Shown here: positions 1 through 64,000 of the stretch, piece by piece | Layout of the letters: every line of letters starts with the position of its first letter | How positions within the stretch are numbered: the first letter of the stretch is position 1 | Translations under genes and position numbers: made by a program | The notes under the pieces: model-generated | The model's database searches: none | Told to the model about the DNA's origin: nothing | Seen by the model: only the letters and a program-made list of their open reading frames with translations | Source of the DNA: Porodaedalea pini | Taxonomy: Eukaryota > Basidiomycota > Agaricomycetes > Hymenochaetales > Hymenochaetaceae | Reading direction: 5' to 3' | NCBI GenBank assembly: GCA_002794775.1 | Contig: NBAY01000045.1 | Location: 62,001-126,000 of the forward strand | DNA length: 64,000 bases

Positions 1-1241
1 CACTGACTCTAAATAACAAGTGAATCACTATTGAAATGGTGGATGTGTCTAGGACTCAAGCACTTGGACTAATACCACGACTCAGAATAGGACTCAGAGG
101 ATTCTCAGTACTCATACAAGCCCAAGTCATACACCCAGCACCATTTGATATTCTGCTTGGCCAACTGTTTCTTGCACATTGCAAGGCTTGGCTAATGGAC
201 ATAGAAATCGACAACCAAGTACTAGAACTAGTCCATCCAGTAATGGATGAAGGTATAACAGTCCCCCACTCCAGAACACACATGATGAAAACAAACAACC
301 AAAGAGGACAAGAGTTTTTAATAGTCAATGAATCGGCACAAGATCAATGAGATGAACCAGAAATTCAACCAGGCTACACCGCAGATACCCCAAAACCAAC
401 CACAGTTCATATTTCTTTTGACAAGCAATCTATTGAAATCACCATCCCTGAAAGAAACAATGCAAAACTGAAACAAAATATAGAAAACAACAAAACCTGA
501 ACAAATGACTTGAATGGATTATTCTCTATTAATCACCCATACAATAATGAATCCCTAATACCTTGATCTAATCAAAATCATCACACAAGCCAACCCTTCT
601 ACAAGTACAAGAAGGTCACAGATCATATAAAACCAGTCCCCACCACTCTCCCAGAGGAATACCGAATCACTAGGACAGCACACCCCAACCCTCTAAAGGG
701 CCTTCCAGAACTACTGACTCATCCTCCACCACTCTCACCTGGGAAATGACTTACCCAGGAACGATACAATGAAATGGACATAGACTTGGCCAGGTTCTTA
801 CTGCCTGAAGAAAAAGACCTTGCATGGTGGGTTATCTGCACACAGGAGATGGCATTCACATGGGATGAAACAGAGAAAGATGCCCTCAACTACAACTACT
901 TCACACCAGTCCTTATTCTGACCATTGAACATATTCCATGGGTACTGAAAAACATACCAATCCCACCAGGCATATTCGACAAGGTAGTTGCAATCATCAG
1001 ACAAAATCATGTCCGGCATATACAAACCATCAAACTCATCATACTGATCCAGATGGTTCTGCATGGTAAAGAAGGATGGAAAGTTACTGAGGATAGTCCA
1101 CAATCTTCAACTGCTAAATGCAGTCACAATACAAGACCCATTGGTACTATACCCAACAGAACATATTGCCAAGTCTTTCAGTGGTCGATCCTGCTACACA
1201 ACCTTGGACCTATTTGTGGCATTCAACTAAAGGAAACTTGC
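1..1241 (+). pseudogene. Gypsy pol fragment: protease and N-terminal RT, broken
   Basis: Residues encoded at 36-350 contain 'PFDILLGQLF', typical of the flap/second half of retropepsin-like proteases in fungal gypsy elements. Between 351 and 773 is the protease-RT connector, with several stops. From 774 the frame gives 'FLLPEEKDLAW...', then 'IPWVLKNIPIPPGI', the start of the RT fingers domain. At about 1090-1140 the frame shifts; the continuation reads 'LQLLNAVTIQD' and 'TLDLFVAFN', then stops at the insertion boundary. No active product is expected. The RT resumes at 7175. Confidence 0.75.
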
Positions 1242-1263
1242 TATACATCAGGAAAATGGCAAA
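1242..1263 (+). repeat. Left terminal inverted repeat of the gene-capture element
   Basis: All 22 bases are the exact reverse complement of 7153-7174. The outermost bases are TATACATCAGG. The first TA or TATA may be target duplication rather than element. Confidence 0.85.
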
Positions 1264-2000
1264 AACCCATAGTTAGTTATAGTGCAATATAGTCACATAG
1301 CAGTTTATAGCATGTCATAGTCATGTATAGTTGCATGGTACATAGTGATAGAGTGCTATATAGTGCATATAGTTTTATATAGTTCAGATAGTTTTATATA
1401 GTTCATAGGCTCTCATAGTCACATAAAGTTATATAGAATATAGCTTATAGTCTCCATAGTCACATAAAGTTATATAGAATATAGCTTATAGTCTCCATAG
1501 TCACATAAAGTTATATAGCATATAGTTAATAGTATCCATAGTCAGATATAGCTGTAATAGTATTATATAGTATATATCTACAATGATGCTGAGTAGAGAA
1601 TCTTAATAGCACCATGGATGAAAACCAACCTGAGGTCACAACTGAATGATGACTAGCATTTAGAATCTGTATTCATCAATCAGAAAAATATCTGCATAAA
1701 ATAATAACTATGGTTGGGAGACTGTTTTTGGCTGCTCCTATATCAGAGTCCTAAGTCTGCATTGCATCACTCTCATTCAAACATTTATTTGTATAAATTT
1801 AAATTGTCTCTACTCTTTTACCCACCAATCTTGACACACTGGTTGTTGAAGAAATACTTTGGGATGAAGGGTTCATTAAGCAGGTAAAAGTAAAAGGTGG
1901 TGAGTAAGGATCTGAGAGTCAGTGAGACGTGTCAAAATTCACAAGTCCAATTTCCCACACTCTTGCTCGTAATGGGCACCCATCCACGAGCAAGAGTGTG
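1264..2000. other. AT-rich subterminal region of the TIR element
   Basis: About 300 bp are dense in TATAGT/CTATA words (1264-1580), including a 41-bp tandem repeat. The same words recur at the other end (6830-7150), suggesting subterminal transposase-binding repeats. From 1580 to 2000 I see no gene. One oddity is a near-palindrome around 1960-2000, where CACTCTTGCTCGT faces its inverse ACGAGCAAGAGTG. Confidence 0.5.
1414..1577. repeat. 41-bp tandem repeat, about four units
   Basis: Units start at 1414, 1455, 1496 and 1537 with CATAGTCA and repeat at exactly 41-bp spacing. The first two are near-identical and the last two diverged. It lies just inside the left TIR, consistent with subterminal repeats of a DNA transposon. 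Confidence 0.75.
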
Positions 2001-2009
2001 GGAACTCAA

Positions 2010-2835
2010 TCACATGTGTGTTGGTTTTGACGCGTGCCACTGCCAACTTCACACCATCCATCAACAACAGCACCCTGGCGCGTTTGAAGGAGAATACTTT
2101 ACAATTGTTCCGCTTCAACCAGAAGGGGAAGTATGTCCAGATTGCAAACCAATATTGTCAGGATGCTCAGCTGGAAACTCTCAAGCAGTGTACTGCCGAA
2201 GGCACTCAGAAGATGGGTCTGAATGGAGAGTTTCAGACCAGCGGAAAACATCATCAGGGTGAGTCATTGTATATGGCCGATTAATGTGTTCTGACTCTAT
2301 ATGTAGCGTGAAGCTCCAAATGCAGAGTGGTGAAGCATGGCCTTTTTACCCAACGACTCCTATGATGATTTGAATGCAGGAATATCCGCGCTCAATATCT
2401 GTGCTCAATATCCATACTCTCGACCCTCCCATCAACATCTACGTGCAACACCCCATAAAGAAAGATCCCTGCTCTGGGTGACAAGGACAAGATGAAGATT
2501 AAGCTGCTCATGCTACAAAGAGGGGGCAGAAGATGTGCAAGCAGCACCGGCAGGCAGAACTGCAGGACAAGCGCGACCGCATCCGCATGGGTCTTGCTCT
2601 GTCTGATGCGTCTAAAGCCCGCCTCGCAAATCTCGTGGAAGTGCTCACCAGCGACACTGTGCAAGATCCCTCGTGCATCGAGACACGCGTGTGGCACGAG
2701 GTCACGATGTGCAAGCATAACCACGGCAAGATGAAGACGGGGTGCAAGTTTACAGACGAGCAATGCCACAAGAAGATGGAAAGCTAGAAGAGGAAAGGAA
2801 AGGGCTTGTTGGCGCTGTCTTCGAGTACGCCAATT
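2010..2835 (+). pseudogene. Captured fragment of a PRP3-like U4/U6 snRNP splicing factor gene
   Basis: One frame (2090-2250) reads 'FNQKGKYVQIANQ' followed by 'DAQLETLKQ', like the conserved segment of PRPF3/Prp3. Further on come 'AFLPNDSYDDLNAGI' (about 2340) and, at 2533-2785, 'QAELQDKRDRIRMGL', 'LANLVEVLTSDTVQDP' and 'KFTDEQ', the family's hallmark pre-C-terminal region, ending near 'KGLVGAVF' (about 2805-2830). Reading needs several frame changes and has internal stops, so this is a decayed genomic fragment of the middle of the gene. The N-terminus and the C-terminal domain are absent. The call rests on recalled family sequence. Confidence 0.75.
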
Positions 2836-2867
2836 TCTGCTTCCCTCCTACTTGATGCTTTCTATTT

Positions 2868-4757
2868 TCCAGGGTACGCGTAGGAAACGTGGCGGCTCAA
2901 CACGTGATGAGTCGAATCGTATCAGTGCTTCTGCCAATCAGTTCAACGTGAATGCTGCTTCCTCCTTCGAACATGTCGCACCGCTCAAGCAGTCTGCGAA
3001 CCGCTGGGTCGCGGGCAGCACATCCAGGCGTGGGGCCTCAATTGACACAGACTCACCTGAGATTGTGGACAAGAAAGTCCGTTTGCTACTCAACAAGCTT
3101 ACTATGGAGAAGTTTGAGTCCATCTCAAACCAGATCATTGCGTGGGCAAACAAGAGTGAGAGTGAGAAGGATGGGCATACATTCATTCAGGTCATTCGGC
3201 TTGTGTTCGAGAAGACAACGGATGAGGCAGCCTGGAGTGAGATATATGCTCGCTTGTGCCATAAGATGATAGAGCAGCTTAGTCTGAATGTGCAGGATGA
3301 TGGTATCCACAATGCTGAGGGCAAGCCAATTACAGGTGGTCTGCTTTTCCATAAGTACCTTCTGAATCGCTGTCAGGAAGACTTCGAGCGCGGCTGGACG
3401 CAGAAGGAGTCGATGGCGTCAGCGGCTCTCGTGAAGGCGACAGAGGATCAGGCTGTTAAAGATTCCAATGAAAAGGAAGAAAACAAGGGGGCTGGCGAGA
3501 GTGTGCTGTACTCGGACGAATACTATGCTGCTTAGAAGGCCAAGCGTCAAGATCTTGGACTCGTCAAGTTCATCGAGGAGCTCTTCAAGCTTCAGATGCT
3601 CACAGAACGTGTCATGTATCAAGAAGCTGCTCAGCAACGTCGACAATCCTGAGGAGGAAGAGATCAAAAGTTTATGTAAACTCCTGGCAACTGTTGGTCA
3701 GGTGCTCGATACCTCTAAGGCTCACGGACACATGGACGTCTATTTCAATCGGATGAAGGAGCTTGCGAAGAGCAGCAACGTGTCGTCTTGTATGCAGTTC
3801 ATGTTACAAGTGCGTACCCTCTGTTTCCTAGCCTTTCGTTGAGCTGACTTTCTTGGACAGGATGTGATTGAATTGCGGGAAAGGAAATGGACTACCCGCA
3901 ACTTGGTCGCTGCTCCATCAACAATCGCTCTGATTCATGAGGCAGTACGTGCTCTTGCTTTGTTACTCAATTTCACTTGTGCTTACCAATATACAGGCCG
4001 CGAAAGAGAAGGCACAACAGGAGCAACATAACTTAGCGCGGCCAGCCATGTCTCGCGGTGGTTCACGCCGTGGCCATGATCGTGACAGAAATGTTCAAGT
4101 CGGTCCCGATGGATGGGCTGTCTCTTCTGGTCCTTCGAGGCCTGCAAGCGAGGTGGGTGATCTGACAAACTCTGGCAAGATTCAAAAGGGCAGTGGCACC
4201 ATGAACTTCGGACCGACTAGTGTCTTCACGAAGAAGGGAGACAGCAAGCGCGACAGTGCGAGCCTTTCAAGGACAAGTTCGAACATGAACATGTTCCAAA
4301 TGCTGCGGGCCACTGAGGCCGCTAATGATGCTCCTACTGCATCCTCGTCTCATCCAAGTCGCCCGTCAAGCCGTATAACAAGCGTCAACTTGACCCACAA
4401 CGCACCTGTGGAACCTGCCCAACCTGCTCAGCGTCCCAGACCCAACCTGCTTCCGCGTTCAAAGCCCATGCAGGAGAAGTCGGAGAATAGTCCCGCTGAG
4501 ACTCACGACAGCGAGGAGGGCGAGGAGGGCGAGATTCTCGAGAAGGACTATGGAAAAATTGTCGATGTCGAAGGAGCAAGCAGAAAAGAAGACTGACCAG
4601 GACTGCAAGGAATTCTTCGCTATCCGCGATCTCAACGATGCAGAAGAGTATTTCTCTGCACTTCCCTCGGAGCATCGACATCTTCTCGTCGAGAAGCTTG
4701 TCATGTCTACTATTGAGGCGAAGGAGGCTGATGCCAAACTCGTTGCCGACCTGTTTG
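2868..4757 (+). pseudogene. Captured fragment of translation initiation factor eIF4G (MIF4G and start of MA3)
   Basis: At 2868-3535 the frame gives an eIF4G linker, 'SANRWVAGS', then the MIF4G HEAT domain ('VRLLLNKLTMEKFESIS', 'IIAWANKSE', 'IQVIRLVFEKTTDEAAWSE', 'YARLCHKM', 'LLNRCQEDFERGW'). A stop follows 'SDEYYAA', then 'AKRQDLGLVKFIEELFKLQ' and, after a small deletion, 'LLSNVDNPEEEEIKSLCKLL'. Two GT-AG introns of roughly 50 bp are retained (about 3809-3859, where 'MQFMLQ' joins 'DVIELRERKW', and about 3947-3997). The linker (3998-4595) is followed by the MA3 start ('EHRHLLVEKLVM', 'EAKEADAKLVADLFE'), which then ends abruptly. The N-terminal and C-terminal parts are missing. The introns point to DNA-level capture. 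Confidence 0.88.
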
Positions 4758-6690
4758 AGTGTGCACCGTCTCAGCGCTGCTACCAACCCGTTCACTGCGA
4801 ATGTTGCTTCCTCGTCGAAACCGATGCCAACACGTTCCCGAAGGTTGTCACGGTCCTTGGAGCATCGCTCGCATCATCGACTTCCCCCTTCGCCGTACGT
4901 GCGCTCGCCTCCCATCCTACTGTCTTCCTCTCTGGAACCAACATTGCTTCATACTTGCGCGTTCTCAGAACCGGGGAGGTCAAGCTTCACGAAGTAGACT
5001 TTGCGACACTCAAGACCGATGCTGCAGCGCCTGCTCCACCCATGTCTGCAATTGCCGTCCAGGAAAAGGCAGCGAAAGAGGAAGGGAGAAATGATGGCGC
5101 CGTGAAGGCTGCATTTGGCATGAAGAAAGAGGTCGACTTTCCGGTATCGTATATGTACGTGTGCTGATTGTTCTGTAATCCCTCACTTAGTGCTGATAAG
5201 TATCATAGGCATTGATCAAGGCTGATACGTTAGACTACTACAGCGTTAGTGGATGCTACAGTCCTAATCACTGGCCGCACTGCATCTGGGAAGCAGTACA
5301 AGGTATTTTGAAGAAACAAGCATCTGCATCTCAGGTTCTTACTTGCCAACAGAACGTTTCAACGCAAGAATCAAGGAGATGGGTGAGTGTAGAGAATGGC
5401 TACTTCCCAATGTTTGTGTCTAAAAAGGTGCTCGAGCATGATAAGGACCACTTTGAGGGCCTTTCTCCAGAAGTGGCATGGGTGACAGGGCATAGGTGTC
5501 CAAATTTTTTGATTTCTAACTATTGACATGCGTCTTCAGAGGGAGCTCCGAGCTTGAGGAGCCCTCCCTACTACGCCTAATGGAACAAGAACTACTGGGA
5601 TCTATCCCTCAAGCTCAATCAGTGGAACCGTGTTGTGCACTGGGAGTTCAAGAGCCCCAGCCGTTCCTCCGTATGCATGAATTCCTATGGCAGGAAGGCC
5701 ACAGTGCGCATCTCACAAAGGAGGCCGATGCTGATGTATGGGAAGTTCTCGACTTATATCGTCGCGTGTACGAGGAACTAATTGCTGTAGCCGTCATCCC
5801 TGGCTTCAAGTCCGAGAAGAAGTTCCCGGTGGACTGTACATGACTCCCGTGGAAGGCTTCATTTCGACGACTGGTCGTGGCATCCAAGCTGCGATGTCGC
5901 ACTGCCTTGGCCAAAACTTCTCACAGCCAGAGATGTTCAACATTGTGGTCGAAGACCCAAACAATCCGTAGGGTATGGGTCCGAACGGTGGCAAATTATT
6001 TGTATGGCAGAACTTGTGGGGCCCAAGCACGCGCACGATCGGGGTCACAGTTATGATTCACGGCGACAACCAGGGTCTTGTTGTCCCACCACGCATTGTG
6101 AGCGTCCAAGCAATCATTGTCCCCTGCGGTATCACCGCACGCACTAATAAGCAGGAGTTATGCGACCGCTGTGAGGAGTTCACGAAGATGCTCAGGAAAG
6201 CCGGTATCTGCGTGAAGACGGATGTACGGGACGGCTACACTCCTGGCTACAAGTTCAACAACTGGGAACAGGAGGTGTGAAAATACAATCATTCCTTATT
6301 CCTCGGTTTGCCTATGGTCTTACAAATGGCTTTTTGTCCAGAGTGTGCTACTTCGCCTCGAATTTGGTCCGGTCGATATCCAGAAGCAAACACTCTCTGT
6401 GTGACGTGATCCAGGTGTTCAAGCTCTAATAGCAGTCGCAGAACTGGAGACTGCCATACCTGCACTTCTCGAGACTATCCAATGGGAGATGTTCGAGTGC
6501 GTGAAGGCACTGTACATGTCTGGCCTGCGTGTCGTGACCAAATGGGACGATGTCGTGCTGACACTCGACAGTAAATGTGTTGCAGTCCTTCCGTGGTGCG
6601 AAGAGGAAGTGGGTGACGTCGACATCAAGGAACATAGCAGACGCAGGTGCATATCTAATGTGCATCATCATGGAGCAAGTCTGATGAGGA
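4758..6690 (+). pseudogene. Captured, decayed prolyl-tRNA synthetase (eukaryote/archaeal type) gene
   Basis: The N-terminal part is weakly readable (4760-5100). Then 'MKKEVDFP', an intron-like gap (5159-5208, GT...AG) and 'IKADTLDYYSVSGCY' give the class II catalytic entry of ProRS. Later pieces are 'YFPMFVSKKVLEHDKDH', 'GLSPEVAWVTGH', '[15 protein letters not shown]', '[19 protein letters not shown]', 'VEGFISTTGRGIQAAMSH', 'HCLGQNFS', 'GPSTRTIGVTVMIHGDNQG' (about 6017-6075), the anticodon-binding domain ('IVPCGITA', 'RKAGICVKTDVRDGYTPGY') and the C-terminal 'AVLPWCEEEVGDVDIKE'. It needs many frame changes and has stops (for example TAG after 'DPNNP', 5969-5971). Nearly the whole catalytic region is represented but cannot be expressed intact. 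Confidence 0.88.
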
Positions 6691-6704
6691 AGTCAGGGAG
6701 ATAA

Positions 6705-7152
6705 GCCGGCAGTCAGAAGTTCATGGCTACACCATTAGGGATGTAGATCCAATGTAATTTATATACTATAATATATGATTTTTGCAATCTGCCTGCTATC
6801 TGAATAAAAGTGTGAGGTCCTGAGATGCCCTAGCAAGTATGACACTGCCTAGTCACCTGGCTATAGACTCCTTTATATCAATATAGGCCACTATATGTCT
6901 CTAAGAAATTATGGCCTATTTGACCCTATGTGCTATTCAGTGCTATAATACTATACCACTGTGGTCTATCCACACTATGTGATATCCCTCTATGGCCTAT
7001 TCTGTGCTATGTAACATACAGCTATGGCACTATGGTACTATATAGTCCTATATAGAGGGGGGGTTACTATATAGAGGGGGGGTTACCATTAACTACTAAA
7101 CAACTATGGACTACTATAAATGCTATATAGTAGCATATAACAGTGTATAGTG
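6705..7152. other. Right subterminal region of the TIR element, no gene
   Basis: This is AT-rich DNA full of CTATA/TATAG words (6830-7150), matching the word content of the left end. It includes a direct repeat of the 19-mer TATATAGAGGGGGGGTTAC (about 7046-7085). No reading frame is supported. Confidence 0.5.
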
Positions 7153-7174
7153 TTTGCCATTTTCCTGATGTATA
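7153..7174 (-). repeat. Right terminal inverted repeat of the gene-capture element
   Basis: This is the perfect reverse complement of 1242-1263, ending CCTGATGTATA. The gypsy RT frame resumes immediately after it. Confidence 0.85.
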
Positions 7175-8230
7175 AAGTAGGGACATAACTACTTTCCAGA
7201 CACCACTAGGGGCATTCCAACTCACATCAATTCCCATGGGATATATGAACTCACAGCAAATCATGCACGCCGATGTTATGTTCATCTTGAAGGATGAGAT
7301 CCTGGACATTGCATTCCCATACATTGACAATGTACCCATAAAAGGACCACCCACACAATACGAACTACCAGATGGATCATATGAAACCATCCCAGAGAAT
7401 CTGGGAATTTGTCAATTCATATGGGAACACCTAAATGACATCAACAGAGTTCTCCAAAGGTTCAAAGTAGTCAGAGTGACTCTGTCCAGGAAAAAGTTGA
7501 TACTCACCGCTCCCAAAGCTGTGATAGTTGGCCACACCTGCAATTACTCAGGGTGAGTCCCAGACAAAGCATGAGTCCAAAAGATCCTTGACTGGCCCCC
7601 TTGTGAAGATATTACTGATGTTCAATCATTCCTAGGAACTGCAGGAGTCCTTAGGCATTTCATCAACAACTTCGCCTGGCTGGCGTATGATCTGAACTGA
7701 CTCATTGGCAAGGACATCACCTTCTCATTCGGACAACACAAACAATGATCCATGGACTAACTCAAAAAGGCAGTTGCCAAGTCTGGAGCCATCAGGCTGA
7801 TCAATTACAAATGTGGAAGACTGGTCCACCTTTGCATAGACTCATCAATTTGAGGATATGGAGTGATTCTCCTACAGATTGGGGAAAATGAGGAATGGTT
7901 CCCAGCCTGTTTTATGTCTGCAACATGGAATGAGAGAGAACAGAACTACTCACAACCAAAGGTAGAACTGTTTAGCCTCATGAGGGCTCTCCATAACACT
8001 CAGATTTAACTGATAGGACTGGACCATTTTTACATTGAAGTCAACACCAAGTACATTAAAGGCATGATCAACAACCCCAACATCCAGCCAAATGCAACAA
8101 TCAACTGGTGGATCACTGGAATTCTACTATTCCACTTCATGATCATCCATGTACCAGGCACTCAGCATACAGACCCAGACAGACTCAGTCAATGAAAGTG
8201 AGCAGACACTGACCCTCTGGACAATGAAAA
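7175..8230 (+). pseudogene. Old gypsy pol, second part: RT palm/thumb and RNase H
   Basis: Reading starts with 'RDITTFQTPLGAFQLTSIP' and 'GYMNSQQIMHADVMFIL', followed by 'AFPYIDNVPIKGPPTQYE', where 'YIDN' replaces the catalytic YxDD (second D to N). The RT thumb ('VIVGHTCNYSG', 'QSFLGTAGVLRHFINNF') and the RNase H start ('LCIDSSI*GYGVIL') follow, then 'WFPACFMSATWNEREQNYS' and 'IHVPGTQHTDPDRLSQ'. Stops at about 7558, 7570, 7699, 7747, 7850 and 8010 are mostly TGA. CG dinucleotides are very rare. Confidence 0.8.
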
Positions 8231-8329
8231 CTATGAGGAATGGATTGACAACCAGTACACTTTCATATTCATAGCATACACTGGAGACATTCCTCCCACT
8301 ACCAATCCTCCCACCATTCCCTGATCAAC

Positions 8330-9757
8330 TGCAGCAGAATTAGCCAATCAAGAGTTGGTACAGATTGAGGAATTCCTCAATGACCCAAAGAAGCCAGAAG
8401 ATATGATGGACAACAAATTTTGACACTTTGTAACAAAGGCAACTAGGTTTTTCATCACAGATGAACAACTCTGGAGGAAATGATACTCAGGATCACACCA
8501 ACTCATACTTGCATAAGATTGCTGATTCTCAGTCATGCAGTCAGTGCATGATGACCTGGGACACAAAGGATTCTTTTCAGTACAACTATGAATCCATGAT
8601 CAATTTTGGTGGCCCATGATGAATTTGGATATACATTGGTTCCTGAAGACATGTCACTTGTGTCAGACTCAGCAATTCACTCATGTATGAATCCTGCCAA
8701 ATGTCCCAACACCAGTGCTGTTATTTGTCAGGCTACACATAGATGTGATGCTCATGCCCAAATCAGGGGGATTCAGGTATATCATCCAGGCAAGGGACTT
8801 GCTCACAGGATACCTGGAGTTCAGACTATTGCACACTGACAACTCAAGATCAATTGCCAACTTCATTTTTCAAGACATCATATGTTAATGGGGTTATGTC
8901 TATGAGATTGTATCAAACAATGGTCCATCATTTGATGGAGAAGTAATCAGAATGTTGGCAAGATATGGAGTACACAATATCTGAATCTCCCCCTACAACT
9001 TGAGAGCAAACAGAATCGTAGAATGATGCCATAGGGACCTCAGGGAAATGTTGATGAAACTTGCTGGGAATGATGAAGCTTGATGGTCACAACACACATA
9101 CCATGCAATATGGGCTGAGAGGATCACAATTCAGAAAGCAACAGGATATTCGCCATATTACATGGTCCATGGAGTCCAGCCGATCCTTCCATTCAATCTG
9201 GCTGAACAAATGTACATGTCACCAGTATACTCATCCAAGGTATCACAGGCTGAACTACTTGCAGCATAAGAAAGGGCACTCCAGCATCAACCAGAAGACT
9301 TGAAACAAGTACACTCAGCAGTCATGCAGGCTCACTTCAAATTGATCCAGCAATTTGAAAAACACTATCAAAACATGATTCAAGACTATAACTTTGGCCC
9401 TGGAGCCCTGGTTCTCATTCAAAACTCACAAATCAACATGGAACTAAGCCAGAAAGCCAAGCCAAAATACCTTGGACCTATGGTACTTGTTTGCTGAACA
9501 ACCAGAGGATTGTACATTCTTGCAGAACTCACAGGTACAGTCTCAGCATTACAATACACAGCCTTCAGAGTCATTCTGTACCACCCCTGAGTGAACATAA
9601 CAACTCCAGTCATCCAGATAGTGGACCAGACCAACTCAGAACTCAACAAACTTGCCAACAAACATTCAAAAGTCAAAGAGGAGGAGCTCAGTGCTGAGGA
9701 TCAGCCACCAACAACAGAAATCCTTGACACTGACTCTGGAACTGAATCTAAATCATG
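8330..9757 (+). pseudogene. Old gypsy pol, third part: integrase, broken
   Basis: Fragments read 'FVTKATRFFI', the zinc-binding region ('HDDLGHKGFFSVQ', 'TCHLCQTQQ'), and the integrase core ('ARDLLTGYLEF', 'SNNGPSFDGEVIRMLARYG', 'ATGYSPYYMVHGVQP'). A C-terminal segment follows ('YNFGPGALVLIQNSQI', 'AKPKYLGPMVLV'), ending in an acidic tail and a stop at 9757. Stops interrupt the core repeatedly, for example at 8503, 8890 and 9025. From 9758 to 9839 there is short non-coding DNA without an obvious polypurine tract. Confidence 0.75.
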
Positions 9758-9839
9758 ATACTCCTTATTCTCCTTAATATTTGTACTCATTCTGTTTCAT
9801 TTCACACACTAAAACCACACTCTCAAACTTCAAAACTGC

Positions 9840-11050
9840 TGTAACACCAACCAGCACGTTGGGCACAGAATGAGTGGAATGCATGGTATGTATGTCACAA
9901 AGTCGAAGAGCCTCAACTTGGCAATCAAGCTAAGTAGTACACCCAGATCGGCAGTGTCTACCCAGACACAGAATGCATGCAATGGCCAGATCACATGCAT
10001 CAGCAACTCAAACCAACCCTGGTGCACTTATCTGTGCATGTGCCCTTTTGACCTTGCCAAAGGTTCATTCATTTGCCTTTGTCTAACGAACACACAGCAG
10101 CCCAGCATTGGTCATTCCAGCTCCATACAAAGGATCCCAAAGCTCACCGATGCTACACCAAGTCAACATGTGCTGCCCCCACCTTTCAGTCATCTGGATC
10201 ATGGAGCTGCTGTAGCGATTAACTATCGCCTATGCGCCAGCTGAGTCTTTCTGCCCTCACTTACACTACTCCTTTGACTCCCTTTACCGGCCGCCGAACA
10301 TTACCATTTATTCATTCGTAATCGGCGGCCTACTCTTTATTATTAATTCTTGGTATGGACACGATCGGACGGACGGATGTCGTACGAACTCGATCAGCAC
10401 ATGGACGACCGACTCTCGTGGGCACAGGTGGAAGGACTTAGGGGAGTAGGACAAGGACGTGGGATACAGTTGTGCAGTGGTGGGAGATGAGAGAGCAGGT
10501 TGGGCACTACAATATCACTCCACGATGATCGGCTGCATGATGTGCACAGGCCGATCGCCGACTCACCTTCACATCTGTTCACACAGACTCGGCCGAGTCC
10601 TGCACCGCTTTCTCTGCTTCAGTTTAGTATAAATTCGTGGTAGTTTGTACACACACAGACACGGAGACACGGACACAGACACACACAGTACAGAAGACAG
10701 ACAGTCCCCTCTCCACCTCTAGACCGCAATCTACTACATGCATTACTACGAACTACTTGCCCGACTCTCGTTCTGAAAACAGTATACACCGACTCTGTCG
10801 CCGACTCTCAGAACTCCGTCACCCAATCACCGAACGCCCTCGGCCGCTGCCTCAAGTGCCGATTTTACCCGCCCGAGTCTTAGTCTAACCGGAATCCTGC
10901 AGGTATCCGTATCGCCAAGTCTTCATATCTCGAACCTCGCTCTACTTAGGTTGTCCCTCTCGGTATACTGAGTCACCACAGTCCCCCTTGGGTCAAACAC
11001 GAGCGCTAGCCCAGATCGCCCTTCGGATTGGAAGAGTCTGCACCCCTACA
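9840..11050 (+). repeat. LTR-like block (TG...CA), possibly the 3' LTR of the old gypsy element or a separate solo LTR
   Basis: The block starts TGTAACACC and ends CACCCCTACA. It follows the gypsy pol end by about 80 bp and abuts the broken integrase of copy A exactly at its CA end (11050/11051). A TATA-like TATAAA lies at about 10629, some 420 bp before the right end. A CACACA/GACACGG simple repeat follows at 10650-10690. CpG is sparse before about 10240 and abundant after it, so the block may be composite. No TSD was found. No gene is seen here; the short ORFs have no recognisable product. Confidence 0.4.
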
Positions 11051-13660
11051 GCGGTACAGCTGGGCCATGCCTTCCGCCGACAACTTCATCGTCATTGGGA
11101 TTGTGTGCATCTGTTTCGAGAATCTATCAACGAAGACGCAGATCGCGTTATGTCCCTTGGAGTCTGGGAGCTCTCCGATGAGGTCGACCGTGACGATTTC
11201 CCAGGGGCCTTCGGGGACTGCGTTTGGGTGGAGTGGCCTTGATCTCAACACCCTCAGAGCCTTTGTTCGCTGACAGCGATTACACCCTCAGACATACGCT
11301 TGGACGTCAGAGAACATCGATGTCCACCAGAAGTCTCAATGGACGAGCTCCACCGTTTTTGATGCTCCTGGGTGTCCCGCCAGAACTGAGTCATGACATT
11401 CCCGCAATACGGCCTCTTTCATTGACGATGGCACGTACACCTTGCCTTTCATGTGCCACAACCCATCGACCTCTGTCATCCCCGTCGGCCTCTCCGACTC
11501 GTGTTGCGCCCTCTGTGCTTCACACACTCTGTCCAACACCTCATCACGCGACGTCCTCACCACCCCACGATTCAGCCACTTGTCCTTGATGAACACAAAG
11601 CCGTCATTGTCATCCTTGCCCTCGTCATAGCCTGCCTTGCGCAACAGTAAGTCCACTTTACCCATTGTCTTCCCTGACTTGTGTTCGAGGTGGAAGTCGA
11701 ATTCCTCGAGCTCTGTCCACCAGCGAGCTTGTCGATAGCTTAGCTTTTGCGCCAACCTGAAGTAGGTAAGGTTAGCGTGATCGGACCAGATTTTGATGGG
11801 ATGACGGGCACCGAGGAGGTATTGCCTCCACTCCTTGAGTGCCGAAATGATCGCGAGCATCTCTTTGTCATAGATCTCGTAGTTTCGTTCCACTGGTAGG
11901 AGCACTTCCGACCTGTAGGCGACTACCCTCCACTTGCCTTCCTGCTTTTGCAACAACACTCCTCCAAGAGCGAAGTTTGATGAGTCTGCTTCGACGTGGA
12001 AAGGGCCCTCATCATTTGCGATGGCCAGGACTGGAGGTGAGCAGAGACGTCGTCTCAACTCCTCGAACGCCTCCTGCTGTTCGGTCTCCCATACCCAGTC
12101 CTTCTTGCCCGTCAGCGACATCAGTGGATGGACTACCTTGCTGTAGTCCTTGATGAACCGTTGCAGCCAGTTGCCCATACCGAGGAATTGTTGCAGCTGT
12201 TTGACGTTTCGTTGGACGGGCCAGTCTGCAATTGCTTCCGTCTTTGCCGGGTCCGCTTTGATCTCGCCATTGCCGACGATGTGGCCAAGGTACTTCACCA
12301 CTTTGGCATCAAACTCGCACTTCTCCGGTTTCAGGTATAAGCCGTTCTCTCGCAGGATCTGAAGGACACATCTCGATGTCTCGATATGTTCCTCGAGAGT
12401 TTGCGAGAGAATCAGTATGTCGTTGAGGTAGACAATGATCAGGTTGTCGTAGATCAGTCCCTTGAAGATGTGGTTGACGAAAGCTTGGAACATCGCCGGT
12501 GCATTGCAAAGACCAAAGAACATTACCATTGGTTCAAAGAGGCCCATATTCATGCGAAATGCTGCCTTCCACTCATCGCCTTCACAGATCCGGATGTTGT
12601 AGTATCCCCAGCGAAGGTCAAGCTTAGTGATGAACTTCGCTTTCTTGACTTTGTCAACGAGTTCGTCGATGAGAGGGAGGGGATACTTGTTCTTGATTGT
12701 ACCGTCATTGAGCTTACGGTAGTCCTGGATCGGGTGTAGCAATTTGTCGGCCTTCTTGATGAAGAAGAAAGGCGACGCCATAGGTGATATAGACCTTCGG
12801 ATGTGACCAGACTTCAAGTTCTCGTCTAGGAAGTCCTTGAGCGACTGCTGCTCTGTTGGCGTGAGCGGGTAGATCTTGCAGTCACTGGGCTTGAAGTCGG
12901 GTTTCAGATCGATGACGTGGTCCCATGGTCGGTGTTCAGGCAACTTCTCGAACCCCTTCTCCGAGAATACATCGGCGTAGTTGTTGAGGTATGCGGGCCA
13001 GGACGCTTTGTCCATTCGCACCTCTCTCACCCTCCTTGTCTCCTTCACATCCTCCTTCTCGATCGTGCACTCCTCCGGACAACGGGTGAATTCAATCAAA
13101 CCCGCCTTCCAGTCGACCTCTGGGTTGTGACATCGAAGCCAATCGTAACCAAGGAAGATGTTTGATGACACCAGCGATGTCACTGCAAGGACAATCCTCT
13201 CCCTGTGGTGCCCAATCATAAGCTCGACGTCGATGTATTCTTCAATCAACCCGGCTTCATTGTGCGTGCTGTCAGCATTGAGCACTGCAAGGGGCCGAAT
13301 GTATCGTTTGGTCTCCAACCCATATCGCTCGACAAACCTCACATCGATGCATGATCCTGTGCATCCCGAATCCACAAGGGCATGCGCATCCACCTCTCTC
13401 GTCTCACCTGCTACGCTGTGTCTGACGTTCAGGAGGAGGTCCAGCTGGCGTCCGCCAGTTCCCCTCATGAACAACTTCTCTTCGACGTCTTCTTCATTCA
13501 CACCAGTAGGGTTTTCATAGTCGGAAAAGTCATCGATGCCGTTTGCATCTAGATATTGTACAGGCGGTTGACTATATTTTAACGGATCCAAACTAAAAAC
13601 CCTTGGAATTTCTTGGTCAGTCACCCCAGTGGCTATGCCTGACCACTCGCAAAACCCTGT
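11051..13660 (-). pseudogene. Copy A pol: protease, RT, RNase H, partial integrase
   Basis: The long open stretch (13624-11336, 762 codons) contains the protease motif 'LVDSGCTGSCIDVRF', the RT with 'IVYLNDILIL' (canonical YLDD reads YLND, a probable catalytic loss), RNase H ('FHVEADSSNFALGGVL', 'YEIYDKEMLAI') and the integrase zinc-finger start 'LRECHDSVLAGHPG'. At 11333-11335 a TGA replaces an arginine codon of 'RRDFWW'. Another TGA and a 1-nt frameshift follow in the HHCC region. The frame then resumes ('RSRPLHPNAVPEGPWEIV') and is cut at 11051. Expression would rely on -1 frameshifting from gag at 13651-13657. Confidence 0.88.
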
Positions 13661-14952
13661 GAGTCGACGACCTCTTCGTCATCACCTTCCTCCTCCACAT
13701 AGTCCTCCACTGTTGACCTCCGAGTGTCTATGACTTCCTCGAATGCCGATTCCTTCATCACCCCTAGTTCGTCGGCAAGGAGGCGATGTTCGCCAGGTGC
13801 CATCATCTGCAGCATATGCTGCACGATCATCCTCCCTTGCGGGCACACGTCCTTGAAGTGACCGAGCTGGCCACATATCCAGCACACGTGTCGGCGTTGC
13901 GCCTCATTCATGGAGACGTCCATCGGCTGGCCAGCTCCTCCTCACGTGACGCCTGTCGCATTGCGTTTGTCAACATGGGGGGCAGCCACCTGGCAATGAG
14001 CTGGGGGTCCATGCTGCTGCTGCGGGCGTGGAGGGGGTGGGAAGGTGCGGCCTCGTTGGATGGCGCAAATCTGTTGCTCGCCCTGGTCAATTTCGATCGC
14101 TTTCTTTTTCCAGTCTTCATACATTGTCGGGACTGGCGTCAACCATAGTACCCCTCGCACCACTTCGATGTTCATTGCTCGCTTCAGTCGATCACAGATG
14201 ATGCTGTCGTCCGTTAAACCCGCTCTTGTGATGACAACGTCGAGATCCTGGAAGAACTCATCGGCGGTAAGGTCCTTCTGAACCTTGGTCCGGAATTTCG
14301 CCAGCGCCTTTTCCTTCTGGTTCGGATCGTCGAATGAAGCGTCCAGGTGCTCTTGGAATCTTGTCCAGCTGTCAGTGAAGGTTACGATGCCGGCCGTCAT
14401 TGATTCCTCTACGTAATTTTGCGCCCACATTGCCGCATTACTGCCCTTCAAGTAGGAGAGCGCAATGTAGATCTTGCTTTCTGATGTGGGGTATCTGTTT
14501 GGGTTGGCTGAGATGAAGAGGAGGACCTCGCGCTTGAAGTCTAGGTAGTCGTTGCCACCAGTGAATTCATGTGGCCGGGCGACATTGATGTTGGGGGTCA
14601 GGGGGTTAGCTGCCACGACCGGTGCCGGGGCGTTGTTTGCCTGATGGGCAAAGGCATTTGCAACGATGGCCGCGATCTGCGCCATCTGATGTTGGCTGAA
14701 ACCTTCTGCTGACATCGTGGGTTCGGGTGCAGGTGTTGAAGGTTCCGGGGGAGTCGGCGGTGAGGGGTCTCTGTTAGTCTCACGGTAAGGACCTGGGGTC
14801 GGTGGTAGGTTGACTGTAGATGTTGATGGTGCAGGTGATGATGGAGCAGCTGGGGGCCACCTGGCTCTCCTTCCTTGTTTGTCTGATGAATACCAGCTGC
14901 GCCGGATTTCACTCCACCAGATGTCGTGAGTGACACTGCTATTGTTGGTCAC
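13633..14952 (-). pseudogene. Copy A gag with CCHC zinc knuckle, one nonsense codon
   Basis: The reading frame covers capsid ('HEFTGGNDYLDFKREVLLF', 'YIALSYLKGSNAAMWAQNY', 'DRLKRAMNIEVVRGV') and the C-terminal nucleocapsid with one CX2CX4HX4C knuckle ('CWICGQLGHFKDVC'). One TGA lies at about 13944, where copy C has TTC (Phe of a Phe-Gly-Gly). The first in-frame ATG is internal, at 'MSAEGF'; conserved coding continues upstream of it, as in copies B and C. The slip sequence GGGTTTT lies at 13657-13651 on the minus strand near the end. Confidence 0.88.
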
Positions 14953-15425
14953 GACGTAACTTGGTCGGTCTGGATCCCAACGGGCTGATGCAGGAAGGGC
15001 CCGTTGCTGTTTGTCGGTGAGATCTATCTTGATGTTGGTGGAGGGACAGGGATCGGTTGTGCGTTCGATCCGGGGTTACGCCAACGTTGAATGGGTTCGT
15101 CGGCGAAGTTGATGACGAGGTGGTAGGATCCGAGCGAGATCACAAATGAGATTGTCATCAAAGTTTGTACTCATCTGGTTACCCACGTCCACGTCAGGTG
15201 CATGCTCCACCAGAGGCTAATTTGGAGAGCCAGGGCCAGGAAAAGTCGGTTGCAATGTTTACGTAATACATGAACATCCGAAAACATCCGGGCAGGGTTG
15301 AGGGTTGTCGTTTAGGGGGTTTACACATCAAGTCCGTCGAGGGGAGCGCTCCTCTAGACTGAGTGAAGGCGAGTCGACAGCGACGACGTACGCTGGGGAT
15401 GAGCCTGGGTGAGGTTCTGCTTTTA
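14953..15425 (-). other. Copy A leader between primer-binding site and gag
   Basis: Transcribed untranslated leader plus the conserved 5' extension of the gag frame. The primer-binding site GTTCTGCTTTT (+ strand, 15414-15424) lies one base inside the LTR edge at 15426. No separate gene is seen. Confidence 0.7.
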
Positions 15426-15884
15426 TGTTAGGCGGAAGTCTGGGTGGGACTCAGACTAGGCAACCTCAACGTGTGGCACCTGATGGTGACGCAAATGTTG
15501 TCTGGGATGGGCTGTATCTCGAACATGAAGTTCGGGTAGCGGGTTTACTCAGACTGGACGATGTGGAGGTAAGAGGATTAATACAAATCTAACTAATACA
15601 AGGGGGGGGCGGGTCTCACCTGGACGACGTGGAGGTAAGAGGAAAAGCAGAACAGGGGGCTTCTGCGATTCCACCTTCCTCTATATAGTGTCGTCCACGG
15701 GACTGCATTATCTAAGTACTGTATAGTTTACGTAACTAGGAATGGAGCGAATGAAGGTTGGGTCTTACTAAGTAAGTGTGGGAAGTGATTGAAAAGACGA
15801 TTAAATATAATGAAAAGGAGCAGTAAAAAGAAAAGAAATGATAAAAGGAAAATAAAAGACAGGGTGAAAGTTCAAGTCCTAACA
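15426..15884 (-). repeat. 5' LTR of copy A (459 bp)
   Basis: On - it starts TGTTAGGACTTGAAC and ends GCCTAACA, the same ends as the LTRs of copies B and C. The self-priming complement lies at 15643-15653. It is clearly more diverged from the B/C LTRs, so copy A is an older subfamily member. Confidence 0.88.
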
Positions 15885-16597
15885 CAGCCAAGACGCATAC
15901 TGGACTGCTGTCCAATGACGGGGACCACATACCAATTGGACGATCTGAGTTCTGGTGGAGCACCAGTATGGTTGGATGCGATGCGGATGTTTTTCTTCAT
16001 TATGATTTATGTTTTTTCCTATGTTCTTCTGATTTCTATGCACTCTATGCACGCCTCTATGACCTATGACTTTTCCTTTCAACTTCTCTATGTTTCAACT
16101 GATATGCATGTTATGCCCGTATGGAGATTATTAACTGTAGATAGATCTTTGGACTTAGTATAAATATGCACCCCATGTCGTAGGTAGAGGACAAGTCAGT
16201 TCTACTGCAGAGTCTCCCTCAGATAGGGTAACTTGAGTGCGATCCATCTTAGTTCTTGTAAAACCCGTAGTCGTTCTGTCCTCGTCTTAGCATCTCGCCT
16301 CTCGAAACCGTCTCTCGTCTCTTACTCCATAACTCGAACCTCGTCGCTCATCGTGATCACATTGTACCGGTGTTGATTACCTGCGCATACTGACTCCGTA
16401 CCGGGCAAGTACTGAGCCGACAGGAGTACCCGACCTTAGCACTCGATATCAACGTGTACCGGTGCGTACCGAAGCATACCGACATGTACTGGTACATCGA
16501 GTGATCTCACCGCAGTCAACCCCTAACCTCCCAGAGCAACGCGATCACGTCCTCAAAAGGACCGCTGATCCCAGACACCCCTAAGTCAGGATCTACA
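15885..16597 (+). repeat. LTR-like fragment truncating the thioesterase gene
   Basis: A TATA-like TATAAATATG lies at 16158. The block ends CACCCCTAAG...GATCTACA at 16597, resembling the end of the 9840-11050 block (CACCCCTACA) in layout. Immediately right, the thioesterase coding sequence starts. The left part is cut by copy A. A cluster of GTACCGG-like words (16365-16500) is visible. No gene was found. LTR identity is inferred from the CA end, the TATA position and the gene truncation. Confidence 0.4.
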
Positions 16598-17777
16598 CCG
16601 AATTGCTGCTACCAATTGTAGATGGAGCAGTCCATATTTCAACGTATTCGTCGTATTGACCTTCTGACATGAAGCATGCTGAAGAGTAGATGCCAACTGT
16701 GTGTGGAGAAAATGGAGAGTGTGATGTCTTTGGATTTGAGATAGAGGACAGAATTCTGGATTTGAACTCGACAGTCAAGACCACTGTCATGAACCAGCTA
16801 TCATTCCATAGGACGATGGTGAGAGATTTCAGTTGAGGACGGGTTGTTCAACACCGATAAACTCACCTCGGTCCTGGTCTTTGTTCACATGGAAGAAGTG
16901 AAGGGAGGTTCTTCATGCAGTCGGTGAAGAAGGGAATCATGGTTGTTTCAAACACATTGGTGGGGTCCTTCAACTCAAACCATGCACCCCACTCTAGCCC
17001 ATAATCTTGTGATGCTCCAGACACGCCGCAGACTTGTTGTTTTGCCCGTGCAGCATTCTTCTCTTCGAAGAATCTATCTTCGGCTTTGATTTGGTATAGG
17101 TATTTATCATTTGGGTTGTCAGAAGTCACCATGGAAGGGTGATGCAAGAATGGGACTCGCTGAGCGTAAGGTGAGGATGGCGTCAAGGTAAGGATGTCGG
17201 CAATTCGGTGAGATCAGTAAGCACACTGTAAATGATCTGAGTTGCTACCTTCGTCTTTCCCTAGAGAGTTGCCAGGTCAGCAGGAAATTGGGAGTGGGTG
17301 TCACTCAAGTTAAATAAACACATATTCTATATCAAATCTGCTTCTACATTGGTGAGCTTCTTGCCACTCTGTAGAAATTTCATGTGGACTTCGCACTCTG
17401 CAACATTGACAGGTTGCAAAAAGTGTGCAGTGAGGTGAAGTGCATCTGGATGAGGCAAGCGAGACTGTAGGTTGCCTGTTGCAGAGAGGATGATACCAAC
17501 AGCATAGCCTGGGGTACAAAATTATATGCTGTAGTGTCACGATAGATAAACTCAGTACTTTAGGTATAGAACTAGTATTGTGAGAAAGTGTCACCGCTGT
17601 GAGGTATCCTAGACAGAGAGACCACGGATCATGAGAAGACAGCCAAAGCAAATCACTGTGAGCGACTCACCCTCCAATACACCATGCCTTGTAAACATTT
17701 GCCTTGTAAACGTGATATTCCCCTTGAAGATCTGCAGAAGGAGTCGCTGTAACTCTGAGAGACTTATGGAGGCTCAT
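16598..17777 (-). pseudogene. HotDog-fold thioesterase-like gene, 3' end lost
   Basis: Spliced reading on - starts at ATG 17777 ('MSLHKSLRV') and exon 1 ends 'AWCIGG' at 17671. Exon 2 starts at 17508: 'YAVGIILSATGN', 'PDALHLTAHFLQPV', 'CEVHMKFLQSGKKLTNVEA'. A further exon (about 17186-16866) reads 'PSSPYAQRVPFLHHPSM', 'DYGLEWGAWFELKDP', 'MIPFFTDCMKNLPSLLP'. After an intron the last exon reads 'VVLTVEFKS', 'VGIYSSACFM', 'YVEIWTAPSTIG' and then breaks at the LTR-like junction (16597/16598). This matches the agaric acyl-CoA-thioesterase-like (4HBT_3-type) family, which normally continues some 20-40 residues beyond the break. Substrate unknown. Confidence 0.75.
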
Positions 17778-17994
17778 GGTGGACTCTCTGACAATGAATC
17801 ATATTACAGGAAGCTTTGTAGTCAATGAACAAGCTTAAGGAGTCCAATGTACGCAAACTCCACGTGATTCTGGCGTGACGCGCACACGCTGATCCTCGTG
17901 ATTTTCAGGACATTCACGCCCTTCACGAGCTGCAGTATCTTGCTCAATGCATCTTATGCCACCAGATATCAGAAATGCTCTTCGACGTACTTGA

Positions 17995-18476
17995 GCTGAC
18001 TATTGTTACTTCCTGACCTATCGGACATGCTGGAGCAACAATGATCAATACTCACATGTCAACAACGCCATTTATATTACCACCTTATCGACTCCATAGT
18101 CAACACATACCTTGCTGAGCAGTACGGCTTCATGCCTTCATCTTCATCAACTGAAGTAGGAGGTCCACCTATTGGATTGGTCGTCTCTTCGTGCTGCAAC
18201 TTCTTCGCCCCTCTCTCCTTTCCCGAGCCTGTTACGCTTGGTCTGAGAATTGTGAAGCTAGGCCACAGTTCCGTTTCATATGAGGTTGGATTCTTATCTG
18301 CGGAAGAGTCAAACTCTGAGAGCGGGAAGGAGAGCGATACGGCGAAGGCTGTGGGTGGATATATGCATGTGTTCGTTGACTGCATGCATAGGCATCCTGT
18401 GAAAGAGATGAATGCAACACTGGCAGATGGGCTTCGTGCAATCCTGCTTGAGCTGTCTGCAAAACTGAAATCATGA
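17995..18476 (+). pseudogene. Second HotDog thioesterase (4HBT type), apparently frameshifted
   Basis: The frame before about 18070 reads 'YRTCWSNNDQYSHVNNAIY', the N-terminal signature of 4HBT thioesterases (W-x2-x-D-x2-x-H-x-N-N). One base too many at about 18070 shifts the frame. It then reads 'YHLIDSIVNTYLAEQYGF' and, in the open stretch ending at 18476, 'GLVVSSCCNFFAPLSFPE', 'LGLRIVKLGHSSVSYEVG' and 'AVGGYMHVFVD', then 'TLADGLRAILLELSAKL' and a stop. Upstream of 17995 a stop closes the frame, so a 5' exon is missing or unrecognised. It lies head-to-head with the other thioesterase remnant. The frameshift could be a sequence error; if so it may be a working gene. Confidence 0.7.
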
Positions 18477-18479
18477 CAT

Positions 18480-19139
18480 TCTTTTAAAACGGTCATGCCA
18501 GTGTCACCAGGTTAGGTATGTTTAAATACTTACTGTATAAACAACACATAAGCTCATTCATCCTATCTCCAGATTGCTTGATGCAGTGACCATACTTTGC
18601 ATATATACGTGGAACGTCAATGCACTGCGGAGTCTACAGGATTAAACATTATCATGTTGCAATGAAAAGGTGATGGAGTCTCTCAGATTGATTCATCCAA
18701 GATATCTCGAACATTCATCTGTTGAAAATTTCACTTTGAACACTAAATCCTGCAGAGCTAGAGCGATTTGAGGGTATCATCTTTCTCTCTAGCACAGTAG
18801 CCCTTGTCTGATCAGATGATATGCCTGCTTGTTTTGCGCATTTGAGGCTCATCGATATCTATGCTCAATGACCTCGAACCTGCTAACCCGGTGTCAGGCG
18901 CACAACCTGGTCAGTATGATCCTTCCTTCCCTACCTTCTTTTATAATCACAAGTTCCAACTCGAGACCAAGTGCGAGTATGAGAGCGGATGTACGGCTGA
19001 CTGAAAATGAGTAAACTACATTGGTAGATATTTTGCATTCTTCTTCTAGTGATCACGGACTCATAGTGGTTCGGAGAGGGATGAAGATCTACAACTAACA
19101 AGTACAACATCAAGTACTCTCGTGCAACATCAAATTAAA
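18480..19139. other. Intergenic, no gene seen
   Basis: AT-balanced DNA with only short unsupported open frames. It separates the convergent ends of the thioesterase remnant and the unknown coding region. Confidence 0.5.
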
Positions 19140-19741
19140 TTACTCGTCCATCTTAAAAATAAAACGAGTTTCATTGAACATCAAATGAGGCTTTCGCACT
19201 CCTTTCATTTCTGACCATTCAATGATGGATTGGTTCGCTTGGAAGTCATCTTCCAATGGTAGTCTCCTATCTAATCTCAGCTTGAATGGGCCAGTCCATT
19301 TCCCTACGAGTGTATCGAACGTGCCATGCCCCGGTGGTGTCCTAGGGGCTGTGTATAGTTGTTAAGAGTAACAGAGAGGCAGTGAAGTAAATTTTACTTT
19401 GTTTGGCGTATTCATCAGCCACAGTTCCTATCCATGTGAAATACTTTTCCATGAATTTTTCGACCCTTTTTTGGCGCACAGGCAAGCCTTGTCGGTCCCC
19501 AAAGAGACGGCGGGAGGGCATGAGCGGATGTACAATCAGAAGCTCAAGGTCCCCCAGACGTGAATCAAAGAGGACTAAAGGAGTGGCTTTGTCTTTATGC
19601 AGAGATAAGAAGGAAGTGGCGGAGAAGGCTGTTGTTATGAGTTGCAGGTATTGGGAGAGATCAGGTCTGGCACAGGGGAGGCATGAGGGTGTGCTATGGA
19701 CATCCGGACAGCCACATATGGTTGAGAACCTTCCACCGAAA
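19140..19741 (-). CDS. Unrecognised spliced coding region, 5' end missing
   Basis: On - an open frame from about 19741 reads 'STICGCPDVHSTPSCLPC', 'YLQLITTAFSATSFLSL', 'LVLFDSRLGDLELLIV', 'KFMEKYFTWIGTVADEYAK'. A 48-bp GT-AG intron (about 19398-19351) joins it to 'PRTPPGHGTFDTLVGKWTG' and 'IEWSEMKGVRKPHLMF', ending at TAA 19140-19142. The coherent phase across the intron supports a real gene. There is no initiator ATG in the open part, so upstream exons were lost or lie beyond 19742. No family recognised. The four cysteines near the start could bind metal, but that is speculation. Confidence 0.45.
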
Positions 19742-20286
19742 TGAAGTAAGCTGAGGGCTCGTTGTAACGAATTGTTACTTTCTTTGTTCCTAATTAGGCC
19801 GAATCCACTTACTAATGTTTTTCTTTATTCTTACTAGCATATATCTTGATTTCAGGTTCGTGTCGAGGACACGTGATGGGGGCGAGGTAGTTTAGTATAA
19901 TAAGTAAATAGATATGCTGGGATCGAGCATTCTTCTTGCTCGATCCCCTCTCACAATATACTACAGGTTACACCAGCTAGTTTATACATGTGAAGTCGAA
20001 GCTCTGGAGAATCTGGTGTGACTGATTTTCAATTTGTCACACTCGTGCAGCACAATCAAAGACGGAGTATGCAGGAGGACAGGTTTATTTGGTGGAGTGG
20101 CGGAGCTAGAAAGTGGCCTGAACAATGAGAGAAGCAAAAGCCAGTGTGCAGTAGTCGGAAGGTGGCTATTCCAAGTATGAGACGCATATACAAAAGCGGG
20201 TAACTACAGCCATCATACTAGATGTTTATTTTGGATAGTAAACCCAAGTAGGAAGAGTAGCAAGGATGTGAAAGAATTCGGTTCAG
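19742..20286. other. Downstream flank of the copia element, no gene; perfect hairpin inside
   Basis: No reading frame is supported. The stretch contains a perfect 11-bp inverted repeat with a 7-nt loop (19919-19947, GGGATCGAGCA facing TGCTCGATCCC). A 3' LTR matching the sequence on the other side of the copia element was not found. Confidence 0.45.
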
Positions 20287-22425
20287 GACATTCCAAGGAG
20301 TTTGATGCAAGTCTCATGGGCCATAGTGTTGAGCGGCTTTGTGAGGATGTCTGCAGGATTGGCAGTCCCAGGAATGTGGCTAAGGTGAATGCATGACTTG
20401 GTGACCTCATCTCAGATATGATGCGCAGGAATATCAATGTGCTTCATTTTCGATAGGTAGACTGGGTTCTGTGTCATTTGAATCGCAGCAAGATTGTCAA
20501 CATAGAGAGTAATAGGTTGATGGTCAAAAGATCTTCCAATCTCATGGAAGAAATGACGGAACCAAATTGCTTCGTGTGCACATGAGGATACTGCAAGATA
20601 TTCAGCTTCTGCCGTAGATTTAGCAATGATGGTTTGTTTTTGCAAATGCCAAGCAACAGGACCACCATTGAGCATAAAGACATATCCGGCTGTCAATTTG
20701 CGGTCAGAAAAGTCGCCAGCCCAGTCCGAGTCTGAATACCCAACCGGGATCTTGTCTCCCCCTGAATGGTAGACAATTCCTAGTTCACGAGTCCCTTTGA
20801 GATAGCGAAGAACACACTTGCAAGCCTCCCAGTGAATAAGCTTCAGTTTTTGCATATAGCGAGCTAGAACATTGACAGCGAAGGCAATATCTATGTGTAG
20901 GATAGTTCCAATCCACAGTAGTTCACCGATCAATTGAGAGTAAGGCCAGGGAGGATTGTCAAAAGCTTCGGAGTCATTGCATTCGAACATAGAAAGCGCA
21001 TCTTTAGCCATGGGAGTTCTATAGGGTAGTGCATCTTTTAGGTTGTACTTTTTGAGCACACAATCAATTTTAAGAGCAATAGACAGCTTGACATAGCCCA
21101 CATGTTCGTTATATAGAACCGTCATTCTGAGCAGGTTTGCACGGTGTCTTGCATCTTTTTCTTTGAAAACAAAGTGAGTTTTGATGTCTTTCTTGAAGTG
21201 TGTCGCTTCGGTGCTTCAATTGTTAGACAAGGATTTGCACAAGGCTGTACAGTCATTGACGTGTGTAGCAATGATTGTCTCCCCCTCAGCGTCAGAGTGA
21301 ACATAAATGCTAGGAGCTGTGATGCATTGTCGAAAGCCCAGTTCAGCGAGTTTAAGACCAAAGAAATCTGACCAGGTGCAGGCTCCTTGACGGAGTCCAT
21401 AAAGGGCATGTTTTAATTGGCAGCATGGATTGGAAAAGCTGGAGACATTAAAGCCGGTAGGGTATTCGACGACAAGATTATCTTCGGAGAGAGGACTGTG
21501 TAGATAGGCAGATGTGATATCAATAGTTGCCAGGAAAGCACTTTGATGGGAACTGAGAGAAGCGATGATCTTTGTGGCAATAAAATCTCTGGAGGCAGCA
21601 AAAGTTTCTCCGAATTCCAGACCAGGTATTTGAGAATCGCCATGTGCCACCCAGTGTGCACAATATTCGAGTGAGCCATCGGCTTCTTCCTTGAGATTGA
21701 ATACCCACATTCCTTTGATAATGTGTCCATGGGATGGATGTTCAATGACATTCCAGCATCCCATTTCTGTGAGTTTCGAATCTTCGTATACCATTGCTTT
21801 GCGCCACTCGACGGCTTGCTTGGACTGAAGCGCTTCATGTACATTCCATGGTATGGAAATGTGTGTGACGATCCGGGGTCGGTAAACCAGTTGTATGCGT
21901 TCATCGGGGCCCGGTTGTCGATTGAGATAAGTGAAGGTGTCTGCTTGTTTGATTCCAGCGGCTCTCCACTTGGTCAACTTGACTTTGCGGCCAGATCTGC
22001 AGGGTTGACTAGTGTCAGGCACGGAGACCGGGGGATCGGCGGGGCGTGTGGCAGGAAAGTTCCCCAGAGGATCCATGGTTTGCTTGTCATCTGACGATGT
22101 GTCTCGGGTACCCAGTTGATGGAAGGATTGGAACTCGTCAAAAATGATGTCTCGAGAGTAATGAATCTCTTGAGTCTCAGGGTCCATGAGGTGATATGCA
22201 GCATCATCTCGATACCCAACTAAGATGCATTGCATGGCCTTGGCATCAAGTTTCTTCCATTTCTCGGGTGGCACATGCATATATGCGATCACTCCAAACG
22301 TTCGGACGTGTTAAACAGATGGTACTCGTTTGAATAGGGTCTCAAATGGAGATCAGTTTCCGTCTTTCGATCGACCAACCCTGTTGTGGATATACCCAAA
22401 CATTTCGTAAGCTTCGGCCCAGTAG
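20287..22425 (-). pseudogene. Copia RT and RNase H
   Basis: From 22292 the frame gives 'VPPEKWKKLDAKAMQCIL' (connector), 'VFNLKEEADGSLEYCAHWV' and 'IDITSAYLHSPLSEDN' (RT), 'ALYGLRQGACTWSDFF', and 'IIATHVNDCTAL', where the catalytic YVDD-like motif reads HVND. A frameshift near 21215-21125 follows, then the RNase H region with 'YSDSDWAGDFSDRKLTAGY', 'WHLQKQTIIAKSTAEAEY' and 'YVDNLAAIQMTQNPVY', a stop, and the C-terminus 'IPGTANPADILTKPL' ending near 20287. Catalytic substitution and breaks make it inactive. Confidence 0.85.
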
Positions 22426-22849
22426 TGTCAGAACTCGAACTTTCCCTTTTCTTTTATTTTCCCTTTTACCATTTCCTTTCTTTGAATCGCCCTTTTTCAT
22501 TATATTTAATCATCTTTCAAATCATTTCCCACGATTCCTTCACATGACCATCATTCATTCCATTCCGTCCGCCCATGTGACATTAGGTAATATAGTCTCA
22601 CGGTTGTCACTATATAAGGTCTCAGGAATTGCATGAACTCCTTGTTCTGCTTTTCCTCTTACCTCCGCGACGACCTAGGTGAGACTCGTCCCCCTTGTAT
22701 TAGTTTAGTCTTGTATTAATCCTCTTACCTCCGCAATGACCTAGCCTAAGTAAGCGTGTCCCAAGTCTACGCTCAAGTATAGCACGTCCCAGACAACAGT
22801 CAGCTAAGGCCTGCCCAGTCCAAGTCGTCTCCCGGACTCCTGCCTAACA
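22426..22849 (+). repeat. 5' LTR of copy B
   Basis: Starts TGTCAGAACTCG, ends TGCCTAACA, 424 bp. A TATATAAG box lies near 22612; the 11-nt GTTCTGCTTTT (22644-22654) is complementary to the primer site just after the LTR (22851-22861). Confidence 0.92.
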
Positions 22850-23567
22850 TAAAAGCAGAACCCCAGGCCCATCCCCAGCGTACGTTGTCACTGCCGACTC
22901 ACCTTCACTCGGTCTAGAGGAGTGCTCCCCTCGAAGGACTTGATGTGTAAACCCCCTGAACGACAAACCCTCAACCCTGCCCAGATGTTTTCGGATGTTT
23001 GTGTATTACATAAACACTTCAACCGACTTTTCTGACCCTGGCTCTCTGAATTAGCCTCTGGTGGAGCATGCACCTGATGTGGATGTGGGCAACCAGACAA
23101 GTACAAACCTCAACAGCAATCTCATTTGTGATCTTGCTCAGCTCCTACCACCTCGTCATCAACTTTGCTGATGAACCCATTCAACGTTGGCATAACCCCG
23201 GATTGAACGCACAGCCCATCCCTGTTCCCCCTCCGGTCTAGTCAAGATAGATCTCACAGAGGAACAACAGTGGGCCCTACCCTCATCCTCACGGTTTGAC
23301 CCAGACTGTGCTTCGTACGTCGCAACCGACAGTGAGCATGTCACCCACAACATCTGGTGGAGCGATGTCAGACACGCTTGGTACTTGACTAACAAACAAG
23401 CTCAATGAGTTCGGTGGGCGCCTCAAGCCCCTCGCGCACCATCGTCCCCTACCATCTCGACATCATCAGTCATCCTTCCCAGCGAACCAGGAGGCTATCA
23501 TACACCCCGTAGAGATTCATCACCGCCAACACCTCCCGAACACCTATCCCACACGCCAGCACTGACA
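22850..23567 (+). other. Copy B leader with primer-binding site and conserved gag 5' extension
   Basis: AAAAGCAGAAC (22851-22861) is the putative self-priming site. Downstream, from about 23245, the gag frame is readable upstream of its first ATG, with 'HNIWWSDVRHAWY' and 'RDSSPPTPPEH' conserved against copies A and C. No other gene. Confidence 0.7.
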
Positions 23568-24647
23568 ATGTTGACGTCTACGGGTTTCACTCAGCAACAA
23601 CAATGGGAGCTTGCAGCATTAATCACTGCAGCCTTTACTCAGCAAGCGGCGAATGTCCCTGCTGCACAAGCCGGGAATGCCCCGCCCCCCAACATTGACG
23701 TCGCTCAGCCATGCGAATTCGCTGGCAGTGATGATTACCTTGATTTCAAGCGCGAAGTCCTTCTCTTCATCTCGGCAAACCCGATGAGATATCCCTCATC
23801 ATCGAGCAAGATCTACATCGCACTCTCCTATCTCAAGGGTGGCAACACGTCGACGTGGGCGCAAAACTACGTCCAGGAATTCACAACAAGCGGGGTCATG
23901 AGTTTCACAGATAACTGGACCAGGTTCCAGGAATGACTGGACACCTCATTCGATGATCCGAACAGAAAGGAGAAGGCCCTGAAAGAATTCCGAGAGAAAA
24001 TTCAGAAGGACCTCTCGGCCGAGAAGTTCTTCCAGAAGCTCGATGTAATCATCAAGGCGGCAGACCTGAAGGACAACAGCGTAATCTGTGATCGCCTGAA
24101 ACACGCGATGAACATCGAGGTGGTCCATGGAGTGTTAAGGTCGACCCCGGTCCTGATGACATATGATGCCTGGAAGAAAAAGGCCATAGAGATCGATCAC
24201 AGTGAACAGCAGATTCGGGCCATCCAGTGAGGCCACGCACTACCCCTCCAGTGCCCTCTGCAGCAACAGGCGCCACCCGCTTGACGACCGTTCATGCCAC
24301 CACACTCCGACAAGCATGATGCAACTGGTATCACCTTTGGAGGTGCAGGCCAGCCAATGGATGTCTCGATGAATGAGGCACAATGCCGACGCGCATGCTG
24401 GATTTGCAGTGGGCTGGATCACTTTAAGAACAAGTGCCCGCAAGGAAAACCGATTATCCAGCGCATGCTGGAGCTGATGGCACCAGGCGAGCGTCGCCTC
24501 CTCACCGATGAGCTCGGCGCAATGAAGGAATCGGCCTTCAAGGAAGTCATAGACACTCAGAGGTTGACTGTGGAAGACTATGTGGAGGAAGAAGGTGATG
24601 ATGAAGAGGTCGTCGACTCACAGGGTTTTGCGAGTGGTCAGGTGTAG
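23568..24647 (+). pseudogene. Copy B gag, broken by nonsense codons
   Basis: The frame from ATG 23568 shows the capsid ('EFAGSDDYLDFKREVLLF', 'YIALSYLKGGNTSTWAQNY') and stops at a TGA (23935-23937) where copy C has CGA. The frame continues beyond with a second TGA near 24228 and another at about 24282. The zinc knuckle 'CWICSGLDHFKNKC' keeps CX2CX4HX4C. The slip heptamer GGGTTTT (24623-24629) and the downstream GGTCAG/CTGACC stem (24636-24641, 24660-24665) are retained. Confidence 0.9.
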
Positions 24648-27600
24648 CCACCAGGGCGACTGACCAAGAAGTTCCAAAGGTTTCAAGTTTGGATCTGTTA
24701 AGATATAGTCAACCGCCTGTACAATATCTAGATGCAAACAGCATCGATGACTTTCCCAACTACGAAAACCTTACCGGTGTGAGCGAAGAAGGCATCAAAG
24801 AGAAGTTGTTCATGAGGGGAACTGGCGGACACCAGCTGGACCTACTCCTGAATGTTGGACACAGCGTAGCGGGTGAGATGAGAGAGGTGGATGCGCATGC
24901 CCTTGTGGATTCGGGATGCACAGGATCATGCATCAACGTGAGGTTTGTCAAGCGATATGGGTTGGAGACCAAATGATACATTCGGCCCCTTGCAGTGCTC
25001 AATGCTGATGGCACACACAATGAAGCTGGGTTGATCAAAGAATACGTTGACGTTAAGCTTATGATTGGGCACCACAGGGAGAGGATTGTCCTTGCGGTGA
25101 CATCACTGGTGTCATCAAACATCTTCCTTGGTTATGATTGGCTTCGATGTCACAACCCGGAGGTCGACTGGGAGACGGGTTTGATTGAATTCACCCATTG
25201 TCCGGAGGAGTGCACAATCGAGAAGGAGGATGTGAAAGAAATGAGGAGGGTGAGAGAGGTGCAAATGGACAAGACGTCCTGGCCTGCATACCTCAACAAC
25301 TACGCCGACGTCTTCTTGGAGAAGGGATTTGAGAAGTTGCCTGAACACCGACCATGGGACCACGTCATCGATCTGAAGCCCGACTTCAAGCCCAGCGACT
25401 GCAAGATCTACCCACTCATGCCAACAGAGCAGCAGTCACTCAAGGACTTCCTAGATGAGAACTTGAAGTCTGGTCGCATCCGAAGGTCCATATCGCCCAT
25501 GGCGTCACCTTTCTTCTTCATTAAGAAAGCCGACAAATCACTACGCCAGATTCAGGACTACCGTAAGCTCAATGACGGAACGATCAAGAACAAATATCCC
25601 CTCCCCCTCATTGACAAGCTTGTCGACAAGGTCAAGAAAGCGAAGTTCATCACGAAGCTTGACCTTTGCTGGGGATACTACAACATCCGGATCTGTGAAG
25701 GTGACAAATGGAAGGCAGTGTTCCGCACAAATATGGGCCTCTTCAAACCAACAGTCATGTTCTTTGGCCTCTGTAATGCACCGGCGACTTTCCAGGCCTT
25801 CGTAAACCACATTTTCAAGGGACTGATCTAAGACAACCTGATCATCGTCTACCTCGATGATATCCTAATCCTCTCTCAGACTCTCGAGGAACATATTGAG
25901 ATGTCGAGGCGCGTCCTTCAGATCCTGCGAGAAAATGGCCTGTACCTGAAGCCCGAAAAGTGTGAGTTTGATGCCAAGGTTGTAAAGTACCTCGGACACA
26001 TCATCGGCAACGGTGAGATCAAGGCTGACCTGGCAAAGACAGAGGCAATTGTGGACTGGCCCGTCCCACGAAACGTTAAACAACTACAGCAGTTCCTTGG
26101 CATGGGCAACTGGCTGCGACGCTTCGTCAAGGACTACAGCAAGGTAGTCCACCCGTTAACATCGCTGACAGGCAAGAAGGACTGGGTATGGGAGACCGAA
26201 CAGCAGGAAGCGTTCGAGGAGCTGAGACAACGTCTCTGCTCACCTCCAGTCCTGGCCTGTCATGGACGCTTTTTAAATTATCTTATCTTATCATATCTTA
26301 TCCATCCATCACTAATCACGCTTATTCCTGCTTACTCATTATTCATTACGCTCCTTCTCGCACTATCCTTACTCGCTGACCGATCCTATGATTTCATTAT
26401 TCTATGAAGTTCCACGACGTTCTATCATCTATCCTTATGTAGTAGTTAATTCCCTGGTCCGTGCGCAGCCGCTGAAGGGTATATAAGTAGGTAGTCCTCC
26501 TGTACTTATCCCCTAGTTTCGACCTGGTCAATTCTACCTGGCTACGTCCAGAAGCTGCTCCTTATCTCCGCGCTGTGTCAGTTCCCCCTGGCTCACCGCT
26601 CTCTCTCTTGTCTCCCTCCTCCTCTGACTGAGTTCCGCGTGACCCGGCTACCATTTGCGTACCCGTAGTCCGTCGCTGACAGGCCATCGCCAACGACGAG
26701 GGCCCTTTCCGCGTCAAAGCGGACTCATCAAACTTCGCACTTGGAGGCGTGTTGTTGCAGAAACAGGAAGGCAAGTGGAGGGTGGTCGCCTACAGGTTGG
26801 AGGCGCTCCTGCCGGCGGAACGAAACTATGAGATCTACGATAAGGAGATGCTCGCAATCGTTTTGGCACTCAAGGAGTGGAGGCAGTACCTCCTCGGCGC
26901 CCGTCACACTATCGAGATCTGGTCTGATCATGCCAACCTCACCTACTTCAAGTCGGCACAGAAGCTGAGCTATCACCAAGCTCGCTGGCAAACCGAACTC
27001 GAAGAATTCGACTTCCACCTCAAACATAAATCGGGGAAGACGGTGGGCAAGGCGGATCTGCTGTCACGCAAAGTGGGCTACGATGAGGGCAAGGATGACA
27101 ATGATGGCGTCATTTTCATCAAGGAAAAGTGGCTGAACCGTGGGGTGGTCAGAACGTCACATGATGAGGTGTTTGACAGAGTGGGTGAAGTGCAGAGGGC
27201 GCAGCACGAGTCGGAAAGGCCGACAGGTATGATGGAGGTCAACGGGTTGTGGCAGATGAAGGGCAAGGTATATGTGCCATTGACGATGAAGGAAGCAGTA
27301 CTGTGGGAGTGCCATGACTCGGTTCTGGCAGGACACCCAGGGGCATCAAAGACGGTGGAGCTTGTTCGCCGGGACTTCTGGTGGGCATCAATGTTCTTGG
27401 ATGTCTGGGCATACGTTCGAGGTTGTGATTGTTGTCAAAGAACAAAGGCTCTGAGAATGTCAAGGTCGAGACCATTACATCCAAACGCGGTCCCCGAGGG
27501 CCCTTGGGAAATTGTCACGATCAACCTCATCAGAGAACTCCTAGACTCGAAGGGACACAACGCCATCTGTGTCTTTGTGGACAGGTTTTCAAAACAGATG

Positions 27601-28671
27601 CACGCGATCCCAATGACAACGAAGCTGTCAGTGGAAGGCATGGCTCAGTTATACCGTGACCACGTCTTCTGCCTCCACGGCCTACCAAAAAAGATCATCC
27701 ACGACCGAGGCACACAGTTTGACGCATCAATGATGAAGGAGCTGTACAAACTCCTACGCATCGAAGGCAACCCATCGACAGCATACCACCCGTAGACGGA
27801 CGGTCAAACGGAACATGTCAACCAAGAGCTCGAACAATATCTCCAGCTCTTTGTTGACCATCAGCAATCGGACTGGAAAGACTGGCTCCCCCTCGCAGAG
27901 TTCGCTTACAATAATCGCGAACACTCAGCAATGAAGATGTCCCCTTTCTATGCAAACACAGGACGTCACCCTATGAGCTTCGACACCGTATGAACCTCCT
28001 CTGCCAACATGTCAGCAGAAGAATTTGCGAAGCACATTAAGGAAACTCATCGTGTTGTGAAGGACAATCTGGTCAAGGCGGCGGAGGACATGAAGCGTTA
28101 CCACGACCAAATGGCAGGAGCATCGGTAGAATACAAGGCCGGAGACAAGGTCTTCCTCGATGGACGAAATATCAGCACAGACTTGCCGACGAAGAAACTT
28201 GCTGACAAGTGGTATGGCCCCTTCAACATCATCAACAAAGTGGGAGCAAGCGCTTATAAACTCAAGCTCCCAAAGCGATGGAAAAAGGTCCACCCTGTAT
28301 TCAACAAGGCTTTGTTGAAACCAGCCATCGAACCGTCCTTCGAGAGCCAAAAACAGCCGCCTCCACCGCTGCCAGACATCGTCGAGAATGAAGAGGAGTA
28401 TGAGGTTGAGGAAGTCATAGACTCATGTCTGCACCGAGGAAAATTACAGTACCTCGTAAAATGGGTCGGATACAATGAATCGACTTGGCAGCCCAAGACA
28501 GACTTTGGCGAGAATGCAAAAGAGGCGATCACTGAATTTTATCTCAAACACCCCGGTGCCCCATGCAAACTTGATATCCCTCGCTCACGACTCCATCCAC
28601 TCTTTGTCAGCACCGAGCCAGACGACCGCGATCTTGGTTGGTCAGGACACCCAACCTTGAGGGGGGGATAA
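24640..28671 (+). pseudogene. Copy B pol: PR-RT-RH-IN-chromodomain, interrupted
   Basis: Protease 'LVDSGCTGSCINVRF' is followed by TGA at 24974-24976 (copy C CGA). RT keeps 'IVYLDDILIL' but a TAA replaces a tyrosine just upstream (25829-25831). RNase H is split by the solo LTR (26258-26685) between 'SPPVLA' and 'IANDEGPF'. Integrase keeps the zinc finger, 'VFVDRFSKQMHAI' and 'IIHDRGTQFDASMM', with TAG at 27793-27795 in the 'HPQTDGQTE' motif and TGA at about 27990. The C-terminal chromodomain ('YEVEEVIDSCLHRGKLQYL', 'KWVGYNESTWQPK') is intact to the stop at 28671. Confidence 0.9.
26258..26681 (+). repeat. Solo LTR of a different family inside copy B RNase H
   Basis: The block starts TGTCATGGACG and ends CGTCGCTGACA, is flanked on both sides by GGCC (26254-26257, 26682-26685), and interrupts the coding sequence exactly at those bases. 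A TATATAAG box lies at about 26480. It is unrelated by eye to the copy A/B/C LTRs. Its internal region is absent, so it is a solo LTR left by LTR-LTR recombination. The target duplication is 4 bp, unlike the 5 bp of copies B and C. Confidence 0.85.
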
Positions 28672-29095
28672 TGTCAGAACTCGAACTTTCCCTTTTCTTT
28701 TATTTTCCCTTTTACCATTTCCTTTCTTTGAATTGCCCTTTTTCATTATATTTAATCATCTTTCAAATCATTTCCCACGATTCCTTCACATGACCATCAT
28801 TCATTCCATTCCGTCCGCCCATGTGACATTAGGTAATATAGTCTCACGGTTGTCACTATATAAGGTCTCAGGAATTGCATGAACTCCTTGTTCTGCTTTT
28901 CCTCTTACCTCCGCGATGACCTAGGTGAGACTCGTCCCCCTTGTATTAGTTTAGTCTTGTATTAATCCTCTTACCTCCATGACGACCTAGCCTGAGTAAG
29001 CATGTCCCGAGTCTATGCTCGAGTATAGCACGTCCCAGACGACAGTCAGCTGAGGCCTGCCCAGTCCGAGTCATCTCCCGGACTCCTGCCTAACA
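28672..29095 (+). repeat. 3' LTR of copy B
   Basis: It begins right after the pol stop (28669-28671), preceded by the purine run at 28659-28668. It ends CCTAACA and is followed by the target duplication AGTAG. It carries CpG-to-TpG/CpA changes that differ from those in the 5' LTR. Confidence 0.92.
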
Positions 29096-29468
29096 AGTAG
29101 GCATGCAGCAGTCCAGCAAATGTCAGCATAGAGCAAACGGCATCGGCGCCAGTGCGATTCATTCTTTCTGCATGTCCATTCATTTCATGACGGTACGGTA
29201 CCATTAGGTGATGGTGTATACCATTATTTCGGTTGAAAGTATTCATGGCCGAATTGACAAACTCGGTACTGTTGTCGCTGTGTAACGCCTTGATACTGGT
29301 ACCGAATTGTGTATGGAATTCGGAGCAGAGAGCCATCCATAGATTCAGGATTGTTTGACCATCTTTTGATTTGAGAGCATGAACTTTAATGTAGTTGGAG
29401 TATTCGTCAATGAATTTGAGGGATATGTCAGCCCCAGAGAAAGACTTATGACCGATGAATTCAAGATC
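29096..29468 (-). pseudogene. Copia integrase core fragment
   Basis: On - the frame reads 'LEFIGHKSFSGADISLKFI', 'KVHALKSKDGQTILNLWM', 'IKALHSDNSTEFVN' and 'HEMNGHAERMNRTGADAV', the D...D...E core of a copia integrase (second D in HSDN, E in HAERMNR). It is cut on the right by pogo copy 1 and on the left by copy B. Confidence 0.88.
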
Positions 29469-29470
29469 TA

Positions 29471-31859
29471 CAGTCGAACCTCTCATTAAGAATTACTGTC
29501 GATAAGAATTTCCTCTGGTTAAGAATAGAAATTTCAGTCCACCAAGTCGGTAGACAGTAAATTCAGGGTCCAATAAGAATAAATTCTCATTAAGAAATAA
29601 GAATAAGAATTTGTACAAAAACATAAGGGAAAATTCTTATTGAGAGGTCACTTAGTCACGTGAAAGTTGCACATAATCAAGCCATGGAGGACATGCAAAA
29701 AAAGGGTAGCACATTTTCCTCCCTGCTAGACAGCTCCTCGACACTCTTCTACCCACTTCAGAATGTCTACAGAGCTTGGCTGTGCACAGAACCCCAATGG
29801 ATCACTCAAAGAAGCTAGTGAAATCAGCTTTACCCATTCCCACAGTGCTTCTCCCGTTGATCTCAGCACTCCACTGCCATCCATTGCTGCCACTCCCACC
29901 ATAACACCAGTGACTCCCACACCCATGGTGTCCATCAAAGAAGTGCCTGAGAAGCCTTCTGCCAGCAGGGTTCCAAAGCCTAGAATGCTTGGCAAGTGGT
30001 CTAGCACAGCGGTAATCCACTCAGTTCAGAAGTGGGTCCGTTACACTACCGGTGACAAACTCGAGGTTCTCGAATTCATTTTGGGTCCAGGCCAAAATCT
30101 CAAAGATGAGGAGGTTGTGGATCATTTCAGGAGTCACTTTCCCAAAATCAATCAGTCTATGGTTTGGAAATGGAGGAATGAACAACAAAAAATCTGGTCA
30201 TCTGTCAAGAGCAATCCCAACCAAATTTTCTACAAATGGACTGGCATTGCCAAAGCTGTCAAGTTTCCAAAACTTGAAGAAATGCTTGTTTTATTTGTCC
30301 GGACATCTCAGGACCGTCTCAAGATTTCCGCAGAAGTACTTCAGGTCAAGGCAAAATAATTCACAGATATGCTTGGAATACCCCTAGACGAGCAGTTAAG
30401 TCTATCAAATGGTTGGGTTACATCGTTTAAGGACCAAAATGGAATCTGGGAGTATAAACTCCATGGGGAAGCAGCCTCTGTTGCTCCAGAAGCAGTTGAA
30501 GCAGCAAGGGAGCAGCTCAAGGTCAAACTTGCTTCCTTCAGCTGGCGAGATGTGTACAATTTTAACAAAACTGGACTGTTCTATTGGATGCCACCAGATA
30601 AATCACTGGCTACTCAACAGATGTCTGGTGGGAAAGGGGACAAAACACGGATATCACTTGGATTTATTGCAAATGCAGATGGTTCAGATATCTGAGAACC
30701 TTTATTTATTGGTCATGCCTGGCGGCCTCGATGCTTCAATAAGAAGGATGGATACGATTTGGGATTCATGTATTACTACAATAAGAAGGCATGGATGACA
30801 GGAATTATTTTTGAGCTGTGAGCATTTCAAATTTTATTAATGGATTTTTCATGTCTAACTTAAATTTGAAGGTTTCTCGAGGATCTGGATAAGGAAATGT
30901 GTCAGCAGAACCACAATGTCTGTCTTACAATTGATAACGTGCCATCACACATCTTTGATGCCTCAATACTCACAAATGTTGAGGTCATCTTTCTTGATCT
31001 GAACATGACTTCCCATATCTAGCCTATGGATGCCAGAATTATTCGTGCATTTAAAGCTCAATACTGCCACTTATACATTCTCCTGGCCCTCAATTGCTAT
31101 GAAAATGGAGAACAAAATATTTATCATATTGACCAGCTCCAAGCCATGAACCTGGTCAATCAGGCTTGGGCAAAAATCACATCTGAAACCGTATCAAACT
31201 GCTGGAAACATGCTAGAATTCTTAACACTTCTTCAGGACCGATTAATCCAGCCATTAACGGTGATTCTGGGATCAACCAGGCTGTTACCGAGTTAGCGGG
31301 TGCTCTCAAAGAGCTTTCTGTCCAGGCAATTGCATCAAAAAATGTGCCAACTGTTGAGGAGCTTCTCAATATTGATGCTGAGGATGTTACAGAAGCAGAA
31401 TGGACAGATGCCGAAATTCTTCAGCAGGTGGAAATCAGTTCACGTGAGGCTTCTGGTGAGCATATACCAGAACTAGAGGCACCTGGACCAGAACCAGAAC
31501 CACTCATGGGCCTTCCCGAGGCTTGTAATGCCCTTACCTGACTTGATCAACTCTTTCAAAGCGAAGCAGGGCCGGAGTATGCTCAAGCTTGAGTCCTCCT
31601 TCCAAAACTTCATTGGGACCTTCAGAGATGCATTAATAGATCAATGGGACAGTCTGACCTTCATTCATTTTTCCATAAAGAAACATAGTTTGATTTTTAT
31701 TCTATGAACAAGCCTGTATATAATGTGAATGTATGCACCCATGCGCGTGGGTGAATACATCACGTGCACTTTATGTAAGAATTCTCGTTAAGAATTACCT
31801 TTCAATAAGAATAGACTGACTTGTCCACCGAGGCCTATTCTTAATGAGAGGTTCAACTG
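29471..31859 (+). mobile_element. Pogo-like (Tc1/mariner) DNA transposon, copy 1
   Basis: Terminal inverted repeats read CAGTCGAACCTCTCATTAAG at the left and the same on the reverse strand at the right (CAGTTGAACC...). The element is 2,389 bp with target TA at 29469-29470 and 31860-31861, as for pogo/Tc1. It interrupts the copia integrase. Additional RTTAAGAATT words recur near both ends. An almost identical, inverted second copy lies at 56091-58479. The transposase is dead. Confidence 0.93.
29763..31541 (+). pseudogene. Pogo/Tigger-like transposase, multiple stops, catalytic D1 to N
   Basis: Reading starts at 29763 with a low-complexity Ser/Thr/Pro N-terminus, then a psq/CENP-B-like DNA-binding part ('HFRSHFPKINQSMVWKW', 'FPKLEEMLVLFVRTSQDRL'). 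A TAA after 'QVKAK' (30357-30359) interrupts it. The continuation holds 'WVTSFKDQNGIW' and 'VYNFNKTGLFYWMPP', where the usual catalytic Asp-Glu (NFDETGLFY) reads Asn-Lys. A TGA after 'GSDI' (30693-30695) follows, then an intron-like gap (about 30818-30870), 'CLTIDNVPSH' (second D kept), a TAG before 'PMDARIIRAFKAQY' (third D kept), and the C-terminal part to about 31541. The same stops occur in copy 2. Confidence 0.88.
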
Positions 31860-31861
31860 TA

Positions 31862-32760
31862 CATGGATAATGTCACCTGGTCTGGTGGCATGAAGTTTGC
31901 GAGTTTTGGAAGAAGTGGTGGCCATTTTTGATGACACACAGGTAGCACACCTTTTTGGGTCTTCTTCCTTGAGTATTAGCAAACCTGAGGCGACGTGTTC
32001 ATGCTGTACCTCACGAATTCTTTCCGAACCGAAGTGCACTAGGCGCTGATGCCAGATATGTAGTGGCTGCACTGTGTCTGTTATTGGGCTCACTATATGC
32101 ACCATTTCGGATCCAACATGCATCTTCATGATCCACTGGTTTTCGCAAATGAAGCCTACAGCGACCTGAATTCCATCTTTCAACAAGAAACATTCTCTTT
32201 CAAATGAAGTAAACCTACAGCCACTTTCATCAAGTTTTGAGAGAGACAGCAAGTTATGCGCTAGATCCGGAACATGGAGTACGTTATGGATGGGGACCTT
32301 AATAATATTCTCATTATGTTCGAAACGAGCCATCATGGACCCTCGACCAATTGCCTGAATCATTTCGCCTCTCTGGGCTGTCTGAACGTAGACGTGTTCG
32401 ACAGGTGTGTATGCATAGAAATTGTCCTTGTCTCTTGTCATGTGAGATGAAGCTCCTGAGTCAAGTATCCATGAATTCCTGTTGATTGTGTTCTTGAAAT
32501 TGAATACTGCATATGCAAAGTGACATTCTGGTACCGATGCTTCCATAGATGCAATTTGGGCTGTTTCAGGCACATTAGAGATGCTTGGCATAATGATCAT
32601 GTTGGCTACTTGAGCTCGCTCCTTCTGAAGTTCGATAATTTGAGTGTCAATCTGGGCAGTTCAGTTTGCACGTTCTTTATTGGCAAATTCTGCTGGGACC
32701 TTATATCCAGGAGGATGTTTGTGTACAGCTCCCCCTCCAGGTGCCCAGCAGTTCTGAACT
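31862..32760 (-). pseudogene. Copia protease and GAG-pre-integrase region
   Basis: On - the frame reads 'SWILDSGASSHMTRDKDNF', the copia retropepsin (DSG), then 'KVPIHNVLHVPDLAHNLL' and 'SLSKLDESGCRFTSF', and the GAG-pre-integrase zinc-binding region 'LHIWHQRLVHFGSERI' and 'KRCATCVSSKMA'. It ends at the pogo insertion. Upstream, at about 32780-32740, a CCHC-like knuckle 'CPNCK*GTHSVQNC' is broken by a stop. Confidence 0.88.
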
Positions 32761-32764
32761 GAGT

Positions 32765-33690
32765 GTGTTCCTCATTTACAATTGGGGCACAGAGTTCTTG
32801 TTGAACGTTCACGCCTGCCACTGCATCCCTGAGTATTGATTTGGAGAGCAGATTCAGTTTTCTTTATTGCACCATAACCTTGAGCTTCTTGGAGTTCCAA
32901 AGTAGAGATCAGATCTTCAGGGTTGTGCATAACCGTGCCATATAGCATGAGCTGCTTCCATTCTGGGTGATTGGTGAGGGACTGAAGAATGATCGCGTGC
33001 CACTTGGGAGAAGTAAGGACGATCCCACAATTAACACACTCGGCTCGGAGCTGGCAAAGCTTGAAGACATGGTCACAAAGAGATTTGCCTTCCACTATCC
33101 ATTTAGAATGCAGGCGTGCATTGGCTGTGGTCTCCGCTAAGATGGAGCACTTACCGAACCTATTGTTTATGATTCTCCAGAGATCCACAGCCGTAGCAAC
33201 ATTGGGACACAGTTTGCCATAGAGAGAGGAATGAATATTGAGCGCTAGTTGCCCTTTAGCAAGCATGTCGATCTGGTACCAGCTCTCGAAGGCCTCCAGT
33301 CCGTCAGATGGATTCAGCTGAGGGATCAAGCCGGTTGCATGGCCAAACCAGTTATTGCTGATTAGAATTATCTCTTGGATGCTCTTCCATGCAAAGAAAT
33401 TAGACTCAGTGGGCTTGAGATGGTTTTCAGCACTGAATTCCTTGATTCAGTAGTCCTCAGAATGCTTGTGGTGTGCCACATGTATAGCTTGTGCGGACGA
33501 TGCATTGTTGAAAGGGTTCATGAAGAGTCCAAATGGGGAAGGAGGACGGCTGGGCAGTACTGGAAGAGACTTTTTGGTTGGAACTGGAGAAGCTGCGGCT
33601 GACTGCACTCGAGAAGAAAAATTCGCCGACAAGATTCTCGAGGAAATATGAGAGCTGACCATATAGGGTTTGGCGGAAGACATGTCGATG
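32765..33690 (-). pseudogene. Copia gag
   Basis: It starts near 33683 ('MSSAKPYMVSSHISS'). A Ser/Pro-rich head leads to 'HSEDY', a TGA at about 33447, and then the capsid-like region 'SNFFAWKSIQEIIL', 'FESWYQIDMLAKGQLAL', 'CPNVATAVDLWRIINNRFG', 'GKSLCDHVFKLCQLRAE' (UBN2-type copia Gag). One nonsense codon, otherwise well preserved. Confidence 0.8.
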
Positions 33691-33947
33691 ATGGAGCTAA
33701 TTTGAGATAACAAAGTCAACAGGCTAAGTGATCATAGATGGATATTACTCAGCAGTGCCACCTCACTCTCTATCGTCAGGGACGGGGTTCAGCTTTCAAC
33801 GCTCGGTGTTCTGTTCGAGTGCCACGGATCCAAGGCGAACGATGGAAGCTGTTGGTTATTCCTAGCTTGTTGTCCTCTGGTTTGCATCAACAGGGTTTTG
33901 ATATAGATGAGGTGTGCAGTGGTTTAAGACGCAAGGCTCATAACCTA

Positions 33948-34162
33948 ATGGTTTCTGAATAGAATATATGCTCAGTTGAACGTAGTGTATACAACTCTGA
34001 TTGATATACCTGAATAGAATATATGCTAGGTAATGTGAATGAATATAGGAAAATAAGGAATGTAACGAGACGCTCACCTCAGTTGAACGTAGTGTATACA
34101 ACTGAGGTGGCAGAGCGAGCGGCTGGCAGAATATATGCTCAACCAGAAAAGGGAATTCGGAC
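33948..34162 (-). repeat. Probable remnant of the copia 5' LTR with direct repeats
   Basis: This lies upstream of the putative primer site on -. The 20-mer CAGTTGAACGTAGTGTATAC occurs twice (about 33973 and 34081), and GAATAGAATATATGCT occurs around 33957 and 34014. No matching LTR was found at the other end of the element. It abuts the KDZ target site (34163-34170). Confidence 0.4.
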
Positions 34163-34170
34163 TGAAAGGA

Positions 34171-34681
34171 CACCTGTGACACATACATAACCCCGCCTAA
34201 CTAGAGGTGACAGCAGGGGGCCGTTACAGTGCCTAATAAGGCCTGAGTCGCGTAGTAGCTCATACTCTTATTAATACTTTGCTTAATTCTGAACCCTATA
34301 GCTGGGAGCCCAAGGACATTCAGGGCACCGGGTATCTCAACCCGCCGGTTGCCGGCGACGTGCGTCGCCTGTTAAATCAGGCCTCGCCGCCGGCAACTTA
34401 GCTTCTCGCCATCACGCGCATCGATCAACATCGCCACGCATCGTTCAACCCTTCGAGCTCATTGTTGCACACGATGAGCTCAATGATCTCACTCAATTCC
34501 AAACTGTTTGCTTTCATTTTTCTTGCTAAATTCATGTAAATTAAACTATAATATATATATGCAGCTAAATTATTTTTATATGGTCTAACTACGTGTGAAA
34601 AGCGAGTCGGCAGACCGCCAACTTGCCCAATATTGCCATCTCTGGCTGGCGTCGTCCTCCTTTCCAGGCCAGCAAGCACCA
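34171..34681 (+). repeat. Left TIR of the KDZ element (511 bp)
   Basis: It matches the reverse complement of 51428-51938 with only scattered substitutions. Inside is a further inverted repeat GTTGCCGGCG/CGCCGGCAAC (about 34351-34402) that could form a subterminal hairpin. The next 30 bp (34682-34712) repeat part of a transposase exon (about 51270-51300). Confidence 0.9.
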
Positions 34682-34960
34682 GTGTCGCATTGCAAACCTC
34701 GAAGGACTTGTACAATGCATGCTCAGGCTTTCACTGGATCTCGAAGCGGCTCTTGACGTTGTAGGAAGAATGCAGCATGACAGTGTTCCTGACATGGATG
34801 ACAAGAAGCTTTGCTAGTGTTTGTCATTGATGATTAACATGCATGTCAAGCATGTGGCTGAGTGATTTGCGAATATTTAAAATGAAGTCATTTAAATAGT
34901 ACAACAGTGACTGCAACTAATGTGAGGGCGAAGCAAGTAATCATGCATAGAGGAAAAAAA

Positions 34961-36348
34961 CTAGCCGTCAACATCAGAAGCAATAACATCAACAGAAACG
35001 AGCTGGTTGCTGCCACTGGTGTTCTTCTTTCCTACTGCCTTCTTGCCCTTGGATTTGTATGCACCTCGTTTCTTCCCTGCGTCGCTGCATCTCGGTTGAG
35101 ACTTCTTGGCAGTAGGCATGCCAGCCTCGGATTGCTGTGCGATGCGGGCGGAAAGCTGGTCTTCAGACAGTTTTACCCATTTGCATATGCCGGTTTCGAG
35201 AACATTGAGGACACTATCGAGGTCTGCCTGGCTTGCAGCATCCAGATCCATGTGATTTAGTGGCCAGTTCTCAAGCATGACCTTCCTCTTACGAACGATG
35301 TCATACTCGTACTGCCGCCAAGCCATGTCAAGCGAACAATCGCCAGTTATAGCCTCTGCACGGACATGAGCAACGGTATATAAAGTATAATAGATGTGTG
35401 ACTTACGCAGTGCCTCTCTAATGAACTTGCGGATCTGGCTTTTCAGCAGGCAGCGTCTTTCATTCTCGTTGGGCTTTTCGTTGGAAACGCGCACAGTACG
35501 TGTGCTTCGTACAGCGTACAGAACTCGCGAAAGTCCATTTTAAGGCAGTTCTCAATGAACGTATGCGCTTCAGAATCAGCAGTAAAGAACGATTTGAATG
35601 TGTGCGAAGCATCACGGTGAGAGATAATGAGCAGTGAAGCTGTATCGCAACGCGCTTTGAGGTTTACGAGCTGGAATAGGAATGTATTAGATTAAATACT
35701 AAGATGTAGAATATGTCGTGTACCTCCTGCTGCAGGCGCTCAGTTGTATGTCGCATATCCGCCGCAATTGCTTTAGTAGTATCGCGTGACAAAGTTCTCT
35801 TGATGAGGCGGGTCTGCTCGAGTGCATGCTTCATTGCCTATATGTTTTGCAGATCGATATCTCTGTATGACTCAACACTTTGCGCAAGAGCACGAAGCTC
35901 CTGAAGGCGCATCTTCTCATCGTCAGGCAGAGCTAAAGGGAAAAAAAAGGCTGCATCACTGAAAAGAATTGCAAACAGAAAGGCAAGACCTACCATCATT
36001 GATCTTCAAGTATGAACAATGCTGCCACGCATTCCAGCTGCTGACGGCGCGAGTCTGCCTGAACTTGGTCCGGCGCGTCAACTTGCGGCGCATTTTTTTG
36101 ACAGGCTTGCTGTATCGTGCAGAAAGCTCTTGAAGCGCATTCTCCTGGCGAGCCCATTCTCTCTCGATATCCGTTTGCTTGGCTCTCCTTGAGCTGAGGG
36201 CTTGCTGGGTGCGTAGCTTGCGATCAATATATGTTAGATTTTTTGCTGTGCTTCTACGCCTTGGCTTGTGAGAAGATTCTAAGAGCCTCTTCTGAACGAG
36301 CTCGACGTAGTGTGCAGAGCGCGATGTAGCGGGAGAGTTGACGGCCAT
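34961..36348 (-). CDS. KDZ cargo gene 1, uncharacterised basic protein (spliced)
   Basis: Putative start ATG at 36348 ('MAVNSPATSRSAHYVELV'); an upstream in-frame ATG at 36396 adds a hydrophobic stretch. A basic region ('RKLTRRTKFRQTRAVSSWN') leads to 'NAWQHCSYLKINDG', then an intron (about 35992-35934), 'LPDDEKMRLQELRALAQSV' and, with a TAG at about 35850, 'RLIKRTLSRDTTKAIAADM'. Later exons read 'RDASHTFKSFFTADSEAH' and 'CSLDMAWRQYEYDIVRKR', then 'VMLENWPLNHMDLDAASQ', ending in a lysine-rich tail at 34961. The layout resembles a large, uncharacterised agaricomycete family with a 'W-NAW-x3-C' motif that I associate with such repeats. Function unknown; the internal TAG suggests decay. Confidence 0.55.
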
Positions 36349-37092
36349 AGCAACAAGTAAGAGGACGAAGCAGCGGGCAGAAGGTAACGAGTGCAAGTCA
36401 TTGTGGCAGCTTGACTTTACTTGAGTCTAGACCAGCGCCGTGGAGTAGTGAAACGCGACAGAACATAATAGCAAGCGAGACGTTGAGTGCATCATGTGCC
36501 TTGTAGCATGTCAAGATTTCAGGTTTTGCGTGCAACAAGAAAGAGGTAGAGTTACTAAAAGCGGCACAGAATGGTGTGTTGCTCAGATGTTTGCAACTAT
36601 TTACAATTCAAATGAATTTGAAATTTAGATCAACCTCAAGTGGGAGCATTTTAAGGCAAGCAAACTTCACTGCAAGTCAGGCATATGTACACTAGTAATT
36701 GATAGTTCTCACCACAGTGGGAAACCGATTTGTTGCCAGTAAGATTGGAAGTGGCTGCCAAAACATTGATACATTGTACATATGTTGGACTAGCTTACAG
36801 AAAGAATTTTTCGAAGCTCAAGATAATTTGCTGGTAAAAACATGTTGGGTTATGTAGAGCTAGCTCTTTGGAGGCACACACACCAGCAGCGAACAGAGGC
36901 AAGAGACTAAACTTTCATTCTAGCAGCTGTAGTTGAATTCAGCCTCGCATCTAAATATACAAACATTGCTCGCAGTTGAGGCGAGCGGAAATTCATGCAG
37001 ACAAAAAAAACTGTCGCAGAGAACACACAGATCACATGCAAAGCTTCGATATAGATCTTAAAAAAAAAAAAACGCAGCCGCAGCGCCACTCC
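36349..37092. other. Intergenic DNA within the KDZ element
   Basis: No supported gene. It holds the upstream region of cargo gene 1 and the 3' flank of cargo gene 2, with a 12-A tract near 37061. Confidence 0.5.
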
Positions 37093-38694
37093 CTAGTTAT
37101 GGCCACGAGACTTCCCTTTACCAGCACCAGCACGCTGGGTAGGCGACTCCATCGTGAAGTCGTCCGAGCGGGCGGTGTTGCGAATGCGGACGGGGCGTCC
37201 ATCCCACTCCGTGGCAGGGGTGCTCAGGGTCGATGGTGCGGACCGCATAGAGCGACTCAAAGCCGACGCTGGCGAGACAGCTCCGGATGCCGTCTGACTC
37301 TGCACGTGTGCATGCTGAGGCATCATCGGCGGCGCTCCAGTGCCCACGGGAAAGTAGTAAACCCATTGACTGCCCGGAGGCAGAGTAGACGCAGTGGTGG
37401 CGAGGCCAGCAGGAGGAGTAGCAGAAGACGTAGCGATTGGAGCGCCAACTGCAGCCCACATCTCCTCTTCCGAGTCACTTCCGCTCAGCAGGTCCTGATC
37501 GACTGCGACACTGCCAGTCTCACCAGGCGCAGCGTGCACTTGGAACTCCTCAGTGTGGAGCTGTGGGAGGGGCGAGGTGACGATCGGCGAAGGCAGCACA
37601 TGGTGCTGAGACTGCTCCGGTGTGGCAGGGAGGCTGACGTGGACTTGCGACAATGACAGCATGCTCGGATTGAGTGCCTGCAAGCCGTAGGCTGGAGGCT
37701 GCTCAGCATTCGCGGTGCAGGATGCGCAAGAGCGGCCGCCGGGCTGGCTGTTTCCTCCGGAGCTGCTGCCTTGGGAGCCGAAGTTGCCGTGCCCATCGTG
37801 TCCATGACCGTGATAGCCATAGTCACCGTGGCCACCGCCGAAGCCGCCTGCACCTCCTGGACCACCTGGGCCATGTGGGCCGTGGTCGTGGTCATCGGGA
37901 GCATCTGCCTCGTCGATGACGTCAAGGATAGCGGGCGGCACGTATGCGTTGGGCTAAACATTTGTAGTAGTTAGCTTTTATGTACTTCGAAATAAACAAT
38001 AAACTTACCACTGCCGCAACTTGGTCGCTGAAGCGACGATGGTGAGGGTACGTGTTCACGAGCGGCCAAATCACCGTGCCGAGCTGCCAGTGGAACGAGC
38101 ACATAAGGTTGTTAAACTGCTCCTCGCGGCCATGCGTAAGGGTCCACGACGCGTAATGACGCAGCCCGTTCGACACGAGCGACTCGAACGGCTGGTTGGC
38201 CATAAAGAAGTTGAGGCTATCGTGGTCCAACAGCGTGACGATGCAGTGCACGTCTAACTCAGCTGCCAAGAGCTCGAGCTAAGGGCAAGCAGTTGAAGGG
38301 AGTATTTTTAAAAGCAAAAAAAAAGCAGAAATTTTTATTAGCGCCCAAAGCCACGTAACGTAGATAGGGGTCTTACTATGCCGTGCAGCAACTGCATGAG
38401 AGGAGCTCGATGTGCAGCATGCTGATTTCCCCTGTTGGGCATCATATGAGCGACTCGGTCCACAAGGTACGCCTGCAGGCGGCCAAAGCTTGCGTTGTGA
38501 TAGTTAATCATCAGCTTAAAAAAGGCGCTCATCTGCGCTGGCGAGAAGTGGGCAATGCCACCACCCATGATCGAGGTGAGCGTTACGACGGGTGAGCCGA
38601 CCTCGGGATGCAGCATTGGCTGCTCGATGCCCGCAAAAGGGCGGAGTTCGACGTGCAGCACGATGCCGTTGAGGTTGAAGTTGTTCGCATTCAT
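37093..38694 (-). CDS. KDZ cargo gene 2, uncharacterised, with Gly/His-rich segment (spliced)
   Basis: Exon 1 starts at ATG 38694 ('MNANNFNLNGIVLHVELRP'), with 'VVTLTSIMGGGIAHFSPAQ' and 'FFKLMINYHNASFGRLQAY'; it splices near 38380. Exon 2 (about 38278-38010) reads 'AAELDVHCIVTLLDHDSL', 'FESLVSNGLRHYASWTL' and 'EEQFNNLMCSFHWQLG', then 'NTYPHHRRFSDQVAAV'. Exon 3 (about 37956-37093) begins 'PNAYVPPAILDVIDEAD'. It carries a Gly/His-rich tract (residues such as 'GGFGGGHGDYGYHGHGHD'), a Cys pair and a Ser/Thr/Pro-rich acidic tail, ending at 37093. Reading frames are intact across three exons. No family recognised; possible nucleic-acid or metal binding is only a guess. Same strand as the transposase. 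Confidence 0.65.
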
Positions 38695-39459
38695 AGTGGT
38701 AGCAGGTTAAGAAGCGGGGCATCTTCACTAGCCTGGGAGAGGTTTATATAGGGCGGCCATGTTACTAGTCTCACGTGCCTTCATAACGTACGTTCCTCGG
38801 TTTTACAGCGCCTTGGTAAGGCATGTTAGTAGAAGGGCGTTAATTTGCAAAACGCGGGGCGCGCTGAAGAAATGCCAATCCGCCACAAAAGATTGCCTTT
38901 GATGTATGATAAGATAAGATTTGCCATTCTAAGCGATGTTACAGTGTTACGCGGAGCCGCTTGTATTTAGCATTTAGACAGTAAGTACTGTAACACTATT
39001 AATATTAATGCAGATCTAAGTGAGCAAAGCATACTAAAAATTACTTGTATAACTGCTGTGTATTTTTTTCTATATTCTATCATGTAAGTAACTATGTAGG
39101 GCAAAAACACATTAAACACAGCCCTGTGCGAAGTATAATTGTAGCTCGACTTCCTCGGCTTACAGCTATAAATTAATGTTCATGATTATCTATCTAGCTT
39201 TGTTGTTGTGCATGGCCAATCTGTTTGTCGATAGCTTCAACGTACACTATGCACAAAACCATCACGTAAACAGCTTCAAACGTTCACATTCTATGCCGGC
39301 TGGCTCTATTAGATGACAAGCATGTCAGACAAAACAGCGTTAGGTAAAGTAGGGATCCGATTCATCTGACGGCTTCTCCGGACGGTGCAAACAGAGTCAG
39401 TATGAGAGCTATGCCGCTGTATTAGATAAATGATAACTTACCATTGTGTACAATACTAT
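38695..39459. other. Intergenic DNA within the KDZ element
   Basis: AT-rich, no supported gene. It contains the presumed promoter of cargo gene 2; no clear TATA box assigned. Confidence 0.5.
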
Positions 39460-40701
39460 GCCCGTTCACCGTGATGCTCAACCCAAGCGCCTTGATTTCT
39501 GTCTTCTGCTCGTAGCCGCCTCCCAGCCCTCAGTAGACAGCTCCGGGCTCTCTGCAGGAGAGGCAACTGCTGCCGACATTTTGCGGTTCTTGGACTCGAG
39601 CTCCCCATGCTATGCATCCGCAGCTTTGGGCACCAAGCTACGATTAATGCGAGTACAGTGTTTCAATTATGACTGCTCTCGTAGGAGATGAAAAGAACAC
39701 ACCTTGGTGCATAGGTATGTGTGAAGGGGAATGCTTCAGGTGCACGCTCCGTCTTCACAAGTAGATCAACACAAGCCTCCGTATCACCTAGCTGCAGCCT
39801 GCTAGTGAACACCAGGTTGTTCTGACCCTTCGCCTCTGTAAACCAACAGACCACAGTCAGAAAAAAGAAGTTGCTCAACAACTGCATGAAAGCGTACCAG
39901 CCTGTGAAGCAAGCTTTGTTAGTCCATCCCTATCGCTGATCGCCAGGAGCAGAAGCATGAGCGCACTGAGGTCGCTTGCTTTCTCGAAGCATTCGCGTGC
40001 GAGATCAAAGTGCCATACAGCCAGCGCACGGTCACCTACAGCTTTCCACTTTGCCTCCACCTCCGTTTCGGCTAATGCACGCACGATCTCGAGTGCCACA
40101 TCAAGGTCGTCAAGTTGCAATGAAAGGTCAAACTTGTGGTCTGGGTCGGTTGTGACCTGGAGTGCCAACTCCTTCAGATCTAGAAAAACAGGCATTAGAA
40201 TGGTGCGGTGCGGTTGAAACACTTAAGTATAACTCTACCATGAGCCTCGAGGAATTCTGCAACTTTGTTCCGCTGCTCCTTGCGTATATCTCAGCAGCAG
40301 TACCTATGTCATCACGAACGATGACCAACTTATAGGTTTGACATCGTTGTTGGCTAGTAGACGCCGTTGTGTGTGGGATGTAGTCCAGGAAGTACATCGG
40401 AAATGAGCAATGTAGTATTGCTATAAGTAAACCTAATTGGTCGAAGTGCGTCATGTGCAATAAGGTAGTTGAGGCCGTTTGCTGCATTGTTGCCTAATTT
40501 AGCCCTTGAGACCCAAGTCTTAATCTTTATGTCGGCAATGACTTCAAAGGCTTCCTCAACACACTCGTCCCCGACAGCAATTCCAGACTCCAAGGCTGCA
40601 TTGTAGGCTTCCCTATTGAAACAGTGGATATAGAAGAAGTCATCTGTTGGAATAGCAAGCCGGCGGAACCCTGACTCGGCTAATGCGAGGCAACTCTCCA
40701 T
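39460..40701 (-). pseudogene. Captured fragment of coatomer beta-prime subunit (SEC27/COPB2-like)
   Basis: On - from 40670: 'LAIPTDDFFYIHCFNREAY', 'ECVEEAFEVIADI', 'ANGLNYLIAHDA' (post-WD40 region). After frame changes come 'KEQRNKVAEFLEAHG', then 'LKELALQVTTDPDHKFDLS', 'LQLDDLDVALEIVRALAE', 'KWKAVGDRALAVWHFDLA' and 'RECFEKASDLSALMLLLLA', the alpha-solenoid of Sec27. A short intron (about 39893-39840) is kept, followed by 'EAKGQNNLVF', 'LGDTEACVDLLVKTERAPE' and finally 'HGELESKNRKMSAAVASPA' near 39580. The beta-propeller start and C-terminus are missing and stops occur. It lies between KDZ cargo gene 2 and the transposase, same strand, so it was most likely captured at DNA level. Confidence 0.85.
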
Positions 40702-41080
40702 TCCGAGACTCGGTGCCTCGAATTCTCAGTTACCCGAACCGAGACGCATATCCCCCGCTTGCAAGACACGGAGGATTGACGTCCACTCCACACGGAACGA
40801 ACGGAACCAGCGCAACACACGAAATTCGCAACGGACGATGTTACAGACATACAAACTATAGGCTAAGATATGTTTCATTTATTTCACTTGATTATCGTTA
40901 TCCGAAACATGTAGCGGCTCTGCGCAAATGGCTGAGTATTCTTACTTTGTGTTAGGTATTCATTGCGCGCTTGTCTCACCAAAACCTACATCATCGGCAG
41001 TAAATGCTACAAAGCTGTCGGTATAGACTGTATGTTAATGGTAACGTGCATTAAAGACTTGTAAACAGTAAAATACATCT
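40702..41080. other. Spacer between SEC27 fragment and transposase 3' end
   Basis: No gene seen. It includes the 3' flank of the KDZ transposase. Confidence 0.5.
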
Positions 41081-44000
41081 CTACTCTGCCAAAATCTCAA
41101 GCATGCTAAGAGTATCGTCTACTGCAGCATCTGCCGCATCTATATCATCAGCATCGCCATCCTCATCATCAAGATCTACAGCACTGCGCTCCAAACTACT
41201 TGATGCCACAGCAGTATTTTCATCGTCACTACTAAGCGCTGTTCCTTGTCCTGCCATTCCGCTGAAACCAGATAAAGCCTCGATCTTTAAAATGCGAGCA
41301 AGATGCACACGATTTAGTGACAGATAGAGTACCTGCCATTTCTTCATCTGAAAGGCAAGCAGTGAGTTGTGTTCGGTCAGACCTTGCATACAAATTTCCA
41401 GCCGTCCTTCGAAATCGTGGATGAACATTGCGAGCCGCTTAGTCTCAACGTTAAGGCGCACAATCTCCTCCTTCGATCGCTGCAGCTTATAATAAGCTTC
41501 ACATGCTTTCCGTTTGCCTGGCCGTGTCCACTGCTTCTGCTGCACTTCAAAGCGGCTGTCATGTAGGATGTCGAACTGGGCTAGAAAGACGTATTCGAGG
41601 ACTTGTTCTGGCTCAATGATTACTCGCTTAGGCTTCATGGCGAGAGCAGCTTTGTTGTAAATCTCGACCGCTCGTCTAATCGCCTTTGACCGCACTTTCA
41701 GCGCCTTGCCAATATGCCACCTTTGCTTATAACCTAGAAGTGGTGATATTATTATGTCTAGCACGAAACCAAGTGAGGATTACTTACATGTGCCTGAGCG
41801 ATTCATCTTACCTAGTTCGAAAAGCCGCTGTATGACGAGCGCTTCAAGCTGATCAATGGCTTGCATAAAGTTTCGTGTAGCAAGATCATGACTGGCATGC
41901 TTCCATGCTTCCATGTCTTCTGTCCAGCGCTCAGTTATGCCAAGCTTCATCTCCAACTTGACGGCAGCACTCTCGTACGTCGCCTCCTTCCTCAAGCCGC
42001 CCCTACGCCGTGTCTCAAGCTTGCTCGTCTCTGCCGTGCCGCTAGAATAGTTCTCTAGTGTTTCTCGAGGCGTATATTCCCACTGTACATGCACGGCTGC
42101 ATTTACTTTCCTATGGAAATGGTGACTCGATGTAATATGACCATTCTCTAAACATGCCATGCACTTACCGAATCACATCTAGTTTCTGCAAAGTCTTAAC
42201 GTACTCCATTGCGAGGTTATCGACCTTTGGAGCATCCTTCAGTGACTGCAGGTACGCTAGCTCCTCTGCATGCCACTCTTCGAATACGTTGTCTGACTCG
42301 AGTTGTAAGTCTTCTTTTGCTTGCTGCACCTCCATGGATAAAGTTGAGATATTCGATAATGCTTGCTTATAGTTGTTCAGAATAAAGCGACCTGGCAAAT
42401 GATGTATTAGTTGCAGATATGCATTGAAAGGCAAGCACACTACTTACTGCTTTCTGCATATTTCTCCATGTTCCAGCTTGAGAAGTATCTTAGTAGAGCC
42501 TGATGGCGATGAAACTCCGAGGCATGTCGCGTCGTTGCAGCCAGTCGATTGGACTCCAAGAACACGTGCTCGCACGTTTCAAAATCTTCGATGCCCGCAC
42601 CTTTGACGTACATCGGATGCCATACAAGTTGGCACATTCGACAATGCGCATGCCCATGGAATGCGCCGACACAGAACCGTAGGCGGTGCTGTTGCACTTT
42701 TGGGCCAATGAGAGTGCTGTGATTTGCTGTTGCTGAAAACCCACAACCTATATCATAGCCAATCAGTAGTTCATTACCATGCATGTCCATCAGCGCATTT
42801 ACGAGTGCGAGAGGATACTTTGCTCTGCAGTTAGGGTCAGATAAATGTGTAGCGAGGTTATGACTTCCTGCTTACAATTCGCCACTGCGGATCATGTCAC
42901 ACATTAGCTGCACTACTCCATGCCGACATGCAGCTATAAAGATGCCTGTCTGCTTGAATACGCCCCACATTCGCTTCAATGACTCAGCTGATAGGTTTGT
43001 CCATCTGTCAACGCATGGCGATTCTGCTGCAGCCCCATCCACAGGTGACCCTTCTGTGTCTTCAGTGGTTTCCTTACGACGTACTTGCACATCTCTAAGC
43101 TCGTCATCGCTGTTGGCCTCGCTGTCTGATGCGCAGACCTCTTTTTTAATGCGAGTGAGCTTTTTCTGCCAGAATTGTAAGTTAGCAAACCGCTTTACAA
43201 AAGCGTGATGCATACAGTGTCGTTGCCAGCCTTCGGTCACCTTTTAACTTCGTTTCTGAAGGTATTGACCTGCCCTGTGTCGAGAAAAAAATGCGCGCTT
43301 CGCGAGCACTTCTCCGGCGCTTCTACGCTGATGGCCACGTCTTTGCCATATTCGCCGTCCTCTGCCCATGTTTGATGGCGTCTCTTCAGCGACTCATTCC
43401 CATCCAAGGCCAAGAGAACAGAGGCATCCATGTGGGGTTCATTTTGAAGCTTATACACGCATGGTGGACAAGCAACATGTAGCTTCGTTATACTTGAGTT
43501 ACTGAATAGAGCAACGTCGAGTTCTGCATTGATTTGTTGCTGAATCTCCACATAAGCATCAAAAGCTCTCGAAAAAGCATCACGGTAGCCTGGCCTGTAA
43601 GCAAACTAGAAGCAAGAATGAGGCATGCACATTTTAACCGAAAGATACACCTCACCTTCTGCAGATCGCAAGCTGCACGCACAAATGCTTGAAGCGAAAG
43701 CGTTGGGCACCGGTTGTTTAAAATGTGGAATGTTTCGAGCATGGACATGCTTATTGCGCTTGTCGGGTGGACAGGCGCAGTTGCGAGGTAACCATGACGT
43801 GCCAAGGTAATTATCAAGCTTTCATCCGCATTGTAGGGAAATCGGCACTCACACCGTTCGAACAAATCTACAATAGCAATGGGCGGATGCCACGCTGAAT
43901 CTTTGCCGCTCTCTCCACATGGACTGTGTGGCTCTGTACTTTGCGATGTCCTTTGCTCCATTTGACACGTATGAGCTGGTTCCGGAGCTTGAGATGTCTG

Positions 44001-44344
44001 TTCAATATAATGCTCAGCTCAGTCGTACTGATAGCGGGTGTCTCAACTTGCCTTTGGTGGTCCATCGTGATCCCACTGCAAGTATGCTCTGATGAGGCCC
44101 AGCAATACTTTCGTCCAGTTCGTTTGTTCTGCTGTGTGCCATCTTTGGTACCTCATACTTTGTTCTGCCTGACTTGAAGTTGCTTCAGATAAGAGCCCTA
44201 GCATTCCATTGGCAGGCTTGTACAAACCTTGACATATAGACATGCTTGAGAACATCGCAGTCCTCAAACTCTTCTACAATAGGCCCTTCGTTCGCAGACT
44301 CAGGAGCCATGGCCATGCTTTCTGGACTGTCATCGTCTCCTGGC
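41081..44344 (-). pseudogene. KDZ transposase, main part (disrupted by copy C)
   Basis: Spliced exons on -. They begin 'DDDSPESMAMAPESANEGP' next to the gypsy insertion. The cysteine-cluster (CxC) region reads 'LFERCECRFPYNADESLI', 'RHGYLATAPVHPTSAISM'. The first acidic catalytic candidate is in 'VLLALDGNESLKRR' (about 43395). Next come 'CVDRWTNLSAESLKRMWGV', 'TGIFIAACRHGVVQLMCDM', 'GYDIGCGFSATA', 'CVGAFHGHAHCRMCQLVW', 'FETCEHVFLESNRLAATTR' and 'FILNNYKQAL'. The C-terminal coiled helices ('IRRAVEIYNKAALAMKP', 'RSKEEIVRLNVETKRLAMF') end in an Asp-rich tail at 41081. All are hallmarks of KDZ transposases. Exons are separated by about 50-bp introns. Apart from the insertion I see no clear stop. 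Confidence 0.88.
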
Positions 44345-44757
44345 TGTTAGAACCTGAACTTTCACCTTTTCTTTATTTTCCCCTTTTACCATTTCCTTTA
44401 TTATATTCGTCCTTTTTATTATATTTACCCATCTTACACAATCATTCCCACACTGCCTTCTTTCGTTCCATTCCCACTCATTATGTAATGTTAGGTAATA
44501 TAGTCTCACGGTCGTCGCTATATAAGGTCTCAGGAATCGCATGAACTCCTTGTTCTGCTTTTCCTCTTACCTCCGCGACGACCTAGGTGAGACTCGTCCC
44601 CCTTGTATTAGTTTAGACTTGTATTAATCCTCTTACCTCCGCGACGACCTAGCCTGAGTAAGCGTGTCCCGAGTCTACGCTCGAGTATAGCACGTCCCAG
44701 ACGACAGTCAGCCGAGGCCTGCCCAGTCCGAGTCGTCTCCCGGACTCCCGCCTAACA
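44345..44757 (+). repeat. 5' LTR of copy C
   Basis: Starts TGTTAGAACC and ends GCCTAACA. It contains the promoter (TATATAA, 44519-44525), the presumed RNA start near 44552, and a duplicated segment CTTACCTCCGCGACGACCTA (about 44566 and 44631) in the R/U5 part. Confidence 0.95.
44519..44525 (+). promoter_or_regulatory. TATA box of the copy C LTR
   Basis: TATATAA, 33 bp upstream of GTTCTGCTTTT (44552-44562), the sequence complementary to the primer site. The spacing fits RNA starting at the G, as needed for Tf1-type self-priming. The box is also present in copy B. Confidence 0.7.
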
Positions 44758-45477
44758 TAAAAGCAGAACCCACCCAGGCTCATCCCCAGCGTACGTCGTC
44801 GCTGTCGACTCGCCTTCACTCGGTCTAGAGGAGCGCTCCCCTCGACGGACTTGACGTGTAAACCCCCCAAACGATAACCCTCGACCCTGCCCGGACGTTT
44901 TCGGACGTTCGTGTATTACATAAACTAACACCCGACTTTTCCCGACCCTGGCTCTCCGCCTCTCCCTCTGGTGGAGGAACCATCTGACCTGGACGTGGGT
45001 AACACACCGTGTACAGTCATCGACGTCGTTGTCGATTGTGATCTCGGTCGCCTCCTTCCGTGTGGTCATCAAACTCGCCGACGAACCTGTCCTCCGTCAG
45101 CGTAACGTACATCCGGACAACCAACCCCTCCCTGTTCCTCCTCCATCGTCAACATAGATCTCGACGAGGAACAACGCCGTGCTCTCCCGCCTCGCTCCTG
45201 GTACAACGAGGAACGCCGTTCCTGGTTCACGATCACTCGAGAAGGCGTTGAATACGTTATCTGGTGGCGTCAAGAAAAAGGACTTTGGTATTCGACGCTT
45301 GAAGGAGGAAGGAGATTAAAGTGGGCTCCTGCATCGATAGACCAGACAACCCCGAATTCGCCATCGCTTTCGACGTCGACCATTCTCCCACCAATCCCAG
45401 GACCGTATAGAGAGGCGCGACGAGATTCGTCACCACCGACCCCCCCGGAGCAACAAACGGACACGTCTAGAACAACA
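44758..45477 (+). other. Copy C leader: ATG-free, with primer-binding site and conserved gag-frame extension
   Basis: There is no ATG anywhere between the presumed RNA start (44552) and the gag ATG (45478). The gag frame is open from after a TAA at 45103-45105 and its translation is conserved with copies A and B: 'IVNIDLDEEQ', 'EYVIWWRQEKGLWYS', 'SLSTSTILPPIPGPYRE' and 'RDSSPPTPPEQ'. Gag may thus start at a non-AUG codon or after an unrecognised splice, or this part may be expressed in another way. Confidence 0.7.
44759..44769 (+). promoter_or_regulatory. Self-priming primer-binding site
   Basis: AAAAGCAGAAC is the exact 11-nt reverse complement of 44552-44562, one base after the LTR. The site does not begin with TGG as tRNA-primed elements do. 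The 11-nt match is conserved in copies A and B. Tf1 of fission yeast is known to prime this way with the first 11 nt of its mRNA. Confidence 0.75.
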
Positions 45478-46554
45478 ATGTCGACGGGAACCTTCAGCGC
45501 TCAACAGCTAGAGCAAATCGCGGCGATTGTAGCGGGCGCCTTTGCTCACCAAGCCGCAAACGCCCCAGCGGGCCCTAGCGCCGCTGCGGTACAAAACATC
45601 GACGTCGCCCGACCACGTGAATTCACTGGTGGCGACGACTACCTCGACTTCAGACGTGAAGTCCTCCTTTTTGTATCCGCGAACCCGAACCGATACCCTA
45701 CGTCGGAGAGTAAAATTTATGTAGCTCTCTCCTACCTGAAGGGTGGTAATGCGGCGACGTGGGCGCAGAACTACGTCGAGGAGTCGACAACGTCGGGAAT
45801 CGTCACCTTCACTGACAGCTGGGAGAGATTCCAGGAACGACTCGACGCCTCGTTCGACGACCCGAATCGCAAGGAGGCAGCGCTGAAGGAATTCCGGGAA
45901 AAGGTTCAGAAGGACCTCACCGCAGACAAGTTCTTCCAGCAGCTCGACGTCATCATTAAGCGCGCGGAGCTGAAGGACGACGGCATCATCTGTGATCGTC
46001 TCAAACGCGCAATGAACATCGAAGTAGTGCGTGGAGTCCTGAGATCAACGCCGGTCCCGACGAAGTACGAGGACTGGAAAAACAAGGCTATCGAGATCGA
46101 TCGCGGCGAACAACAGATCCGCGCGATCCAAAAAGGCCGCCCATTTATACCTCAGCCTCGCCCACAGCAACAACAAGGACCCCCGGCTCGCCGTCAGGTA
46201 GCGGCCCCTCACGTCGACAGACGCGACGCGACCGGCGTCACTTTCGGAGGCGCTGGTCAACCGATGGACGTCTCAATGAACGAGGCGCAACGACGACGCG
46301 CGTGCTGGATCTGCGGTGGGCTGGGCCATTTCAAGGACAAGTGCCCGCAGGGGAAACCGATCATCCAGCGCATGCTGGAGCTAATGGCACCAGGCGAACG
46401 TCGCATCCTCGCGGACGAGCTCGGCGCGATGAAGGAGTCGGCCTTCGAGGAAGTCGTAGACACTCGGAGGTCGACGGTGGAGGACTATGTGGAAGAGGAA
46501 GACAATGACGAAGAGGTCGTCGACTCGCAGGGTTTTGCGAGTGGTCAGGCGTAG
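45478..46554 (+). CDS. Gag of copy C (358 aa from first ATG)
   Basis: Structural protein forming the virus-like particle in the cytoplasm and binding genomic RNA. It has capsid-type helices ('FTGGDDYLDFRREVLLF', residues 58-74; 'YVALSYLKGGNAATWAQNY'; 'DRLKRAMNIEVVRGV'), a basic Gln/Pro-rich linker and one zinc knuckle C276-X2-C279-X4-H284-X4-C289 ('CWICGGLGHFKDKC'), then an acidic tail. ATG 45478 is the first ATG of the predicted RNA. Conserved coding upstream suggests the true N-terminus may be longer. It stops at 46552-46554, overlapping the pol frame by 46 nt. Confidence 0.93.
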   Translation: MSTGTFSAQQLEQIAAIVAGAFAHQAANAPAGPSAAAVQNIDVARPREFTGGDDYLDFRREVLLFVSANPNRYPTSESKIYVALSYLKGGNAATWAQNYVEESTTSGIVTFTDSWERFQERLDASFDDPNRKEAALKEFREKVQKDLTADKFFQQLDVIIKRAELKDDGIICDRLKRAMNIEVVRGVLRSTPVPTKYEDWKNKAIEIDRGEQQIRAIQKGRPFIPQPRPQQQQGPPARRQVAAPHVDRRDATGVTFGGAGQPMDVSMNEAQRRRACWICGGLGHFKDKCPQGKPIIQRMLELMAPGERRILADELGAMKESAFEEVVDTRRSTVEDYVEEEDNDEEVVDSQGFASGQA

Positions 46555-46572
46555 CCATCGGGGCGACTGACC
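46530..46572 (+). promoter_or_regulatory. Predicted -1 ribosomal frameshift signal (gag to pol)
   Basis: The heptamer GGGTTTT (46530-46536) is read G GGT TTT in gag, fitting the X XXY YYZ rule. After 6 nt, GGTCAG (46543-46548) can pair with CTGACC (46567-46572) across the gag stop. The pol frame is closed by TGA at 46506-46508 and open from 46509, so only -1 slippage in 46509-46554 joins them. Heptamer and stem are conserved in copies A (13651-13657) and B (24623-24629). Confidence 0.7.
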
Positions 46573-49500
46573 GAGAAGAACAAGGGACTTCGAATCCGGA
46601 TCCGCTAAAATATAACCAACCGTCTGTACAATACGTAGATGCAAACGACGTTGATGGTTTTCCCGATTACGAAGTCCCCACCGGTGTGAAAGAAAGTGAA
46701 GAGCACGAGCAGCTGTTCATGAGAGGAACTGGCGGACGCCAGCTGGACCTTCTCCTGAACGTCGGACACAGCGTGGAAGGTGAAGTGAGGGAGGTAGACG
46801 CGCACGCGCTTGTGGATTCGGGATGTACGGGATCGTGCATTGACGTGAGATTCGTCGAACGATATGGGCTGGAGACGAAACGATATATCCGACCCCTTGC
46901 GGTACTTAATGCCGACGGCACACACAACGAAGCCGGGTTGATCGAGGAGTACGTCGACGTTGAACTTACGATCGGTCACCATAAGGAACGGATCGTCCTG
47001 GCGGTAACCTCTCTGGCATCGTCTAACATCTTCTTGGGGTACGACTGGCTTCGACGGCACAACCCAGAGGTCGACTGGAAGACGGGGACGCTCGACTTCA
47101 CTCGCTGCCCGAGCGGATGCGTGGTGGAGAAGGCTGTAGAGGACGGCATGCGGAAGGTGTGGGAGGTGGCGGAAGAGACGGGGAGGATGAGAGAGGTGCG
47201 AATGGACAAGGCGTCCTGGCCCGCATACCTCGACGATTACGCCGATGTCTTCTCGGAGAAGGGATTCGAGAAACTACCGGAACACCGACCCTGGGACCAT
47301 GTTATCGACTTGAAGCCCGACTTCAAACCAAGCGACTGTAAAATCTATCCGCTCACGCCAACTGAGCAACAGTCACTCAAGGACTTCCTCGACGAAAATC
47401 TGAAATCGGGTCGCATTCGACGGTCGATATCGCCAATGGCGTCGCCCTTCTTCTTCATCAAGAAGGCCGACAAGTCGCTACGCCCGATCCAGGACTACCG
47501 TAAGCTTAATGACGGCACGATCAAGAATAAGTATCCCCTTCCTCTCATCGACGAACTTGTCGACAAGGTCAAGAAAGCGAAGTACATCACTAAGCTTGAC
47601 CTTCGATGGGGGTACTACAATGTCCGGATCCGCGAAGGCGACGAATGGAAGGCAGCTTTTCGCACGAACATGGGCCTCTTCGAACCGACGGTCATGTTCT
47701 TTGGTCTCTGCAACGCCCCGGCGACGTTCCAGGCTTTTGTCAATCACATCTTCAAGGAACTGATTTACGCTAACCTGATCATCGTATACCTCGACGACAT
47801 ATTGATTCTCTCGGAAACCATTGAGGAACATATAGACACGTCGAGGCGTGTCCTTCAGATCCTTCGAGAGAATGGCCTATACCTGAAGCCGGAGAAGTGC
47901 GAGTTTGATGCCAAGGTCGTCAAATACCTCGGCCACATCATCGGTAATGGCGAGATCAAGGCTGACCCAGCAAAGACGGAGGCAATTGCGAACTGGCCGG
48001 TCCCACGAAACCTGAAGCAGCTACAACAGTTCCTCGGCATGGGTAACTGGCTACGACGGTTCATCAAGGACTACAGCAAGGTGGTCCATCCGCTGACGTC
48101 GTTAACGGGCAAGAAGGACTGGGTATGGGAGACCGAACAGCAGGAGGCGTTCGAGGAGCTGAGACGACGTCTCTGCTCACCTCCAGTCCTAGCCATCGCC
48201 AACGACGAGGGTCCTTTCCGCGTAGAAGCGGACTCGTCAAACTTTGCGCTCGGCGGTGTGTTGTTACAGAAGCAGGAAGGGAAGTGGAGGGTGATTGCCT
48301 ATAGGTCAGAAGCACTCCTGCCCGCTGAACGAAACTACGAGATCTACGACAAGGAGATGCTCGCGATCGTTTCGGCGCTCAAGGAATGGCGACAATACCT
48401 CCTCGGCGCTCGCCACAAGATCGAAATCTGGTCCGACCACGCTAACCTCACCTACTTCAGGTCAGCGCAGAAGCTGAGCTACCGTCAAGCCCGCTGGCGA
48501 ACCGAACTCGAGGAGTTTGACTTCCACCTCGAACACAAGTCGGGGAAGACGATGGGCAAGGCAGATTTACTGTCGCGCAAAGCAGGCTATGATGAGGGAA
48601 AGGATGACAACGACGACGTCGTGTTCATCAAGGACAAGTGGCTAAATCGTGGAGTGGTCAGAACGTCACGGGAGGAAGTGTTGGAACGAGTGGGTGACGC
48701 GCAGAGGGCGCAGGACGGGTCGGAAAGGCCGACGAATATGGTAGAGGTCGACGGGTTGTGGCGGATGAAAGGCAAGGTGTACGTGCCATCGACGATGAAG
48801 GAAGCGGTGTTGCGGGAGTGCCACGACTCGACCCTGGCAGGACATCCCGGATCGTCGAAGACGGTCGAACTGGTACGTCGAGACTTCTGGTGGGCGTCGA
48901 TGTTCTCCGATGTCCGAGCATACGTCCGAGGATGCGACCGTTGCCAACGGACGAAGGCTCTGAGGGCATCGAGGTCGAGGCCACTTCATCCTAACGCAAT
49001 CCCTGAAGGTCCCTGGGAGATCGTCACGGTCGACCTAATCGGAGAGCTCCCGGACTCCAAGGGACACAACGCGATCTGCGTCTTCGTGGATAGGTTCTCG
49101 AAGCAGATGCACGCGATTCTGACGACGACAAAACTGTCAGCAGAAGGCATGGCCCAGCTGTACCGCGATCATGTCTTCCGCCTCCACGGCTTGCCGAAGA
49201 AGATTATCCATGACCGCGGCACGCAGTTCGACGCATCGATGATGAAGGAGCTGTACAAACTCCTACACATCGAGGGCAACCCGTCAACGGCATACCACCC
49301 GCAAACGGACGGTCAGACGGAACGCGTTAACCAAGAGCTCGAACAATACCTCCGACTCTTCGTTGACCATCGGCAGTCGGACTGGAAGGACTGGCTCCCT
49401 CTCGCAGAGTTCGCCTACAACAACCGCGAACATTCGGCGACGAAGATGTCACCCTTCTACGCGAACACTGGACGTCACCCTAGGAGCTTCGACACCATAC

Positions 49501-50180
49501 GAACGTCCTCTGCCAACATGTCGGCAGAAGAATTCGCGAAGCACATCAAGGAGACCCATCGCGCGGCAAGGGACAATCTGGTCAAGGCAGCTGAAGACAT
49601 GAAACGCTACCATGACAGGACGGCAGGAGCATCGGTGGAATACAAGACTGGCGATAAGGTCTTCCTCGACGGACGAAATATCAGCACGGACTCGCCCACG
49701 AAGAAGCTTGCCGACAAATGGTACGGTCCCTTCGACATTGTCGACAAGGTAGGAGCGAGCGCCTACAAGCTCAAGCTCCCCAAACGATGGAGAAAGGTCC
49801 ACCCTGTCTTCAATGAAGCCCTGTTGAAACCTGCCATCGAACCGTCCTTTGAAAGCCAGAAGCAACCGCCGCCGCCACCACCGAAAATCGTCGACGACGA
49901 AGAGGAATACGAGGTCGAAAAGGTCATTGACTCACGTCTGCACCGAGGTAAACTACAATACCTCGTCAAGTGGGCCGGGTACAACGAACCTACTTGGCAG
50001 CCTGAGACGGACTTCGGCGAGAACGCGAAGGAGGCGATCGCTGAGTTCTACCTCAAACATCCCGGTGCACCTCGGAAACTCGACATCCCTCATCAACGAC
50101 TCCGTCCGCTCTTTGTCGACACCGAGCCTGACGACCGCGATCATGGTTGGTCGGGACGCCCAACCTTGAAGGGGGGGTAA
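46530..50180 (+). CDS. Pol polyprotein of copy C: protease, RT, RNase H, integrase, chromodomain
   Basis: Expressed by -1 frameshift from gag. Numbered from the GTG at 46686 (1164 codons): protease D44-S-G ('LVDSGCTGS'), RT with YLDD at 368-371, RNase H first Asp at 516 ('VEADSSN'), integrase HHCC finger from H713, and catalytic D783, D843, E879 (DD35E). A GPY/F-like module follows ('KLADKWYGPFDIV', about 1010-1020), then a C-terminal chromodomain (about 1075-1130, 'YEVEKVIDSRLHRGKLQYL', 'KWAGYNEPTWQPE'). Chromodomains steer insertion to chromatin marks. All catalytic residues are present and no stops interrupt; TAA at 50178-50180 touches the LTR. Copies A and B are broken homologs. Confidence 0.95.
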   Translation, partial: GFCEWSGVAIGATDREEQGTSNPDPLKYNQPSVQYVDANDVDGFPDYEVPTGVKESEEHEQLFMRGTGGRQLDLLLNVGHSVEGEVREVDAHALVDSGCTGSCIDVRFVERYGLETKRYIRPLAVLNADGTHNEAGLIEEYVDVELTIGHHKERIVLAVTSLASSNIFLGYDWLRRHNPEVDWKTGTLDFTRCPSGCVVEKAVEDGMRKVWEVAEETGRMREVRMDKASWPAYLDDYADVFSEKGFEKLPEHRPWDHVIDLKPDFKPSDCKIYPLTPTEQQSLKDFLDENLKSGRIRRSISPMASPFFFIKKADKSLRPIQDYRKLNDGTIKNKYPLPLIDELVDKVKKAKYITKLDLRWGYYNVRIREGDEWKAAFRTNMGLFEPTVMFFGLCNAPATFQAFVNHIFKELIYANLIIVYLDDILILSETIEEHIDTSRRVLQILRENGLYLKPEKCEFDAKVVKYLGHIIGNGEIKADPAKTEAIANWPVPRNLKQLQQFLGMGNWLRRFIKDYSKVVHPLTSLTGKKDWVWETEQQEAFEELRRRLCSPPVLAIANDEGPFRVEADSSNFALGGVLLQKQEGKWRVIAYRSEALLPAERNYEIYDKEMLAIVSALKEWRQYLLGARHKIEIWSDHANLTYFRSAQKLSYRQARWRTELEEFDFHLEHKSGKTMGKADLLSRKAGYDEGKDDNDDVVFIKDKWLNRGVVRTSREEVLERVGDAQRAQDGSERPTNMVEVDGLWRMKGKVYVPSTMKEAVLRECHDSTLAGHPGSSKTVELVRRDFWWASMFSDVRAYVRGCDRCQRTKALRASRSRPLHPNAIPEGPWEIVTVDLIGELPDSKGHNAICVFVDRFSKQMHAILTTTKLSAEGMAQLYRDHVFRLHGLPKKIIHDRGTQFDASMMKELYKLLHIEGNPSTAYHPQTDGQTERVNQELEQYLRLFVDHRQSDWKDWLPLAEFAYNNREHSATKMSPFYANTGRHPRSFDTIRTSSANMSAEEFAKHIKETHRAARDNLVKAAEDMKRYHDRTAGASVEYKTGDKVFLDGRNISTDSPTKKLADKWYGPFDIVDKVGASAYKLKLPKRWRKVHPVFNEALLKPAIEPSFESQKQPPPPPPKIVDDEEEYEVEKVIDSRLHRGKLQYLVKWAGYNEPTWQPETDFGENAKEAIAEFYLKHPGAPRKLDIPHQRLRPLFVDTEPDDRDHGWSGRPTLKGG
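50168..50177 (+). promoter_or_regulatory. Polypurine tract of copy C
   Basis: GAAGGGGGGG lies 3 bp before the 3' LTR and inside the end of pol. It is the plus-strand primer in this class and is also present in copy B (28659-28668). Confidence 0.8.
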
Positions 50181-50593
50181 TGTTAGAACCTGAACTTTCA
50201 CCTTTTCTTTATTTTCCCCTTTTACCATTTCCTTTATTATATTCGTCCTTTTTATTATATTTACCCATCTTACACAATCATTCCCACACTGCCTTCTTTC
50301 GTTCCATTCCCACTCATTATGTAATGTTAGGTAATATAGTCTCACGGTCGTCGCTATATAAGGTCTCAGGAATCGCATGAACTCCTTGTTCTGCTTTTCC
50401 TCTTACCTCCGCGACGACCTAGGTGAGACTCGTCCCCCTTGTATTAGTTTAGACTTGTATTAATCCTCTTACCTCCGCGACGACCTAGCCTGAGTAAGCG
50501 TGTCCCGAGTCTACGCTCGAGTATAGCACGTCCCAGACGACAGTCAGCCGAGGCCTGCCCAGTCCGAGTCGTCTCCCGGACTCCCGCCTAACA
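50181..50593 (+). repeat. 3' LTR of copy C
   Basis: 413 bp, no difference from 44345-44757 found by eye, followed by target duplication CTGGC. Confidence 0.95.
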
Positions 50594-50598
50594 CTGGC

Positions 50599-51427
50599 GG
50601 CAAGGTATACCAGCCGTTACCGTCAACGTCCATCCAGTCCGGCTCTGCTGCTTCGCAGTGCTCATCGTGCGAATTTTTTTCATGCATTGTCCTGCCAGCA
50701 GCATTTGCCTTGCCATTCCTACCTTGCCGCTTTCGCCATAGAGCTAGTTCATTATAAGAGTGCTACTCAGTATTCACCATCATTCCTAGCTAACTGTACT
50801 TACCCTGCACGGTCTCGCTAAACCTTGGCCGTGTTGCAGGCCGTTTATAATCTCTCCTCACTGTAGATATCTCGCCTGCAGAAGATTCGACATGGTCGAT
50901 ACCTTTCAGGTGCTTACCCACGAGCAACTCCGCAGGCATTGGTTGCGTGTGCTCAATTGTTAGCTATGTTGAAGCAAAGAGCAAGAATCTCAACTCACCC
51001 ACTGTCGAACCACACGTAAGCTCGGTCATCTTCCCACAACAACATGCTGGACATCGCAATGCTACATTGACACAGTCATACCGCAAGCCAATGGAAGCCT
51101 TTCGATCAGCGATGTACCTTACGCGAGATGATCGACGTCGCGTGCCTGTGCAACAAAGCAAACAAAGCTCATCGGCAAACGTACCGAGAACTATCCGCCA
51201 GCAAACCAAAGGCCTCTTCACAGTGCATCACAGTCCAATACATGCTCAAGTCCAGAAGAATACGCTACAAGTCCTTCGAGGTTTGCAACGCGACACTGCA
51301 CGCAAAAAGCGCTCTGAACGCGTTCAACCGCCGTCTCGCTGATCGAGGTCAACAAGGTCTTCAGCTTCAGCCACATCCAGCAAACTTGCTGGTATTGCCG
51401 CACTGCACTGTTAGGTCAAGGAGATAG
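50599..51427 (-). pseudogene. KDZ transposase, N-terminal exons (separated by copy C)
   Basis: On - the exon touching the insertion reads 'EAAEPDWMDVDGNGWYTLP', whose sense continues across copy C into 'DDDSPES'. Upstream of an intron come 'MPAELLVGKHLKGIDHVES' (M at 50939) and 'TVRRDYKRPATRPRF'. Further exons (51100-51420) hold the cysteine cluster 'DCVNVALRCPACCCGKM' and 'FCVQCRVANLEGLV'. Exon borders in the first 300 bp are uncertain. The 5' end lies close to the right TIR. Confidence 0.7.
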
Positions 51428-51938
51428 TGGTGCTCGCTGGCCTGGAAAGGAGGACGACGCCAGCCAGAGATGGCAATATTGGGCAAGTTGGCGGTCTGCC
51501 GACTCGCTTTTCACACGTAGTTAGACCATATAAAAATAATTTAGCTGCATATATATATTATAGTTTAATTTACATGAATTTAGCAAGAAAAATGAAAGCA
51601 AACAGTTTGGAATTGAGTGAGATCGTTGAGCTCATCGTGTGCAACAATGAGCTCGAAGGGTTGAACGACGCGTGGCGATGTTGATCGACGCGCGTGATGG
51701 CGAGAAGCTAAGTTGCTGGCGGCGAGGCCTGATTTAACAGGCGACGCGCGTCGCCGGCAACCGGCGGGTTGAGATACCCGGTGCCCTGAATGTCCTCGGG
51801 CTCCCAGCTATAGGGTTCAGAATTAAGCAAAGTATTAATAAGAGTATGAGCTACTACGCGACTCGGGCCTTATTAGGCACTGTAATGGCCCCCTGCTGTC
51901 ACCTCTAGTTAGGCGGGGTTATGTATGTGTCACAGGTG
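51428..51938 (-). repeat. Right TIR of the KDZ element (511 bp)
   Basis: Reverse complement of 34171-34681 with few substitutions. It ends GTGTCACAGGTG, followed by the target duplication TGAAAGGA (51939-51946). Confidence 0.9.
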
Positions 51939-52003
51939 TGAAAGGAGGCTGGAAATGACTAAACTACTTAAACGAGCAATGTCGATCATATACTCTTAAC
52001 ACT

Positions 52004-53280
52004 CAACCGTGCAGAAGAGGTCTTCACCTCGGTTCTTCACATGGACAAGGGTGAGACAAATCTTATGCTTAACTTTTGTTGTAGTATTAACTTATGCAGT
52101 GTTAGACTTTGACAAGGCAAACGAGATCCTATTTCGCCTTGGCATCATCTACAAGCAGCAGGGCAAGTGCACTGCCTCTCTCGACTGCTTCGATCGTATC
52201 CTCCGCAACCCGCCAAACCCGCTCGCGCACGCCGACATCTGGTTCCAGATCGGACATGTTTACGAGCAGCAGAAAGATCACATGCGCGCAAAGGACGCAT
52301 ACGAGCGCGTCGTGCAGGAAAACCCGGCACACGCTAAGGTCCTGCAACAGCTCGGTTGGCTATACCACCAGGATGGCTCGGCATTCCAGAATCAAGATCT
52401 CGCCATCACGTACCTCACAAAGTCCCTTGAAGCCGACCCCTCCGATGCTCAAAGTTGGTACTTTCTCGGCCGCGCCTACATGGCTGGTCAGAAATACAAC
52501 AAGGCGTACGAAGCGTATCAGCAAGCTGTCCATCGCGATGGTCGGAACCCGACTTTCTGGTGCTCCATTGGCGTGCTTTATTTCCAGACAGACCAATACC
52601 GCGAAGCGCTCAACGCTTACTCGCGAGCGATTCACATTAATCCTTACATTTCGGAAGTCTGGTTCGACCTCAGATCCTTGTATGAGGGCTGCAATAACCA
52701 GATCAGCGATGCTATCGACGCATACGCCCGTGCGAGCGAACTCGACCCAGGCAACGGCGTCATCTCGCAGCGCCTTCAGTTGCTGCGAACGGCATGGCAG
52801 ACAGGCCAGACGGTCCAAATGTCAGAGCCGCTCCCGCAAGACGTACATCCAACCGCGTACGCGAGTGCCGTAGGTCCGCCCGTGACGATGTCCGGTGGAC
52901 CGCCGCTACTCATGTCTTCGGGTCCCACACCGCGCCCGATCTTCACGCGCACTGAGTCTTGCGACCGCGCGAACGAAAATGAATTATCGCTTCCTTCACC
53001 GCATGCCACGCACGCGCCGCCGCCATTCAGAGGTGGACCTCCGTCGCCTGCCATCCTTGATGATTCGCATCGCACACCGAACCACACGCCGCTTGCTCCT
53101 ATGGATGTTGATCGCACAACTCCTCGTGATGGCTTCCCGCCGCGCGAGTCCAGCCGTTCGCGAGGGCCCGCGGGCACGCCGCAGAGTCTGCTGTTGCACC
53201 ATCCGCAGAATGGTCCTCAAGCAGCGCCTGAGCACCAGTGCGATCCTGCGTACTATAGCCGCCAACCGCGTCGACATTGA
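52004..53280 (+). pseudogene. 5'-truncated Cyc8/Ssn6-like TPR corepressor gene
   Basis: A short exon ('AEEVFTSVLHMDK', to 52050), a 49-bp intron (52051-52099) and a long exon to 53280. The product matches the middle and end of the Cyc8/Ssn6 (Tup1 partner) TPR array: 'FDKANEILFRLGIIYKQQG', 'ADIWFQIGHVYEQQKDHM', 'AKVLQQLGWLYHQDGSA', 'DAQSWYFLGRAYMAGQKYN', 'YREALNAYSRAIHINPYI', 'DAIDAYARASELDPGNG', then a Pro/Ser-rich tail. Cyc8 proteins normally have about ten TPRs; the first four or so are absent, the KDZ element lies 58 bp upstream, and no TPR coding is visible on its far side. 'WFDLRSLYEGC' replaces the usual WFDLGSLYESC. Probably a non-functional remnant. Confidence 0.75.
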
Positions 53281-53946
53281 TTCGATCCTTTTGTTTTTCT
53301 GATTTTCTTTCTTTCCGTCTCTGCGAGTCATTCCGCTCTCCTTATATGACCACTCTTTTGTATAGTCAGTCTTTGTGCAGTCTCCCCTTTCTCCATCTTT
53401 GGGCTATCGTGTTCCCTATCTATTCTTTCCAGGGCATCGGGCATTGTTATACGCCTTTTGTATGCTTCTTCAATGTGCAGCAGCTTTCTCATCAATGTAC
53501 AATAGCCAATCAAGAGTATATGCCACGAACATCGAAAGAAAATGCAGGAGAAACAGGACATGATAGACTAACGAGAGAACGCATCAACGCCATTCGGAGC
53601 TGATAGCTTGTCTCTATGATGCCTTAGCAGCATCTCGACGAAGGGAGAATGCTCAGGTCAGCATGACACATTGATGTACACAAAATCTATCTTTTGAATG
53701 CGGCTTGTAGATCGGCTTGCTTCATTTGAAAAAAAAAAAAAAAAAATTACCACCCTTCCCCACTGAAACCCCTGCATCTTATCTTGCCATTTTGTCCGAG
53801 GAGTAACAAGAATGCCGTACCCGTTTTCTATCTGGCGGGAACTGAACATGTCCTAGTTTCATCCGAGTTATCAGCATACCGGTCCCTCCCACGTGCAATA
53901 GAATTTCGGAAGGAAGGTAAAACGTACGGTGTCAAAGCTTCAAGGT
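53281..53946. other. Convergent 3' flanks of the Cyc8-like and GlyRS loci
   Basis: No gene. An 18-A tract lies at 53729-53746. It looks like 3' UTR plus simple-sequence DNA. Confidence 0.5.
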
Positions 53947-56090
53947 CTACTCAACGGCCTGCACGCCGTCGTAAGCAGGAAGAATCTTGCATGCGTCGGT
54001 CCAGGCCATGGTGCCTTGTACGAGGCCGGCCGCAACCGAAATGAGACAGTAAAGGTATTCGTGTGACTAAGCGTCGCGTTATTGCGAATTGGAAAGGGAA
54101 AGAAGAAAAAGAAGAGAATAGACTCACCGAAGGGTCATAGTCCGCTTTTGCACGGCTGGACAATGGAAGCACCAACAAAAATCGGACGTTAGATAAGTGT
54201 GCATTCGGTAAACGAGTCAGCTGCGCACACGCAAAGTCTGGTGTCAAGCCGAACGGCATGCCCAGCTCGTCATTGCGTGCATAGCGCTTGCCAATCGAGG
54301 TGTTGGAATCGTCGACGCGTGAGTAGATACCGGCTTTGCGCAATTTCAGAGCTGTCGGCCGCCATAACATGGTACGACATTGTGTCGTATGATAACCCAG
54401 TCACGGGACATTATTGTCGTCATTAATATCGGGGAAGTGAAAGAATGCGATTTAGTCATTTAGAATGCGCAAATGAGAATAATGAGAGAGGGGGCAAGAT
54501 AACGTGTGACTCACAGACTTCCCGAACCAGCGGGTCGAACTCCTCTCTGGCACTTAAAGGGACGATGAGCACCTTCGTCGGTGCGATGATAGGCGGAAGT
54601 GAAAGGACCTAGAACGAGAACGAAGCAGTTAGTCACGAGACCGGTTTAAGCACCACTTGAACGAAGGCAATGTAAGGAGTTTGACATACGCCGCGCTCGA
54701 CGTCTTGTTCACGGCACCAGAAGCTATGCTCGAGGAGGATGTACAGGATGCGGCCCAGCCCAAAGGATGGTTCAATGACGTTAGGGTGAATTCACGAACT
54801 GGATGGAAGAGCGAAGATATCGGGATCAGCAGTCAGTAGCCTGTCTGAACAAAGGCCAGCAAGCGTCATCGCTCACTTGATTGCTTGATCGTCTTGCGTT
54901 CAATTGCAAGATGATCTGACGTGAGAGTGAATTCCTCGCCACCCGCCGATATGACGGTCGAGCTGCACCAGAAGTGGGAAGAAAACCTCAGGATTCCGAC
55001 TTTATCTGAGTCGTGTTGAATGCACATACCCTTGGGCGAGTTCGCCCTTTAGCTTGGCCAGTTCTTCCTCCGTCATCCCACCAACGGCCTTCTGGATCGT
55101 CGCAGAATCGCGGCCAAATGCCTTCCCGAAGTTCTTCTTGTTGAATTCCGGTACGAGTTTTTCGGTCACGATGGGTTCTTTCAGCGCCTGGCGCACGACA
55201 AGTGGATGGCCGGTCTTCGCAGAATGTACAGAAAGGTCATACGCCGCGCGGTCCGCACAACCCACACATTCCGTCCAACCCGATGCGTTCTGGATCTCCG
55301 CGTCCCAACAGTCTGTCGCATAATGTGCCATCTCATTCGCCATATGTTGTCAGAAGCGCAGACGCGCAGGGTCAATGCCAATTTTGAGTAGGAAGAGCTG
55401 AACGCGCGCAAGGAAGTAGCCGAGTGTCTCGTTCGCAATGACACCCTTCGCTACCGCGCCGCCGACAGTAGTGTGTGTCACCTCTGTTCGCCCGCTTGAC
55501 TGCACGTGTCGGTCAAGCAGCGCGAGCGTGACGTCGCGTACCTCTGCGAAACGGTCGTGCGCCTTGTCCTCCGGGTCCACGTAATACTCGATCTCGGCCA
55601 TTGTGAATTCGCGCACGCGCAATAGGCCTGCGCGCGGCGAGATCTCGTTTCGGAAGGACTTACCGATGTGCGCGGACGCGAAGGGGACGCGGCCATTATT
55701 GAACTCCAGCAGGCGAGAGAAGTTCAGGAAGTGGCCTTGCGCGGTCTCAGGCCGCAGATAGCTGACCATGCGCTCGTTAATGTGAGTGGCGAGCGATACG
55801 AAGACCAGAACTCACCCAGGATGTTGGCCTGTGGGGCCGATACTACTGGCGAACATGAGGTTAAACAGCTGCGGTTCGCCGACCTCATTGCCAGTGTCAG
55901 GATTCGTGATGTTGTATTGGCGGCATAATTGGCCGAGTTGGGGACCGGAAAAGTTGTCTAGCTAAGAGAAGCATCTTCAGCCCTCTTCCGGAATTGCAGA
56001 TGTGGCGAGAAAAGGTAATATGAAAGGCTTAGAGGAGTATAGGACGAATTAAAAGAAACAAGGCATTCACTATTCTCAATACATAAGCTA

Positions 56091-58479
56091 CAGTTGAACC
56101 TCTCATTAAGAATAGGCCTCGGTGGACAAGTCAGTCTATTCTTATTGAAAGGTAATTCTTAACGAGAATTCTTACATAAAGTGCACGTGATGTATTCACC
56201 CACGCGCATGGGTGCATACATTCACATTATATACAGGCTTGTTCGTAGAATAAAAATCAAACTATGTTTCTTTATGGAAAAATGAATGAAGGTCAGACTG
56301 TCCCATTGATCTATTAATGCATCTCTGAAGGTCCCAATGAAGTTTTGGAAGGAGGACTCAAGCTTGAGCATACTCCGGCCCTGCTTCGCTTTGAAAGAGT
56401 TGATCAAGTCAGGTAAGGGCATTACAAGCCTCGGGAAGGCCCATGAGTGGTTCTGGTTCTGGTCCAGGTGCCTCTAGTTCTGGTATATGCTCACCAGAAG
56501 CCTCACGTGAACTGATTTCCACCTGCTGAAGAATTTCGGCATCTGTCCATTCTGCTTCTGTAACATCCTCAGCATCAATATTGAGAAGCTCCTCAACAGT
56601 TGGCACATTTTTTGATGCAATTGCCTGGACAGAAAGCTCTTTGAGAGCACCCGCTAACTCGGTAACAGCCTGGTTGATCCCAGAATCACCGTTAATGGCT
56701 GGATTAATCGGTCCTGAAGAAGTGTTAAGAATTCTAGCATGTTTCCAGCAGTTTGATACGGTTTCAGATGTGATTTTTGCCCAAGCCTGATTGACCAGGT
56801 TCATGGCTTGGAGCTGGTCAATATGATAAATATTTTGTTCTCCATTTTCATAGCAATTGAGGGCCAGGAGAATGTATAAGTGGCAGTATTGAGCTTTAAA
56901 TGCACGAATAATTCTGGCATCCATAGGCTAGATATGGGAAGTCATGTTCAGATCAAGAAAGATGACCTCAACATTTGTGAGTATTGAGGCATCAAAGATG
57001 TGTGATGGCACGTTATCAATTGTAAGACAGACATTGTGGTTCTGCTGACACATTTCCTTATCCAGATCCTCGAGAAACCTTCAAATTTAAGTTAGACATG
57101 AAAAATCCATTAATAAAATTTGAAATGCTCACAGCTCAAAAATAATTCCTGTCATCCATGCCTTCTTATTGTAGTAATACATGAATCCCAAATCGTATCC
57201 ATCCTTCTTATTGAAGCATCGAGGCCGCCAGGCATGACCAATAAATAAAGGTTCTCAGATATCTGAACCATCTGCATTTGCAATAAATCCAAGTGATATC
57301 CGTGTTTTGTCCCCTTTCCCACCAGACATCTGTTGAGTAGCCAGTGATTTATCTGGTGGCATCCAATAGAACAGTCCAGTTTTGTTAAAATTGTACACAT
57401 CTCGCCAGCTGAAGGAAGCAAGTTTGACCTTGAGCTGCTCCCTTGCTGCTTCAACTGCTTCTGGAGCAACAGAGGCTGCTTCCCCATGGAGTTTATACTC
57501 CCAGATTCCATTTTGGTCCTTAAACGATGTAACCCAACCATTTGATAGACTTAACTGCTCGTCTAGGGGTATTCCAAGCATATCTGTGAATTATTTTGCC
57601 TTGACCTGAAGTACTTCTGCGGAAATCTTGAGACGGTCCTGAGATGTCCGGACAAATAAAACAAGCATTTCTTCAAGTTTTGGAAACTTGACAGCTTTGG
57701 CAATGCCAGTCCATTTGTAGAAAATTTGGTTGGGATTGCTCTTGACAGATGACCAGATTTTTTGTTGTTCATTCCTCCATTTCCAAACCATAGACTGATT
57801 GATTTTGGGAAAGTGACTCCTGAAATGATCCACAACCTCCTCATCTTTGAGATTTTGGCCTGGACCCAAAATGAATTCGAGAACCTCGAGTTTGTCACCG
57901 GTAGTGTAACGGACCCACTTCTGAACTGAGTGGATTACCGCTGTGCTAGACCACTTGCCAAGCATTCTAGGCTTTGGAACCCTGCTGGCAGAAGGCTTCT
58001 CAGGCACTTCTTTGATGGACACCATGGGTGTGGGAGTCACTGGTGTTATGGTGGGAGTGGCAGCAATGGATGGCAGTGGAGTGCTGAGATCAACGGGAGA
58101 AGCACTGTGGGAATGGGTAAAGCTGATTTCACTAGCTTCTTTGAGTGATCCATTGGGGTTCTGTGCACAGCCAAGCTCTGTAGACATTCTGAAGTGGGTA
58201 GAAGAGTGTCGAGGAGCTGTCTAGCAGGGAGGAAAATGTGCTACCCTTTTTTTGCATGTCCTCCATGGCTTGATTATGTGCAACTTTCACGTGACTAAGT
58301 GACCTCTCAATAAGAATTTTCCCTTATGTTTTTGTACAAATTCTTATTCTTATTTCTTAATGAGAATTTATTCTTATTGGACCCTGAATTTACTGTCTAC
58401 CGACTTGGTGGACTGAAATTTCTATTCTTAACCAGAGGAAATTCTTATCGACAGTAATTCTTAATGAGAGGTTCGACTG
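56091..58479 (-). mobile_element. Pogo-like DNA transposon, copy 2, in GlyRS intron 1
   Basis: 2,389 bp, the same length as copy 1 (29471-31859) and nearly identical to it in inverted orientation. Target TA at 56089-56090 and 58480-58481. At least one difference is a CpG transition (TTCTACGAAC here when read on -, TTCTATGAAC in copy 1). It lies wholly inside GlyRS intron 1, which would otherwise be about 287 bp. Confidence 0.94.
56406..58187 (-). pseudogene. Pogo/Tigger-like transposase, same defects as copy 1
   Basis: The open segments 58187-57591, 57581-57255 and 56924-56409 translate identically to those of copy 1. They include the stop after 'QVKAK', the TGA after 'GSDI', the TAG before 'PMDARIIRAF', and the D1-to-N change in 'VYNFNKTGLFY'. 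Shared inactivating changes mean both came from an already defective source. Confidence 0.88.
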
Positions 58480-59242
58480 TATAAGGATTCGGAAATGGCG
58501 ATGTGTGAATAGTGTAATTGACAAAAACCTTTTTTGAGGAAAGGTGCACGCAAAGAAAAGGTATCGATGGCGCGCAAAGACTGCGTTTGGCGACAAAATG
58601 CCGCATCTTCAGGATAATAAACAAGGCATCGGCGCTCACCTGTGCGAGAATATTCTCGTACTCCTTTACCGCATCGTCCTCGAGCTTCACAGCAGTTGTC
58701 TTGACCTTCTTTTTCCTCTCCTTGTCGTCTTCCCTGACCGGTGCAGCCGCAAGACCACGCGCCTCCTTGTCACCGGCCAGCCGCGCCTCCAGCACGGCCT
58801 TGACGAGGTGATCTGCGCGGAGGACATCACCGGTCTTAGTGTCCTTTACCATCCAGTCCGCGAAGCGTGCGACGTGACCAGATGTCTCAAAGACAGGTGC
58901 GGGCGTCATTACGGTCGGATCGAGCTCAAGCATGTGCTCCTCGATGATGCAGTGTCGACGCCATTCTGCGATAATGTTTGCTTGCAAGGCTGAGCCTGGT
59001 GGGCCATAGTCGTATAGACCAGCGACACCGCAGTAGATTTCGAAAGCAGGGGCATAGAAGAAGCGTTTGTTAAGGAGTGCATCAAGGCGCGTCTTGTCGA
59101 ACGCATGTGCGGCCTTGTTGACAGTTGTCACTGCCATATCGTAGTGTCTATACCGCAGTGAACAGAGGTGAAATCGAGACATGTGTTCTCTTCCTGGCCG
59201 CCAGTGTCGAAAAATAAGAGAAAGAGGAATACGACGCTGCAT

Positions 59243-59981
59243 GCACTCGAGTCACGGATAGCCAAACTGAGATTTTAGCTGCATTTCCAATCTTGTCGAT
59301 CAATCGCACTTTGCCGAAGCGGTTTGCTTGCTACTGACCAGTGACCATGCATTTGACAACTTGAATATCTAGTCGAATAGGGCGAGGAACAAGGCTGTAT
59401 ATCTGAACAACAATCTAACTAAGAGGTATGTCATGCAGTGAATTTCCTTGTAATCAGTTAATCCTTGACAAATTTCCCTTGGGCGCAGCCGTCTCCGACG
59501 GTTGAGCGACTTCGTTCTTGTCCTCTAGCGTCCTTTCAACCGTGTGCGAGCAACAGATATCAAAATATCTCGATTCTATTGGTAAGTTGAAGTGCCATTG
59601 TCAGGCCTAGGCAGCCGAGTCGCCTCCTGCTGAGCCTCTAGTTCTCGTCTACCAGTGTCACCAAGCCCTTGCGGAGCCTGAGCCTCTGAATCACGACTGA
59701 CGCCATTGTCCTGATTGTCTATAAGCGTGAACACATCAAAGGCATCTGAAATCTCACGGGGAGTCAGCCATCCTTTGCCAGTGACACGTATGTTTCCTTT
59801 CGCCTTTCATCCTGTCGACTCCATCCATCTAGTCCTTTTCCATCAGCAATTCTCATTTAAAATCAGGATTCCGAAGACGCAGAGTGACAGAAGTCTCGTT
59901 GCTCGAGGTGCGTATAGTATCTTTCTTCTGTCCTCGACTCCGACAGCGCTGACCTTTTAGAGCGTGTCGCAGTGGTGACAC
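59243..59981. promoter_or_regulatory. Divergent intergenic region between GlyRS and F-box gene
   Basis: No gene. From about 59430 the sequence is duplicated at 63147 onward, so it is the upstream region that belongs to the F-box gene. A TGTCTATAAGCG (about 59716) is matched by a TATATAAG (about 63451) in the duplicate, a possible TATA box. Confidence 0.5.
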
Positions 59982-60270
59982 ATGAACCGTCTACCTACGG
60001 AGACCCTCCGCGAAATCTTTCTGCAAAGCTCGCAGGAGAAATATGCCCAACCTTCTGCTGTCCAACCTCCGCTGAACATCTCGCACGTCTGTCAGTCATG
60101 GCGCGACATCACTATCTCTTTCGGGGCACTATGGTCATCCTTGTCTCTCGCGTACCATGGGTACGGAGATGAGGCAATTACAGATATCTTAGACACATGG
60201 TTGAAAAGGTCAGGCAGCTCGCCCCTGAGCTACAAGATCACTTGTAGTCTGGAAGTCGGACAGTCGAGGG
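59430..60270 (+). repeat. Segmental duplication, unit 1 (F-box upstream region and 5' coding)
   Basis: Aligns with 63147-64000 (continuing past the window edge) over the whole upstream flank and first ~290 bp of coding sequence, with many substitutions and small indels. Offset about 3.72 kb. Confidence 0.8.
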
Positions 60271-61316
60271 AAAAGAAGGCACAAGTCACTGCCGAAAACA
60301 TTATTACGACGATGCTTTTGCATCAGAAACGCTGGCGAGACGTCAACTTTCGCTGGTGTCATTTGAAGCTCTCCCCAGAATTTCAAGGCATATATGCACT
60401 TGAAATGCCTTTGCTTATTCGTCTCGAGTTGAGTGTTTACAGTGTCAATGCTGGTGATGAGGAGATCCGCCCACATCTCAGCATCGCCTCTTCCCCGCGT
60501 CTTAAAACTTTGAATTTTGCTGGAGACTCTTTCTTTGATGTTGGCGAAGCTCCCATCCATTCGCTCACGGAATCGAGTTATTTCGTACTTAACTCTCCAT
60601 ATGACGAGAGAGAAACGGCAAGCAAGTGCTTGGATTTCTTGCGAATCGCTCCAAACCTGAAGCGTTTCTACTCAGAGGTCTCGTTCGAGCGCGATGACTT
60701 TGCACAATCTTCTTCACCATCTGCAGATGAAGCCATCGTTGTTCTGCCGCACTTAACAACTTTGTATATCGGAGATTCATCGTCTGTGGGACTCATCCTC
60801 AATCAGCTATGCACGCCCGCCCTTACAGTATTATCATTCTGCACGAACCATGCGTACGGCTCGCATTTCTTCCTCGATTTTATCCAGCGTTCCCTCCCTC
60901 CGCTAACGTCCCTGGACCTCGTTGGATGCGAATGCACGCAAGAGGCTTATCTTCTGGATGCGCTTAGACTCCTGCCTGCCCTCCGCGACCTTCGTGTGTT
61001 GTCAGCAACTATGGCACGTTTCATGGAAGAATTCGCTATAGAGGATAGACGAGATGTCATCTGCCCCGCACTGGAGCAACTCTGGCTCAGCGACGTTGAT
61101 ATAGCGTACCGAGTGCAAGACCCCGTTGCGGCGATCTGCGCAATGATTGTATCGCGATGGACGCTCACCGACTCGTTTAAGACGGTTGCGCTGGTCGATT
61201 TTGGGGACGACGTAACAAGCGTGGAAGATTCAGAGGACGTACAGCGTTGTATAAAGGAAGGGCTTGTATTCCAGTTTGATACCGCTGGACTTTATAGTCC
61301 TCCTGGCAGGAGGTAA
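59982..61316 (+). CDS. F-box-like protein (444 aa)
   Basis: The N-terminal F-box reads 'MNRLPTETLREIFLQSSQ' and 'PLNISHVCQSWRDITISFG' (residues 1-50), a typical expanded agaricomycete F-box family start (LP-x-E-x-L-x-x-IF; V-C-x-x-W-R). A leucine-rich-like region follows: 'SSPRLKTLNFAGDSFFDV', 'LPHLTTLYIGDSSSVGLIL', 'LPPLTSLDLVGCECTQEAY', 'RLLPALRDLRVLSATM', 'CPALEQLWLSDVDI'. Likely substrate adaptor of an SCF ubiquitin ligase via Skp1; substrate unknown. The single-exon frame is intact. The ATG is fixed by the position of the F-box, though an upstream exon cannot be excluded. Confidence 0.85.
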   Translation: MNRLPTETLREIFLQSSQEKYAQPSAVQPPLNISHVCQSWRDITISFGALWSSLSLAYHGYGDEAITDILDTWLKRSGSSPLSYKITCSLEVGQSREKKAQVTAENIITTMLLHQKRWRDVNFRWCHLKLSPEFQGIYALEMPLLIRLELSVYSVNAGDEEIRPHLSIASSPRLKTLNFAGDSFFDVGEAPIHSLTESSYFVLNSPYDERETASKCLDFLRIAPNLKRFYSEVSFERDDFAQSSSPSADEAIVVLPHLTTLYIGDSSSVGLILNQLCTPALTVLSFCTNHAYGSHFFLDFIQRSLPPLTSLDLVGCECTQEAYLLDALRLLPALRDLRVLSATMARFMEEFAIEDRRDVICPALEQLWLSDVDIAYRVQDPVAAICAMIVSRWTLTDSFKTVALVDFGDDVTSVEDSEDVQRCIKEGLVFQFDTAGLYSPPGRR

Positions 61317-62287
61317 AAGACAACAACGAAATGCATAGCAGATATAAAGCAAAGTATGGGATTTATACAACATTCCGTCTTTTAGCGGTCAGATGAATGA
61401 TGGCGAGAGAGGCCACGAATGAGATCGGGGCAGAATGGAGCGCTCGATGAAATGGCGATGTCTTGACTGATAACATAAGAGTATGCGTTGCTTCTAACCA
61501 TGCAGGTTTGCAAGGTATGTCGACATCGGTGCATTGCTTTATTTAGGCACAAGAGGCGAAAATGCGCGACGTTCAAGCCGATAGGAGATAGTCCCACATA
61601 AAATAACAAATTTCATTTGATCGAGGTCTGGCATCAAAGCGCTGTATGTTCGAAAGGAGCCGCAAGACAGCCAAGAAAATGTGATTGGTTGTAGTACAAG
61701 ATTCCTTCTCGAATAGAGATTACCGCACCCAATCATACAGCAAGACATTATTAATGGAGTCAGGATGAGGGAGAGATGCCACCAGGTAAGATTAGAAGTT
61801 GTAGACTGACTAACAATATGCTACGGACTGGCACGGGCCGTGCATCATCTGAATAGAGCATCAGCTAGCCGATCATGCCGGCGGAAAGAAGACTCCATGC
61901 GCAAGCCCGGAGAACACTCGTCCCTAACTTGTCCCTAATAACAACCTACAAAAGTTACAGACGATTGAATGCTACAGCTTGCTTTGGCGCTCATGCTGGC
62001 TTACTTACGGTCAGGTTCATTGCTGCTGTCGAGTCAGCAACAGTTGTTACACGATTTTCTCATCTGCCTGCAAGATTGATTTGTCAAAACAATTGCTCAT
62101 CGAGTCATCGCATCGTCGCTTCCGAACATTCGAAGCAAGAGACCTATTGTACATGCGACATATCCCATTCTTACTTGCAGACTCTCAGCCTGTATCGCCG
62201 TTCGTTGAACCCAGCTTCTCGATATCATCTATCCTAATCCTGACAAACTATTATCACTAGATGCATTACCTTTCCTCAAGCTAGACA
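61317..62287. other. Intergenic, no gene seen
   Basis: Only short unsupported open frames on both strands. No repeat recognised. Confidence 0.5.
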
Positions 62288-63116
62288 ATGGACATTTGGA
62301 AGACCTACCCGATGAACTCCTTGGCCGTATTTGCGGCACGTACGTGTGTCGCAATCGAGAATTCGCGAGCAGCTCGGAAACCCATAATGATGACTACGCA
62401 AGCTTGAACCCTCCTCTGTGTATGCTGTTTGAGATGCGTACACCTCCACCGACAACGCACCTCGCCCTTCGTCTTGTCTCCTGACGCTTCTTCCGCATCG
62501 CTACTCCGTACGCCTGGGAGATCCTCGACGCCTTCCTTCGCAAGAGTGAGGCTCCGGGTGAAGGCATCTGTGGAAGAAACGGACTGGCATTCCTTCATTT
62601 TGTCTCTAATAGTCCGGAGATAGCTCGCCACGTTAATAGTGTACGGTGGAGAGTCATATGTACCAATACAAGGACACTCATGACCACACACCGAATTTCG
62701 TGTGGTGGGATATGCGAGAGTCTCAAATAGAGGCATTCCTACGTTCACTACCGAATCTGGCTGCATTCCATATCCGAGTGCAGCTCGAATGCATTGTAAC
62801 GTCTGATGCGCTGCGCACTGTCCTGATGCAGAAATATCTCAACCTGTTCAGCTACAATTGTACGCAAGCATTCAACACACAACTCGACAACCTTGACTTA
62901 TCGCACTTTGAAGCTTTCGCTGCGAATCATTTTGACCATTCGCGCAGTTTCCTCTGGCAGCCGAGCCTGAAGCTGAAGCATCTCTTGCTACGAGGAGATT
63001 TCACGTGGCCGCCATTCAGCTCTCTCAAGTCTTCGTTACATTCAACAAGCCTCTCGTGGTTCGGACGCTGGAGGAACTGTCGGTGTCTGGTGTGTTGCAA
63101 GACATCATACCGTTAG
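62288..63116 (+). pseudogene. Decayed F-box-like gene fragment
   Basis: The frame at 62296 reads 'LEDLPDELLGRICGTYVC', reminiscent of an F-box start. After stops, 62646-63116 gives 'ESQIEAFLRSLPNLAAFHI', 'LDNLDLSHFEAFAANHFDH' and 'WQPSLKLKHLLLRGDFTW', leucine-rich segments like those of agaric F-box proteins. No continuous frame links them. It lies between the F-box gene and its decayed duplicate. Confidence 0.4.
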
Positions 63117-63146
63117 GCAAGAAATTCCAGGATTATAACTGCAGAG

Positions 63147-64000
63147 CAATTTTCAGTATGTCATGCAGTCAATTTTCCTTGTAACCAATTAATCCCTCAT
63201 AATTCAAGACAAATTTTCCTCTTTATCTCTTGGGTGCAGCCTTCTCCGACGGTTGAGCGATTTTGGTCTGTCCTCCAGCGTTCTTTGTATCGACAGACAC
63301 CACAAAGTCTTGATTCTACTGGTAGAAGAAAATGTCAGCTCTACGCAGCCGAGTCGCCGCCCGCTGAGCCTCTAGCTCTCATCTACGAATGTCACTAAGC
63401 CCTTGGGAGCCTGAGCCTCTGAGTTACAACTGATGCCATTGTCCCGGTTGTATATAAGTGTGGACATATCAAAGGCCTCTGAGATCTCACGGGGAGTCAG
63501 CCATCCCTTTGCTAGTGACATGTATGTTTCCTTTCGCCTTTCATCCTACCGAATTCATTCATCTCTCACCCTTTTCATTAGCGTTCCTCTTTGTATATCG
63601 GGATCCCAAAGAGACGACAACAGGATCTCACTGTTTGAGGTAAATATCTCACTCGTGCTCTCGACTCGAACAATGCTGGCTGTGCAGAAGCGAGTCATAG
63701 TGGCAACACATGAATTGCCTACCTACGGAGACCCTCCGTGAAATCTTTTTGCAGAGTATACAAGTCAAGGATGCTCGACCTTCCCCTACCCACGCCCCGC
63801 TCAACATCTCGCATGTCTGTCGGCCATGATGCGAAAATGCTATCTCCTTTGGAGCACTATGGTCCTACCTGTCCATCACGTATCATGGGCTTGGACATGA
63901 AATAATCATAGACGTCTTGAGTACGTGGCTAGCAAGGTCAAATTCCTCGCCATTGAACTACAAGATCTGATGCAAACTCGATGATGAAAAAGGGGCCGAA
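63147..64000 (+). repeat. Segmental duplication, unit 2
   Basis: Second copy of the 59430-60270 segment. Colinear, moderately diverged, and cut by the window end. Confidence 0.8.
63710..64000 (+). pseudogene. Decayed duplicate of the F-box gene (partial, runs off the window)
   Basis: ATG 63710 gives 'MNCLPTETLREIFLQSIQ' and 'APLNISHVCRP', then TGA where the intact gene encodes the F-box tryptophan. The frame continues 'ISFGALWSYLSITYHGLG' and ends in another TGA near 63970. Clear homology to 59982-60260. Confidence 0.8.

Follow-up and report, generated by a model that had tools for sequence, protein, structure and literature searches.

Gene fragments captured and shuffled by transposons with terminal inverted repeats (TIRs) are known mainly from plants. 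There, Pack-CACTA and other Pack-TYPE elements are non-autonomous TIR elements that capture and shuffle host gene fragments from multiple loci and fuse with one another (PMC8903248, PMC13317346), as does the element described here, which differs in its fungal host, its Plavaka lineage, and a prolyl-tRNA synthetase (ProRS) cargo found in more than 100 copies under dissimilar ends. In fungi, hAT and Tc1/Mariner elements of Pyrenophora tritici-repentis are likewise DNA transposons that multiply a non-transposon gene by transduplication (PMC3538342), but the host is an ascomycete, the superfamilies are others, each element carries one near-identical ORF, and a longer form retains the transposase. 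Helitrons of Pleurotus ostreatus also combine a basidiomycete transposon with extra genes but are rolling-circle elements (PMC4289320). TET/JBP genes have been captured by fungal transposons, including PlavakaB, and passively transferred across families (PMC12730594). Those PlavakaB elements have the same termini and a 2-bp target site duplication (TSD), and Plavaka transposase genes lie near similar ends in the present genome; however, they carry one accessory gene, whereas here we find decayed, intron-bearing fragments of housekeeping genes and no transposase. Searches of an open-access library turned up no Plavaka element with housekeeping-gene fragments, and the excerpts of PMC8290104, PMC8955403, and PMC3164196 do not mention Plavaka or any other TIR element capturing pieces of genes. 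The sequence-only reading of this locus had called multi-gene capture including splicing and translation factors unusual for a basidiomycete; the TET/JBP cases show that gene capture by DNA transposons as such has precedents there. The fungal examples found involve whole accessory genes, while here many decayed pieces of several housekeeping genes travel in a basidiomycete Plavaka lineage. We consider it highly probable that the element belongs to PlavakaB as a non-autonomous transposon of Pack-TYPE (transduplicating) character, whose cargo is dead and was captured stepwise, with modules exchanged.

The window analyzed is a stretch of 64,000 nucleotides of Porodaedalea pini, in which the PlavakaB-like element occupies positions 1246 to 7170 (5,925 bp). 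It had originally been delimited at 1242 to 7174 by perfect 22-bp inverted termini; by sequence comparison this inversion exists (1242 to 1263 and 7153 to 7174), but the outer 4 bp on each side are target DNA. Since alignments to most other copies break off at about 1245-1246 and 7170-7171, and the outer TATA contains a TA duplication, the terminal repeat owned by the element is a perfect 18 bp, CATCAGGAAAATGGCAAA, at 1246 to 1263 (+ strand) and 7153 to 7170 (- strand). The target duplication is the 2-bp TA (1244 to 1245 and 7171 to 7172) within that TATA. Gypsy copies representing empty sites (L081 to L083) are ungapped at the junction if TA is counted once, and the 2-bp flanks match in 23 of the 26 element pairs examined; a 4-bp TATA duplication was rejected, as other copies and the empty sites show 2 bp. 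Two of the three unmatched pairs are Plavaka-bearing (L066 and C3:1852k) and perhaps do not represent single, intact elements. Genome-wide, the 18-mer end was matched 30 times with up to one mismatch (reversed control, 0), so that many other sequences share these termini, a point on which the sequence-only reading had staked its case.

The insertion interrupts a gypsy-type LTR retrotransposon on the + strand, with its left part at 1 to 1243 and its right part starting at 7173 and assigned up to 9000. The flank at 846 to 1245 aligns to L081 to L083 at 81 to 88%, and 7173 to 7700 was aligned as well. The earlier placement of the insertion in a gypsy reverse transcriptase (RT) is supported as to gypsy by the uninterrupted relatives and an Integrase_H2C2 match in one of them (L083); the RT-like residues were recognized by eye, with no Pfam RT match in the six retrotransposon pieces submitted.

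Next to the left repeat lies an AT-rich, CpG-free subterminal region (1264 to 1600, + strand) with direct TATAGT motifs. The motif occurs 11 times forward and never in reverse in 1246 to 1600, where the CpG observed/expected ratio is 0.00, is absent in both orientations from 1601 to 6700, and reappears in 6750 to 7170 (3 forward, 6 reverse). The right subterminal region (6651 to 7152) is nearly CpG-free (ratio of 0.05 over 6651 to 7170). The left interior (1601 to 2085) matches no source gene; in it lie a hairpin of 19 bp (1952-1970/1986-2004) and 52 bp (1983 to 2034) that recur in a second family of elements (L061).

MULE and hAT elements have TSDs of about 8 to 11 and 8 bp, respectively, and Helitrons have neither TIRs nor TSDs; the 2-bp duplication and the TIRs therefore exclude these classes, and the introns kept in the cargo do not fit a retrocopy. 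Within the CMCT/EnSpm group, PlavakaB is defined by 5'-CATCA..TGATG-3' termini and a 2- or 3-bp TSD, and CACTA/EnSpm sensu stricto by CAC..GTG termini and a 3-bp TSD (PMC12730594). The CATCA..TGATG termini and 2-bp TA duplication found here correspond to PlavakaB and not to CACTA/EnSpm sensu stricto, and since the element lacks a Plavaka transposase of its own it can only be a non-autonomous PlavakaB derivative. TIRs, TSD, host gene fragments without transposase, and copies at independent sites (C24 and C71, which have common flanks, counted as one insertion) agree with the Pack-TYPE definition.

None of the 64 genomic matches to the Plavaka transposase profile (PF18759) falls inside the element, as the sequence-only reading had proposed for transposases in general, other families being covered by the Pfam scan of six cargo frames only. 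At least 4 of the 64 are flanked by CATCAGGAAAA ends (among the 100 of 349 CATCAGGAAAA places listed). One Plavaka-bearing CATCAGGAAAA pair, on C17 (22252 to 30402, with a partial Plavaka match of 49 bits), has a matching TSD (CA flanks), and two have none. No Plavaka element with exact, full 18-bp CATCAGGAAAATGGCAAA ends was found among the genomic Plavaka matches. A candidate autonomous Plavaka element with ProRS on C93 was rejected: in L072 the Plavaka frame is followed by a CATCAGG end that closes at 5536, and the ProRS belongs to a separate element starting at 5683.

The cargo consists of host gene pieces, all on the + strand, that adjoin without gap at 2875/2876, 4764/4765, and 4822/4823. 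A decayed PRP3 fragment (2086 to 2875; parent C113:57368-58045, L064) has one intron at about 2259 to 2306, judged by GT/AG borders and comparison with the parent. It is followed by an eIF4G fragment (2876 to 4764; parent C33:46164, L065 and L074) with introns at about 3810 to 3860 and 3945 to 3996, covering the MIF4G domain and, by eye, the beginning of MA3. A second short eIF4G piece (4765 to 4822) links it to ProRS through the same junctions as in L061 and L059, and the ProRS fragment (4823 to 6650; parent on C57, L063 and L073) also retains its introns. Pfam recognized PRP3 (8.7e-17), MIF4G (6.5e-14), and HGTP_anticodon (1.8e-6) in window frames, with ProRS-C_1 under the cut-off (20.1 versus 31.5 bits) and no match in two of the six cargo frames submitted. 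DNA alignments to the resident genes are colinear, with introns present, at 80.9% (PRP3), 90.2% (eIF4G), and 85.5% (ProRS) identity. The identification of three intron-containing pieces and the argument from introns against capture by reverse transcription are both confirmed by these alignments. Native synteny, which the earlier reading had named as one of two outcomes that would refute it, was rejected, as each resident gene has a different contig of its own (C113, C33, and C57), none of them the one analyzed here. The region C33:75800-79000 was likewise rejected as a transposon copy; it is a gene duplicate that matches the eIF4G gene beyond the captured borders and has no CATCAGGAAA end.

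The locus is not the lone oddity it had seemed: a ProRS motif occurs 138 times in the genome, the gene itself included (control, 0). All eight PRP3-bearing left ends examined (C24 and C71 being one insertion among them) begin PRP3 at parent position 1520-1522 and finish at 2309, and seven pass directly to eIF4G 1306, with L020 resuming at 1310. Every element locus with PRP3 matches (9/9) also has eIF4G matches. In the second family (L061), eIF4G lies between ProRS 914 and 1131, while L067 contains ProRS and no eIF4G match; neither the 355-bp left end nor the 470-bp right end matches the L061 ends, and in L067 the match spans only 15 bp. Because ProRS occurs without eIF4G under dissimilar ends, and eIF4G sits inside the ProRS cargo in one family, the trio was not caught together, and in that second family eIF4G came later than ProRS. 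With CpG sites excluded, C135 is 96.9% identical to the window copy in eIF4G and 89.1% in ProRS-3', where its identity to C138 is 95.2%; of its derived non-CpG sites there, 16 recur in the C138 group and 1 in the window copy and C21. These comparisons indicate that modules moved between elements and that the trio is a mosaic, put together step by step and in part swapped with other elements. Of the tandem capture proposed before, the three host pieces remain, not their arrival as one capture.

One stop and two frameshifts in the PRP3 cargo predate the spread of the five copies compared, which also have one exonic frameshift in eIF4G in common. Stops or frameshifts affect nearly all compared copies, the exceptions being L079 (no stop in the eIF4G exon) and C1 (no exonic frameshift in ProRS-3'). 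Among five copies, eIF4G differences are distributed 36:31:36 over codon positions 1:2:3, and those fixed relative to the gene 0:4:31. Between copies C25n and C69 there are 0/447 differences in the right end and 81 in ProRS-3' (78 transitions, 59 at parental CpG), while C21, C135, and C34 have no CpG excess in ProRS-5'. The cargo thus decays without coding constraint, largely via CpG transitions, for which cytosine methylation is presumably responsible, and the captured pieces are best regarded as passengers. At codon positions 1 and 2, non-CpG differences of the window copy amount to 36/364 in PRP3, 28/466 in ProRS, and 17/518 in eIF4G (Fisher, PRP3 versus eIF4G, p=7e-5; other contrasts, p about 0.05), values that include the source gene's own amino-acid change and make block ages rough. 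PRP3 is the most decayed block, and its heavier, shared decay opposes a fresh late capture, so that our first model (ProRS, then eIF4G, then PRP3) was rejected; the order remains ambiguous, since the nine element loci with PRP3 matches all gave eIF4G matches too.

That a single event captured all three fragments, with later divergence of one element, is very improbable. The identical PRP3-eIF4G junction in at least seven of eight left ends does imply that the trio descends from one assembled ancestor, but ProRS-only and eIF4G-plus-ProRS elements with dissimilar ends exist, and decay at codon positions 1 and 2 (the source genes' own change included) differs among blocks. Capture via reverse transcription or a Helitron is next to impossible given the introns, the perfect TIRs, and the 2-bp duplication, even if Helitron-borne genes are known in a basidiomycete (PMC4289320). 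It is unlikely that the eIF4G cargo arrived with the transposon from another species or a divergent population. In its favor, 31 of 306 eIF4G third positions are fixed between cargo and gene (five copies), against 0.03 to 0.04 per copy at positions 1 and 2, a contrast which implies that capture drew on a functional gene that had by then diverged from the resident copy. However, C33 also carries, at a distance of 30 kb, a diverged, inverted eIF4G duplicate that agrees with the cargo at 15 of 28 third-position sites that could be scored, so that ordinary allelic or paralogue divergence suffices, and in ProRS the third positions fixed across six copies number only 10 of 289.

A functional cargo, kept through chimeric transcripts or proteins or through small RNAs acting on host genes, would suit sources that are core splicing or translation genes and the 273-codon open frame retained by ProRS copy C1 (L050); the even spread of differences over codon positions and the stops or frameshifts in nearly all compared copies make it quite improbable. 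Equally doubtful is the idea that pieces of essential genes serve as hostages, in that silencing aimed at the transposon through homology or RNA guides would come at a cost to the host by hitting indispensable genes as well, although it would account for the persistence of ProRS cargo beneath dissimilar ends and for the exchange, instead of the loss, of cargo. The loss of CpG from the cargo speaks for silencing that does reach it, but the ends have hardly any CpG that could be lost.

For the preferred reading, a non-autonomous PlavakaB element assembled stepwise, a Plavaka transposase encoded elsewhere in the genome would recognize the CATCAGGAAA termini, and probably also the subterminal TATAGT array, and move the element in trans. 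Transposition would leave the 2-bp duplication, as when the window copy entered the gypsy-type retrotransposon. Host DNA would have been acquired stepwise at the DNA level, with ProRS as the cargo common to elements whose ends lack detectable similarity and the PRP3 piece in front either dead already at capture or dying early. The exchange of modules most likely took place during joint excision or repair of neighboring copies. Internal clocks (block decay, shared junctions, and recombination between elements) make capture order and module exchange readable, and the joining mechanism becomes testable in fungi. The cargo also calls for caution in annotation, as it gives more than 100 extra ProRS matches and dozens of extra eIF4G-domain matches genome-wide.

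In the window (G000:C45:62001-126000 of the assembly searched, which comprises 53.3 Mb in 201 contigs), the transposon occupies positions 1246-7170 (5,925 bp), with 18-bp perfect inverted termini and TA on both flanks. For the gypsy-type retrotransposon that it interrupts, we examined three further copies (L081 to L083, drawn from the 39 other matches listed, 40 of 70 candidates having been scored), and the joined flanks aligned with them gaplessly at the junction, with the TA counted once. Genome-wide, the 18-mer end was found at 30 places with ≤1 mismatch (reversed control, 0) and the 11-mer CATCAGGAAAA at 349 (positions obtained for the first 100) versus 24 for its control, while window 1230-1600 had 47 matches, this element included, and window 6700-7190 had 33. 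The 2-bp flanks, varied in sequence, were identical in 23 of the 26 end pairs for which both flanks were available; those without matching flanks were C34, C7:494k (L066), and C3:1852k. Copies on C24 and C71 had flanks in common and represent a single insertion within duplicated DNA. PlavakaB elements are described by Kojima 2025 as having CATCA..TGATG termini and duplications of 2 to 3 bp (PMC12730594).

The Plavaka domain PF18759 had 64 matches genome-wide, none of them inside the window element. A 562-codon frame with a Plavaka score of 1.2e-76 was present in L066, whose ends diverge from each other beyond ca. 12 bp and whose flanks are unmatched, and for these reasons we make no claim that L066 is intact. 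The pair of ends on C17 has matching CA flanks, and the Plavaka match between them is partial (49 bits).

The best-scoring genes in domain searches were C113:57368 for PRP3, C33:46164 for eIF4G (MIF4G), and C57:62471 for ProRS (ProRS-C_1). The captured pieces aligned colinearly with these genes, introns included, at window 2086-2875 for PRP3 (80.9% identity), 2876-4764 for eIF4G (90.2%), and 4823-6650 for ProRS (85.5%), with a second, short eIF4G piece, also colinear, at 4765-4827 (81%). The blocks directly adjoin, with no filler between them. Among the best 120 of 1438 matches of the resident eIF4G, the closest named protein was from Phellopilus nigrolimitatus (80%), and on this basis we regard the host as an agaricomycete. 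The eIF4G gene region has an inverted duplicate (L075, C33:75800-79000), located 30 kb from the gene and 93% identical to it; the differences are biased to third codon positions, and small exon deletions were seen by eye.

Exon differences in eIF4G among five copies were distributed over codon positions 1:2:3 as 36:31:36, versus 0:4:31 for those differing from the gene and fixed in all five, which indicates that the source was a working gene and that the copies are unconstrained. Since third-position divergence is large and neutral change small, the captured allele was already unlike the resident one before capture; at 15 of 28 sites, L075 agrees with the cargo. The five copies all carry the same one-base exonic insertion in eIF4G. 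Fixed differences in ProRS were 0:0:10 across six copies and 0:1:7 across a second set of seven; comparison of 8 copies showed no indel common to all, and comparison of 9 showed no common stop. In PRP3 they were 22:17:30, and the five copies compared have in common one stop as well as two indels that shift the frame; given these shared lesions and fixed differences, this piece was dead already in their ancestor.

The observed/expected CpG ratio was 0.00 to 0.05 in the ends, 0.66 to 0.87 in the cargo, and 1.08 to 1.22 in the source genes. C-to-T change in the window copy reached 0.20 to 0.29 at parental CpG versus 0.06 to 0.12 elsewhere in PRP3, eIF4G, and ProRS-3', and 0.18 versus 0.10 in ProRS-5', a block in which the copies on C21, C135, and C34 had no CpG excess. 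Two copies, C25n and C69, had right ends identical across 447 bp, with 81 differing sites in ProRS-3', 59 of them at parental CpG.

The ProRS 27-base motif, with ≤3 mismatches, was found at 138 places including the gene itself (control, 0; positions for the first 100), and the elements are fewer than these matches because some carry the motif twice. MIF4G had 89 genome matches, a number that takes in the gene and its duplicate, further MIF4G genes, and split hits, and the 18 for PRP3, split hits included, correspond to the C113 gene and nine element loci. A recognizable end was present in 29 of the 30 left-end loci examined, and their first 1.7 to 1.9 kb contained PRP3 followed by eIF4G in 8, ProRS in 13, and neither in 8; three of these last (L025, L026, and L030) belong to elements with ProRS deeper inside (L058, L059, and L056). 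Four ProRS motifs, two per orientation, lie within 8.3 kb at C23:470081-478353, flanked by ends of the window element's TIR family at 440997 and 479202, possibly a composite.

A second family, represented by L061 on C43 (TIR CATCAGGAAAAACCTCCCG), has eIF4G-ProRS in common with the window element, and alignment found no sequence in common between their ends. Its shared interior stretch was also present at at least ca. 20 other loci (32 of 250 candidates scored). As read by eye, L061 interrupts a putative cytochrome P450 gene, and its left interior contains a 224-bp imperfect inverted repeat (844-1066/1218-1441), also present in L067. The latter, of 3.3 kb, has ProRS, and no eIF4G was found in it by alignment. 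In L061, eIF4G lies between ProRS 914 and 1131, and the junctions eIF4G 3204/eIF4G 1346/ProRS 1131 were found again in L061 and in the C34 copy (L059), whose ends are ca. 78% related to those of the window element. With CpG columns dropped, C135 was 96.9% identical to the window copy in eIF4G and 89.1% in ProRS-3', where it was 95.2% identical to C138; of its derived ProRS-3' sites, 16 were common to the C138 group and 1 to the window and C21 copies. Identity between the window copy and L061 was 93.7% for eIF4G and 94.4% for ProRS-5', falling to 88.1% for ProRS-3'. This pattern of identities across blocks reflects the exchange of modules, and not descent of whole elements from a common ancestor. 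On C15, two elements lie 515 bp apart, each with a separate 2-bp duplication, and on C93 two ends are separated by 146 bp. Such closely spaced insertions are the substrate required by the tandem-insertion model as set out for Pack-CACTA elements (PMC8903248, PMC13317346); no joining intermediate of this kind was caught among the elements studied.

Among the papers listed by searches of an open-access library, no Plavaka element with housekeeping-gene fragments and no Pack-TYPE element from a basidiomycete was reported. The novelty is narrowed by two precedents, one being transduplication by hAT and Tc1/Mariner elements in Pyrenophora tritici-repentis, termed there the first fungal example (PMC3538342), and the other the capture of TET/JBP genes by fungal transposons, PlavakaB among them, with transfer of the gene across transposon families (PMC12730594). 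What is new relative to the papers found is the nature of the cargo, made up of decayed pieces from several housekeeping genes with their introns, the non-autonomous Plavaka carrier, and the copy number.

Other repeats were also found in the window. A 2,393-bp element with inverted ends starting TACAGT is present twice, in opposite orientations, at 29469-31861 and 56089-58481, and the two copies are one mismatch apart; the element has been recently active, and by eye its frames look pogo/Tigger-like. Within the captured-gene element on C21 (L032) there is a similar frame. Identical 300-nt direct repeats at 44345-44644 and 50181-50480, spaced 5.8 kb, are likely parts of the LTRs of a young retrotransposon, and relatives of them (68 to 69%) occur at 22437 and 28683.
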